A DNA stretch of 46,820 bases from Desulfurococcales archaeon (GTDB taxonomy: Archaea > Thermoproteota > Thermoprotei_A > Sulfolobales > Acidilobaceae). Below are positions 1 to 46,820 of this stretch, piece by piece. How positions within the stretch are numbered: position 1 is the first letter of the stretch; each line of letters begins with the position of its first letter. The position numbers were made by a program, and so were the translations under genes. The DNA lies in contig WAOT01000009.1 of the NCBI GenBank assembly GCA_015521115.1, positions 1 to 46,820 on the forward strand. Direction: 5' to 3'. Under the pieces are notes generated by a model. It searched no databases, was not told where the DNA came from, and saw nothing but the letters and a program-made list of their open reading frames with translations.

Positions 1-837
1 GTTAATATTTTATTTATCAGGATATCGGGAGGTGGTTGCGGGGGTAACTGCCTTGCTGACTATTTTAGGAAGATTGCTTCATACATGGTCGGTTATATAT
101 CGGGGGTGCAGCAGAGTCAGAAAATTGATATTAAAGACTATTATCGTTATATAATCTTTCTATTTATGCTAGAGCTGAGATCGGAGTACGAGTATACAAC
201 TTACTTGATAGAATTGAAGTCGAGATGTCGTTATTTAAGGGGGTGTAGAGGCGATCTCTATGGCAGGGCTTATCGCCCGGTGATATTACTAACAACAGTG
301 TATCCCGTCCTAGAAATTGTGAGGGAGAACTTGAAGGTCTGCGGAGTGATCCCTGACCCGGTTATGTATACTTTGGCCTATGAGGTCGGGTCGATTGTAT
401 TGTTTTATAATGAGGCTAGCGACTATTTAGAGGGGCCTTCGAACATCGTTGAGGCCGGGCACGGTAGTGTAGAGGGCAGGAATTACTGGGTCGAGCAGTA
501 CCTTGCTAAGTTAACGATTCTAGTGTTTACAGTCATAGAAGCCGTTATCCTCCGCTTCAGTCGCATGATGTCTTTAACCGATGCGGAGAGGCTACACATA
601 ATTGTGTACATGTTAATAGACCATGTTATTACAGCCTCTGAGAGGGTCTCTTGTAGTCATATATGTGAGGCCTTCTGCTTCTTCGTGGAGGATAGTGATA
701 CGTCTTGCGGTAAGGAGGCAAGGCCTGTTAGTATGGTGGGTAGGGACATGTTGACGCTCTTACACGCACTAAAGAAAAGCGTCCTCATCCCTATTAAGTG
801 TGAATGTGAGTGCGAAAACCGCAGTTTTGGGCGGTGA
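1..837 (+). CDS. Unknown cysteine-rich protein, 5' end possibly outside the window
   Basis: The frame is open from the first base of the window, so the gene may begin upstream; the first ATG is at 85 (250 residues) and the stop is TGA at 835-837. I do not recognise a family. The C-terminal third is rich in Cys (for example CSHICEAFC, DTSC, IKCECECEN), and there are hydrophobic stretches such as YRYIIFLFMLEL and LAKLTILVFTVIEAVIL that look like buried helices or one or two membrane segments. Codons and bases are visibly more A+T-rich than in the rest of the window (many tta, ata, gtt), which suggests transfer or weak expression. No good Shine-Dalgarno sequence precedes ATG 85. The gene stands alone, convergent with the fatty-acid gene to its right. 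Confidence 0.55.
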   Translation, partial: VNILFIRISGGGCGGNCLADYFRKIASYMVGYISGVQQSQKIDIKDYYRYIIFLFMLELRSEYEYTTYLIELKSRCRYLRGCRGDLYGRAYRPVILLTTVYPVLEIVRENLKVCGVIPDPVMYTLAYEVGSIVLFYNEASDYLEGPSNIVEAGHGSVEGRNYWVEQYLAKLTILVFTVIEAVILRFSRMMSLTDAERLHIIVYMLIDHVITASERVSCSHICEAFCFFVEDSDTSCGKEARPVSMVGRDMLTLLHALKKSVLIPIKCECECENRSFGR

Positions 838-961
838 GAACTTCCTGTCTCTAACCGGGTATGAGGGCTCACCTCTGGATAATACTGGGTAGCACGAGGA
901 GGTGCTGTATGGTCTATGGCCCGGGAAAAAGGTGTTGAAATGTTTAGAAAACCCTATGTTT

Positions 962-2983
962 TTAGCGGCCTTTGAACTTGGGCTTTCTCTTCTCTAGGAA
1001 TGCTGTTACCCCTTCGATTACGTCTTCGGTGCTGAATAGTAGGCCGAAGAGGTGTGCTTCTAGTGCTAGGCCTGCCCATATGTTGGATTCTAGTCCGTAC
1101 TCGATTGCGTATTTGGCTGCCATTAGTGCTAGCGGTGGTTTCTCTGCTAGTTTGAGGGCTAGTGCTCTCGCCTCCTGCTCTAGCCTCTCGGGTGGTACTA
1201 CCTTCTCTACTAGTCCTAGTTTGTAGGCCTCTTCGGCGGGTATCATGTCTCCGGTGTAGATTAGGAGTTTAGCGTGTCCCCTTGGTATGAGCCTTGGTAG
1301 CCTCTGGGTTCCTCCTGCTCCTGGTATGAAGCCTAGGTTGATCTCGGGCTGTCCGAGCATTGTGCCCTCTGCCGCTATCCTTATGTCTGTGCTCATCGCT
1401 ATCTCTAGTCCTCCTCCTAGGACGTAGCCGTGGAGTGCTGCTATGATCGGCTTAGTGTAGAACTGCATCTTGAGCGTCAGCTCCTGGAAGCGCCTCGAGA
1501 ACTTTGCTATGTCTATTGGTGTTACGCCTGCGAATGCTGTGACGTCTGCTCCGGCGCTGAAGGCCCTGCCCTCACCCTTCAGTATTACTACCCTTACGTC
1601 CGGGTTGTCCTCTAGCTCGTCTAGCGTCTCGCCCAGCTCCTTTAGTAGCTCTGGGCTTAGGGCGTTGAGCTTCTTAGGCCTGTTGAGTATTACCCAGGCT
1701 ATCGGCTTCTCTATCCTCACTAGGATAGTCTTCTTCTTTATCTCCTCGACCTCTCCGTACTCGTAGAAGCCCTTGCCAGTCTTCCTGCCCAGTCTGCCCT
1801 CCTCTACCATCTTGAGGAGGAGCGGCTGGGGCTCCATCTCCTCTAGTCCCAGGTCTGTCTTGAGCTTGTTGAGGGCTTCCACGATCTTGTCTATACCGTA
1901 CTCGTCTGCGAACTCGAAGACGCCCTTAGGCCATCCCAGCCCCAGCTTGACGGCCTTGTCTATGTCCTCCTTGGTCGCGACGTCGTTCTCGAGGAGCCAT
2001 GCCGCCTCGTTCACTGCGGGGGCCAGTAGGAGTACTGGGTCTACCTTGCCAGCGAGCTCCTTGGGTATCTTAGGCCTCACATACTTGCCCGGCTCCGGGT
2101 AGGTGTAGAAGCCCTTGCCAGTCTTCATACCGTACTCCTTCTTCTCGAACTTCTCCTTTAGGAGCGGGCATGGTGTTATGTTGAAGCCCCTCTCCTTCAT
2201 GGCTGTGAAGACGTAGTAGAACACGTCTATACCGCTGTAGTCGCTCAGCTCGAACACGCCCATCGGGAGGCCTAGGATGTACTTTACGGTAGCGTCTACC
2301 TCCTCGATCGTCGCTAGGCCCTTGTGGACTATGTGGCATGCGGTGTTTATGAAGCGGCCGAGGATCCTGTTCACTATGAAGCCCGGGACGTCCTTCTTAA
2401 CCACAACAGGCTGCTTCCCGAACTTCTTTGCTAGCGCGACGGTCACCTCCACCGTCTCGTCACTAGTCTTCTCCCCCCTGATGATCTCGACTAGGGGCAT
2501 TAGGGGTGGCGGGTTGAAGAAGTGCATCCCGACGACATTCTCCGGCCTGTTGGTTGCAGCGGCGATCTCAGTTATTGGGAGGCTGCTAGTGTTTGTCGCC
2601 AGTATTGCGTGGGGTGGGGCGTGCTTGTCGGCGAAGGCGAAGAGCTGCTGCTTCAGGTCTATCCTCTCAATGATCGCCTCGATCATGAAGTCCGTCTCAG
2701 CTAGGATCTTGGCGAACTCCTCCGTGTAGCTACCGTCGGGGTTCAGGTTGACAACCGTGGTTATCCTTGACATTACACTGTCGACAGTCTCCCTAAGTAT
2801 CCCCTTCTCGTATAGCTTTGATAGGCTCCACTTGATCTTCTCTAGCGCCCTGTCGAGGATCTCCTGCTTGATGTCGACTAGGTACACCTTGTAGCCTGCC
2901 ATAGCGGCGACTTCAGCGATGCCGTGGCCCATAGTCCCGGCTCCTACTACGGTTATCGTCTTAATGTCCTCCACTTTCACCAT
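962..2983 (-). CDS. Bifunctional 3-hydroxyacyl-CoA dehydrogenase / enoyl-CoA hydratase
   Basis: This fusion protein hydrates a 2-enoyl-CoA (such as crotonyl-CoA) and oxidises the resulting (S)-3-hydroxyacyl-CoA with NAD. The N-terminal Rossmann domain has G14-A-G-T-M-G19. The dehydrogenase catalytic pair is visible as His in GMHFFNPP and Glu in LVEIIRG. Two dehydrogenase C-terminal domains follow, both ending in a KTGKGFY motif. The C-terminal crotonase domain (about residues 417-673) carries AFSAGADV and both catalytic Glu residues (GGGLEIAM and GQPEINLGFIPGAGG). The 673-residue dehydrogenase-then-hydratase order is typical of archaeal enzymes of the 4-hydroxybutyrate CO2-fixation cycles, and also serves fatty- and amino-acid breakdown; the sequence alone does not decide which. 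ATG start with GGGTGG upstream. Confidence 0.93.
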   Translation of the reverse strand: MVKVEDIKTITVVGAGTMGHGIAEVAAMAGYKVYLVDIKQEILDRALEKIKWSLSKLYEKGILRETVDSVMSRITTVVNLNPDGSYTEEFAKILAETDFMIEAIIERIDLKQQLFAFADKHAPPHAILATNTSSLPITEIAAATNRPENVVGMHFFNPPPLMPLVEIIRGEKTSDETVEVTVALAKKFGKQPVVVKKDVPGFIVNRILGRFINTACHIVHKGLATIEEVDATVKYILGLPMGVFELSDYSGIDVFYYVFTAMKERGFNITPCPLLKEKFEKKEYGMKTGKGFYTYPEPGKYVRPKIPKELAGKVDPVLLLAPAVNEAAWLLENDVATKEDIDKAVKLGLGWPKGVFEFADEYGIDKIVEALNKLKTDLGLEEMEPQPLLLKMVEEGRLGRKTGKGFYEYGEVEEIKKKTILVRIEKPIAWVILNRPKKLNALSPELLKELGETLDELEDNPDVRVVILKGEGRAFSAGADVTAFAGVTPIDIAKFSRRFQELTLKMQFYTKPIIAALHGYVLGGGLEIAMSTDIRIAAEGTMLGQPEINLGFIPGAGGTQRLPRLIPRGHAKLLIYTGDMIPAEEAYKLGLVEKVVPPERLEQEARALALKLAEKPPLALMAAKYAIEYGLESNIWAGLALEAHLFGLLFSTEDVIEGVTAFLEKRKPKFKGR

Positions 2984-3138
2984 ATCATACCACCCTTCCT
3001 ACTCATTCAGGGAGGGGCCCGGTGAGGACTCGGGGAGCCCCTCCCCTGGGGGAGCCCCCCGTGTATGTTAAGCGTGTCCGTGTTGGAGGATATAATCGTG
3101 TAAGTAATCAGGTGGACATAGCCGTGGGGAAGAGATAC

Positions 3139-3146
3139 CTTTTAAA
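3139..3146 (+). promoter_or_regulatory. TATA box for the small protein at 3187
   Basis: TTTTAAAC-type TATA box preceded by a purine/C run. Transcription would start near 3169, leaving a short leader with a GAGAGGAGG ribosome site in front of ATG 3187. This spacing argues against an upstream GTG/ATG at about 3022 as the real start. Confidence 0.55.
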
Positions 3147-3186
3147 CCCGCCCGGCATCCCCCGCTTGGTGGTAGGTGAGAGGAGG

Positions 3187-3459
3187 ATGTCAGAGTATAT
3201 CGACAAGGTGAAGGATATAATCAGGCCCGAGGTCAAGAAGCACAACCTAAAGCTGCTACCCCGTGGGAAGAACAGTTTCAGTATCCTAAGGAACGGCCAG
3301 ATATTCATGACTGTCAGGGACACGGGCGACAACGTAGAGATATCGTTCGGCGGCAAGAAGTACATGTATGACAAGTACTACACCAAGCCAGAGCACCTGA
3401 GCCAGGCGATCATAAACCTCCTAGAGGCGCAGCTAGCGCCAAAGAAAGAGGAGGAGTAA
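3187..3459 (+). CDS. Small conserved-looking basic/acidic protein (90 aa), unknown function
   Basis: A 90-residue soluble protein starting MSEYIDKVKDIIRP, with a beta-rich middle (SFSILRNGQIFMTV, VEISFGGKKYMYD) and a Lys/Glu tail (APKKEEE). The start is set by a strong ribosome site (GGTGAGAGGAGG) directly before ATG 3187 and by a TATA box at 3139. The frame stays open upstream to 3022, but that part runs through the promoter and reads as low-complexity Gly/Pro. It is divergent from the hydratase/dehydrogenase gene. I recognise no domain. Confidence 0.7.
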   Translation: MSEYIDKVKDIIRPEVKKHNLKLLPRGKNSFSILRNGQIFMTVRDTGDNVEISFGGKKYMYDKYYTKPEHLSQAIINLLEAQLAPKKEEE

Positions 3460-3530
3460 CCCTCCTCTACTACACCCCCGGTAGAACCCTCTAGAATTTT
3501 CCTAGCACCCATATAGGGGGCCGCAATACT

Positions 3531-3540
3531 AAATTATATC
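3531..3540 (+). promoter_or_regulatory. TATA box for the flippase-like gene
   Basis: AAATTATATC lies about 40 bases before the TTG start at 3576, giving an expected start site near 3560. A T-rich stretch (aatttt) at about 3495-3500 could end the preceding transcript. Confidence 0.5.
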
Positions 3541-3575
3541 CTAACAGTCCTCTACCTCGTCCAGGTCGTTAAGAG

Positions 3576-4598
3576 TTGGATGGGGGAGGGCGTCATGGGA
3601 GGGCTCTCAGGAGGCTATTGATAGGGCTACTCCTCCTACTCCTCCTCTCTACAGGCGCCCTCATGCACATTAGCGGTGGCCCCAGGGAGCTCATACGGGT
3701 CGCCCGCGGGGTCGACCCAGTAGTCCTCGCGGCGTCCTTCTTCCTACTCTCTCTAGCTGAGATCGTGAAGGCCTGGAGGCTTAGTCTTATAGGAGAGAGG
3801 CTAGGAGTGAAGATCCCGCTCACCGTGAGTACGATCGCAAGGTTCTCGGGGAGGATGGTTGGAGTCCTCACGCCGGCTTATAGCGGGGCGACACCGACGC
3901 GTAGCCTGATAGTCTCCGCATACACAGGCCGTCCACCGGGTGTGACCTTTGGTATAGCTACGATGGAGAGCCTCATGGACACGCTCATAAGCGTGACGGT
4001 TGTAATCGTAATGGCCATACCATACCTTCCAGAGTCGTGGTTAATGCTCCTCGTAGCACTATGTATCGGTGGGAGCTGGATAGGGGGGCTCCTGTGGGCC
4101 CGTAGCGACAGTTTTGAGAGGGTCATAAACCGCATTAAGATGCCCGAGAACTTCCGCTGCTACATACTCGGCCAGAGGAAGCTATTCCTAGAGAGCCTGA
4201 GGGAGGCGAGCAGGCTGGGGATCCTCTCAGTATCCGTACTTGTAACTCTTGGGGCCCACATCGTTGAGGCGATGGGCCTCCTAGTAGTGCTCAAGAGCGG
4301 GCTCTACTATATTGCGAGCCCCCTCCTCGTCCTGAGGGCGTTCCTCCTAATGGAGGCGACATACGTGCTCAGCATGAGCATAACTCCCGGAGGAGCACTA
4401 TTCTTCGAGTACGGGCTCGCAGGCCTAATGGATCCGAGGAGCCTCCTCACATGGAGGGTCGTCTACCTAGCCTTCAGCCTACTCCCAGGCCTTGTGATAG
4501 CGTTAACGGTCAGCAGGGTGAGGAGATATATCAGTGAGGCTCTAGAGCAGGAGATCAAGGGCTGCGAAGAGGGGGGAGAGGGCAGTGAGAGTATATGA
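3576..4598 (+). CDS. Lysylphosphatidylglycerol-synthase TM-like (UPF0104) integral membrane protein
   Basis: A 340-residue polytopic membrane protein with about eight hydrophobic segments. The first (LLIGLLLLLLLSTGALMHI) follows a short basic N-terminus. Family-like features are SLAEIVKAWRLSLIGERLG, RFSGRMVGVLTPAYSGATPTRS and SITPGGALFFEYGLA, which match the conserved loops of the flippase-like UPF0104/LPG-synthase transmembrane family. Members translocate or modify lipids or polyprenyl-linked sugars; the substrate here is unknown. The start is TTG 3576; TTG 3618 with CAGGAGG just before it is an alternative. The 3' end overlaps the TatD-like gene by 14 bases, so the two are probably co-translated. 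Confidence 0.72.
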   Translation: MDGGGRHGRALRRLLIGLLLLLLLSTGALMHISGGPRELIRVARGVDPVVLAASFFLLSLAEIVKAWRLSLIGERLGVKIPLTVSTIARFSGRMVGVLTPAYSGATPTRSLIVSAYTGRPPGVTFGIATMESLMDTLISVTVVIVMAIPYLPESWLMLLVALCIGGSWIGGLLWARSDSFERVINRIKMPENFRCYILGQRKLFLESLREASRLGILSVSVLVTLGAHIVEAMGLLVVLKSGLYYIASPLLVLRAFLLMEATYVLSMSITPGGALFFEYGLAGLMDPRSLLTWRVVYLAFSLLPGLVIALTVSRVRRYISEALEQEIKGCEEGGEGSESI

Positions 4599-5325
4599 CA
4601 TGCACTGCCACGCCCACGAGTTCCCCCTAGAAGAGCTGTCCCAGATAGTGGAGGAGTTCCCCGGGGATCTCGTGGTCGTAGCCGTCTCAGAGGATCTCGA
4701 GAGCCTGTACAAGACACTAGAATACGCCCAGACACTCAACGGGAACCTGATACCATGCGCCGGCCTCCACCCCTGGAGTATAGGCGAGGTCACGCTCCAA
4801 GAGGCGTACGAGATCGCGCGGGCAGCGGAACGCCTGGGGCTGAACTGTATAGGCGAGGTCGGGCTGGACAGGAAGTTCGTAGACCCGACCACGTACAAAG
4901 TCCAGGAGGAGGTCTTCAGGCTGTTCCTTAGAACCGCTAGGGAGCTAGACGCATACGTCACAATACACAGCCCAAAGGCGTGGGCCAGGGCCCTGACGAT
5001 GCTGGTGGAGGAAGGGGTGGAGAAGGCGATGTTCCACTGGTACACGGGCCCATTAAACCTTATAGACGAGATCATAGCCTCCGGCTACTACATAAGCATA
5101 AACCCGGCGATAAAGATACAGGAAAAACATAGGAGGGTAGCCGAGCACACCCCCCTGAGGGGCATGGTTCTAGAGAGTGACGGCCCCTACAACTATAGGG
5201 GGCTGAGGCTAAACCCACTCATGATCCCAGAGGCAGCCGAGTTCGTCGCCAGACTGAAAGGGGTGGCCAGGGAGGAGGTGCTGGAGGCTGCGGGACAGAA
5301 CTCGGCGAGGCTCCTAGGCCTCTAA
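4585..5325 (+). CDS. TatD-family metal-dependent hydrolase
   Basis: An amidohydrolase-fold protein of 246 residues. Metal-binding features of the TatD family are in order: His-X-His in YDMHCHAHEF (H7 and H9), Glu in CIGEVGLDRKF, His in YVTIHSPKAW, His in AMFHWYTGP and the terminal Asp in LESDGPYN. TatD enzymes are 3'-5' exonucleases/DNases or related phosphoesterases; the archaeal substrate is not settled. GTG start at 4585, overlapping the upstream membrane protein gene. It converges with the acidic unknown gene, with only eight bases between stops. Confidence 0.85.
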   Translation: MRVYDMHCHAHEFPLEELSQIVEEFPGDLVVVAVSEDLESLYKTLEYAQTLNGNLIPCAGLHPWSIGEVTLQEAYEIARAAERLGLNCIGEVGLDRKFVDPTTYKVQEEVFRLFLRTARELDAYVTIHSPKAWARALTMLVEEGVEKAMFHWYTGPLNLIDEIIASGYYISINPAIKIQEKHRRVAEHTPLRGMVLESDGPYNYRGLRLNPLMIPEAAEFVARLKGVAREEVLEAAGQNSARLLGL

Positions 5326-5333
5326 CCAGGGCT

Positions 5334-5879
5334 TCACATGTAGAGGAGGCGGGCCGACTGGGGCTTCCATAGGCCCTCCTCTTCCTCCTCGACCTCTTCC
5401 TCCTCAAGCATCTCCTGGAGCCTGTAGTAGACCCTGTAGGCTATGCTCTGCGCCTCTATAATTGAGGCCCTCAGCCTGACCTCTAACGGGCTAGCGGGCT
5501 CCACAACGGGGTCCTCAGTCTCCCTCCCACACTTCGCCACAGCAGCGACCAGAGGGCTGGGGGGCACGAGTAGGAGTACTGTGAGGGGGAAGCCGAGCCT
5601 GGCGCCGAAGGCTGAACTGACAATGGAGAGTATGGAGCTCGGTATCTCCTCGATGAGCTTGCCCACCGGAACACCCTCACCCGCAGACTCAACGAGGTCG
5701 AGCTCATACGAGGCCCAGGAGTCGATAAGCTCCGGGAGCAGGTCGACGACAGTGGCTACAAGCTCGGGGTTCTCCGACATTATCCTCCTGATCTCCTGGC
5801 ACGCCTTAGCGGCGGCCTCCTCAGCGCTCTTACCAAACCTCTCAGCCAGGCTCCTCCCAGCCTCACCCTCTGAAGCCAT
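5334..5879 (-). CDS. Unknown acidic protein (181 aa)
   Basis: No family recognised. The N-terminal half is helical and Ala/Glu-rich (SLAERFGKSAEEAAAKACQE). The middle has an Ile/Val-rich stretch (LGFPLTVLLLVPPSPLVAAVAKCG) that could be one membrane-associated or buried helix. The end is a strongly acidic helix (LQEMLEEEEVEEEEEG). ATG start at 5879. Upstream on this strand there is a TATA-like ATTTTATGC around 5914-5923 and a CCCTATAGGG palindrome at 5899-5908, near the expected transcription start. Confidence 0.65.
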   Translation of the reverse strand: MASEGEAGRSLAERFGKSAEEAAAKACQEIRRIMSENPELVATVVDLLPELIDSWASYELDLVESAGEGVPVGKLIEEIPSSILSIVSSAFGARLGFPLTVLLLVPPSPLVAAVAKCGRETEDPVVEPASPLEVRLRASIIEAQSIAYRVYYRLQEMLEEEEVEEEEEGLWKPQSARLLYM

Positions 5880-5971
5880 GTATGAGCACCCGGAAGCCCC
5901 CTATAGGGTGCCCCGCATAAAATAGGATATTCAAACACTCCCCTGAGGGCCGGTAATACCGGGTTCATAGA

Positions 5972-7657
5972 GTGGGAGACCGAATAGCGTGGGCATTGGA
6001 AATTAGGCTTTGTCATATAATGTTATGCGGGGCTTCCCGGGGTGCAGGCGGGTTGTCATATTTAGAGGGGGATGATGAGACACTCGAGGCAATACCTTCA
6101 TGGAGCGGCCTCCTCCTAGCACTAGCCGCTAGGGGTGTGGAGCTAGACTCGGGCGAGCTCCTAGTCTTCGACGACAATTGGAACCCGAGGCCTCAGAGTG
6201 AGCCGCTCATAGGGAGCGTGTGGGCCGGGGAGGTTTTCATAGATACTGGGAGCAGGAGTGCTAGGAGTCTTAGCGGGGTGGAGGAGGGCTTCATACTGAA
6301 GACGAGCATCCTACTCCGCTACTGGTCTGGCAGCACCCTTGAGGAGAGGATCCTCTACCCCCTCAGCAGCGGGGCCCCCGGGTTCCTCCTAGTGAGGGGG
6401 GACGATAGGAAGAGGCAGGCGAGCCTCTACGTGGCGGAGCTCGGGATGGTTCTAAGCATATTGAAGGGGGGCCTCCCTGTAGGGTTGGACGGGCCACTAC
6501 TAGTAGTGAGGCATGGGAGCCTCCTCCAGAGCCTGGGGACATACTTCAACAAGGTCTTCGACCTGGAGAGGAGGAATGCCGAGGCCGTCCTAGGATATGT
6601 CGGGCTTGACAAGGCGACGGTTAAGGACATAGTGGACGCTTCGACGATAAGGAGGGAGTTGACAGAGCGTGTTAACCCGGGGTTAATGGCGGCCCACATA
6701 CTGGACATGATCAAGAAGATCTCCGCGAGAGAGGGCCACACAGTCCTAGGCATAACCGAGGACGTCTCCGTCGGGAGGCACCTCCTCGTAACGACTCTGG
6801 CAAGGATAGCCCAGTCGTCGGTCTCTAGCCAGGGTTCACCGTCGTTCACGATATACAATCATATAGACAGGGCGATAGCAGACCTGGACGCCTCGTGGAG
6901 GGAGGCCTGCCTATCGGACTTTGACGTGGAGAACCCCAGGACAATAGTGTATGAGGGCTCGAGGTACCTCGAAGCGATACTCCAGGAGCTTGCCGGCGCG
7001 AAGGATCGCTACGCGGCGGCCAAGACCCTAGCTGACCTCTCCGCGGAGGAGGTCGTTAGGAGGATATATGAGAGGCAGATCCTCAAGTACTTCAACCTCT
7101 CCAGCGACAGCCACCTGATAATGCTCTACAACTACCTCTTCAAGCCCCCAGGTAAGGAATATAGGGCTAGCATAGAGGTCGACAAGAGCTGGCTCTACAG
7201 GGAGAGGATCATTAAGAGCTTCCGGGAGAGGATAATAAGTGACGACAGGGAATACCACCTGGACGAGGATGATATAGCGGGGATGGTCGATGGGGTAAGC
7301 CTCCGGTACATCCTACCAGAGGCAGCGCCAAGCTGCCCACAGCTAGCCGTGGAGGCGAGGAGGCTTGGTATTGATAGGAGAGTCCTCGCAGACCTCATCA
7401 GGGTCATACCGCCACTGAGGGTGGAGTACTTGAGGGGCGACCCTAAGCTCGTCAAGGCGCTGAACCACGTCTACACTCAGGCCCTCGTAACAGCATACGG
7501 AGTACCTCCACAGCTCCTCGTTGTTGACGCGAGGAGCAGGGTGCACGAGTGGGAGTATAGCGCGCTCGCAAGCCTCCTGGAGGCGTTGAGTAGGAGGGTT
7601 ACGCCATACAGCACATTCATTAGAGACTTTAGCGTCAGGAGGCTCCACCTACTCTAG
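5972..7657 (+). CDS. NurA-like nuclease domain protein, enlarged (561 aa)
   Basis: Probably the nuclease partner of the HerA-like ATPase encoded next. NurA-like signatures in order: FIDTGSRS (first acidic metal ligand), AELGMVLSI with GLDGPLLVV (the DG-L motif), VLGITEDVSVGRHL (the central GI-K/D-like strand), then PPLRVEYLRG and GVPPQLLVVDARSRVHEWEYSA near the C-terminus. NurA proteins are usually near 330-350 residues; here about 150-200 extra residues sit between the GITEDV and LRVEY blocks. The start is uncertain: GTG 5972, ATG 6020 or TTG 6053. Thirteen bases separate it from the ATPase gene, so they form one operon. The assignment rests on motif reading and gene order. Confidence 0.68.
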   Translation: MGDRIAWALEIRLCHIMLCGASRGAGGLSYLEGDDETLEAIPSWSGLLLALAARGVELDSGELLVFDDNWNPRPQSEPLIGSVWAGEVFIDTGSRSARSLSGVEEGFILKTSILLRYWSGSTLEERILYPLSSGAPGFLLVRGDDRKRQASLYVAELGMVLSILKGGLPVGLDGPLLVVRHGSLLQSLGTYFNKVFDLERRNAEAVLGYVGLDKATVKDIVDASTIRRELTERVNPGLMAAHILDMIKKISAREGHTVLGITEDVSVGRHLLVTTLARIAQSSVSSQGSPSFTIYNHIDRAIADLDASWREACLSDFDVENPRTIVYEGSRYLEAILQELAGAKDRYAAAKTLADLSAEEVVRRIYERQILKYFNLSSDSHLIMLYNYLFKPPGKEYRASIEVDKSWLYRERIIKSFRERIISDDREYHLDEDDIAGMVDGVSLRYILPEAAPSCPQLAVEARRLGIDRRVLADLIRVIPPLRVEYLRGDPKLVKALNHVYTQALVTAYGVPPQLLVVDARSRVHEWEYSALASLLEALSRRVTPYSTFIRDFSVRRLHLL

Positions 7658-7670
7658 GGGGTGTAATGTT

Positions 7671-9827
7671 TTGTCGGAAAGGGCTGAGATGACCGGTTTT
7701 ACCACGAGCATTAAAGAGTACACGCGGGTCGAGGGCATAATCCTCAGGCCCGCAGAGGCAATAGTGAAGTATGGTACACTAGTCCTGATAAAGGATAACA
7801 CTCAGGGCAAGGAGTACCTCGCAATGATAACTAACGTCCACGAGGAGACCCCGCACCCCGCCCTCGACGTAGAGAGGCTGAGGAAACTCTACCAGACCAT
7901 AACGGAGGCAAGCCTCCAAGACGCCTACCGGGTGCTACAGGAGCTGCTGAGCCCGACGCAGAACCTGATAAAATGGAGTAGTATCATGAGCGTGGAGCTC
8001 CGAGTCCTGGGGGAGATAAAGTCTACCGGGAGGGGGGAGAGGCTTGACACCTATGAGCGCCCTCCCAGGCCGTTCTCGAGCATATCCGAGCCCGAGCCGG
8101 GGAGGCTGGAGAGGATAATCCACTCCAGCCTAGGGCCAGACTATAAGAGGACTGGGATATACATTGGTAGGCTGAGCCTCCTCGAGACCGTAAGGATATA
8201 CATGAACGCCTCAAGACTAAACACGCACCTAAGCATACTCGCCCAGACCGGGGGCGGTAAGACGGAGACCGTGAAGAGGCTCGTCTACGAGATCACCAGG
8301 AGGCGCCACCACATAGGGAAGCCCCTAGGAGGAGTGGTGGTGTTCGACATAGCAGGGGAGTACACAGGGTACCCCTACATACCGCCAGACAGCGTGCCCC
8401 TACTCGACGCAGTCCTCAACCCAAGGGACTACGAGGGGACAGAGCACATCCCCGACCCGGTCTACACCCCTGAGGCCGTGACCGTGGTCGTCCCCTACGA
8501 GCTGACCAGGACAGGGGGTAGGGAGCAGGAGAAGCTCCTCCTAGAAGGCCTCAGATCCCTCGCATGCCAGCTCTCAGCGAGGCTGGGCCGGGCTGTCGAT
8601 GTCCTAGCCTTCCTAACATGGGAGAGGAGGTATGCGAGGGTGGACGCATCGAACGGAGGCCGCTGCGACCTCTCAGGGGACAGGAGGCTGAGATATGACG
8701 AGGCTTACAATATACTCCTCTCCAGCCCCTTCCTAGTTGTGGGCCTACCACTGCCCGGGTTTATGGACATAGATACCATGGTGGAGCTGAGCGGCACGAG
8801 GAGCGAGTACTTCCCCATTATTGTGGCCGACATAGCCGGAACCCTAGACCTATACCACGGAACCGACGTGTACGGCATCTCCCTCCTCCTAGCCCTCATA
8901 AGCGAGAACCCCACACAGCTTGGAGCCCTCCTCTCAACCCCTAAGGAGCCCGGTACAGCTAGGATACTAGCAGTATACGATAAGAGGTGTGCCACAAACG
9001 ACTGGGGAGACCCTGACCCGAAGAAGGACGGGGTTAGGGTCTCGAGGCAGCTGTTCTACTCGTTCCTGAGGTATCTGGCCTGGATAGCGTATAAGTGGGA
9101 GGTGGCAGACCCCTCAAAGGACAGTGAGACTCGGGCCCTCTGCAAGCTCCTATCAGACCATCAGGCAAGGTCTAAGCTAGAGCTTCTCCTAAGGGATCTC
9201 CGGTGGATCACCGGTATATCGAGGGAGTACTCAGCCCAGGTTGTGGCGGGTGTCAGGAGGGCTCTGAAGAAGATAGACACTATGACCAGCGACGTGGTCG
9301 ACACTATACTCTTCGACAGGCTTATGGACAGGCTTATGAAAGGGTTCACCATAATCCACCTGGCACCCCCCAGCACGGGGAACGTCGACCAGCTACTAGG
9401 CCTCGTAGTGAAGAGGCTCTTCTACAGGCACGTCGGCCACTACACGCCTGAGAGGCTCACAGTCCTCGTAGTAGAGGAGGCCCACAACCTCGCACCAGCG
9501 GGGGAGGATAAGGCGAGCAAGAGGGCCCTCCTAAGGGTCGCACGGGAGGGTAGAAAGTGGGGTCTAAGCCTATGGCTGGTCACCCAGAGGCCCAGCTTCG
9601 TGGCCTCAGACCTGCTGAGCCAGACAGCGACGAGCATACTACTCCGCACAACCAACCCCGAAGACCTCTCAACTATTAAGAGGAGCGTTGAGAGCGCCGC
9701 GGCAGAGATAGTGGACAGGCTGCCAGAGCTGGAGCCTAGCAGGGGCGAGGCGCTACTCACAGGACTAGCGGCACCTGAGAGGAGGATCCCCCTACTCATA
9801 CTAGTCGAGAAGCTCAGCAGATCCTAA
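7671..9827 (+). CDS. HerA-like bipolar DNA helicase/translocase ATPase, enlarged (718 aa)
   Basis: HerA/FtsK-type hexameric ATPase that, with NurA, resects or pumps DNA. An N-terminal beta-rich (HAS-like) region (EGIILRPAEAIVKYGTLVLI) is followed by Walker A AQTGGGKTE with Lys197, Walker B LVVEEAHN with Glu602/603, then the HerA-type sensor/arginine region (WLVTQRP, SILLRTTNPEDL) and the GEALLTG C-terminal motif. About 400 residues separate Walker A and B, more than in standard ~500-residue HerA, so the ATPase core has an insertion. TTG start at 7671, or ATG 7689; GGGGGTG lies just upstream. No mre11 or rad50 lies alongside. Confidence 0.87.
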   Translation: MSERAEMTGFTTSIKEYTRVEGIILRPAEAIVKYGTLVLIKDNTQGKEYLAMITNVHEETPHPALDVERLRKLYQTITEASLQDAYRVLQELLSPTQNLIKWSSIMSVELRVLGEIKSTGRGERLDTYERPPRPFSSISEPEPGRLERIIHSSLGPDYKRTGIYIGRLSLLETVRIYMNASRLNTHLSILAQTGGGKTETVKRLVYEITRRRHHIGKPLGGVVVFDIAGEYTGYPYIPPDSVPLLDAVLNPRDYEGTEHIPDPVYTPEAVTVVVPYELTRTGGREQEKLLLEGLRSLACQLSARLGRAVDVLAFLTWERRYARVDASNGGRCDLSGDRRLRYDEAYNILLSSPFLVVGLPLPGFMDIDTMVELSGTRSEYFPIIVADIAGTLDLYHGTDVYGISLLLALISENPTQLGALLSTPKEPGTARILAVYDKRCATNDWGDPDPKKDGVRVSRQLFYSFLRYLAWIAYKWEVADPSKDSETRALCKLLSDHQARSKLELLLRDLRWITGISREYSAQVVAGVRRALKKIDTMTSDVVDTILFDRLMDRLMKGFTIIHLAPPSTGNVDQLLGLVVKRLFYRHVGHYTPERLTVLVVEEAHNLAPAGEDKASKRALLRVAREGRKWGLSLWLVTQRPSFVASDLLSQTATSILLRTTNPEDLSTIKRSVESAAAEIVDRLPELEPSRGEALLTGLAAPERRIPLLILVEKLSRS

Positions 9828-9836
9828 CACCACCCA

Positions 9837-9845
9837 CTATATACC
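9837..9845 (+). promoter_or_regulatory. TATA box before small membrane protein
   Basis: CTATATACC about 50 bases upstream of GTG 9889, right after the HerA-like gene stop; it would separate the small gene from the nurA-herA unit. Confidence 0.45.
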
Positions 9846-9888
9846 CCGGGAGCAGGCCACCGTGAGGCTGTAGGGTTGAGGTGCCGAG

Positions 9889-10152
9889 GTGGCCACTGTG
9901 GGCATTATAGACCTGCTACGCTACACGCTAGCGGCCCTGGTCACACTAGTCTATGCAGTATACATGGCCTCAACGGTGTACCACGGAGGGAGGGCTCTGA
10001 GCGCAGTACTTAGGAGGAGGGAGACCGCTGAGTACTCGAGGAAGACCCTAACGGGCGCCATTATTCTCGGGGCTATCCTGACGGCCGCGTGGGCTGTTCT
10101 CGTCATAATCCTCCTATCCCCCGAGCTCGGCCTCCCACTTGGTGGTGGCTGA
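9889..10152 (+). CDS. Small two-helix membrane protein (87 aa)
   Basis: Two clear transmembrane helices (about residues 9-29, LLRYTLAALVTLVYAVYMAS, and 54-77, LTGAIILGAILTAAWAVLVI) are joined by a basic loop (LRRRETAEYSRK) that should face the cytoplasm. GTG start with GAGGTGCCGAG upstream. The last 39 bases overlap the 3' end of the convergent gene on the other strand. Function unknown. Confidence 0.65.
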   Translation: MATVGIIDLLRYTLAALVTLVYAVYMASTVYHGGRALSAVLRRRETAEYSRKTLTGAIILGAILTAAWAVLVIILLSPELGLPLGGG

Positions 10153-10635
10153 GGGGCTCGCCAGGGAGAGGAGGATCTCGCGTAGCCTCTCCCTGTTCCT
10201 CCTACTCCTATAGCTCGGGAGGCTCACCCTCGGAGGCCCAGCCGATATAACTGGGGGGCTCCCAATGATGTGTGCAGCCTTGTCGAGGGCCTCCCGATAC
10301 GCTTTCACGTTTACATAGTACACTATGCTCCTGTAACTGGTTAGGAGCCCCTTGAGATCCTCTACAACAGACCTCAGGAGGATCTCCCGCCTCCAGGGCT
10401 CCCTCCTATAGTAGAGGTCGGTTGTCGGCCTGATATCGCAGTGCCTGTAAGCCCCCTCCTCCCCCCAGGGGACTATGCCCGGCTTACAACTGTCTATCGC
10501 CGCCATATCGACAGCCCCGGCCTCGACTAGGTCGCCAACGGTTGAGAGCACCACCCTCCAGTTACTGCAGAGGCTATAGTCCCCGAGCCGGACGCAGGGG
10601 TTGCACGGGAGTACTAGGAGAACCTTCGAGACCAA
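10114..10635 (-). CDS. DUF5591-like protein, possible accessory half of a TGT-like enzyme
   Basis: A 173-residue Cys-rich protein (LPCNPCVRLGDYSLCSNW, DSCKPGIVPWGEE, YRHCDI). The Cys-containing first strand and the GIVPWGEE...Y..CDI block resemble the 'PC.....S' and 'GLVPRELE.YP..YD' blocks of the DUF5591 domain found in archaeosine tRNA-guanine transglycosylase and ArcS. TTG start at 10635, seven bases after the stop of the TGT-like gene, with GGGTG in front. In archaeal TGT the equivalent domain is fused to the catalytic barrel; here it would be a separate protein. The domain assignment is from a few motifs only. Confidence 0.5.
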   Translation of the reverse strand: MVSKVLLVLPCNPCVRLGDYSLCSNWRVVLSTVGDLVEAGAVDMAAIDSCKPGIVPWGEEGAYRHCDIRPTTDLYYRREPWRREILLRSVVEDLKGLLTSYRSIVYYVNVKAYREALDKAAHIIGSPPVISAGPPRVSLPSYRSRRNRERLREILLSLASPSATTKWEAELGG

Positions 10636-10642
10636 CCCCGGT

Positions 10643-11425
10643 TCACCCTGCTGATGCGGCTTCAGCCTTCGCCAGGTACGCGGTTATCGCCTTATAGCTC
10701 GCCTCCTCAGGGGTGTGGGCCGCGTATACTGTCCGCCTCCTGAATGTGATCTCGGCTAGCCACCCGCTACTGTCAACACTATAGACACTCTCCAGTAGCC
10801 CCCTCCTCCTAAGCCCCCTGATGAGGCGTACACCTATGCCGAAGAGGTGGAGGACAATGTCTAGGCCCATGGAGCGGGACTCCCTTAAGACGGACGAGAC
10901 GAGCCTTGAGAGGAACGCTATCCTCCTCCTCGGCCCGTCCAACCCCCCGACGCCCACGAGGCGGGCACCCGATCTCATGGGCGCCCTGTCTAATAGGCCC
11001 AACTCCCACTCGGCCCGAAGCGAAGCCAGGTAGCCCTCCACAGTCTCCCCCTGCAGTACCGGTATGAACTCCCCCGGATGTAGCTGGGTGAACCTGACGC
11101 TCCTCTCAATGGTGAGCCCCGGATCGCCGGGGACGTCGGGGGCCACGACGAGATCCCAGGGGCCCTCCACAGCCCTCGCAGCGTAGTCCTCGAGGGGCAC
11201 CTCCATGCCGAGCCTCATGAGGTGGTAGGCACCACTATCAAGCATCACCTCCCCAAGAGCCCCATGCTCTCTAAGGAGGAGGAGCCTCCTATAGCTCGAG
11301 GGCTTCCAGGTCAGAGTAGAGTAGCTGACCAGCACGTCAACAGGCCCCCTCTCCCCTGCGGCCCTCAAAAGGGCGTTAACCTTAGCCATTGAGACATCGG
11401 GTAATACTATGAATACCCTCACCAT
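10643..11425 (-). CDS. tRNA-guanine transglycosylase-like / DpdA-like base-exchange enzyme
   Basis: A 260-residue TIM-barrel-type protein with TGT-superfamily landmarks: VMLDSGAYHLM (the DSG general-acid block), VVAPDVPGD, FIPVLQGETVEGYL (the 'vvQG' strand), LVGVGGLDGPRRR (the GG base-binding loop), LHLFGIG and SVDSSGWL, where the second Asp would be the nucleophile. The Zn-binding C-X-C-X2-C and the C-terminal PUA domain of canonical TGT are absent. This spacing and the 'S.DSSGW' ending are characteristic of DpdA proteins that insert 7-deazaguanines into DNA. ATG start, with GGGGG and a TATA box (GGTATAAAGG, 11469-11478) upstream. Substrate (tRNA or DNA) unknown. Confidence 0.72.
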   Translation of the reverse strand: MVRVFIVLPDVSMAKVNALLRAAGERGPVDVLVSYSTLTWKPSSYRRLLLLREHGALGEVMLDSGAYHLMRLGMEVPLEDYAARAVEGPWDLVVAPDVPGDPGLTIERSVRFTQLHPGEFIPVLQGETVEGYLASLRAEWELGLLDRAPMRSGARLVGVGGLDGPRRRIAFLSRLVSSVLRESRSMGLDIVLHLFGIGVRLIRGLRRRGLLESVYSVDSSGWLAEITFRRRTVYAAHTPEEASYKAITAYLAKAEAASAG

Positions 11426-11468
11426 CCCCGGAGGAACCCCCAGATATGATGAGCTCCCGTATTACCCA

Positions 11469-11478
11469 GGTATAAAGG
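11469..11478 (-). promoter_or_regulatory. TATA box of the TGT-like operon
   Basis: On the minus strand this reads CCTTTATACC; the expected start near 11446 gives a leader of about 20 bases ahead of ATG 11425. Confidence 0.55.
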
Positions 11479-11511
11479 GGGTCAAAGGCCTCCCCGGGGA
11501 GGGGGCCTAGC

Positions 11512-11519
11512 GTTTATAG
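11512..11519 (+). promoter_or_regulatory. TATA box for tRNA-Gln
   Basis: GTTTATAG about 50 bases upstream of the mature tRNA end, giving a precursor leader of roughly 25 bases. Confidence 0.45.
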
Positions 11520-11567
11520 GCCTGAACAGCCGTAACTACTAGTAAAAGGGGGGCGCCCCTGAAGGGT

Positions 11568-11643
11568 AGCCGGGTCGTCTAGCGGCCCAGGATGCGGGGC
11601 TTTGGCCCCCGAGACCGGGGTTCGAATCCCCGCCCGGCTGCCA
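11568..11643 (+). tRNA. tRNA-Gln (anticodon TTG), CCA encoded
   Basis: Complete cloverleaf: acceptor AGCCGGG / CCCGGCT, discriminator G, encoded CCA at 11641-11643; D arm GTCT / GGAT with loop AGCGGCCCA; anticodon stem CGGGG / CCCCG with loop CTTTGGC, anticodon TTG at 11602-11604; T arm CGGGG-TTCGAAT-CCCCG. No intron. It sits between the TGT-like operon and the PIG-V-like gene. Confidence 0.95.
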
Positions 11644-11689
11644 CCCCTCACGCGGGGTGGGGCTCTCGACTCCACAACCCCCAAAATTC

Positions 11690-12766
11690 CTATGCGAAGA
11701 ATGAGGTGTAGTGCCATACTGTTGCGACCACGTTACCACATATTCCTGCGGCAGCGTATAGTGTGGTGGCGGTGCTCGCCTTAGGCTCCCCGAGGGGTAT
11801 GAGGAGTGTTATGGAGTGCAGTGCTATCCTGGGGACGGATATCGATGGGACACCCCCGAGGAGGGGAAGGACTATGAGCCCCGGGAGGCCCGCCGCTAGG
11901 AGGGCCCACCTCCTCCTAGCTGCTAGGAGTATTGCTCCTAGAGTGTATGCTAGTATGAAGAGGTAGTTCCTGAAGAGGAAGACCCCCGGGGGTGTGGGTA
12001 TCCCGTTTAGTAGTGAGAACTGGTAGGTTATAGGCCCGTGGAGCAGCCACTCCGCCTGCTCAGCCGGGGAGACGAGGCCTGCGCCCCAGTGTTTCTCAGC
12101 CTTGAAGTAGGCGAGTGGTGTCCCAGCCTGTACGGTGAAGAAGGCTAGCACTAAAGCAACCGCGAGGGCCTGTGGCGTTATGAGCCCCAGTATACCCTTC
12201 CCCCTACGGCTTATTAGCAGGTGAAGTATTAGCCCGAGGCCTGCGAGGGCCATGCTGTATCTCGCAATCTCCCCCAGTGCTATAAGGATGCCCGCCCTCC
12301 ATGTGCGGCCTCTAATGTAGTAGGCGACGCCCCACACGGTTAGGGAGAGTGCGAGTGCCTCGGAGTATGCTGTGGTTGTGTAGAGGAGTAGTGGGGGGAA
12401 GGTCATGACTAGGAGCGCAGTCCTCCAGCCTGACACCCTCGAGAGGCCGGCTAGGAGGAAGAAGCTTGCAATGTTTGAGACTATGAGGGCTGAGGCCCAT
12501 GGGGGGATGCCTGTGGCGGCTAGGATCCTAATGGTTATGGGGTATAGTGGGGGGAAGGCGTAGTCGGCCTCCCCATGGTAGCCTTTTTCGGCTAGGCGTA
12601 TGTAGTGACCCCCGTCCCAGCGGAGGGCGAAGTCTTCTAGGGTTATTCTCCCTGTGAGGGCGCCTGCTGATAGGAGGACTATGACCTTAGTGGCGGCTAG
12701 CAGGGCCACTGCTAGGATAGGGGCGGTGAGCCTATATCGTCTCAACCTGTACACCCATCTCCTCAC
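11690..12766 (-). CDS. PIG-V/Gpi18-like membrane mannosyltransferase
   Basis: A 358-residue protein with about nine to ten transmembrane segments. The first lumenal loop holds ALRWDGGHYIRLAEKGY followed by YAFPPLYP, matching the WDG-hY and FFPLYP signatures of the GT76 (PIG-V) family; a later YSEALAL block matches the family's 'tEslfa' motif. Such enzymes transfer mannose from a polyprenyl-phosphate donor on the outer face of the membrane, so a role in surface glycan or glycolipid synthesis is likely. GTG start at 12766, overlapping the end of the deacylase gene by 35 bases; last gene of a leftward operon. Confidence 0.8.
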   Translation of the reverse strand: MRRWVYRLRRYRLTAPILAVALLAATKVIVLLSAGALTGRITLEDFALRWDGGHYIRLAEKGYHGEADYAFPPLYPITIRILAATGIPPWASALIVSNIASFFLLAGLSRVSGWRTALLVMTFPPLLLYTTTAYSEALALSLTVWGVAYYIRGRTWRAGILIALGEIARYSMALAGLGLILHLLISRRGKGILGLITPQALAVALVLAFFTVQAGTPLAYFKAEKHWGAGLVSPAEQAEWLLHGPITYQFSLLNGIPTPPGVFLFRNYLFILAYTLGAILLAARRRWALLAAGLPGLIVLPLLGGVPSISVPRIALHSITLLIPLGEPKASTATTLYAAAGICGNVVATVWHYTSFFA

Positions 12767-13571
12767 ATATTCTTACGACCCTCCTCCTATCCTGGCCCCT
12801 AAGGCTCTTCTTCTCGATCAGGGCGGTACCGGCCGGTTCCGGCCAGGTCTTCTTGACCGCCTCTACCACAACACTGTCGGGGACGCCCTGGTTGAAGGCG
12901 TATTTAGGTATGATATGCCCCATGCAGTATTCCCCTTCGAGGTGGATCCTGGTGAACTTCCTAGGGTAGTGAGTTCCGCCGAAGCCTGCCGCCAACTTGC
13001 ATTCGGGGAGATCGGTTGAGAGGGCTCTCAAGACTGCCGCGGCCATGGCCTCCTGTGCCCCGGGATCCTTCCACTCGTCGGGGGTGCTGCCGATCTCGAT
13101 GAAGACGAGGGGCTTCCTATTATTTGTGGGGCCGTGGTGCGTTGCCTCCAGGCTCACCTCATACTTATCCAGTAGTTGTCGGGCCTCAGCCTCCTCCAGG
13201 TATAGTGATAGTAGGAGCCTGCTTACCTGTGGGGCGCTATAGGCGAGCGTTGCAGGTGACCCCCGGAGAGCGGCCTGCTGTGTGGGGTTGCCCGTGTGGT
13301 GTGTTGTTAGTGTGGGCCTCCCACTAGTGCTTGCATGCCTTGATAGGACTATTACAACCTCCGCTTCAGGGTCGGGGGTCGTGTCGAGGAATTCGAACTC
13401 GACCTGCCTCCCCGGGTAGCCTGCGAGCAGAACCCCTCCTGGGAGGATGTGGCACTCCACCGCCCCGGGACAGTCCGCCTTCTCGGCCCCCGCCAGGTCA
13501 ACTAGTCTATGGGCTGACCCGCTGCCTGCAGGGTCGTCCACACTATAGACGAGGGCGTACCTGGGCCTCAA
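12732..13571 (-). CDS. dtdA: D-aminoacyl-tRNA deacylase, archaeal type (DTD2)
   Basis: Removes D-amino acids (and aldehyde adducts) from mischarged tRNA. Diagnostic DTD2/GEK1 motifs are present in order: SRHASTSGRPTLTTHHTGN, LEATHHGPTN, FIEIGSTPDEWKD, AGFGGTHYPRKFT and MGHIIPKYAF. The length of 279 is normal. TTG start at 13571 with GAGGGG upstream, four bases after the NUDIX stop; it overlaps the PIG-V-like gene downstream. Confidence 0.95.
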   Translation of the reverse strand: MRPRYALVYSVDDPAGSGSAHRLVDLAGAEKADCPGAVECHILPGGVLLAGYPGRQVEFEFLDTTPDPEAEVVIVLSRHASTSGRPTLTTHHTGNPTQQAALRGSPATLAYSAPQVSRLLLSLYLEEAEARQLLDKYEVSLEATHHGPTNNRKPLVFIEIGSTPDEWKDPGAQEAMAAAVLRALSTDLPECKLAAGFGGTHYPRKFTRIHLEGEYCMGHIIPKYAFNQGVPDSVVVEAVKKTWPEPAGTALIEKKSLRGQDRRRVVRICEEMGVQVETI

Positions 13572-13575
13572 CCGT

Positions 13576-14112
13576 TTACCCCTCTCTACTCTCCAGCCAG
13601 CTCTTTGCCATGTAGATTAGCGCTATCGTCTTGAGATCCCTTATCTCCCCCTTCGAGATCTTCTCGAGGGCCTCACTGATCTTAATCCTAACATTCGATA
13701 TGATCTCGTGCTCCTCAGGCCTAGCCTCCCCCGGCTCGGGATCCGGGGCTAGGTAGAGGTATAGCATCTCCGTGCTATACCCGGGGGCTGTATAGCCCCT
13801 CCCCACGGGCACTAGCTTACGGGCCCTGTACCCCGTCTCCTCCTCCAGCTCCCTCCTAGCGGCCTCCTCAGGCTCCTCGCCGGGGTCTACGACGCCCGCA
13901 GGCGCCTCAACTATGTACTCCCCGATCACCGGCCTGTACTGGCGCTCCAGTAGTATTGTGCCGTCGCTGAAGACGGGGAGGACTGCGACGGCATTGGGGA
14001 ATACTACCCTGTCAAACCTCATCCTTAGCCCGTTAGGGAGCTCCGCCTCCACGAGGCGGAAGACTACACGCCTACCCCTACACTCCTCCAGGATCCTCTC
14101 CTCCACGCCCAC
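13576..14112 (-). CDS. NUDIX hydrolase, ADP-ribose pyrophosphatase type
   Basis: Hydrolyses a nucleoside-diphosphate derivative, most likely ADP-ribose. The Nudix box runs from GVVDPGE through RRELEEETGY, with the metal-binding RE--EE Glu residues intact, preceded by the LERQYRPVIGEYIVEAPAG strand typical of ADP-ribose pyrophosphatases. GTG start at 14112 behind AAAGGTGC. It is followed four bases later by dtdA. A CTTTTTC run at 14148-14156 (minus strand) may end the transcript of the gene upstream. Confidence 0.9.
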   Translation of the reverse strand: MGVEERILEECRGRRVVFRLVEAELPNGLRMRFDRVVFPNAVAVLPVFSDGTILLERQYRPVIGEYIVEAPAGVVDPGEEPEEAARRELEEETGYRARKLVPVGRGYTAPGYSTEMLYLYLAPDPEPGEARPEEHEIISNVRIKISEALEKISKGEIRDLKTIALIYMAKSWLESREG

Positions 14113-14162
14113 GCACCTTTTAGAGGCGGTGGGCGCAGGTTGGGGTAGAAAAAGGGTGGCAC

Positions 14163-14447
14163 CTAGGCCCTGGCCTTGAGGCCCCTCTTCTCCAATGCTA
14201 TGAGGTACCTGCGGAGGAGGGCTGTGGCCCGGGTGATGTCTGCGGTGGCGAACATTGGCCCCTCCACCACGATCTCCTCCACGCCGTCCTCCACAAGCTC
14301 GACCTCGATACCGTCACCCCTGAAAATGGTCGCCACAGCCCTAGCCCTCTCCTCCAGGATCCTGGGGTACCTTATCCTAACCTTTACGGGCACATCCCGC
14401 ACCCAACTATAGATGTATGCCTGGGGAGTGGAAGATGTAGGAGACAT
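14163..14447 (-). CDS. Small alpha/beta protein, possibly Pcc1-like KEOPS subunit
   Basis: A 94-residue protein with a beta-alpha-beta-beta-alpha pattern (VKVRIRYPRILEERARAVATIF, VELVEDGVEEIVVEGP, DITRATALLRRYLIALEKRG). This is the size and layout of Pcc1, the dimerising subunit of the KEOPS t6A complex, but the match is by pattern, not by invariant residues. ATG 14447 is used here; GTG within VPVKVRIRYP, after GGGTG, would give a protein closer to the usual Pcc1 length. A long, structured leader precedes it (see 14481-14595). Confidence 0.5.
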   Translation of the reverse strand: MSPTSSTPQAYIYSWVRDVPVKVRIRYPRILEERARAVATIFRGDGIEVELVEDGVEEIVVEGPMFATADITRATALLRRYLIALEKRGLKARA

Positions 14448-14480
14448 GGTAACACCGTGAAGTAGACGCTGAACCGGAAG

Positions 14481-14595
14481 TTACACGAGCCCCTGCAGGC
14501 CCATAGGGGGAGGGTCGCTGGAGTAACCTCTCGTCATGCACTATCAGCTGAAACCGGTGTCCGCTCAACCCCTCCCCCGTCTAGGGCCCGTGTAA
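14481..14595 (-). ncRNA. Candidate structured RNA or structured 5' leader
   Basis: Two nested helices in a non-coding stretch: TTACACGAGCCC (14481-14492) pairs with GGGCCCGTGTAA (14584-14595), 7+4 bp around one mismatch; inside it GGGGGAGGG (14506-14514) pairs perfectly with CCCTCCCCC (14570-14578), enclosing a 55-nt domain. On the minus strand a TATA box (14613-14622) would place transcription initiation within a few bases of 14595, exactly at the base of the first helix. It could be a free RNA of about 115 nt or a riboswitch-like leader of the gene at 14447. No known RNA family was recognised. Confidence 0.45.
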
Positions 14596-14612
14596 AGCTA
14601 TTCTAGGCGCTG

Positions 14613-14622
14613 GCTTATAATC
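14613..14622. promoter_or_regulatory. Near-symmetric TATA box serving both directions
   Basis: GCTTATAATC reads as a TATA element on both strands. On plus it precedes the membrane protein at 14655; on minus it is about 25 bases from the base of the predicted RNA structure at 14595. Confidence 0.5.
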
Positions 14623-14654
14623 TAGCGACGCGGATCTCCCGTGGTAAAAGGTGT

Positions 14655-15761
14655 GTGGCAGGTATGGATGATAAGGGATGGCGTAAGGTTGCACGTGAGG
14701 TTAGTAGGGCCGGTGTTATAGCCTCCACGATATACATCCTAGCCTCATTCTCTCTCCTGTTCACCAGGCACGTGCACGAGCATGCTAAGACCATGCTATA
14801 CTCGGGCCTCCTACTCTTCCCCCACAGCGTAGCCATAGCTTATGTTGCGAGCGGGGCAACCGGTAGGTCAACCAAGGCCACCGGAGTAGCGGCCCTCCTT
14901 TCTATACCGGCCCTCCTAGCCCCCCTAGCAGCGCTCTACGACCCCTTCCTCACCCCATCACTCCTGTTCCTACTAGGCGGCCTACCCCTCGCTCTGGCAT
15001 CCCTCATTGCAGCGGGCCAGAGGGGCGGGAGCCTGAGGCTAAGCTTGGTCATGACAGCGGTCACCTACATATCCACGGCGCTCACAATCGCTTCCTGGCT
15101 CCTCAGGAGGGGTGGTCTCTTCTCGCAGTACTCGTTAGGCCTCACAATGTCCTACACTATAGCCCTCATATACTCTGTCACGTTCCACAGCCTACCGGCT
15201 ACCTACAAGGACAAGCCAGTCACGCTGCTCGGCTATGTCTCAGTAGCGTTGACCTCGATCTCATCACTCCTCGTCGTGTGGGATCTGGTTGGAGAGGGGC
15301 TCCCCCTCCTACTCCTCTCCATGTACACCTACATCGTTGGGGCCCGGCTCTACAGGGTGCCCCAGTATATCGCGTGGGTACGCTCAAACATAAAGCGGGG
15401 CACAGCGGCCTATAGGGGGATGAAATACTACCTAGACGGCCACATCTTCGTGATCGCAACAGCCCTCTTAGCAACTGCCATGATAGGGTACGAGGTCTTA
15501 AAGCCCGGCCCCTGCAGTGTGGGCTGCATACTCCTCTCATTGCACGTCCTAGCACTAGGCTTCTCCTGGATGCATGTGGCAATCCACGCCCCGATGATGC
15601 TCCCAGTAATTGTCGGTGTGAGGCATGCTAAGAGGTACAACATATGGCCGTACCTGCTAACAATACTATCACTCCTACTATGGCCTGGGGCGGGGCTCGC
15701 CTCCTTAATACTCATACTAGCGTCGTTCGCAGCGATGATCCTAGTGTTCCTGAGGTTGTGA
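14655..15761 (+). CDS. His-rich multi-pass membrane protein, NnrS/haem-protein-like
   Basis: A 368-residue protein with about eleven to twelve transmembrane segments. Histidines sit at helix ends: RHVHEHAKTML, LLFPHSVAIAY, VTFHSLPATY, YLDGHIFVIA and LSLHVLALGFSWMHVAIHAPMM (cited in part). The LH-LALGF-W-HVAIHAP stretch is reminiscent of NnrS and related haem/copper-binding membrane proteins, so a metal or haem role is possible but unproven. Start GTG 14655 or ATG 14664. It reads away from the Pcc1-like gene through a shared TATA region. Confidence 0.6.
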   Translation: MAGMDDKGWRKVAREVSRAGVIASTIYILASFSLLFTRHVHEHAKTMLYSGLLLFPHSVAIAYVASGATGRSTKATGVAALLSIPALLAPLAALYDPFLTPSLLFLLGGLPLALASLIAAGQRGGSLRLSLVMTAVTYISTALTIASWLLRRGGLFSQYSLGLTMSYTIALIYSVTFHSLPATYKDKPVTLLGYVSVALTSISSLLVVWDLVGEGLPLLLLSMYTYIVGARLYRVPQYIAWVRSNIKRGTAAYRGMKYYLDGHIFVIATALLATAMIGYEVLKPGPCSVGCILLSLHVLALGFSWMHVAIHAPMMLPVIVGVRHAKRYNIWPYLLTILSLLLWPGAGLASLILILASFAAMILVFLRL

Positions 15762-15771
15762 TAGTAATACA

Positions 15772-15782
15772 GTTTTATACCT
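15772..15782 (+). promoter_or_regulatory. TATA box for the P-loop-like gene at 15817
   Basis: GTTTTATACCT just after the stop of the membrane protein, about 40 bases before TTG 15817. GGGGGACAGGG provides the ribosome site. Confidence 0.5.
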
Positions 15783-15816
15783 TTATCGCACACCTCGAGA
15801 TCGTTGGGGGACAGGG

Positions 15817-17190
15817 TTGGAGCCGATCTTCGACAAGATCGTAGTAGTATCGGGCACCAGTGGCGTGGGCCTCTCATACGTGATGGACAAGGCGAGGACG
15901 CTCTACGGAGACCAGGCAGCCTATGCGAGCTACGAGGAATATGTTAAGGAGATTGGAAAGGCCGGGATATACACTGCAGCTAGCAACCTCCTCTGGACCC
16001 CCAGTAGTGCTTTAGACGTGTTCTCCCGCGCCTATAACGCTATGGTCGATGACCTCCTAGACCAGAAGAGGGCGGGGGCCGAGATAGCCTTCATTGAGAC
16101 CCACCTCTCCTACATCAGCGTCCACAGCCTCATACCCAACCCTATACTCCACAGGATCCTAAGCCTGGGCAGGGAGGCGACCATACTATACTATGTCGAC
16201 GACTTCTACCACTCACTCCTCCGCATGGCCCTCCGGATAAGAGAGGCCCCCAACCTGCACATCGCTGAAGGCTTCATCATAGACCCGCTGAGCTACCTCT
16301 ACTGGAGGGGGCTGGATCATAGCCTCCTCATAATGTTGAGGGCCCAGATACCCAATATTGAGACACTCCTCGTCGGGGCAAAGCACCCTGAGGAGACCCA
16401 CAGCCGCATACTGCAGTATGCGGGCCTACCGACGCATAAGGCGAGGAGGAGGTTCCTCCTGGCCTACATGTCTCACCCTATTAGTGGGGTTAGGAGTGAC
16501 TTCTTCGAGCTCTATAAGAGGGGTGAGCTGAAGAGCCTCTCAGAGCACCCCTTCGTAAAGAGGTTTGAGACCTTTAAGAGGAAGCTCAGGAGGAGGTGCT
16601 CCAACCTGATCCTCTTCGAGCCGACAACAGTAGATGAGATAGTGACGCCCGAGAACGAGACCACGACGTCCTACAGGGTCACTAAGGACAACAGGTGGCC
16701 CCACGGGAGGGAGCACGAGTATGAAGACCTCTACCCGGTGGACATATTCGATAACGAGAGGTTCGGCCCCCTATACGGGGCGAGCTTCGCCACGGCGAGC
16801 ATGCTCAGAGCAAAGACGACCAGCATACTCGACTACGGCGACGAGGTGAGGGCATACTACATCAGCAGGCTACTCGCGATCGTGAAGGATCAGATAGAGG
16901 TTAGGGACTACGAGTACGTAGCCCAGTCCAGCGCCGTCTTCGCCTACGAGCCCATATATAAGAGTATAGTCACGGGTGAGGCGAACCCGAGCAGGGGTGT
17001 AAGGAAGGAGATCAACAGGGCTGAGAGCCAGGCGAAGGCCATATACGTGACTAGCAGCGAGGAGACGATCCACAAGGTGGCGGATCAGACTGCAGGCCTG
17101 TTCGGGGAGAGGGTCACCCCGATAAAGCTCAGCGACCCCTCAGACCCGGAGGAGCTTATCCAGATCCTGAGGGAGGGGAGGCTCTGCTAA
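15817..17190 (+). CDS. P-loop NTPase-like protein lacking the Walker A lysine
   Basis: A 457-residue soluble protein. It starts with a beta strand and a Walker-A-like loop, IVVVSGTSGVGLSYV, where the usual GK(S/T) is GLS, so nucleotide binding in the standard way is doubtful. A second block, AEIAFIETHLSYI, resembles the 'h-E-H' strand of adenylate-kinase-like NTPases. The C-terminal half (VDIFDNERFGPLYGASFATASML, ...SSEETIHKVADQTAGLF) matches nothing I know. TTG start. It is followed by its own promoter region and alaS. Function unknown. Confidence 0.62.
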   Translation: MEPIFDKIVVVSGTSGVGLSYVMDKARTLYGDQAAYASYEEYVKEIGKAGIYTAASNLLWTPSSALDVFSRAYNAMVDDLLDQKRAGAEIAFIETHLSYISVHSLIPNPILHRILSLGREATILYYVDDFYHSLLRMALRIREAPNLHIAEGFIIDPLSYLYWRGLDHSLLIMLRAQIPNIETLLVGAKHPEETHSRILQYAGLPTHKARRRFLLAYMSHPISGVRSDFFELYKRGELKSLSEHPFVKRFETFKRKLRRRCSNLILFEPTTVDEIVTPENETTTSYRVTKDNRWPHGREHEYEDLYPVDIFDNERFGPLYGASFATASMLRAKTTSILDYGDEVRAYYISRLLAIVKDQIEVRDYEYVAQSSAVFAYEPIYKSIVTGEANPSRGVRKEINRAESQAKAIYVTSSEETIHKVADQTAGLFGERVTPIKLSDPSDPEELIQILREGRLC

Positions 17191-17199
17191 TATCAACAC

Positions 17200-17208
17200 A
17201 ATATATTC
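17200..17208 (+). promoter_or_regulatory. TATA box of alaS
   Basis: AATATATTC about 75 bases upstream of ATG 17281; the leader ends in a good GGAGGGGTG ribosome site. Confidence 0.45.
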
Positions 17209-17280
17209 TCTCACACTCCTCCCTTCCCCTCAAGGGCGTAGAGGAGGGCACGCCGGCGTACTTGGAGGGGTGCAATAGTC

Positions 17281-19998
17281 ATGCAGCAAGCCGACCCTAG
17301 AGAGTACGACCTTAAAGTGTTCAAGGAGATAGGTTTCAGTAGGAGGCGGGGTAAGAGGTGCAAGGTCTACTTCTGGAGCCTAGACGACAGGTTCGAGGAG
17401 CCGCCGGACACGCCGTGCATCGAGTACCGCTTCGACGAGATCCCAAGCCGCCCGCCCATGACTGTTAGGGAGGCCAGAGAGCTCTTCATACGGTTCTTCG
17501 AGAGGAACGGTCACACGCCTGTGAAGCCCAGGCCCGTGGTGGCGAGGTGGAGGGATGACCTATACCTCACTATAGCGAGCATCGTCGTATTCCAGCCGCA
17601 CGTGACCAGCGGCCTAGTACCTCCACCGGCGAACCCCCTCGTGATCTCGCAGCCCAGTATAAGGCTGGAGGACATAGACAATGTCGGGCTGACTATAGGG
17701 AGGCACCTGACAAGCTTCGAAATGGCGGCACACCACGCCTTCAACTACCCCGACAGGGAGGTGTACTGGAAGGAGGAGACAGTCCGCCTCGCATACGAGT
17801 TCTTCACCAAGGAGATGAAGATCCCCCCGGAGGAGATCGTGTTCGTGGAGTCATGGTGGGAGGGGGGAGGTAACGCGGGCCCCAGCTTCGAGGTCGTGGT
17901 TGGCGGTCTCGAGCTGGCTACACTAGTCTTCATGAAGTATAAGGTAGTGAACGGGGGCTACGAGGAGATCCCCCTCAGAATAGTCGATACAGGCTACGGA
18001 GTGGAGAGGCTAGCCTGGTTCACAGCTAAGACGAGGACAGCGTTTCACACCATCTACGGGGAGCTCCTACCAAAGTATAGGGACATGATAGGGGTAGAGG
18101 AGCCCCCCGACGACCTACTATACGCCGCCTTCAAGAGCGCAGGCAGGCTAGACCCGGAGGATCCGGAGAGCGTTGAGAGCTACTTCAACCTGGTCTCGAG
18201 GAGGAGCGGTCTCCCCATGGAGCAGGTGAAGGGTGTCCTGCTCCGCGAGGCCCGCCTGTACAGCGTGCTAGACCATGCCAGAACCCTCGCCCTCATGCTG
18301 GGAGATGGCATAGTCCCGAGCAATAGCGGTGAGGGGTACCTGGCGAGGCTCGTGGCTAGGAGGATGCTCAAACAGCTCACCCTCCTGGGCGCGGCCGATG
18401 TTAGGATAGCCGACCTGGTAGACCTCCAGGTCGGCTACTGGGGAAGGGACTTCCCACAGCTCGTGGAGAATAGGGACTACATCATAGACGCTGCAGACCT
18501 CGAGCAGGAGAGGTTTAAGGAGGTGATCAGGAGGGGCTCACGGATCGTGAGGAAGCTGATAAAGAGGAAGAAGGGGGTAAGCCTTGAAGACCTTATAACA
18601 CTATACGACAGCCACGGCATACCGCCCGAGATCATAGCTGAGGAGGCCTCAAAGCTGGGGGTAAAGATAGAGGTGCCCCACAACTTCTACAGCATAGTGG
18701 CCTCCCGCCACTCCGCCCCGAAGAAGATAGCGAGGAAGACAGAGAAGGCGGCCCTACCAGGCGAGATAATAGAGTGGGCGTCCCAGTACCGGCCGACGAG
18801 GCCCCTATACTATGAGAACCAGTACACCCGCTCATTCACCGCCAAGATCCTAGGGGTGAAGGGGGAATACCTAGTCCTTGACAGGACAGCCTTCTACCCG
18901 ACAGGGGGCGGACAGCTCCACGACACCGGCAGGATATGCGTGGCGGGAGAGTGCTATAGGGTGGTAAGAGTCGAGAAGGCCGGTGAGGTTATAGTACACG
19001 TCCTAGAGAAGCCCGCCCCCCTAATAGCCGGGGCGGAGGTGTGGGGGGAGATCGACTGGGAGCGCCGCTACAGGATGATGAGGCACCACACAGTAACCCA
19101 CGTACTCCTAGGAGCACTACGAAGAGTGCTGGGGAGCCATGTATGGCAGGCTGGGGCTGAGAAGACGCCTGAGAAGGGGAGGTTCGACTTCACCCACCAC
19201 CGCCCCCTCACCAAGGAGCAGCTTAGGAGGGTGGAGGAGCTCGTCAACAGGGTAGTAGACGAGAAGCGCCCCGTCATAGCTAGATTCATACCAAAGAACC
19301 TGGCCGAGGAGAAGTACGGCTTCACAATATACCAGGGAGGGGTGCCAATGAAACCCATAATCAGGCTAGTGGAGGTGAAGGACTGGGACATCGAGGGCTG
19401 CGGTGGGACACACCTTTCTAACACGGGCGAGATCGGGGGGTTCAAGATCATAAACACTGAGAAGATCCAGGACGGAGTGATAAGGGTCGAGTACGTCGCG
19501 GGGACGAGAGTCCCCGAAGTCCTACAGGAGAGGGAGGAGCTAGTTGAGAGCGTGGCCAAGACCCTGGGAGTGCAGCCGGGCCAGCTACTGGCGGGGGCGA
19601 AGAAGGTCGTTGAGACGCTGAAGGAGGCCCAGGAGAGGCTTAAGGCCTACAGGGAGATATGGGTGAGGGGCGTCGAGCAGCAGATAGCGTCCTCACAGTC
19701 AAAGTTCACAGCCATACAGGCGGTAGAGCCCGATAGGAGGGAGATACAGGAGCTGCTGAGGAAGCTCACCACCAAATACCCAGACAAGACCATAGCAGTA
19801 TACTACGAAACCGGCGGCCACTACCAGGTCGAGATCGCATCAGGCCCACAGGTAGGGGCTAACCTTGGGGGGATAGTGAGGGAGACCGCATCCAAGCTCG
19901 GGGTCAAGGGCGGAGGCAGCAGGACGTATGCAAGCATTAGGGTGCCCAGGGAGAAGCTCGGGGAGCTGCTGGAGGAGCTAGCCAACCGCCTGGGGTGA
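17281..19998 (+). CDS. alaS: Alanyl-tRNA synthetase (archaeal type)
   Basis: Charges tRNA-Ala. The class II catalytic core includes MTVREARELFIRFFERNGHT and the motif-3 neighbourhood GYGVERLAW. The archaeal N-terminal extension (residues 1-60) is present. The editing domain has H-X3-H in RHHTVTHVLL (about 602-607) and C707-GGTH711, the Zn ligands that clear Ser/Gly-tRNA. A C-Ala-like oligomerisation/tRNA domain with GGGGSR-type ending (VKGGGSRTYASI) closes the protein at 905 residues, the normal length. ATG start. The stop is followed eight bases later by the HAD phosphatase start. Confidence 0.97.
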   Translation: MQQADPREYDLKVFKEIGFSRRRGKRCKVYFWSLDDRFEEPPDTPCIEYRFDEIPSRPPMTVREARELFIRFFERNGHTPVKPRPVVARWRDDLYLTIASIVVFQPHVTSGLVPPPANPLVISQPSIRLEDIDNVGLTIGRHLTSFEMAAHHAFNYPDREVYWKEETVRLAYEFFTKEMKIPPEEIVFVESWWEGGGNAGPSFEVVVGGLELATLVFMKYKVVNGGYEEIPLRIVDTGYGVERLAWFTAKTRTAFHTIYGELLPKYRDMIGVEEPPDDLLYAAFKSAGRLDPEDPESVESYFNLVSRRSGLPMEQVKGVLLREARLYSVLDHARTLALMLGDGIVPSNSGEGYLARLVARRMLKQLTLLGAADVRIADLVDLQVGYWGRDFPQLVENRDYIIDAADLEQERFKEVIRRGSRIVRKLIKRKKGVSLEDLITLYDSHGIPPEIIAEEASKLGVKIEVPHNFYSIVASRHSAPKKIARKTEKAALPGEIIEWASQYRPTRPLYYENQYTRSFTAKILGVKGEYLVLDRTAFYPTGGGQLHDTGRICVAGECYRVVRVEKAGEVIVHVLEKPAPLIAGAEVWGEIDWERRYRMMRHHTVTHVLLGALRRVLGSHVWQAGAEKTPEKGRFDFTHHRPLTKEQLRRVEELVNRVVDEKRPVIARFIPKNLAEEKYGFTIYQGGVPMKPIIRLVEVKDWDIEGCGGTHLSNTGEIGGFKIINTEKIQDGVIRVEYVAGTRVPEVLQEREELVESVAKTLGVQPGQLLAGAKKVVETLKEAQERLKAYREIWVRGVEQQIASSQSKFTAIQAVEPDRREIQELLRKLTTKYPDKTIAVYYETGGHYQVEIASGPQVGANLGGIVRETASKLGVKGGGSRTYASIRVPREKLGELLEELANRLG

Positions 19999-20005
19999 AG
20001 CGTGG

Positions 20006-20797
20006 GTGCCATGCTATAACAGGCTAATAGTAGACCTGGACGGCGTGCTGTGGAGGGGCTCCAAGCTAATAGAGGGGAACGTTAAGGCCCTCTCCCACCT
20101 CGCTAGGGAGGGGGCCAGGATAGTGTTCCTGACAAACAACTCCACAAAGTCTAGGAGATCCTATGCAATGAGGATAACAGAGATCCTCGGGGTCAGGGTA
20201 GGCGAGGATCAGGTGGTGAACAGCGGGTACTCCGCCGCCACATGGCTCAAGAGAAACCACGGCTGCCTTAAAGTACTACCCGTAGGTGGTGTAGGCCTGG
20301 TCGAAGAGCTAGTCAAAGCATGCCACCTCCCACTAGAGCCCGAGGAGTGGTATAGGGCGGAGGCGGTCGTCGTAGGCCTCGACAGGAGTGTGACCTACAG
20401 TAAGCTAGCAATGGCCCACCGGGCCATCACCAGGGGGGCCCTATTCGTCGCGACTAACACCGACAAGAGCTACCCGGTGGAGGACGCAACAGAACCCGGG
20501 GCGGGGGCCCTGGTAGAGTTCCTGAAGGCCAGCACAGGCGTGGAGCCCGTGGTCGACACGGGGAAGCCGGGAGAGTGGATCCTAAGACTAGCGCTCGAGA
20601 GGCTGGGAGATGGTGAGCCGCTGGTAGTAGGGGACAGGCCCGACACTGACATCAGGATGGCGTTAAAGGCGGGGCTCCCAGCACTACTAGTGCTCACAGG
20701 CGTCACCCGGGAGCCCCCCAAAGACCTCCCACCGGGGGTGGGGGTGGTGAGAGACCTGGGTGAGGCTAGGGTCACTGGTTCTTCAATATGCGTCTGA
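20006..20797 (+). CDS. HAD-IIA phosphatase (NagD / phosphoglycolate-phosphatase-like)
   Basis: A 263-residue phosphatase of the NagD-type HAD subclass. Motif I is VDLDGVLWRG (both Asp present), motif II FLTNNSTKS, motif III Lys in DTGKPGEWIL and motif IV VVGDRPDTDI. The cap lies between motifs II and III, as in 4-nitrophenylphosphatase/phosphoglycolate phosphatase relatives. The physiological substrate is not determined by sequence. GTG start at 20006, only seven bases after the alaS stop with GGGGTG overlapping it, so it is probably co-transcribed. Confidence 0.9.
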   Translation: MPCYNRLIVDLDGVLWRGSKLIEGNVKALSHLAREGARIVFLTNNSTKSRRSYAMRITEILGVRVGEDQVVNSGYSAATWLKRNHGCLKVLPVGGVGLVEELVKACHLPLEPEEWYRAEAVVVGLDRSVTYSKLAMAHRAITRGALFVATNTDKSYPVEDATEPGAGALVEFLKASTGVEPVVDTGKPGEWILRLALERLGDGEPLVVGDRPDTDIRMALKAGLPALLVLTGVTREPPKDLPPGVGVVRDLGEARVTGSSICV

Positions 20798-20808
20798 GTC
20801 CATTGGCT

Positions 20809-21534
20809 CTAGTAGTCTAGAACCTCAACCCTACCCTCCTCTCCTACGACGAGGATCCTCGAACCGGTTCTCACTAGGACGAGTTTATCCGGGTACCTCC
20901 TCCTGACATACTCTACAGCGTCATCACCGCTACAATGTGCGGGGGCTATGTAATCGGCCAGCCCGGCGAGCTTGTCGAGCTGCCACCTACTGGGCCCGTG
21001 GAAGCCCCCTATGACTAGGAGCGGTCGGAGGCCCGTGTACTCCATGGCGAGGGCTGCAAGCCTCTCAACCCCGGGGTGGCTGCAGCCCACCGCCACGACA
21101 GACCTCCCGCCTCCAACGTCAACCACGAGGGCGTGCTCATAGAGGCCGATACTGGCCCGGAGGGGTGGAGTGAGCGTGTACCTCTTATTAAGCCTCACCC
21201 CGGAGGGGTTGAAGACGAGCTTAACATCCAATCCCTTAGCCCAGAGGTGGAGGCCCGGGGGGACGTAGACCCTGACACCAGGCCTAACACTAGCGACATA
21301 CTCCATGCCCCCGTAATGGTCAGAGTGCTCGTGGCTTATGGCGGCCAGAGATATTGCCCCCAGGTCTACGCCCAGCCTCCTGGAGTTCTCCCCGATAACC
21401 CTGGGGCTAGTGTCGGCGTCGAACAGGATCGGGCTGATATCGGGCGGCTCTACGAGGAGGCTCCAGCCCCACTCGTTCAGGAGCCCCTCCCTACCCCTGT
21501 TATCGTCTAGGACGGTAAGTAGTGTGCGCGGCAC
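20809..21534 (-). CDS. Metallo-beta-lactamase-fold hydrolase (dihydropterin phosphate synthase-like)
   Basis: A 241-residue MBL-fold protein. The metal motif AISHEHSDHYGG gives H-X-H-X-D-H; further ligands are His in VGCSHPGVERL and in IAPAHCSGDD. The EWGWSLLVE opening, the GCSHPG and the IGGFHG blocks resemble the archaeal family annotated as 7,8-dihydropterin-6-methyl-4-(ribofuranosyl)-aminobenzene-5'-phosphate synthase, involved in methanopterin-like or tungstopterin-adjacent metabolism; function in this organism is open. GTG start; a TATA-like TTTATAATGG sits unusually close (21546-21555), so the start may be a little further in. Confidence 0.82.
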   Translation of the reverse strand: MPRTLLTVLDDNRGREGLLNEWGWSLLVEPPDISPILFDADTSPRVIGENSRRLGVDLGAISLAAISHEHSDHYGGMEYVASVRPGVRVYVPPGLHLWAKGLDVKLVFNPSGVRLNKRYTLTPPLRASIGLYEHALVVDVGGGRSVVAVGCSHPGVERLAALAMEYTGLRPLLVIGGFHGPSRWQLDKLAGLADYIAPAHCSGDDAVEYVRRRYPDKLVLVRTGSRILVVGEEGRVEVLDY

Positions 21535-21596
21535 AGTACAACACCATTATAAACGCGTTCTACGGCTAAGAAAAATGTCTCACCCGGAGATGCGTG

Positions 21597-22523
21597 CTAG
21601 CGGGGCACCTCGTAGGCGTGGAGGAACCCCTTATCAACTACTACCGCGGCCCCCTCCATGCCATGGTATAGGCTGGAGAAGACCGTGACCACGCTCCCCC
21701 TAAGCCTCTCAACCCTTAGAGGGGTTTTGTACCTCAGCGGGTTTATCTGGCCCCCCGACCCAGTGTATATGAGGGCGCCGTTCACCTTCTCATGCGCCCT
21801 AATTATGAGGCCCAGATCATTCTCCCTTAGGAAGCTCCTCCACGCCTCAATACCGTAATAGAATGTCCCGGGCCCCCTAATGTTCGGGGAGAACCACTCA
21901 AGCCCCGGGTCAGGGTCGTTCCAGAGGAGCTGCATGGCAACGCTATCCGATGGGACTGCAGCCTCCTTCCTACCCTTAACCCCCCTGAGCCTCTGGCCGA
22001 GCTCCTCCAGGGTGAATGGGGGCTCGGGCTTGTTAAGACACCTCCTACACGGTATCCCCCCATGGACTAGGAAAATGTCCTGGGCGACCGCAGCGTAGGG
22101 CATCTCAGTATATAGGGTCGAGACCAGGGACAGTATATCCCTGTACTCCTCCCCGCCAAGCTTCAACGCCAGCTCATCGAGGAAGCCATACCACCTGTTC
22201 ATGAGGACGGACTCATGGTTACCCCTAATAATGTAGAGGTCATCCCTCTCCAAGAAGAACTTGAGGGCGGCCACAAGGTTCTCCAGACTCCTAGGCCCCC
22301 TATCCACAAGGTCGCCAAGGATAAACAGGCAGTCCACCCTCCCACCGAACTCTCCAACAAACCAGCGGGTAACATGGTCATAGCCGTGAGTATCACCTAG
22401 GACAGCAATACTACCACACCTAGGATACAGTATAGGCGGCTGAGCCCTGAACTTCTCAATAGCACCCACAAGCAGATCCTCCAACTCCCCTTTCAAGTCT
22501 TCCTCCCTACACGAACAACCCAC
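21597..22523 (-). CDS. PPP-family serine/threonine protein phosphatase
   Basis: A 308-residue two-metal phosphatase related to PP1/PP2A. All PPP signatures are present: LGDTHGYDH (GDxHG), LGDLVDRGPR (GDxVDRG), IRGNHES (GNHE), LVHGGIP and IIRAHEKVNG. The N-terminal 35 residues carry two Cys. GTG start at 22523; a TATA box (GATTTTATAG on minus, 22547-22556) lies about 28 bases upstream, so the mRNA should be nearly leaderless. Confidence 0.93.
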   Translation of the reverse strand: MGCSCREEDLKGELEDLLVGAIEKFRAQPPILYPRCGSIAVLGDTHGYDHVTRWFVGEFGGRVDCLFILGDLVDRGPRSLENLVAALKFFLERDDLYIIRGNHESVLMNRWYGFLDELALKLGGEEYRDILSLVSTLYTEMPYAAVAQDIFLVHGGIPCRRCLNKPEPPFTLEELGQRLRGVKGRKEAAVPSDSVAMQLLWNDPDPGLEWFSPNIRGPGTFYYGIEAWRSFLRENDLGLIIRAHEKVNGALIYTGSGGQINPLRYKTPLRVERLRGSVVTVFSSLYHGMEGAAVVVDKGFLHAYEVPR

Positions 22524-22546
22524 CTAAAGGAGAGTACCCCCCGAGT

Positions 22547-22556
22547 CTATAAAATC
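22547..22556 (-). promoter_or_regulatory. TATA box of the PPP phosphatase gene
   Basis: On minus GATTTTATAG, about 28 bases from GTG 22523, predicting a leaderless transcript. Confidence 0.55.
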
Positions 22557-22943
22557 ATAGACCACATATAACACCCAGCCCAAGCCCGGCCCGTCCCACA
22601 CCGCAAAGCTTATATATTTCCTTTCTCAAGAGGGAAAACTAAATCGTACAAACAATAGGAGAAACGCCCCACCCCCAGGCGGCGACCGGGCGGGAAGGCA
22701 GATCCGCGGTGCCCCCTCCCCGAGAGACCATCGAGGAAACATTTGAGACCGTCATTGACGGGATCGGCTTTTCCCAGATTTCCTGGGAGTATGTATTTCT
22801 CGTTGTGGTAAAATATTTTAACGCTGCATGTGACCCCCTCCATGCGGCATGGTTTGACCCGGGGCGCACGGGATCTACCCATAGAGGCTGAATAGAAAGA
22901 AGTCCCGGGTAGAAGGGCACGAGACAATCAAAAAACCCATGCA
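22557..22943 (+). promoter_or_regulatory. CRISPR leader region
   Basis: About 390 bases of non-coding DNA directly left of the first repeat. It holds a TATA-like CTTATATATTTCC (about 22611-22623), a perfect 12-base palindrome TAAAATATTTTA (22809-22820) that can act as a promoter TATA, short A-tracts and a run AAAAAACCC just before the array. Short open frames here use no convincing ribosome site. The left side is assigned as leader because the right-most repeat is degenerate and because the repeats end in a 5'-handle-like ATTGCAAG on this strand. Confidence 0.65.
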
Positions 22944-25118
22944 GAATCTACTGCATAGAATTGCAAGTTAGTGATCCTCAGAGTCCTCTAAAAAAAATAA
23001 AAATCATGAATCTACTGCATAGAATTGCAAGATATTCCGTGGTGTAGCATTAGACGGTGAAGAATACCATGAATCTACTGCATAGAATTGCAAGATCAAC
23101 ACTCAACACATCCAACTCTCACCTTACTCTTACCCTCGAATCTACTGCATAGAATTGCAAGGTCAGGAAGTATGTGTATCTCACCGCATCAGCCAGCTCT
23201 GGAGAGAATCTACTGCATAGAATTGCAAGCACATCCACACTCTTCAGACACGCCCGCGATTCTCCCATTATCTTTATGAATCTACTGCATAGAATTGCAA
23301 GTACCTCCCGGTACCGGTAGCTCATGAACTGTTCTGGGGAATCTACTGCATAGAATTGCAAGTTTTTGGCCGTTTACCCTAGCCCAACGGGCCCAAAAAC
23401 CCAGAAAAAGAATCTACTGCATAGAATTGCAAGTCCGAGCACACGCCTGCTCACTCCTTCACACCTCACATGGAATCTACTGCATAGAATTGCAAGCTTT
23501 TCCTACCATCTTGGCTATATACTCACGATTCTCATTGAATCTACTGCATAGAATTGCAAGAACCTCACAACACCACGCCTAAAATCAACATGAAAAGAGC
23601 GAGGAATCTACTGCATAGAATTGCAAGCTTCCAGGCGAACACTAGGAACGCTACTAATACTATGCTAGCCAGGAATCTACTGCATAGAATTGCAAGTTAT
23701 GCTGCTAGTAGCAATAGCGATCCTAGCCGTGCATAGAATCTACTGCATAGAATTGCAAGAGTGGCCACACCTCAGGAGATCCTAAATTGGGTCTAGCTCT
23801 GAATCTACTGCATAGAATTGCAAGATCCCCTCCCCTACTCCCTCGCCTCCCTCAAGTCATTCTTCGAATCTACTGCATAGAATTGCAAGCCACGCCCGTG
23901 CGGTGGAGGCAAGGTTCTGCTCGAGCTACGCCGAATCTACTGCATAGAATTGCAAGATAAGGTTCCAAACCCCACGTGCATTCTTATCCTCCACACGGAA
24001 TCTACTGCATAGAATTGCAAGCTATATTATTGCTGAGTGGTTCAAGAGCAGGGGTATGAGAGAATCTACTGCATAGAATTGCAAGCACTGTGAAGCCATT
24101 GGGTGCTATGAACCGCATGCGAATCTACTGCATAGAATTGCAAGCAATGGATTAGGTGAAGTACTAGTAGACAATCAGGGAATCTACTGCATAGAATTGC
24201 AAGCTCCGCTCCAAGCCAGAAGCACTATACTTTCCAGGCCTAGAATCTACTGCATAGAATTGCAAGTAATAACACCTTCCTCTTTAAATTGTTTGATAAT
24301 GTTAGAGAATCTATTGCATAGAATTGCAAGTTGGGAGGGGGAGCCTCTCACCTTTAGGTAACCCCTTTCTAGAATCTATTGCATAGAATTGCAAGAAGTC
24401 CACAGGCCCCTCCCTGTAGAGAAGGAGAAACCCAAGGAATCTATTGCATAGAATTGCAAGGATTCAGAAGAAGAAGGTTTATTAGCCTCTACCCCGCTTG
24501 AATCTATTGCATAGAATTGCAAGGTGCTCGCGGGCCCGCACAAGGCGGGCCACTGTGTGCTCAAGGAATCTATTGCATAGAATTGCAAGTCGCTAGTGCC
24601 ATCACCTCGCGTGGGTTACTGGGTAGCTGTTCATACTGAATCTATTGCATAGAATTGCAAGCTAGGGGCACCGCTATCGGCTCTGCGTCCATGTAGTCGA
24701 GACCGAATCTATTGCATAGAATTGCAAGAGACAACACTCGCGTGAGTCCAATCCACACCTACCACATGAATCTATTGCATAGAATTGCAAGAGCACAAAA
24801 GCTATCCCGCTCTCCAGTCTCTCCCTAAGCTTGAATCTATTGCATAGAATTGCAAGGTACTTGACCTCAACCACGAGGCGGGGGACGTGTCGTGGGGCGA
24901 ATCTATTGCATAGAATTGCAAGGCAACTCGTCTATAGCATTTACCGCATGGAGTAAAAATAGTGAATCTATTGCATAGAATTGCAAGCTAGCATGCGTGG
25001 CGGGATAACCTCTAGAACCCTCCTCTTGAGAATCTATTGCATAGAATTGCAAGGGGCGACGAGCCTCTGCGGCCTCCAGCCGAGAAGGCCCAGGGAATCT
25101 AACACATAGAATTGCAAG
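22944..25118 (+). CRISPR. CRISPR array: 34 repeats of 24 nt, 33 spacers of 35-48 nt
   Basis: Repeats begin GAATCTA and end AGAATTGCAAG. Repeats 1-21 (22944-24266) have CTACTGC in the middle; repeats 22-33 (24307-25053) have CTATTGC; the last (25095-25118) has CTAACAC. Spacers are all different and mostly 39-43 nt. Transcription is inferred left to right: the decayed repeat is at the right end, and the repeat 3' end (ATTGCAAG) matches the position of the 8-nt 5' handle (usually AUUGAAAG) of crenarchaeal crRNAs. The T-variant can form a TCTAT/ATAGA hairpin; the C-variant loses the last pair. No cas gene lies anywhere in this window. Confidence 0.99.
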
Positions 25119-25424
25119 ACAGGTGATAATCGCTACGGGCCCTTTAGGGCCCCGTGCGGCGGGGCTGCGTCATCCGGCTCCACGGAGGTGACCCCGCTAT
25201 CCCCGTGGGCCTCGGCATTTCTTGGATTATTGTTTACTACGCCTTTTATCCTTATCACTAATTCTCCTAGAATGTCTTCTCTACTCATAAATTAATATTG
25301 AGACTCGGTCGGGTTTCTTGGGGTCTTCTCTTTGGCGATACTCTGTATATGCTTTGAACGGATAGTGTAGTGGTGAGCTTTATGTTTGCGGCTGTCTTTT
25401 TTTGTGTGTGTTGGGGTGTGGGTT
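25119..25424. other. Non-coding stretch after the array, with a GC-rich hairpin
   Basis: Seventeen bases after the last repeat there is GGGCCC-ttta-GGGCCC (25137-25152), extended by two more pairs around a one-base bulge; it may stop the CRISPR transcript. Further right the DNA becomes A+T-rich (attaatattg) and includes a TATA-like GTATATGC at about 25346-25353 that could serve the DHH-like gene. A 51-codon open frame on the minus strand (25133-25288) has a proline-rich end and a poorly spaced promoter; I do not call it a gene. Confidence 0.5.
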
Positions 25425-26438
25425 GTGCTTAGTGAGGCCCGTGAGGTTTTGGGTAGTGGGGATCTCTTGGTGGTTTATCGTTGGATGCCTGACCAGTTCC
25501 TTGCTGCCCTGCTTCTTGCTTGGTGGGTTGGGGGTTCTAGGAGGGTCGGGTTTGTTGCTTTCGATGAGGCTGCTCCTTCTAGCGGGTTTGTTAGGGGGGT
25601 TGCGGTTGAGAGTAGGGGTTATGATGCTGTAGTTCTTGTTGGGCCTGGGTGGCAGAGGCCTGAGGTTGACTTGCTGGCCGTCCAGGTGCTTGCACCTCTC
25701 CTCGTCGTTGATAACCACTACTCTTATATGAGGCCTAGGAGGCCTAACGTCCTCTACTTCAACCCCTCACCACGGGGTGACAGTAGGGGGAGCTGGCCTA
25801 GTGTCACGTTCACCCTCTCCCTCCTCCTCGGGGACGCTACCAACCTCCTCGTAGCCGCCTCGATAGTGGCCCTCCTCGGGAGGGCTAGCACCTCTGTGCG
25901 GGCGTTCCAGAATGCTATGGCTAGGAACGGGCTGAACCACGTCTCAGACTACTTCATACCCGAGGCCTGCGCCATGAGGGCCCTCGGCGTTACCGCAATG
26001 GGTGATCCTAGGGCGCACGCCTCTATCCCCCATAGCGTGGTCGAAGCCTCCCCAGACGACCCGTGCAGGGGCCTGCTGGACGATGCACTGCTCGCGAGCC
26101 TACAGGGCATGTTCGAGGCCGTGGTGGAGGAGTACATGCCTCCCCCGCCCCGGGTCAGGGTTAGAGGCGAGGCCCGGCACCCCCTGCTAAGCTACCTAGC
26201 AAGGGAGGCTTCATTCCACAATAAGGGGTTGGGCCTGGCAGTAGCTGGGAGGAGGTTCTGCGCTTGGAACCCTACCGGGAGGCCCCTGGCTAGGGGTGTG
26301 GGGAGGCTTAGGAGGAGGGGGTTCAGGGCTTTCTCCTCCTACCAGGGCCTCGTAAACTATCTCTGCGGCGTGGCGCCCCGGAGGGAGGGGTGGGAGGAGA
26401 TCCTCGAGGAGGTTCTCACCGGTGAAGATCAGCCGTAA
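25425..26438 (+). CDS. Degenerate DHH/RecJ-like protein, possibly Cdc45/RecJ-type replication factor
   Basis: The order of blocks follows a DHH phosphoesterase domain: LLVVYRWMPDQFLAALLLAWW (normally 'H-DPDG--AA'), YDAVVLVGPGW (normally 'D-vivvD'), LLVVDNHYSYM (normally 'viDHH') and the following Phe-Asn-Pro / Ser-Gly region. Every metal-binding Asp/His position is altered, so it should be inactive, as in the crenarchaeal RecJ/Cdc45 homologues that ride with MCM and GINS. The identification is by pattern and moderate. GTG 25425 (after GGGGTGTGGG) is chosen; TTG 25386 would add a hydrophobic stretch. The first 300 bases are richer in G+T than the rest. Confidence 0.5.
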   Translation: MLSEAREVLGSGDLLVVYRWMPDQFLAALLLAWWVGGSRRVGFVAFDEAAPSSGFVRGVAVESRGYDAVVLVGPGWQRPEVDLLAVQVLAPLLVVDNHYSYMRPRRPNVLYFNPSPRGDSRGSWPSVTFTLSLLLGDATNLLVAASIVALLGRASTSVRAFQNAMARNGLNHVSDYFIPEACAMRALGVTAMGDPRAHASIPHSVVEASPDDPCRGLLDDALLASLQGMFEAVVEEYMPPPPRVRVRGEARHPLLSYLAREASFHNKGLGLAVAGRRFCAWNPTGRPLARGVGRLRRRGFRAFSSYQGLVNYLCGVAPRREGWEEILEEVLTGEDQP

Positions 26439-26486
26439 CGCACCAACGCCTAAGCATTCCTCCCGGGGTTTATCTGGGGCTCCTCC

Positions 26487-27632
26487 TCAGTGGTTGACGG
26501 CTTGGAAGCCGATGTATACTGCTAGGCCTAGGAGGAGGAGCCCGGAGGCGGCGATCTCGAGCCACCTCAGGGGGTTGAGGTATGCGAGTGCAACTCCTGC
26601 TAGGCCTGTGCCGGCGACCCATCCGAGGTTGAAGAAGAGGTTGAAGAGGCTGCTGGCTGTGTACCTGTTCTCCTCTGGGAGCCCCGTTATCACGATATAG
26701 TTCCCTGAGACGTTCACCATGGCGAACGCTATGCCCTGCAGGATCATGGAGGCATACGCTATGAGGGCCTTACCAGTGCTCAGTGAGAGGAGGGCGAAGA
26801 CGCAGCATGTTAGGGAGATGCCTGTAGAGTATAGGGTTCGAGCGTATCCCCTGCTTGCGAGGCGGCTCATGGGGACGCTCAGGAAGCCCTGGACTACCGG
26901 GTTGACTGTGAGGGCAACAGCGGTCTCGAGCACTGATAGCCCGAGGACTAGTTTCAGGTATACTGCGAGGATTGCGTAAACGCCGGTGGCCAGCGTCTGC
27001 CTCCCAAAGATGCCTGCAAGGGCCACCGCCACGCTGCCCCTAACCAGCTTTACGAGCTCCGACACCCGGGGCCTCCTAGTCCTAAGACCGGGCACCCGGA
27101 GCCTTGTGGATGCGGCCGCTGCTAGGAGGCTTATGAGGGCGGTCGTGTCGAATAGTGGCGTGTATCCTAGCCCCTCCACGACCACCCCGCCGTAGAGGCT
27201 CCCAACAGCCATCCCAGTGCTCATCGCGAGGGCTGTAAAGCCCACTCCCCGTCTCGCGCCTAGGAGGAGGGAGAGGCTGCCTAGGGCTACTGGGATGGCC
27301 GTGGAGAGGGAGAGCCCCTGTACTATTCTGAGGACGAGCATGTAGTGGAAGGCTGTGAGCCTGGGCATGAGGAATATGACGGCCGCGTTAAGGCTCAGGC
27401 CGAGGAACGCTACGAGGTGGGGCTTCCTCGTCTCATCTGTAGCCATACCCGCCGTTATCCCTCCTACCGCCAGGCTGGCGAAGTAAACTGTGGCTATAGC
27501 CTCCGTCATACTATGAGTGTACCCGGCCGCCTCCTCGAGGAAGAGGGGTAGCCAGAACCCCACAGCCCCCACAGTGAACATGTAGGCGAACGCGGGGAAT
27601 GAGGCGACCGCTACCTCCCACGCCCTCCCCAA
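26487..27632 (-). CDS. Major facilitator superfamily transporter
   Basis: A 12-helix MFS permease of unknown substrate. Helix pairs are obvious (FPAFAYMFTVGAVGFWLPLFL onward); the loop 2-3 region (GMATDETRKPHLVAFLG) replaces the usual G-X3-DR-GR, and a RIVQGLSLSTAIPVALG helix matches the MFS helix 4 motif. The frame is open to ATG 27695, but the TATA box at 27667-27676 would lie inside that extension. TTG 27632 (13 bases after the expected start site, beginning LGRAWEVAVASFP) is therefore the better start. Confidence 0.85.
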   Translation of the reverse strand: MGRAWEVAVASFPAFAYMFTVGAVGFWLPLFLEEAAGYTHSMTEAIATVYFASLAVGGITAGMATDETRKPHLVAFLGLSLNAAVIFLMPRLTAFHYMLVLRIVQGLSLSTAIPVALGSLSLLLGARRGVGFTALAMSTGMAVGSLYGGVVVEGLGYTPLFDTTALISLLAAAASTRLRVPGLRTRRPRVSELVKLVRGSVAVALAGIFGRQTLATGVYAILAVYLKLVLGLSVLETAVALTVNPVVQGFLSVPMSRLASRGYARTLYSTGISLTCCVFALLSLSTGKALIAYASMILQGIAFAMVNVSGNYIVITGLPEENRYTASSLFNLFFNLGWVAGTGLAGVALAYLNPLRWLEIAASGLLLLGLAVYIGFQAVNH

Positions 27633-27666
27633 CAGTTTAACACCAAAGTCAGCGTCCCCACATCTA

Positions 27667-27676
27667 CTTTTAATAT
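27667..27676. promoter_or_regulatory. TATA element shared by the MFS gene and eL38
   Basis: Plus: CTTTTAATAT. Minus: ATATTAAAAG. On minus the start site falls near 27645, just before TTG 27632; on plus it falls near 27698, within the hairpin that precedes eL38. Confidence 0.45.
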
Positions 27677-27681
27677 GGAAA

Positions 27682-27707
27682 CCCGGGACTCCCATAGGAG
27701 TCCCGGG
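27682..27707. repeat. Perfect 11-bp inverted repeat between MFS and eL38 genes
   Basis: CCCGGGACTCC (27682-27692), loop CATA, GGAGTCCCGGG (27697-27707). It overlaps the predicted transcription start of eL38 and ends 11 bases before its ATG, so it could be an operator, an mRNA 5' hairpin or a stop for upstream transcription. Confidence 0.85.
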
Positions 27708-27718
27708 GTGTAAACGGG

Positions 27719-27949
27719 ATGCCGGTCGAGGTTAAGGACTTAGAGAAGTTCAGGGAGATAGCGGGTAGAGCGGTAGAGTGTAGGGTTAAGAAGGTTCGCA
27801 ACAAGGACATTGTGAAGATAAAGGCCAGGACTAAGAGGTACCTCTACACGATAAAAGTTGAGGCGTCTAAGGCGGAGGAGATAATCAACAGCCTACCGTG
27901 TAAGAAGATAGTGTACGTAGACGAGGGCAGGGTCGTAGAGAAGAAGTAG
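27719..27949 (+). CDS. rpl38e: 50S ribosomal protein eL38
   Basis: A 76-residue ribosomal protein. The opening MPVEVKDLEKFREIAGRA, the basic middle (VRNKDIVKIKARTKRYLYTIKV) and the SLPCKK ending block match eL38, whose length is normally 65-80. It is found only in eukaryotes and a subset of archaea, mainly Crenarchaeota. ATG start with no strong Shine-Dalgarno; the leader is mostly the inverted repeat at 27682-27707. Confidence 0.9.
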   Translation: MPVEVKDLEKFREIAGRAVECRVKKVRNKDIVKIKARTKRYLYTIKVEASKAEEIINSLPCKKIVYVDEGRVVEKK

Positions 27950-27971
27950 AACACCCCACATAGGGCACAGA

Positions 27972-27984
27972 ACCCTTTTTCCCC
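27972..27984 (+). terminator. T-rich terminator after eL38
   Basis: CCCTTTTTCCCC about 25 bases after the eL38 stop; archaeal RNA polymerase commonly stops at such T runs. The following 150 bases to 28139 hold only a TATA-like AAATATTATC (about 28074-28083) for the CBS gene. Confidence 0.4.
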
Positions 27985-28139
27985 GTGGGAAGGCGGCCCC
28001 TGCAAAGGAAATTATTAGCCAGACCCTTGAGGACGCACTTACCACATCATAATACCCTGCATAAGAGCGGTAGCAAATATTATCTCGAGGCCGACCCTAT
28101 CAGCCCAGGCGGAATATGGATCTAGTGGGGTGAGATCAC

Positions 28140-28562
28140 ATGGTAAGACTCCCTAGGAGGACTATACCCCTACTTGCCCGCGACATTATGAGCTCTCCCC
28201 CGGTAACCGTCGATGAGAAGACTCCCCTCAGAGAGGTTGCGAAGATCATGTGCGAGAAGAAGATTGGTAGCGTGCTCGTCGTGGGAGTGGATGGAAAGCT
28301 GAGGGGGATCGTGACCGAGAGGGATATAACATGCGCTGCGAGGCACGAGGAGGACGTGTGCCAGCTCCCCGTATGGCAGTTCATGACTGAGAGCCCTATA
28401 AGCGTGTACGAGACAACCCCGATAAGCGAGGTTCTCGAGAAGTTCAGCGAGATCGGTGTAAGGCACCTCCCAGTCGTTGATAGGGACATGAAGCCTGTGG
28501 GGGTTATATCGATAAGGGACGTGCTGGCTGTCGTGGAGCTCCTCTTCCGGGCTTTCAAGTAG
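28140..28562 (+). CDS. CBS-pair protein
   Basis: Two CBS domains make up the whole 140 residues: ARDIMSSPPVTVDEKTPLREVAKIM with VGVDGKLRGIVTERDI, and VWQFMTESPISVYETTPI with VVDRDMKPVGVISIRDVL. Such pairs bind adenine nucleotides (AMP, ATP, SAM) and act as sensors. ATG start behind GGGGTGAGATC. It converges with the AbrB/PhoU gene, 11 bases apart, and has a sister at 29581-30015. Confidence 0.92.
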   Translation: MVRLPRRTIPLLARDIMSSPPVTVDEKTPLREVAKIMCEKKIGSVLVVGVDGKLRGIVTERDITCAARHEEDVCQLPVWQFMTESPISVYETTPISEVLEKFSEIGVRHLPVVDRDMKPVGVISIRDVLAVVELLFRAFK

Positions 28563-28573
28563 AGATATAAAGC

Positions 28574-29494
28574 CTACCTCTTCCTGTCCCTATCCTGTTT
28601 CTCAACTATGTTGCATAGCGTCTGCTTCAGCATCTGGTCAAGCATGTCTAGGAAGAGCGTTACTATGACTAGCCTCGGCCTCTCCCCGCTCTCCTCCTCC
28701 ATCCTAGCACGGGCCTTCGCCACTAGCTCCCGGGCCTCTACCACCCTCTTCACGCTGGAGTTGAGGAGCCCTCCCAGGCCACTCACTATTATCGGTATGA
28801 GGTAGTCCGCTACCGCCCTCCTCACATGTACGGGCTCCTTTGAGACCTCCTCTAGCGCCCTATAGAATACTAGGATCAGGGAGTTGAGGCTCCCGAGCGT
28901 GTAGGGGTCTAGTGGGGCCTCCTCACAAGCTGTCACTCCCTTCTTGCTCATGATCCTGTGTAGCTCCCTCACGCTGAACTCTAGCAGGTTGAGGCTCTCC
29001 TCTAGGCCCCTATGGTCTGGCTCCTCCCCTGAGGCGATTGCCTCCAGGCTGCTCACCATGTACATCCTTATGTTCTTCAGTATCAGTGTGGGGCTCGTCT
29101 TAGTGTCTACTAGGCTAATGCTCGCCTTGTTGTAGTTGAGCTCGACACTGCTCACAATGTCGAGGGCCTCAGCCCTCTCAAGGTTTTCTAGGAGCTGCTC
29201 TAAACTGTTCTTGTTGACCTCCACCTCGACCTTATCGTACCCCTTGGAGAACGCGCACGACACTATACTCGGTAGGTCTGTCTTAGGGGTAAGCTTTGAT
29301 ATTGTGAGAGTCCTGTAGATGTCCTCCACGCCCGCACTGCTGGGCAGGACTTTGAGGTGCCCGCCTTCGTCTACAACTATCACCTCGTCTCCCGGCTGGA
29401 GCCCGTACTTCCTTATCCATGACTTTGGCAGTGTTATTATGAGGCTTGAGCCCCCCAGCCTCTGAATTCTCCTACGTGAAATTTGTATGTTCAT
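28574..29494 (-). CDS. AbrB-PhoU-type phosphate uptake regulator
   Basis: An N-terminal SpoVT/AbrB DNA-binding fold (IQISRRRIQRLGGSSLIITLPKSWIRKYGLQ..., GDEVIVVDEGGHLKVLP) is followed by a helical PhoU-like region (about residues 95-305). This architecture is the archaeal PhoU-domain regulator that usually controls phosphate transport. ATG 29494 is preferred: GGGTGCT precedes it and a TATA box lies at 29531-29538; GTG 29501-29503 would add three residues. No phosphate transporter genes lie next to it; the neighbours are two CBS proteins. Confidence 0.85.
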   Translation of the reverse strand: MNIQISRRRIQRLGGSSLIITLPKSWIRKYGLQPGDEVIVVDEGGHLKVLPSSAGVEDIYRTLTISKLTPKTDLPSIVSCAFSKGYDKVEVEVNKNSLEQLLENLERAEALDIVSSVELNYNKASISLVDTKTSPTLILKNIRMYMVSSLEAIASGEEPDHRGLEESLNLLEFSVRELHRIMSKKGVTACEEAPLDPYTLGSLNSLILVFYRALEEVSKEPVHVRRAVADYLIPIIVSGLGGLLNSSVKRVVEARELVAKARARMEEESGERPRLVIVTLFLDMLDQMLKQTLCNIVEKQDRDRKR

Positions 29495-29530
29495 TAATAG
29501 CACCCAGGGTGTACTGTGGGGGCCCGCCCC

Positions 29531-29538
29531 TATAAAAC
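29531..29538 (-). promoter_or_regulatory. TATA box of the AbrB-PhoU gene
   Basis: On minus GTTTTATA, about 40 bases ahead of ATG 29494, giving a leader of around 14 bases. A TTAACGTCGTTAA near-palindrome (about 29540-29552) sits just upstream and may be a regulator site. Confidence 0.5.
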
Positions 29539-29580
29539 TTTAACGTCGTTAAATATCGAGTGCCGAGATAAAGGGTGGGG

Positions 29581-30015
29581 CTAGCCAGCAGAGTGTAGCT
29601 CGGATATGTCGACCTCGACAACGGGCTTCGAGAGGTCCCTAATGCTAACAATCCCCACTAGGATACCGTTCTCATCTACTATAGGCAGGTGTCGGAAGCC
29701 GAAGTTCATCATTATCTCAAGGGCCTGCAGGGCCGGTGTGTCCTCCCTCACAGTTACAGGGTTCGGCGTCATTACCTCCTTCAGCTTAACATCCTTTGGG
29801 TCAAGCCCTTTAGCGCACACTTTGATGAGGAGGTCTCTCTCAGTGAAGATCCCGACCGGGCGGAACTTTTCATCGACTACTACGATGGCCCCGATGTTAT
29901 GGTCAGCCATGATCTTGATAGCCTTGTCCACGGTGTCCTCAGGGCTGAGGACAATGGGGTGGTGCGCCCCCAGCGATGACACAGGAGGCCCAAGGTCTTT
30001 CTCCTCTCTCGACAT
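29581..30015 (-). CDS. CBS-pair protein
   Basis: A 144-residue protein of two CBS domains (HPIVLSPEDTVDKAIKIMAD with GAIVVVDEKFRPVGIFTERDLL; MTPNPVTVREDTPALQALEIMM with LPIVDENGILVGIVSIRDLS). Closely related in layout to the protein at 28140, suggesting an old duplication. ATG start with GGGAGGTGG upstream; TATA-like AAATAAAT at about 30073-30080 on the minus strand. Confidence 0.92.
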   Translation of the reverse strand: MSREEKDLGPPVSSLGAHHPIVLSPEDTVDKAIKIMADHNIGAIVVVDEKFRPVGIFTERDLLIKVCAKGLDPKDVKLKEVMTPNPVTVREDTPALQALEIMMNFGFRHLPIVDENGILVGIVSIRDLSKPVVEVDISELHSAG

Positions 30016-30107
30016 ACAAGATCCACCTCCCAGGCCTAAGCCACATGTTACAGTTGATGGGGTGGAGGGTCAATTTATTTTAGACGGTAGTGTTTAGAAT
30101 GCTCCTC

Positions 30108-31025
30108 CTACCTCGTGTATGCGATCTTCCGGTACATGGAGGCTATCTTCGGGTCTATAGGGGTCGGCCTGCTATGGTCTACGTCGACGTCTATGAGGAG
30201 GAGGGAGCCCACGTCCTTCACGGTCTTTACCATCTCATCCACCACACCAATATCTGGTTCGACGGGGATCGTGTCCATGTAGGCCATCATGTTATTGGAG
30301 ATCGACTCCACAACTCCCCCCACTAGGACTATTGGGACTCCGGTCTCCCTGCTCCTGACGGTGAGGAAGCTCCTGATAATGTCGTTCTCCATGGTGAGCA
30401 TGTTGTTGGAGTCCTGTATGAGCTTGAACTTCTCTGAGACATACGGTAGCATGAACCCTATGATAATGTTCACACCCTTGTGCTGGATCAACCGGAAGAT
30501 CTCTGGGTACGCTAGATCCTCGTCCACGAAGACCCCTATCTTGGCGCCGGTCGAGGAGCTCGTGAAGACCCCCACGTCCTTCCCCGGGTTTATGCCGTTC
30601 CTCTTCTCCTCCAGTGTCACAGCGATCTTCCTATACTTCCCGGTTATGTTTCCCAGCCTGTCGACGTAGAACGCCGTGATGTAGAGCCTTGGCCCGGCCC
30701 TCTCAACTATGGGCCCGACGACGATCTCAATGCCCAGGTTGGCGGCGAGCCAGAGGAGGCTCCCTAGGACGCTGTGGGGGCTTATGGAGCCGCCGAGGCG
30801 TTCGGCGTTGGAGCGTATATGGGAGTTTGTCCTGTGGCTTGGGTAGTACCCTATTATGGGCCCTGTGAAGGGGTATGGGGGGAGGACTACGATGTCTATC
30901 TTCCTACTCTTTTGGTACTCGCTTATCTCAACGATAGCACGCTTAAGGCTCCTAAAGTTAGCCCTCTTAGCGCCAAGCCTTATCCTGCTATGGAGTACTG
31001 CTATGCTGACGAGGCTATCACGCAT
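30108..31025 (-). CDS. Nitrilase-superfamily pseudoenzyme, coupled to reverse gyrase
   Basis: A carbon-nitrogen-hydrolase fold (IDIVVLPPYPFTG, GNITGKYRKIAV, GAKIGVFVDEDLAYPEIFR, VLVGGVVES). The Glu-Lys-Cys triad is broken: the usual 'FPE' Glu is Pro in VVLPP, the Lys of YRK is kept, and the Cys of 'iCyD' is Asp (FVDED). It should not cleave amides and may be a binding or structural protein. ATG 31025 is chosen because it overlaps the reverse gyrase stop (TGATG) and is preceded by GGGAGG; reading on to 31094 would only run back into gyrase. 305 residues. Confidence 0.75.
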   Translation of the reverse strand: MRDSLVSIAVLHSRIRLGAKRANFRSLKRAIVEISEYQKSRKIDIVVLPPYPFTGPIIGYYPSHRTNSHIRSNAERLGGSISPHSVLGSLLWLAANLGIEIVVGPIVERAGPRLYITAFYVDRLGNITGKYRKIAVTLEEKRNGINPGKDVGVFTSSSTGAKIGVFVDEDLAYPEIFRLIQHKGVNIIIGFMLPYVSEKFKLIQDSNNMLTMENDIIRSFLTVRSRETGVPIVLVGGVVESISNNMMAYMDTIPVEPDIGVVDEMVKTVKDVGSLLLIDVDVDHSRPTPIDPKIASMYRKIAYTR

Positions 31026-34000
31026 CACTTCCTCCCTCCAGCCCGAAGCTGTTCGAGCCTGGCTATGGCCGCGGCTATAGAGCGGGAGAGGCATTCAGCC
31101 ATCCATCGAGGCCCCCTCACACGTCCGGGGTCATTCTGGGAGACCTCGAGTATCATCCTACTAATAGGGATTGCAATCCCTTCTATTTCATTGTATATTG
31201 ATTCGAGTATAAATTCTCGGTTAGTCTCCCCCCTCTCGATCATGTCCATCTGCTGCTCTAAATCTCTAGTCCTCTGCTCTGAGACGAGCTGCGGTATCCT
31301 CTTGATTGTTTCAACAGCCTTCGGGCCAAGCTCGAGGAAGTCTGCCACTATATCCTCCCCTTTAACCGCCACGGTCAGGTACTCGTGCACCTTCATTCCA
31401 CGGTGTGTGGCGACTAGGAGATCCCTCTGCCTACCCCTGTTCACGAGCCTTGTGACGTATTTCCTCTTGAGGAGTGTGTCGATGATCTTAGCGTAGGTGC
31501 TAGGCCTCCCGATCCCCCTCTCCTTCATGAGCCTCACAACGTCACCCTGAGTGTATAACGGTTTGCTGGAGATCTTTGATAGTGCTACCCTCGCAGGGTA
31601 GACTCCGGGGTATATCCTCGGGATCTGTGGGATATAGGGCCAGACGATGGTGAAGCCCTTGCTCTCCTCGTCTCCCTCCCTCCCTATCATGGTTATGCCT
31701 TCGACTTGGAAGACTAGGTCTACAAACTTTATCTTGTAAGTCGTCCTCTCGACGACGGCCTCCCTCATCTGGCTTGCTATGAACCTCTTGAATATTAGGT
31801 CGTAGAGTCTAAGGTGGTTTCTGGTGAAGACTCCGGGGAGCTCTAGTATGCCCTCCTGGATCATGTTCCATAGCGTCTCAGCGTCAATAGGCCTCGTAGG
31901 CCTTATAGCCTCGTGCGCCCCTCCAGCCCCCCAGCTCCTGCCCCTGAATAGTTTATCGCCGAGGTCACCGTAGCGCTCTCTGAGGTACTCCCGGGCTATC
32001 TGGATCCCCTTCTCACTAACCCTCGTCGAGTCAGTCCTATGGTACGTTATGAGACCCCACTCGAACAGATTCTGGGCTAGCCGCATCGTCTCGGGGGCGC
32101 CTAGGCCGAGGTAGCGGCTCGCATCGGCCAGCATAGTGTCTGTGGTGTAGGGTGGTAGTGGTGGGAGAGTGTCCCACTCCCTCTTAACAACCTCTACTTC
32201 AACATCGACCTCAGACCTCCCCTTACCCGCCTCTCGTGCCAGCTCCCTGAGTATCGCGCTGACAGCCGGCTTCGGGCCCGTGCCGGCCTCGACATTGAAC
32301 TCGTCCTCCCTCACAGTGAACCTGACCGCCCCCCCGTCGACCTCAACTGTGAGGGTGACCAGGTAGATCTTCTGCTTTGACTCGTTCGTCCTCTCAACAA
32401 TCCAGCCAAGCACGGGAGTCTGAACCCTTCCGGCGCTGAGGTTGTAGAAGTACTTCCCCTTACACCTCTCTATCTCGTTCCGGAGGAACCTGCTCCGGGG
32501 GAGCCCCCTGAGCGCCAGATCCGGGCAGTAGTATCTCGGCCAGAAGTGGCACCAGAGTAGTGGTGAGAGGGTGTAGCCTATCCACCTGTCCTCTACCCTC
32601 CTAACGACTTGCGCGTCCACGAGCTTCTGGTCGAACTCTCGCGGGTTCTCTAGGGCCTCGAGGATCGCCTTTTTTGTGATCTCGTGGAACTCGACCCTCA
32701 TTAGCTTCCTCGAGAATGGTCTTATGAGTGCTGCGACATCCCAGCCGATCTTCTCTCCCTCCATGTCCGGGTCTGTCCCTATGAGGACGGTATCGACCTC
32801 CCACGCCACCCTCCTGATGTCTTCAACGGTTGAGGCGCTATTCCTAATCCTCCTGCTACCGCACACGGGGCAGCGGTCGAGCTCTGCTGTGAACTGGTAG
32901 CCGCAGTCTAGGCACCTCTTAATGCTTGTATAGACCGGTGTGAACCTCTTACTCCCGTCTCCTCCGCTTATGGCTACTGAGAAGAGGTCTACAACCTCCC
33001 CCTCGTCGAGGCCCGCCACCCTGAGATCCTCCTCTCTGGTGAACGCTGCGAGGTCGTACACGTGGCCCCCGCTGGCGAGGATCGAGAGTAGGAGGTTTCC
33101 TGTTGTCACCTCATAGACCCTGCTACCTCCTGGTAGGAACCTGATGCTGGGTTGCCCGAAGAAGTTGGCTATTGTTCTAGCCTTGTTGGGGGACTCTACT
33201 ATGAGTAGTGCTGTTTTGACGAGATCCTTGACCCTTACCTCACCCCTCCTGACGCTCCTGACCTTCCTCCTGTCCTCGTCCACTTCCCTCATGATCTCCT
33301 CTATGTCTACCTCCTCGAGCCTCCTCCACTCGGTTTCTACGTATAGCCTCATCTTCCTCGTTAGACCGTAGAGGAGGTTATCATTGTCTACAACGACTAC
33401 GCTAATGCCGAGTGTTAAGCCTCCAGCATATAGCCTGCTTGTCCTGCCGCTAGCCTGTATGTAGGTGGGCACGTCCGGTATGAGGAGGTACCTCTTGCCC
33501 TCCTCCTCTATGACGGCCACGTCCCTCCTCTCACGGAGGTGCTCCCAGACCTCGGGATCTTCCATCGCCCTCCTCAGGAAGTTGTAGGCCTCAGCCACTA
33601 TCCTCGTGGGGCTCCCCGGCGCTTCCACATCCCCGCTGAGAACCCTCTCCGCTATGACGTGGAGTGCTGCGGGGCTAAGCCTCCTGAGGAGGTCGCGGAG
33701 CCTGACCATGTGGTGGCGTGCCTCCTCGGCCACCTCCCTAATGGGGATCTCGACTAGGAGTGCTAGGAGCCTGATCAGCCTCGCCGGGTGTGGCTCCCCA
33801 ATATCGGCTGGGAACTTGTGGCGGGGTATACCTGCGAAGAGGGCGTATCGAACCCTCTCAGGCATGTCTAGGCCCCTGACGAGGGTGCCGTAATAGTTGG
33901 CTACACCGACCAGGATCTCGATCTCGCCGCGCTCATACTCTTCAAGAACTCGCGGAGGTGTTTTACTATGGTACGCTTGCGCCCTGAGGCCGGCCTCCCT

Positions 34001-35191
34001 GAGCATATCAGCGAGGCGCTCAGCTCCCTCGATACCGTGGTCTATTGGGACGTAGACGAGCCCGCCGTCACGGAATAGGGGGTGGGATGCGATCTCGACA
34101 ACCCTCCTATATACACCGTCGGACGGGTAAGTGTAGAGGTCGTAAACCCTCCTCAAACTCCAAGCCGCCCTTCCGCCAGCTTCGAAGTTTAGTAGGCTCG
34201 CGAATAACCTAACCCTAGACCCCCTGGGCCTGCCGGTTGCTGTGCTTACTATGAGGCTGGCAACTCTCTCCCTCCTTGCCCTCTCAACTTTAGCTTTAAG
34301 GGACTCTAGCTTCTTCTCGAGCTTGTCTAGCTCTTCCCTAAGCCTCTCAAGCTGCTCCATTCCTCGGCCGGTCTCGCGGATTGATGCTATCCTCGTGAGG
34401 AGTATGGCCCTTCTCCTCTGGAGGCGGAGGATTTCCATTCCCAGATCTATTTCCTCGTCTTTGAACCCGATTATCCTGAGAATGGTGTTAATGCTCTTGG
34501 CGCTCTTCAGCACAGCGTCTACGTCGTCAACAAAGACCATGCGGTACCTGTGGGATGAGACGAGGTCGCTCTTAACCCTAGCGAACGCGGCGGTGGTTAT
34601 GAGGACGTCGAAGTCTCCCTCTTGTATGGCCTGTATCAGCTCCGCCCTCCTCTTCCTCCCCATTCTACTATGGATCGCCACGAGGCGGGGTGTACAGCCC
34701 AAGTTCTCCATGAAGAGGGAGGCCTTCTGCTCAGCATGGATAACGAGGGCGGTGGTGGGGAGTATGATGTAGCTCTTCTCACCCCTCTTACAGGCGAAGT
34801 ATAATGCCGCCACTATCCCAAAAGTAGTCTTCCCTACCCCCGTTGGGGCAACAATGCTGAAGCTGTCACCCCTAACAACTCTTCTCGCCCAAGCCCTCTG
34901 GGCCCCCCAGGGGCTGCTGCGGACGGCTTTCTCGAAAAACCTGATCAGCTCCCTGCTCTCCCTCTCAAGCTTCTCCAACTCAGCATAGCCCTTAAGCCTG
35001 CCATGTCTCCTTAGCGCTCTCGCAACCTCGAGTATGGTCTCCGCCGTTGTAACACTAGGCTCCTCGGGGAGGCAGAGGGGACAGGGTAACCCCTTGCTCA
35101 GTCTCTCCTCATTATTAGACCCCCCACAGTTGGGGCATGCCCATCTGTATACGGCCCGAGAATGTCGCACCTTACTCATTTGCGCCCCCAC
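31025..35191 (-). CDS. rgy: Reverse gyrase
   Basis: Introduces positive supercoils with ATP; the hallmark of hyperthermophiles. Domains in order: N-terminal Zn finger (CPNCGG...CPLC), SF2 helicase with Walker A APTGVGKTTF, VDDVDA as motif II and VSTATG as motif III (a charged coiled coil lies between these), helicase domain 2 ending at about IQASGRTSRLYAGG, then topoisomerase IA with toprim LLIVESPNKA and IGTDPDMEGEK, an internal Zn finger (CLDCGY...CPVCG) and catalytic Tyr1050 in LITYHRTDS. 1388 residues, no intein. GTG 35191; ATG 35179 behind GGGGGCG is equally likely. Coupled to the pseudo-nitrilase downstream. Confidence 0.98.
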   Translation of the reverse strand: MGAQMSKVRHSRAVYRWACPNCGGSNNEERLSKGLPCPLCLPEEPSVTTAETILEVARALRRHGRLKGYAELEKLERESRELIRFFEKAVRSSPWGAQRAWARRVVRGDSFSIVAPTGVGKTTFGIVAALYFACKRGEKSYIILPTTALVIHAEQKASLFMENLGCTPRLVAIHSRMGRKRRAELIQAIQEGDFDVLITTAAFARVKSDLVSSHRYRMVFVDDVDAVLKSAKSINTILRIIGFKDEEIDLGMEILRLQRRRAILLTRIASIRETGRGMEQLERLREELDKLEKKLESLKAKVERARRERVASLIVSTATGRPRGSRVRLFASLLNFEAGGRAAWSLRRVYDLYTYPSDGVYRRVVEIASHPLFRDGGLVYVPIDHGIEGAERLADMLREAGLRAQAYHSKTPPRVLEEYERGEIEILVGVANYYGTLVRGLDMPERVRYALFAGIPRHKFPADIGEPHPARLIRLLALLVEIPIREVAEEARHHMVRLRDLLRRLSPAALHVIAERVLSGDVEAPGSPTRIVAEAYNFLRRAMEDPEVWEHLRERRDVAVIEEEGKRYLLIPDVPTYIQASGRTSRLYAGGLTLGISVVVVDNDNLLYGLTRKMRLYVETEWRRLEEVDIEEIMREVDEDRRKVRSVRRGEVRVKDLVKTALLIVESPNKARTIANFFGQPSIRFLPGGSRVYEVTTGNLLLSILASGGHVYDLAAFTREEDLRVAGLDEGEVVDLFSVAISGGDGSKRFTPVYTSIKRCLDCGYQFTAELDRCPVCGSRRIRNSASTVEDIRRVAWEVDTVLIGTDPDMEGEKIGWDVAALIRPFSRKLMRVEFHEITKKAILEALENPREFDQKLVDAQVVRRVEDRWIGYTLSPLLWCHFWPRYYCPDLALRGLPRSRFLRNEIERCKGKYFYNLSAGRVQTPVLGWIVERTNESKQKIYLVTLTVEVDGGAVRFTVREDEFNVEAGTGPKPAVSAILRELAREAGKGRSEVDVEVEVVKREWDTLPPLPPYTTDTMLADASRYLGLGAPETMRLAQNLFEWGLITYHRTDSTRVSEKGIQIAREYLRERYGDLGDKLFRGRSWGAGGAHEAIRPTRPIDAETLWNMIQEGILELPGVFTRNHLRLYDLIFKRFIASQMREAVVERTTYKIKFVDLVFQVEGITMIGREGDEESKGFTIVWPYIPQIPRIYPGVYPARVALSKISSKPLYTQGDVVRLMKERGIGRPSTYAKIIDTLLKRKYVTRLVNRGRQRDLLVATHRGMKVHEYLTVAVKGEDIVADFLELGPKAVETIKRIPQLVSEQRTRDLEQQMDMIERGETNREFILESIYNEIEGIAIPISRMILEVSQNDPGRVRGPRWMAECLSRSIAAAIARLEQLRAGGRK

Positions 35192-35211
35192 ACTCGATAC
35201 CCGGGTTTCCT

Positions 35212-35233
35212 GGAGGCGTCTTAAGACGTCTCC
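35212..35233. promoter_or_regulatory. 22-bp palindrome at the reverse gyrase start site
   Basis: Arms GGAGGCGTCTT and AAGACGTCTCC, symmetrical except for one pair. It lies between the reverse gyrase TATA box (35235-35244) and its start codon, covering the expected transcription start, a classic repressor position. Confidence 0.65.
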
Positions 35234-35234
35234 A

Positions 35235-35244
35235 AAATTTAAGG
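35235..35244 (-). promoter_or_regulatory. TATA box of reverse gyrase
   Basis: On minus CCTTAAATTT; predicted start near 35214, leader of about 25-35 bases. Confidence 0.55.
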
Positions 35245-35286
35245 TATACGCTCGGAGAGGTTCAAAAACCGTTACGCATTAGACAG

Positions 35287-35309
35287 ATGTCGAGGTAATA
35301 CCCCGACAT
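35287..35309. promoter_or_regulatory. 23-bp palindrome upstream of the 40-aa gene
   Basis: Arms ATGTCGAGGTA and TACCCCGACAT around a central A, one mismatched pair. It ends four bases before the TATA box TTATATCC (35314-35321) of the rightward gene, so a bound protein would act at the BRE/TATA. Confidence 0.65.
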
Positions 35310-35313
35310 ACCC

Positions 35314-35321
35314 TTATATCC
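35314..35321 (+). promoter_or_regulatory. TATA box of the 40-aa gene
   Basis: TTATATCC preceded by CCC; expected start near 35342, leaving a leader of about 23 bases with GGGGGTG ahead of ATG 35365. Confidence 0.55.
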
Positions 35322-35364
35322 TCTCGACGACTAACTAACTACATGAAGCATGGGGGTGAACAGG

Positions 35365-35487
35365 ATGATAACTGTAAGAGTAGAGGAGGCAAAGGAGAAG
35401 GCAAGGAAGAGGCTAGAGTTCAAGATGACTAAGGCAGACGAGGAGGAGCTACAGTTCTACATAGTAAGCAACGCCCCTGCCGCTTAA
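35365..35487 (+). CDS. Small highly charged protein (40 aa), unknown
   Basis: An open frame of 40 codons: a Lys/Glu/Arg-rich N-terminal helix (VRVEEAKEKARKRLEFK), then TKADEEELQFYIVSN and a short APAA tail. It is supported by its own TATA box, a good ribosome site (GGGGGTGAACAGG) and a start at ATG 35365 (GTG 35356 would add three residues). Divergent from reverse gyrase across a region with two palindromes. No family recognised; the size and charge would suit a regulator or nucleic-acid-associated peptide, which is only a guess. Confidence 0.6.
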   Translation: MITVRVEEAKEKARKRLEFKMTKADEEELQFYIVSNAPAA

Positions 35488-35607
35488 TCAAAACGACGGG
35501 CACCGAATAGCCTACTGTTTCCTCCGGGAGCACAAGCTAGGAAGACTAGGGCTCCGGGTTCAGGTCTCCAGGTCTCACTGTTTAAGTTCAGGGAGTCAAG
35601 GTATGTA

Positions 35608-36447
35608 TTATTTTATATTAGCCAATAGGTACTCCTCCGGCGGCACGTAGAAGCGTAGCTTGTTCCTGTGGTAGTCACGTATAACAGTTCTCGCAGCCTC
35701 CTCGATGAGAGGGCTGTGGTCGCTCTTGTAGAACCACCCTCTTTTCCTCGCTAGCTCCTCTAGGATCCTGTAGGGATCCTTCTCTGTTATCTTGTAGGCT
35801 TCGAGGACTGCCTTTGGATTATATTTTAGGATCCTCTCGAGGAGGGCCATCGCCGGCCTAACCGGGTCTGGGAGCTCCTCAGGGGATCTGCCACGTATTA
35901 TTGCCTCCGGCCACCCGCCCTCCACTGGTATGACACCGGGTGTGTCGATCATGTAGAACCCGGGCTCTATCTTGAGTAGTTGGATGCTCTTAGTATAGCC
36001 CGGGCTCCCTGGGATCGGGCTTGTCGAGGCACCCTTCCTACCCCTTAGTGCGTTGATTATACTGCTCTTACCCGTCTTGGGGTATCCTACGACTGCTGCT
36101 GAGAAGGGTTTTATTGGGGCGACGGCTTTGATCAGGCCCCTCAGCATTCTCGTGCCCAGCCTTCTTGTAGCGGAGACGTATATCACCTCATAGCCCTGAC
36201 CCTCTATGATACGCTTCCACTTCTCGGCGACCATCCTCGGCACTAGGTCGGCTTTGTTCAGGACTATCACGACCTCCTTATCGAGGGCCTCGGCCATCTG
36301 CTCTACCCGCCTACTCCTAGTGTGTATAGGGTCGCGTATGTCTAGTACTTCCACTACAACGTCGGCGTTCTTTATCGTCCTAGCCAGTAGCCTCCAACTT
36401 GCTAGCTCCAACCCTCCTGCCCCCATACTACGGGTTCCCAGGCTCAC
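35608..36447 (-). CDS. Circularly permuted GTPase, YlqF/RbgA-like
   Basis: A ribosome-assembly type GTPase whose motifs occur in permuted order: G4 LNKADLVP, G5 VSA, then G1 VVGYPKTGKSSIINAL, G2 Thr in SPGYTKS and G3 IDTPGVIP. The 279 residues correspond to the archaeal RbgA/YlqF family, which acts in large-subunit maturation. The first codon may be GTG 36447 (a TATA-like GCTTATTA at 36474-36481 would make it leaderless) or ATG 36426. Confidence 0.9.
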   Translation of the reverse strand: MSLGTRSMGAGGLELASWRLLARTIKNADVVVEVLDIRDPIHTRSRRVEQMAEALDKEVVIVLNKADLVPRMVAEKWKRIIEGQGYEVIYVSATRRLGTRMLRGLIKAVAPIKPFSAAVVGYPKTGKSSIINALRGRKGASTSPIPGSPGYTKSIQLLKIEPGFYMIDTPGVIPVEGGWPEAIIRGRSPEELPDPVRPAMALLERILKYNPKAVLEAYKITEKDPYRILEELARKRGWFYKSDHSPLIEEAARTVIRDYHRNKLRFYVPPEEYLLANIK

Positions 36448-36569
36448 CCCTGGTGATAGGTGCTATTGGAGGTAATAAGCTGGGGCACCTGAACGGGCAG
36501 TGACCCTGTGGGCATTATGAAAAGTAAAAATGATAGGAGTAATTGATGTAAATAAAGGGTTAGCCCGGT

Positions 36570-36809
36570 TTAGGCGGGCTCGACGTGGATTATGTTTACG
36601 GGACAGCTCTCGGCTGCCTCCTCGACGCACTCCTTGAGGTCGTCTGGGACTACTCCCTCAGCGTTGTTGTCGGGGCTGACCCTGAACTGTGGGACGATCT
36701 CGCTCTTCCCGTCGTCGTCGTTCATCTGGAAGACGTCGCCACAGATGCTCACACAGACCATGTCAGAGATGCACGTGTCCCTGGGGTCTATCCTTACCTT
36801 GTAGGGCAT
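36570..36809 (-). CDS. Ferredoxin, single [4Fe-4S] with Asp ligand
   Basis: A 79-residue electron carrier close to Pyrococcus-type ferredoxins. Cluster ligands C13, D16, C19 and C69 (C-X2-D-X2-C ... CP); C23 and C61 are placed to form the stabilising disulfide seen in that family. The Asp ligand usually gives an easily interconverted [3Fe-4S]/[4Fe-4S] cluster and fits use with ferredoxin-dependent oxidoreductases in peptide fermentation. ATG start with GAGGGTGAAGAG upstream. Confidence 0.93.
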   Translation of the reverse strand: MPYKVRIDPRDTCISDMVCVSICGDVFQMNDDDGKSEIVPQFRVSPDNNAEGVVPDDLKECVEEAAESCPVNIIHVEPA

Positions 36810-37007
36810 GTCTCTTCACCCTCCCTTTTGCTCTCGTCGGGATAAGAGCGGTGTCTGAACAGTATTTATTCATTAGTCCTATATGCAATATTGTCTATGA
36901 GGCCGTGTGGCACTTCAAACTCATCTCGCTGGCACCCACGCGGTCGGCAGAGTTAGTTTTAAGGCCCTCGACAGTCCTCTGGTTGTAGATAGGTGGAAGA
37001 GGTGATC

Positions 37008-37787
37008 ATGGCCAAACCTATACTCGAGGAGTCTATTGACGCTTTCAACTTCTACGAGTACGACCTCTTCAGGCCGGAGACGCTAATGCTAGCACTCCCC
37101 GACTTAGGCCTTGTTGGGGCAATAGCAGGGCTCCACCTCGTTAGGGAGTTGAAGATGAGGGACGTCGTAGGGATAGACAGCTACCAGGCCCTCCCCCCGG
37201 TAGCTGTCATAATTGAGGGTAAGCCCAAGCACCCCATTAGGATCTACGGCAGCCAGGACGGCCGTCTAGGGGTTGTCCTGTCCGATGTCCCCCTCGCCCC
37301 TCCCGCTGCCATAGCATTCTCAGTAGCTATAGTCAAATACGCTAGGAGCCGTGGTGTGAGGAACATTCTGAGCGTGACAGGCCTGGGGAACCCTAGCAGG
37401 TACCAGTTCGAGAAGCCCAACCTATACGTGCTGTCAAACGATGAGGAGACTGCTAAGAAGGTCTCGGAGATCACGGGTGCCAAGCAGGTTCCCGGAGGAG
37501 TTCTCGTAGGCCCCTATGCTATAGTCCTCAAGGAGGCGAGCAGGCAGGGCCTTGTAAATACTGTACTACTGGTCGACTCCATGGTCGACATCCCAGACCC
37601 AGAAGCGAGCATTGTGGCGGTTGAGGCCATATCTAAACTGTACGGTTACAAGGTGGATACGAAGAAGCTGGAGGAGGAGGCTGATAAGATAAAGCTCAGG
37701 CTGAAGGAGCTGATGAAGGAGACTAAGAGCCTAATGGCTAGGATGGGCAAGGGCTATGAGTACAGGCCTACACTAATGTACACATAG
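37008..37787 (+). CDS. PAC2-family protein (proteasome assembly chaperone-like)
   Basis: A COG1938/PAC2-type protein. The N-terminal block LMLALPDLGLVGAIAGLHLVRELK, the central VVLSDVPLAPPAAIAFSVAIVKYA and the NILSVTGLGNPSR strand are typical; the C-terminal 45 residues form a Lys/Glu coiled coil (KKLEEEADKIKLRLKEL). Archaeal PAC2 homologues chaperone proteasome or other ring assemblies. ATG 37008 has GAGGTGATC before it; GTG 36993 would include that site. TATA-like AGTTTTAAG at 36953-36962. Confidence 0.85.
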   Translation: MAKPILEESIDAFNFYEYDLFRPETLMLALPDLGLVGAIAGLHLVRELKMRDVVGIDSYQALPPVAVIIEGKPKHPIRIYGSQDGRLGVVLSDVPLAPPAAIAFSVAIVKYARSRGVRNILSVTGLGNPSRYQFEKPNLYVLSNDEETAKKVSEITGAKQVPGGVLVGPYAIVLKEASRQGLVNTVLLVDSMVDIPDPEASIVAVEAISKLYGYKVDTKKLEEEADKIKLRLKELMKETKSLMARMGKGYEYRPTLMYT

Positions 37788-37817
37788 CCCCCCGTGCCAT
37801 GGCAAGATGCGGGGGTG

Positions 37818-38264
37818 ATGGGAGTGGCGTACTACGACCCCTTCGCAGTGTTTGACGAGACGCTGAAGAGGATACTGAGGAGGATGGAGGAGCTAAGGGC
37901 ACAGATGCTTGCAGAATACGAGGAGATGGAGAGGATGTTCGAGGACAGGATTAGACAGCTCGAGAGGGGTGAGACAGAGCCCCTCGTAAGCATATATGAT
38001 GAGGGGGACAAGTACATCATAGTCGTCGATGTTCCAGGAGCCCGTGGCTCGACTGTTGAGGTGAAGTTCTCGGGGAATAAGATGCTGGTTGAGGCAGTGA
38101 TAGATGAGAAGTTCGCTGAGGAGGCCCTCTCCGACACACTATGGGCTGGGAGCGTGAGGAGGTTCCGCGGGGAGTATGTGCTCCCTGAGCCTGTTGATGT
38201 GCAGAAAATAAGGTTGCGTAGGTTTGGATCCAGGGTGCTAATAGAGGCCCCTAAGCTTAGGTAG
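37818..38264 (+). CDS. Hsp20-like small heat-shock protein
   Basis: A coiled-coil N-terminus (LKRILRRMEELRAQMLAEYEEMERMF) leads into an alpha-crystallin-like domain (PLVSIYDEGDKYIIVVDVPGA, VEVKFSGNKMLVEAVI, RRFRGEYVLPEPVDVQKIRLRRFGSRVLIEAPK). The I-X-I tail motif is absent. ATG 37818 follows GGGGGTG; GTG 37794 is an alternative. Thirty bases after the PAC2 gene, so likely one transcript. The last eight bases overlap the convergent oxidoreductase gene. Confidence 0.85.
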   Translation: MGVAYYDPFAVFDETLKRILRRMEELRAQMLAEYEEMERMFEDRIRQLERGETEPLVSIYDEGDKYIIVVDVPGARGSTVEVKFSGNKMLVEAVIDEKFAEEALSDTLWAGSVRRFRGEYVLPEPVDVQKIRLRRFGSRVLIEAPKLR

Positions 38265-40377
38265 AGCTCTTTTCCTCCCCGTCGCCGACCGCCTCTCCTA
38301 GGAGCTCGGCTATATCCTTAACCTCGAAGCCGAAGTCCTCAGCCTCCCCTCTAAACATCGTGTTACAGTATGGGCATGCTACCGCTACAACCCTCTTTTC
38401 ACCACCGATCTTCTCGAGGGTCTCGGCAGCCTCCTTTGCCCTTATCCTGGCGATCCTCTCACCCCTCTTTATCTCGTAGAACATGTGTCCTCCTCCGCCA
38501 CCGCAGCAGAAGCTCTTGTCCCTACTCCTCGGCATCTCCCTTATCCTTAGTCCTGGTATAGAGCGGAGGACTAGCCTAGGCTCATCGTAGTGCCCGTTCC
38601 ACCTCCCTAGATAGCATGGGTCGTGGAATGTTACCGAGTAGTCTAGGCCCTTTACGGGCTTGATCTTGCCCTCCTTTATGAGCCTGGACAGTACGACGGA
38701 GTGGTGCTCGACCTCGAGGCGCTCAAGCACGTCCGCTAGCTCCCTAGTCTCCTCGTTCTGCCTCAGGTAGTCTATGTATTTCTTGTACTCGTTCTTGAAT
38801 ACATGGTAGCCGTGCGGGCAGTGGACTAATAGTTTCTTAAACTTGTACTGGCTGAGTGTCTCTAGCGTCATCTTCATGATCTCGACGAACAGTGTCTCCT
38901 CTCCCATCCTCCTAGCGGGCTCGCCACAGCATCCCTCCTCGAGTAGTACGCCCACCTTGTAGCCCGCCTTCTTTAGGAGGCGTATCGTGTTCTCCGCTAC
39001 CGGCCTTATCCTTGGGTCGTAGCTTGCCACGCACCCGATCCAGTAGATGTAGTCGTACTCCTCCTCCGGGTCTGCGATTATGTCCTCTCCGAGCCTCTCG
39101 GCCATCTCCCTTACCCAGTCCTCCCTGTCCACCGGGTTGTAGCCGAATGGGTTGCCCGTCTGCTGCATGCTGTATAGAGCGTTGAGGGCGTCCTCCGGGA
39201 TCTTCTCGCTCCCCGTGCTCATCATACCCCTCCTGATGTCGATTATCGTGTCTACATGGTGTATGAGCACGGGGCACTCGTTGACGCATGCGCCACAAGT
39301 CACACAGCTCCAAACGACTTCGGGGTCTATGAGGAGCTTTGCCTCCTCCCCTTCCTCGTCCTCCTTCCAGACCCTCTGATCCCACTTCCCAGCGTACATG
39401 AGGTTTCTCATACCGATTATGAGATCCCTCGGGCTCAACAGTTTCCCGCTGGCGAATGCGGGGCAGGAGTTTGTACACCTCATACAGCTTGTGCATGCAT
39501 CATAGTCGAGCCGCTGCTTCCACGTGGTGTCCGCTAGCTTCACTACACCTATGGGCTTCTCCTCCTCGATCCTCTGGTCTATGTCGAGATAGGCCTTCAG
39601 GGCCTCCTGAGGGGGCTCAGGCCTTGCTAGTGCGACGTTAAGGGATGAAGCGGCTATGTGCCAGAGGTTTGTGAAGGGTATGAGTGCTAGTGTTAGTTGG
39701 GCTATTAGTAAGTGGAAGAGCCAGAGTGGCCTGTATATTGCTTCTATGCCCTCTGGTGTGAGGTTTGAGGCCCAGGAGTATATCATGTACCCTATCGGAT
39801 CCCAGAGCGGGCTCTCATATGGGTGTCTGCTGCTGCCTGGGTATGCGGCGACTAGGCCGTCTAGGAAGAAGCCTGTTATTACTATTGTGAGGAAGAGGAC
39901 GTGAACAGCGTAGTACACGCTGTCCTGTGGGAGGTTCGGTGTAAGCTTAAGAGCCCTCCTAATTATCGCTATTATAGAGCCTATAATCACGAGTAGGCCG
40001 GCTATGTTGTTGAGGAGCTTATAAGCCATGAAGAAGTTTCCACTGATGAACCCGTGTAAGCTAGCAATATGGTCGTCAAGCGCCCTTAGCGTCGTAGCTA
40101 TGAGTAGCCAGCCCATGCCGAGGAATATCAGGAGGTGCATAGTCCCCGGGAAACGGTGTCTCACAACCTTCCACTGTAGGAGAGCGTATTTGGTGAAGTT
40201 TTTCAGGCGGAGGCCTAGAGGGGAGAACTCTATCTTCTCTCCACCGTAAGTCCATCTCCTGTACGCCTCAAACAGCGCGTAGAGGAGTACGATCACCGTT
40301 ATCGTAGATATGATGTAAACTATAGGCTCGTACTGCTCCACCATTATGAAGTGGTCTATCCTGGGGGCTACAGCCAT
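38257..40377 (-). CDS. Membrane-bound HdrD/HmeD-like Fe-S oxidoreductase with fused cytochrome b-type domain
   Basis: 706 residues. The N-terminal ~260 form about six transmembrane helices with His residues suited to haem b (MHLLIFLGMG, YAVHVLFLTIV, LWLFHLLIAQ), like NarI/HdrE. Two [4Fe-4S] motifs follow (CTSCMRCTNSCP and CVTCGACVNECP), then two CCG domains (EEGCCGEPAR and SFCCGGGGGHMF, with ACPYCNTMF). This is heterodisulfide reductase DE in one chain; relatives shuttle electrons between quinones and thiol/sulfur partners. ATG start with GGAGGTG upstream. No partner subunits alongside. Confidence 0.9.
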   Translation of the reverse strand: MAVAPRIDHFIMVEQYEPIVYIISTITVIVLLYALFEAYRRWTYGGEKIEFSPLGLRLKNFTKYALLQWKVVRHRFPGTMHLLIFLGMGWLLIATTLRALDDHIASLHGFISGNFFMAYKLLNNIAGLLVIIGSIIAIIRRALKLTPNLPQDSVYYAVHVLFLTIVITGFFLDGLVAAYPGSSRHPYESPLWDPIGYMIYSWASNLTPEGIEAIYRPLWLFHLLIAQLTLALIPFTNLWHIAASSLNVALARPEPPQEALKAYLDIDQRIEEEKPIGVVKLADTTWKQRLDYDACTSCMRCTNSCPAFASGKLLSPRDLIIGMRNLMYAGKWDQRVWKEDEEGEEAKLLIDPEVVWSCVTCGACVNECPVLIHHVDTIIDIRRGMMSTGSEKIPEDALNALYSMQQTGNPFGYNPVDREDWVREMAERLGEDIIADPEEEYDYIYWIGCVASYDPRIRPVAENTIRLLKKAGYKVGVLLEEGCCGEPARRMGEETLFVEIMKMTLETLSQYKFKKLLVHCPHGYHVFKNEYKKYIDYLRQNEETRELADVLERLEVEHHSVVLSRLIKEGKIKPVKGLDYSVTFHDPCYLGRWNGHYDEPRLVLRSIPGLRIREMPRSRDKSFCCGGGGGHMFYEIKRGERIARIRAKEAAETLEKIGGEKRVVAVACPYCNTMFRGEAEDFGFEVKDIAELLGEAVGDGEEKSST

Positions 40378-40510
40378 ATCCTGACACCTCCAGGGGGATA
40401 ATCAGCCGTTTACCACTTACACCTTCGCATGGTCTAAGAAGTAATTGCGGTACTATACAGTAACATAATGATTAGCGATAGGGAGATACTGGTCAAGGGG
40501 ACTTCACCCG

Positions 40511-40520
40511 CTATAAATAT
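40511..40520 (+). promoter_or_regulatory. Candidate promoter region of polB1
   Basis: CTATAAATAT at 40511-40520 and a second TATA-like CTATATAG at 40540-40547 both face the polymerase gene; either would give a leader of 60-90 bases before TTG 40630, with GGGGAGGAGG at about 40611-40620 as ribosome site. The 40378-40510 part holds no gene. Confidence 0.45.
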
Positions 40521-40629
40521 CTCCACGCCGGTATTACCCTATATAGGCATGTCCAGGCCTCCGGCAGGTTCCACCATAATAAGAGGTTCCGACACCTAAA
40601 CCCCACACTGGGGAGGAGGCTGAACCGTA

Positions 40630-43575
40630 TTGGCTAGAAAGCGCCGCCGACTCGACGACTTCATAGCAGAACTAATCAAAGAAGTAGAGCGAGAGAACGG
40701 TGTGGGAGGCGACTCAAACTCTAGAAGCGGTAGTAGGGGGGCTAAGACTCGACGGGGTAAGTCCTCTATACTAGACTTCCTCGAGACCCCGAACACCAGA
40801 AGGAGGACGAGGCCCCCGCTAAAGCCCCAAGACCATAGAGTATCGCAGAAGGAGATAGCCCCGAGCCGTGCCGGCCACGAACCCCAGCTCAACTCACCCC
40901 GCACCACACAGGTTGAGGAGGAAGACGGGCGAACCAAGCGGAGGGCAGAGCCCGCCGTTCAGGGGCAGGTACCGGTTAAGAGGGTAGTTGTCGGAGGGTC
41001 AAGGCATCATACTCCACTCAAGTCCCTGAAAGAGCCTAGACCGGTCAAATGGCTCTTCGGTGAGATGGACGACATCGTACAGGAGGCAGTAGGCTACGTG
41101 ATGGAGGTCAAATACGACCCTCAGCCCGGTAAGGCTGTAATATACATCTACGACCCCGCTAAAGGCTCCCTACAGAGGTGGTTCGACCGGAGCGGCCATA
41201 AGCCGTACTTCCTGGTAGACGCCAAGCCCGGGCCGGAGCTAAAGTCTACGCTGGCAAGAGATGAGGCGGACAAGTTAATTGTTGGGTTCGAGACCGTGGT
41301 TAAATTCCACCCGATCAAGAGGTCTAAGGTTAAACTTACCAAGGTAATAGTCAACGACCCCCTAGCGGTGAGGAGGCTTAGGGACGCCGCAAAGGCGGCA
41401 GGCCTCCAATTCTACGAGGCGGACATACGGTACCACCACAACTACATCTACGACAAACACCTAGTACCCGGCATGTACCACATAGCCTCGAGGGACATAG
41501 CTCTCAAGGAGCATAGGCCCGATAAGGAGTTCGTGGTCAAAGTGTTAGAGGCCTTCTCAGACGAGCCTGAGGAGGTCAGGAATAGGGCGGTAAACTGGAT
41601 CCCGTTGTTCGAGCAGGAGCCGCCTAACCCCCGGAAGGTCGCCCTCGACATTGAGGTTTACTCCCCCTTCGAGAGCGAGCTCCCTGACCCGGAGAACGCC
41701 TCCTTCCCCGTAGTGAGTGTCGCACTAGTCGATGATAGTGGGAGGAAGAGGTTACTTCTCCTGGATAGGGACGATGTACCTGTCGGAGAGGGCCTTCTAG
41801 ACCTTGATGCCGAGGTTGAGGTCTTCGACTCTGAGATAGGGCTAATCCTAGAGGTGTTCAGGTCTATAAGCTCGTACCCGATCATCGTAACATTCAACGG
41901 TGACAACTTCGACATACCATACCTCTACAACAGGCTTATCACCCTTGGAGTGTCGGCAGACCTTATACCAATAGAGTTTCACCAGGACTACGCAGGGTTT
42001 AGGAACGCCCTCCACATAGACCTCTACAAGCTCTTTGATATCAGGGCGCTCCAGGTTTACGCGTTTGGGAACAAGTATAGGGAGAGGAACCTAGACGCTA
42101 TCGCAGAAGCCCTCCTCGGCAAGAAGAAGGTTGTCCTTGAGAGGCCCATATCGGAGATCGACCTCTCAACACTGGCCCTCTACAACCTAACAGACTCAGA
42201 GCTCACAATGGGGCTGCTGACATACAATAACATGCTAGTATGGAACCTCATAGTCCTCCTAATGAGAGTAAGCAAGCTCGGGGTCGAAGACGTTACCAGG
42301 ACACAGGTTTCAGGATGGATTAAGAGCCTGATACACTGGGAGCACAGGAGGAGGGGCTACCTGATCCCGGGTAAGGAGGAGATAAGCAGGCTATCAGGAA
42401 CCCCGAAGAGCCAGGCCATAATAAAGGATAAGAAGTATAAGGGAGCTATCGTCCTGAAACCGCTTCAGGGCGTATTCTTCAACATACTAGTCCTCGACTT
42501 CGCCAGCCTGTACCCCAGTGTCATAAAGAACTGGAACCTTAGCTATGAGACAGTCAACAACCCGTACTGCAATGGGGAGAAGAGGATCGTGCCGGAGGTC
42601 GAGCACGAGGTCTGCATGTCAATTAGGGGGCTGACGAGCGAGATTATAGGGATGTTGAGGGACTTCAGGGTTAAGATATACAAGAAGATGGCCAAGGACA
42701 AGAGCCTCCCGGAGACGCTGAGGATGTGGTATAACGTCGTCCAGGCTGCAATGAAAGTCTATATCAACGCGAGCTACGGGGTATTCGGTAACGAGAACTT
42801 CTCCTACTACAGCCTGGCGGTAGCAGAGAGCGTTACAGCGATAGGGAGGGCAGTCCTTAAGGACACCCTCGAGAAGGCCAGGGAGCTGGGCCTCATCATA
42901 CTCTACGGTGACACCGACAGCCTCTTCGTCTGGGATCCCCCGAAGGAGGAGTTAACGGAGATAATCAGGTACGTGAAGGAGAAGCACGGACTCGACCTCG
43001 AGATAGACAAGGAGTTCAAGCTCGCCCTGTTCAGCGGTCTCAAGAAGAACTACATCAGTGTGACGCCGGAGGGGGAGGTCGTCATTAAGGGTATGGTGGG
43101 CAAGAAGAGCAACACACCCGAGTTCATAAAGAAGGAGTTCCAGACCGCAGTAAAGATACTGGCCGAGATCTCGACGCCTGAAGACCTCTTCGACGCTATA
43201 GATAAGTTGAGGGTTCACGTGAGCGGGATACTGAAGAAGCTGAAGAGGAGGCAGTACATGCTGGACGAGCTAGCAATAAAAGTCATGCTGGCAAAGGATC
43301 CGAGGGAGTACGTCAAAAACACGCCCCAGCACGTTAAGGCAGCCCTCCTCCTGAAGAAGTACGGGCTAAGGATAACAAGGGGGACGGTTGTCACCTTCGT
43401 CAAGACAAAGGACAAGCTAGGAGTAAGACCCGTCAAGCTCGCCAGGCTCCCCGAGGTAGACACGAACAAGTATACTGAATACGTGAAGACAGTGTTCGAG
43501 CAGATGCTCCTCAGCCTGGGTATAAGCTGGAACAAGCTCCTTGGCCAGAGGAGGCTATTATTCGCCTCCGAATAG
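40630..43575 (+). CDS. polB1: Family B DNA polymerase, crenarchaeal PolB1 (Dpo1) type
   Basis: Main replicative polymerase. About 140 N-terminal residues are basic and low-complexity, with RGKSSILDFLE near the start. Exonuclease motifs: DIEVYSP with D340 and E342, and VTFNGDNFDIPY. Polymerase motifs: LDFASLYPSVIKNWNL (Asp623), KVYINASYGVFGNENF, and ILYGDTDSLF (YGDTDS from Tyr759), then KGMVGKKSNTPEF of the thumb. The NLSYETVN and KKSNTP wording is that of crenarchaeal PolB1. 981 residues, no intein. TTG start. Confidence 0.95.
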   Translation: MARKRRRLDDFIAELIKEVERENGVGGDSNSRSGSRGAKTRRGKSSILDFLETPNTRRRTRPPLKPQDHRVSQKEIAPSRAGHEPQLNSPRTTQVEEEDGRTKRRAEPAVQGQVPVKRVVVGGSRHHTPLKSLKEPRPVKWLFGEMDDIVQEAVGYVMEVKYDPQPGKAVIYIYDPAKGSLQRWFDRSGHKPYFLVDAKPGPELKSTLARDEADKLIVGFETVVKFHPIKRSKVKLTKVIVNDPLAVRRLRDAAKAAGLQFYEADIRYHHNYIYDKHLVPGMYHIASRDIALKEHRPDKEFVVKVLEAFSDEPEEVRNRAVNWIPLFEQEPPNPRKVALDIEVYSPFESELPDPENASFPVVSVALVDDSGRKRLLLLDRDDVPVGEGLLDLDAEVEVFDSEIGLILEVFRSISSYPIIVTFNGDNFDIPYLYNRLITLGVSADLIPIEFHQDYAGFRNALHIDLYKLFDIRALQVYAFGNKYRERNLDAIAEALLGKKKVVLERPISEIDLSTLALYNLTDSELTMGLLTYNNMLVWNLIVLLMRVSKLGVEDVTRTQVSGWIKSLIHWEHRRRGYLIPGKEEISRLSGTPKSQAIIKDKKYKGAIVLKPLQGVFFNILVLDFASLYPSVIKNWNLSYETVNNPYCNGEKRIVPEVEHEVCMSIRGLTSEIIGMLRDFRVKIYKKMAKDKSLPETLRMWYNVVQAAMKVYINASYGVFGNENFSYYSLAVAESVTAIGRAVLKDTLEKARELGLIILYGDTDSLFVWDPPKEELTEIIRYVKEKHGLDLEIDKEFKLALFSGLKKNYISVTPEGEVVIKGMVGKKSNTPEFIKKEFQTAVKILAEISTPEDLFDAIDKLRVHVSGILKKLKRRQYMLDELAIKVMLAKDPREYVKNTPQHVKAALLLKKYGLRITRGTVVTFVKTKDKLGVRPVKLARLPEVDTNKYTEYVKTVFEQMLLSLGISWNKLLGQRRLLFASE

Positions 43576-43589
43576 ACACTAGAACAACA

Positions 43590-43692
43590 AAGGGGCCCGC
43601 GGCCGCCAGAATGCTGAGCGACTTCGGAACAGAGCACCCTCGCAGGGGCCATGAAGAACCGTGTGAGGGCTGAGGGCGGCCGCGGGCCCCTT
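43590..43692. ncRNA. 103-nt hairpin with perfect 18-bp stem, candidate RNA
   Basis: AAGGGGCCCGCGGCCGCC (43590-43607) pairs without mismatch with GGCGGCCGCGGGCCCCTT (43675-43692). Inside, CCCTCGCA pairs with TGTGAGGG (8 bp, one G-U), leaving a 29-nt internal strand and a 17-nt apical loop. It fills the space between the polB1 stop and tRNA-Pro. On plus, a TATA-like CTATTATT near 43555-43562 is about 25-30 bases upstream. It could be a non-coding RNA or a bidirectional terminator; no known family recognised. Confidence 0.5.
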
Positions 43693-43783
43693 AAAGATGC
43701 ATCAATAGGAGGACACGACGCACTCCTCACCCAGGGATCTCGGCTGGGTAGTGCTTAGAGCGTCTAGAAGCCTTGGGATGGGC

Positions 43784-43892
43784 TGGTGGGCCCGCGGGGA
43801 TTTGAACCCCGGACCACGGGGTCCCGAGTCGGGCGCCGCCCCCCAGTGGGCTCGGCGTACCCCGCATCCTAGCCAGGCTAGACGACGGGCCC
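43784..43892 (-). tRNA. tRNA-Pro (anticodon CGG) with 31-nt intron, CCA encoded
   Basis: Read on minus: acceptor GGGCCCG (43892-43886) pairs with CGGGCCC, discriminator A, CCA at 43786-43784; D arm GTCT / GGAT; anticodon stem CGGGG / CCCCG; T arm CGGGG-TTCAAAT-CCCCG. Thirty-eight bases lie where a 7-base loop should be. Removing 31 (about 43859-43829) leaves CTCGGGA, or TTCGGGA if shifted by one base; both read anticodon CGG. A CCGAG/CTCGG helix flanked by small bulges provides the splicing-endonuclease site, placing the intron near position 31/32 or 32/33, not at the common 37/38. Confidence 0.88.
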
Positions 43893-43927
43893 AGGGCCAG
43901 CCCATTCCTCATTGGATCGGTATGCGA

Positions 43928-43937
43928 GGATATAAGG
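43928..43937. promoter_or_regulatory. TATA element between tRNA-Pro and the HTH gene
   Basis: GGATATAAGG; on minus CCTTATATCC. It is about 40 bases from both the tRNA 5' end and TTG 43973, so it may serve one or both. Confidence 0.45.
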
Positions 43938-43972
43938 ATTCCCGCCCTACTTGGGTGTAGGGGGTTCGACCA

Positions 43973-44713
43973 TTGTCTATTGAGATGCTGGAGGACTATG
44001 TTGTGCAGCTGGTGGCTAAGCGTATAGCTGGAGACATTGTGATGAGCCCTAGGCCTGGTGAGGCCTTGAGGAAGTGGAGGGAGTACTTCCAGGCTAGCCA
44101 GCTCCAGATGGCTAAGACTATGAAGGTTAGTGCTAGCGTTGTGAGTGACTATGAGAAGGGGAGGAGGCTGCCCGGGTCAAAGTTTATCCAGCGCTTCGTC
44201 CTAGCCCTCCTCAGAATAGACATGGAAAGGGGGTGGCCGAGGCTTAGGGAGATGGCACGCCTCCTCGGAGTCCCCCCGGGAGTTATCATAGACATGAGGG
44301 ACTACCCACACCCCCTCTCGGTGGCGGAGCTCGTTGATGCGACCGGGAGCATACTCTTGACCCCGAACCTCCCGCAGGACAGGAGGGTGTATGGCTACAC
44401 GGTGATAGACAGCCTGAAGGCGATAGCGAGCCTAAGGGGCTCAGAGTTCTACACCCTGCTCGGTGGGATGCCTGAGAGGGCGGTCGTCTTCACAGGTGTT
44501 AGGGCGGGTAGGAGCCCTATGGTGGCTGTTAGGGTCTCACCTGTTAAACCCTCAATAATAGTCCTACACGGCCCCCGGCGCTACGTGGATCCGCTGGCCA
44601 TTAAACTGGCGGAGCTCGAGGGAATACCCCTCCTACTAAGCACCTCACCCTCTGTAGAGGCCCTGATAGTGAAGTTGAGGAGGGCCGCAGGTTTTAGACA
44701 GGGCTTCTCTTAG
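43973..44713 (+). CDS. HTH (XRE-type) transcriptional regulator, archaeal COG1709-like
   Basis: A helix-turn-helix around residues 34-70 (WREYFQASQLQMAKTMKVS, ASVVSDYEKGRRLPG) resembles the Cro/XRE fold. The C-terminal 120 residues (YGYTVIDSLKAIASLRGSEFY, RAVVFTGVRAGRSPMVAVRV, LHGPRRYVDPLAIKLAE) form a putative ligand-sensing domain, matching the two-part layout of a conserved archaeal regulator family. The target is unknown. TTG 43973 or ATG 43985. The stop overlaps that of the convergent NAC gene by four bases. Confidence 0.8.
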   Translation: MSIEMLEDYVVQLVAKRIAGDIVMSPRPGEALRKWREYFQASQLQMAKTMKVSASVVSDYEKGRRLPGSKFIQRFVLALLRIDMERGWPRLREMARLLGVPPGVIIDMRDYPHPLSVAELVDATGSILLTPNLPQDRRVYGYTVIDSLKAIASLRGSEFYTLLGGMPERAVVFTGVRAGRSPMVAVRVSPVKPSIIVLHGPRRYVDPLAIKLAELEGIPLLLSTSPSVEALIVKLRRAAGFRQGFS

Positions 44714-45072
44714 CCTTCTCCCTGGAGCTTCAGGATAGCAGCGGCTATGTCTCCCCCGGTCTCCTCAAGGGCCCTCCTAGCCTCCTCGGGCGAAACGCCT
44801 GCCTGCTCCGCTACTAGCATTACGTCCTCCTCGGTGAACTTGGGTGTGGCCTCCTCCGTGGGCTTCTCCTCCACCTCTACAGGCTCTCCCACGATGTAGA
44901 GCATGGGCGGCTGCGCCTTCTGCCTCATTATCATGGCGGCCTGTGGCTTTTCTATAATGAGAACCCTCCCGTCATCCAGCTCCAGGCGGACACGCTCGAC
45001 CCTGAGCTCCTCCATTTTGATCCCGAACTGCTTCATAAGCCTCCTCAGATCCCTAGGGTTGACACCGAACAT
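44710..45072 (-). CDS. nac: Nascent polypeptide-associated complex protein (alpha-NAC)
   Basis: A ribosome-associated chaperone, homodimeric in archaea. The NAC domain (RDLRRLMKQFGIKMEEL, RVRLELDDGRVLIIEKPQAAMI, PPMLYIVGE) is followed by an acidic linker and a C-terminal UBA domain (TEEDVMLVAEQAGVSPEEARRA...AILKL). 120 residues is the normal archaeal size. ATG start with GGGGGTTCCAGGAGC upstream. Confidence 0.96.
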   Translation of the reverse strand: MFGVNPRDLRRLMKQFGIKMEELRVERVRLELDDGRVLIIEKPQAAMIMRQKAQPPMLYIVGEPVEVEEKPTEEATPKFTEEDVMLVAEQAGVSPEEARRALEETGGDIAAAILKLQGEG

Positions 45073-45174
45073 GCTCCTGGAACCCCCACGCCCCTACAGT
45101 GTCATGGTTTGGGGTGATAAATGTGCCCCGTATACCCATAGAGTTTAAGGCGTCTGACCGTCAAGCTAGAATGG

Positions 45175-45183
45175 GGTATAAGG
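45175..45183 (+). promoter_or_regulatory. TATA box of the aCPSF2 gene
   Basis: GGTATAAGG; the expected start at about 45204 makes the mRNA essentially leaderless for GTG 45209 or GTG 45218. Confidence 0.5.
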
Positions 45184-45208
45184 CAATAGACTAAGGTTAA
45201 GGTATGCG

Positions 45209-46483
45209 GTGAGTATAGTGAGTGTAAAAATAAAGATACTAGGTAGCGGTAGAGAGGTGGGCAGGGCGGCTATAGGGATAGAGAAGAACGGCAGGATACT
45301 CCTCCTAGACTACGGTGTAAACTTCGACGAGAACGACCAGCCAATCTTCCCAGAGCATGTGAGGCCAAGGGATCTCGACGGGGTCTTCCTAACCCACAGC
45401 CACCTAGACCATATAGGGGCTGCGCCATACCTCTTCGTCTCAATCCTGCCCCGCCTCTACGCTCTACCAGTCACGCTAGACGTTTCCCGCCTCCTACTCT
45501 ATGACATGATAAAGCTTAACGGGCCCTATCTCCCATATGACGAGGCAACAGTTGACGACATGCTGGGCCATGCGGAGACAGTCCACTACGGCGACACTGT
45601 TGAGGCCGGCATGTTCCAGTTCGAGCCCCTCTACAACGGGCACATCCCGGGTAGTGCAGCAGTCCTAGTCCACGTTGACGGGCACAGCATACTCTACACG
45701 AGTGATATGAACACTGTTGAGACCAAACTCATGGAGCCAGCACGCCTCGATGGAGTAAAGGCTGACACCGTGATCATAGAGAGCACCTACGGGGCGAGCA
45801 ACCACCCGCCAAGAGTTGAGACCGAAGACCACTTCTACCACAGTGTCCTAGAGGTCGTGGAACAGGGCGGGACAGTACTCGTCCCCAGCTTCAGCGTCTC
45901 GAGAGGTCAGGAGATCATGAGCATACTAGCCGAGAGGGGCTTCGACTACCCTGTATGGATTGACGGCATGATCAGGCAGATAACCGAGATATACCTGGCC
46001 CACGGCGAGTACCTGAGAGATGCAGGGCTACTAGCCAAGGCGGCCTCAATGTTCAGAATGGTAAAAGGCTGGCAGGACAGGAGGAGGGCCTACAAGAGGC
46101 CTGGGGTGATAATAGCGAGCGCTGGAATGCTTAAGGGGGGCCCAAGCCTCTACTACCTTAAGAAGATGTTCGCCAACCCCAGAAACGCGATATTCCTAGT
46201 AAGCTACCAGGCCCCAGGAACTCCCGGTAGGAGGATACTTGAAGAGGGGGTATTCGGGGAGGAGAACCTCCCAGTGCTAGCACGAGTCCAGTGGTTCGAC
46301 TTCTCAAGCCACACAGACAAGCGGGGTATACTAAGAGTTCTCAGGGGTGTGCGGGGCCTCGAGAGGGTTGTCCTAGTACACGGAGATCCCGCTGTTCAGA
46401 GAGTCCTTGCGGAGAGGGTGAAGGAGGAAATAGGCGTGGACGTGCAAATACCTGGTAATGGGGAGGAGATAGTTCTAGACTAG
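45209..46483 (+). CDS. aCPSF2-type beta-CASP ribonuclease
   Basis: A metallo-beta-lactamase/beta-CASP nuclease for RNA 3'-end formation or turnover. The Zn motif [11 protein letters not shown] spans His63-His68. Later metal ligands are His in YNGHIPGS and Asp in LYTSDMN; the beta-CASP motifs are [20 protein letters not shown] and FSSHTDKRG, with the terminal VHGDP. No KH domains precede it, so this is aCPSF2 (about 420 residues) and not aCPSF1. GTG start. It converges with the urocanate hydratase gene, with stops overlapping by four bases. Confidence 0.9.
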
Positions 46484-46820
46484 CACTGGAGCATGGGCAT
46501 CCATATGCCCTTCTCGCAGGCAGTCTTCTTAGCCTTCTCGTAGCCGGCGTCAGCGTGCCTCACCACACCCAGCCCGGGGTCTGCTGTTAGAACCCTCTCA
46601 GCCCTCTTCTCGCTCTCCTCAGTACCGTCTAGTACCAGCCCTATGCCTGCGTGGATGCTGTACCCTATTCCCACTCCGCCTCCGTGGTGGAAGCAGACCC
46701 ATGTTGCTCCCGCCGCGGCGTTTAGTAGAGCGTTGAGCACCGGCCAGTCGCCTATGGCGTCGCTACCGTCCTTCATACCCTCAGTCTCCCTGTAGGGGCT
46801 TGCCACGCTCCCGCTGTCTA
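46480..46820 (-). CDS. hutU: Urocanate hydratase, C-terminal part (gene continues past the right edge)
   Basis: Second step of histidine degradation: urocanate to imidazolone propionate, with NAD as an electrophilic cofactor. The visible C-terminus includes [38 protein letters not shown] and [16 protein letters not shown], which match urocanase very closely. The frame is open to the last base, so the N-terminal three-quarters lie outside. Stop TAG at 46480-46482. Its presence suggests growth on amino acids or peptides. Confidence 0.93.

Follow-up and report, generated by a model that had tools for sequence, protein, structure and literature searches.

A zinc-less TGT/DpdA-like gene paired with an ArcS-type DUF5591 gene in Acidilobaceae: a candidate nucleic acid modification system apart from archaeosine

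Two short adjacent genes of a Desulfurococcales archaeon (contig C8 of a genome of 1.73 Mb, 99.9% complete, with relatives in public records that are Acidilobaceae/Desulfurococcales MAGs), here called A and B, raise the question of whether a TGT-type enzyme works beside the tRNA archaeosine pathway in this organism, and on which nucleic acid it would act. DpdA, a TGT paralogue, inserts preQ0 into DNA and is paired with DpdC in the Dpd system, and DNA that contains 7-deazaguanines has been described for phages and bacterial Dpd clusters. The window analyzed is the whole stretch of 46,820 nucleotides that holds both genes, and the features that matter are:

5972..7657, + strand: c3, a 561-aa protein of no recognised family, which sits where NurA would be upstream of HerA; candidate fourth component
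7671..9827, + strand: c2, a HerA-like ATPase (DUF87) of 718 aa, convergent with A/B; candidate third component
10114..10635, - strand: gene B, a DUF5591 (ArcS-type) fold protein of 173 aa, start TTG
10643..11425, - strand: gene A, a zinc-less TGT/DpdA-like barrel of 260 aa, start ATG
11470..11476, - strand: possible archaeal TATA box (box A) TTTATAC, read directly from the letters some 45 nt before the start codon of A

The two ORFs of 260 and 173 aa, the gap of 7 bases between them and the motifs quoted in the initial annotation are all present where it had placed them. A and B are real genes under purifying selection and not chance ORFs, with dN/dS of approximately 0.07-0.22 and frames intact in all complete copies. 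A scan of genome contigs with a single sequence returned nothing, and the scan with a profile returned 15 loci. Relatives of A (42-55% identity, 15 genomes) and of B (41-64% identity, 15 genomes) each occur in 15 of the 48 family genomes and occur together in 13 (Fisher p = 5e-8, ancestry not corrected), and this co-occurrence in 13/15 supports the functional pair that had been proposed. In a few genomes one of the two is missing: G028 has A alone, and G079 and G085 have B alone. Both gene orders, A-B and B-A, are seen, depending on the genus, and in G081 both genes are there, yet unlinked.

Among the genomes searched, the pair is confined to one family of hot-vent archaea. In the 229 class genomes searched, A gave weak matches outside the family to other TGT-like genes and nothing else, and the matches of B in 398 phylum genomes were limited to family members. 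A viral origin was considered and rejected: no relatives turned up in viral contigs, and tblastn gave only weak matches to mycobacteriophage DpdA-like proteins, with none for B. The flanking genes are ordinary, i.e., tRNA-Gln, D-aminoacyl-tRNA deacylase, NUDIX, alanyl-tRNA synthetase, and TatD.

Gene A has the residues that mark the TGT superfamily, the two catalytic Asp and the base-pocket Asp, Gln and GGL (D63, D218, D97, Q125, G160-L162). Its putative active site comprises D63, D97, Q125, G158/G160-L162, H193, and D218, with roles that we assume can be carried over from the Zymomonas and Pyrococcus TGTs. In alignment with the TgtA of the same genome, D63, D97, Q125, G160, H193, G196, and D218 coincide, and the catalytic and pocket positions are invariant in 13/13 family copies. 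Structure prediction, which the initial annotation had suggested as a check, gave for A a TIM barrel of alternating strands and helices (AlphaFold, pLDDT 94.8) with TGT-like matches among viral folds, and for B a DUF5591 fold. The zinc site, the N-terminal sheet and the C-terminal domains including PUA are missing, and the sequence of A stops right after the barrel; the description of A as a TGT-type barrel devoid of the zinc site and PUA thus holds, with an intact active site.

Profile comparison of A gave 98.7% for DpdA-like proteins and 97.6% for TgtA. The best named matches of the model in a viral library were phage queuine tRNA-ribosyltransferases, with a protein of Vibrio phage nt-1 in fifth place, while the top 50 matches in the PDB were generic TIM barrels with no TGT among them, which calls for caution, and the A profile found no TGT in PDB sequences. 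A did not match TIGR00432, which the genome's own TgtA matches at 489.5 bits, above the curated cut-off; it scored 12.6 bits against Pfam PF23859 (DpdA), under the curated cut-off of 27, and reached only E = 0.0014 against phrog_1279. In a tree, with 100/100 support, A joins other zinc-less orphans and stands apart from both the TgtA and the DpdA-like rows; the placement is provisional, as the branches are long. The zinc-less barrel and the modelled fold, nearest to phage DpdAs, support the view that A is probably closer to DpdA than to tRNA TGT, in line with the resemblance to the zinc-less DpdA family that had been pointed out.

The resemblance of B to DUF5591, already suspected from its letters, was borne out by both profile and fold. 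The B profile aligns with ArcS-type DUF5591 at a probability of 93-96.4% over 152-162 columns (hhalign, P = 5e-9), and the only match of its model (pLDDT 83) in the PDB below E = 0.001, also the top one, was AF0587 (2q07), which itself matches the DUF5591 profile at 2e-10. B did not match Pfam PF17884, and its profile gave 0% with the DUF6884 part of a TGT-like fusion protein on contig C37 of the same genome. The ArcS signature of the literature, PC-x3-KPY-x2-S-x2-H, is carried by the genome's own ArcS-type protein and is replaced in B by PCN-x5-GDY-x2-C/G-x2-W, so that PC and Y are retained and K, P, S and H are changed. Since these signature residues are gone, the chemistry of B may be lost or different. 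C11, C50, C66, K51, and D67 of B are invariant. Another two cysteines, C14 and C23, are jointly present in 7/11 relatives and jointly absent in 4/11, and they perhaps form a disulphide.

The initial annotation had also read the pair as a split TGT. B matches the DUF5591 of ArcS at 95% and the C-terminal part of TgtA at 0.1%, therefore A and B are not the two halves of one TGT, and the lineage of A is apart from TgtA in the tree. The search for a canonical tgtA, which had been recommended, found a full, separate TgtA in the genome; with this TgtA and the modelled TGT barrel, neither of the outcomes named in the initial annotation as refuting it came about. Elsewhere in the genome, the gene for an ArcS-type DUF5591 protein that stands alone and a radical SAM gene of RaSEA-like type lie within 2 kb of each other. 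At this site (L222, G000:C2, 6259-9035) the radical SAM gene is approximately 1.3 kb from the DUF5591 gene, and there is no ArcS TGT-like domain. The remark that no archaeosine genes are nearby is thus correct for the neighbourhood in the window, while the genome carries such genes in other places. The separate TgtA, stand-alone ArcS domain and RaSEA-like gene account for archaeosine in tRNA, therefore A/B are not the genome's archaeosine enzymes. A role of A/B as its archaeosine synthase was ruled out on the same grounds, together with the finding that their presence follows neither that of DUF5591 (p = 0.34) nor that of QueC (p = 0.76). Neither QueC above cut-off nor a QueF-like gene was found in the genome.

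The neighbouring c2 and c3, directly downstream of the pair, raise the question of a link to a DNA motor. Profile comparison of c3 with NurA found no similarity, and the identification of c3 as NurA was dropped. c3 occurs in 18/48 family genomes, therefore the c2/c3 module is accessory; its presence tracks that of A/B (p = 3e-6), and among near-complete genomes c3 accompanied A/B in 7/9 versus 0/16 (p = 7e-5), ancestry being corrected for in neither test. In four genera A/B lie no more than about 3 kb from c2/c3 in convergent, co-directional or divergent arrangements. A/B are not linked to HerA in G009, G010, G012, G013, and G028, and the idea that the HerA module is an obligatory partner was not upheld. 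In G022, B and c3 are separated by a CARF-like gene.

Comparison with known systems shows which parts of A/B are familiar. A shares with ArcTGT (TgtA) the catalytic barrel and active-site residues and differs from it in the missing zinc site, N-terminal sheet and C-terminal domains and in its separate lineage. As in the Dpd system, a small zinc-less TGT barrel whose active-site positions are the same stands beside a potential tailoring protein for the inserted base; however, B is DUF5591-like instead of DpdC, A falls below the Pfam DpdA cut-off, and dpdB and dpdD-K are not beside A/B. PADLOC gave no Dpd match for A, B, c2 or c3, Pfam revealed none of dpdB-dpdK among the flanking proteins searched, and no preQ0 or dpd restriction genes adjoin A/B. 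With the ArcS DUF5591 domain that works with RaSEA, B has in common its fold and an end-to-end profile alignment, whereas its signature residues are replaced and the genome has its true ArcS-type gene and its RaSEA-like gene at another place. Vibrio phage nt-1 was reported to have DpdA2 + ArcS and modified dG in its DNA (PMC6884629). The two-part logic of a TGT-like and an ArcS-type protein is the same here, and one of the nearest folds to A is that of the nt-1 protein, but A/B are cellular, B has lost the ArcS signature and preQ0 synthesis genes do not accompany the pair. BREX-related capture (BRC) systems combine a HerA/FtsK translocase and a TGT homologue in one locus, and their published description names no DUF5591 partner (PMC12839542). 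The A/B locus resembles them in that a TGT homologue and a HerA-type translocase share it; PglZ, DUF6079 and DUF4007 were not found among the flanking proteins by Pfam, where c3 and some flankers have no family and a very divergent member could escape. A/B extend a known theme, represented by DpdA+DpdC, DpdA2+ArcS, and TGT+HerA in BRC.

We tentatively favor, at slightly less than an even chance, the reading that A is a DpdA-like base-exchange enzyme and B its ArcS-like tailoring partner, with DNA a likelier acceptor than RNA. There is good support for a predicted base exchange by A, in which the carboxylate nucleophile D218 would displace guanine from the nucleic acid with D63 as the acid/base, while the incoming 7-deazaguanine would be held by D97, Q125 and the GGL loop. 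Because the genome has no QueC, preQ0 for A would have to be salvaged, and the incoming base is most likely preQ0 acquired from the surroundings. A tailoring or recognition role of B is plausible; B would act after or with A and most likely target the 7-substituent (nitrile) of the newly placed base; alternatively, it would supply the recognition that A does not have. DNA is more likely than tRNA as the acceptor because A has no RNA-binding parts and resembles phage DpdA, and because HerA/NurA-type genes are nearby; the neighboring HerA-like module may recognize or use the mark.

RNA could also be the substrate of A/B, i.e., a second tRNA position, for which G+13 of Thermoplasma tRNA-Leu is a precedent, rRNA or another RNA, and B could then be a tailoring or RNA-binding subunit. 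Classically, tRNA is the substrate of both the ArcS/DUF5591 and the TGT families, the pair lies among chromosomal housekeeping genes such as tRNA-Gln, D-aminoacyl-tRNA deacylase and alanyl-tRNA synthetase, and several genera have no A/B-HerA linkage. We nevertheless consider an RNA substrate rather unlikely, as A is missing zinc and the PUA/C-terminal RNA-binding parts, its nearest folds are phage DpdAs, the patchy spread in one family and the HerA/NurA association would be odd for a housekeeping RNA modification, and the genome already has TgtA, ArcS-type and RaSEA-like genes. If the substrate is RNA, A/B would still add a TGT-type modification system to that of archaeosine.

B may not be an enzyme at all. 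The inactive paralogue subunit QTRT2 of the eukaryotic TGT is a non-catalytic partner, as B would be if it were a structural or recognition subunit and A alone catalyzed the exchange, with plain preQ0 (or a salvaged base) as the product. The replacement of KPY-x2-S-x2-H of ArcS by GDY-x2-C/G-x2-W fits such a role, as does an A so small that nucleic acid binding needs a partner. However, PC and Tyr are kept, the invariant cysteines together with K51 and D67 are typical of an active site, and ArcS-like and TGT-like genes are paired elsewhere, with the full motif in locus L079 and a partial one in L217, which makes a purely structural B improbable, more so than an RNA substrate. That A/B are a decaying remnant of an archaeosine enzyme, as the initial annotation had allowed, would explain the domains missing relative to ArcTGT and is extremely improbable in view of the purifying selection, the intact frames in complete copies, the invariant catalytic residues and the separate tree lineage.

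Returning to the base-exchange enzyme with a tailoring partner, similar gene combinations occur in other loci. A different family within the same order has, at L079 (G214, 4923-7853), a stand-alone DUF5591 gene with the full ArcS motif, a DpdA-like gene of 300 aa and NurA in a row on the same strand, and in another part of the phylum (L217, G342, 3-7853) a one-strand row reads TGT-like, 255 aa, DUF5591 with a partial ArcS motif, HerA, 1154 aa. In the same genome as A/B (L081, G000:C37, 7251-12648), the TGT-like protein fused to DUF6884 is divergent from NurA and HerA, and relatives of its TGT-like part, 47-49% identical, occur in the same NurA-HerA neighborhood in G182 (L215) and G183 (L216). 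G466 combines a TGT with a PCNA-like protein, an AAA protein and HerA. The proximity of 4/8 TGT-like subfamilies to HerA/NurA would arise by chance with P of about 5e-5 to 7e-4, a rough post hoc estimate with an assumed background rate. We hypothesize, more tentatively than for the enzymatic reading itself, that A and B could install a possibly new 7-deazaguanine as a chromosomal archaeal DNA-marking system coupled to the HerA-type motor and c3. It would count among several independent TGT/DUF5591/HerA-NurA combinations of Thermoproteota. If true, base-exchange DNA modification would reach hyperthermophilic archaea as a cellular module apart from the tRNA pathway, and the question of which group a DUF5591 enzyme with an altered motif attaches would become testable.

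Several other loci were noted on the way. The genome's third non-TgtA TGT-like protein (L075, G000:C39, 8203-9243) has 346 aa and no Pfam match, with a relative in G012 (L076). L084 and L085 (G011, G021) each hold an apparent fusion of approximately 495 aa between a RaSEA-like radical SAM protein and an ArcS-type DUF5591 domain. A virus-like stretch (L219, G440, 3353-11032) carries QueC/QueD/QueE-looking genes, a TGT-like gene and the gene for a 569-aa DUF6884 protein.
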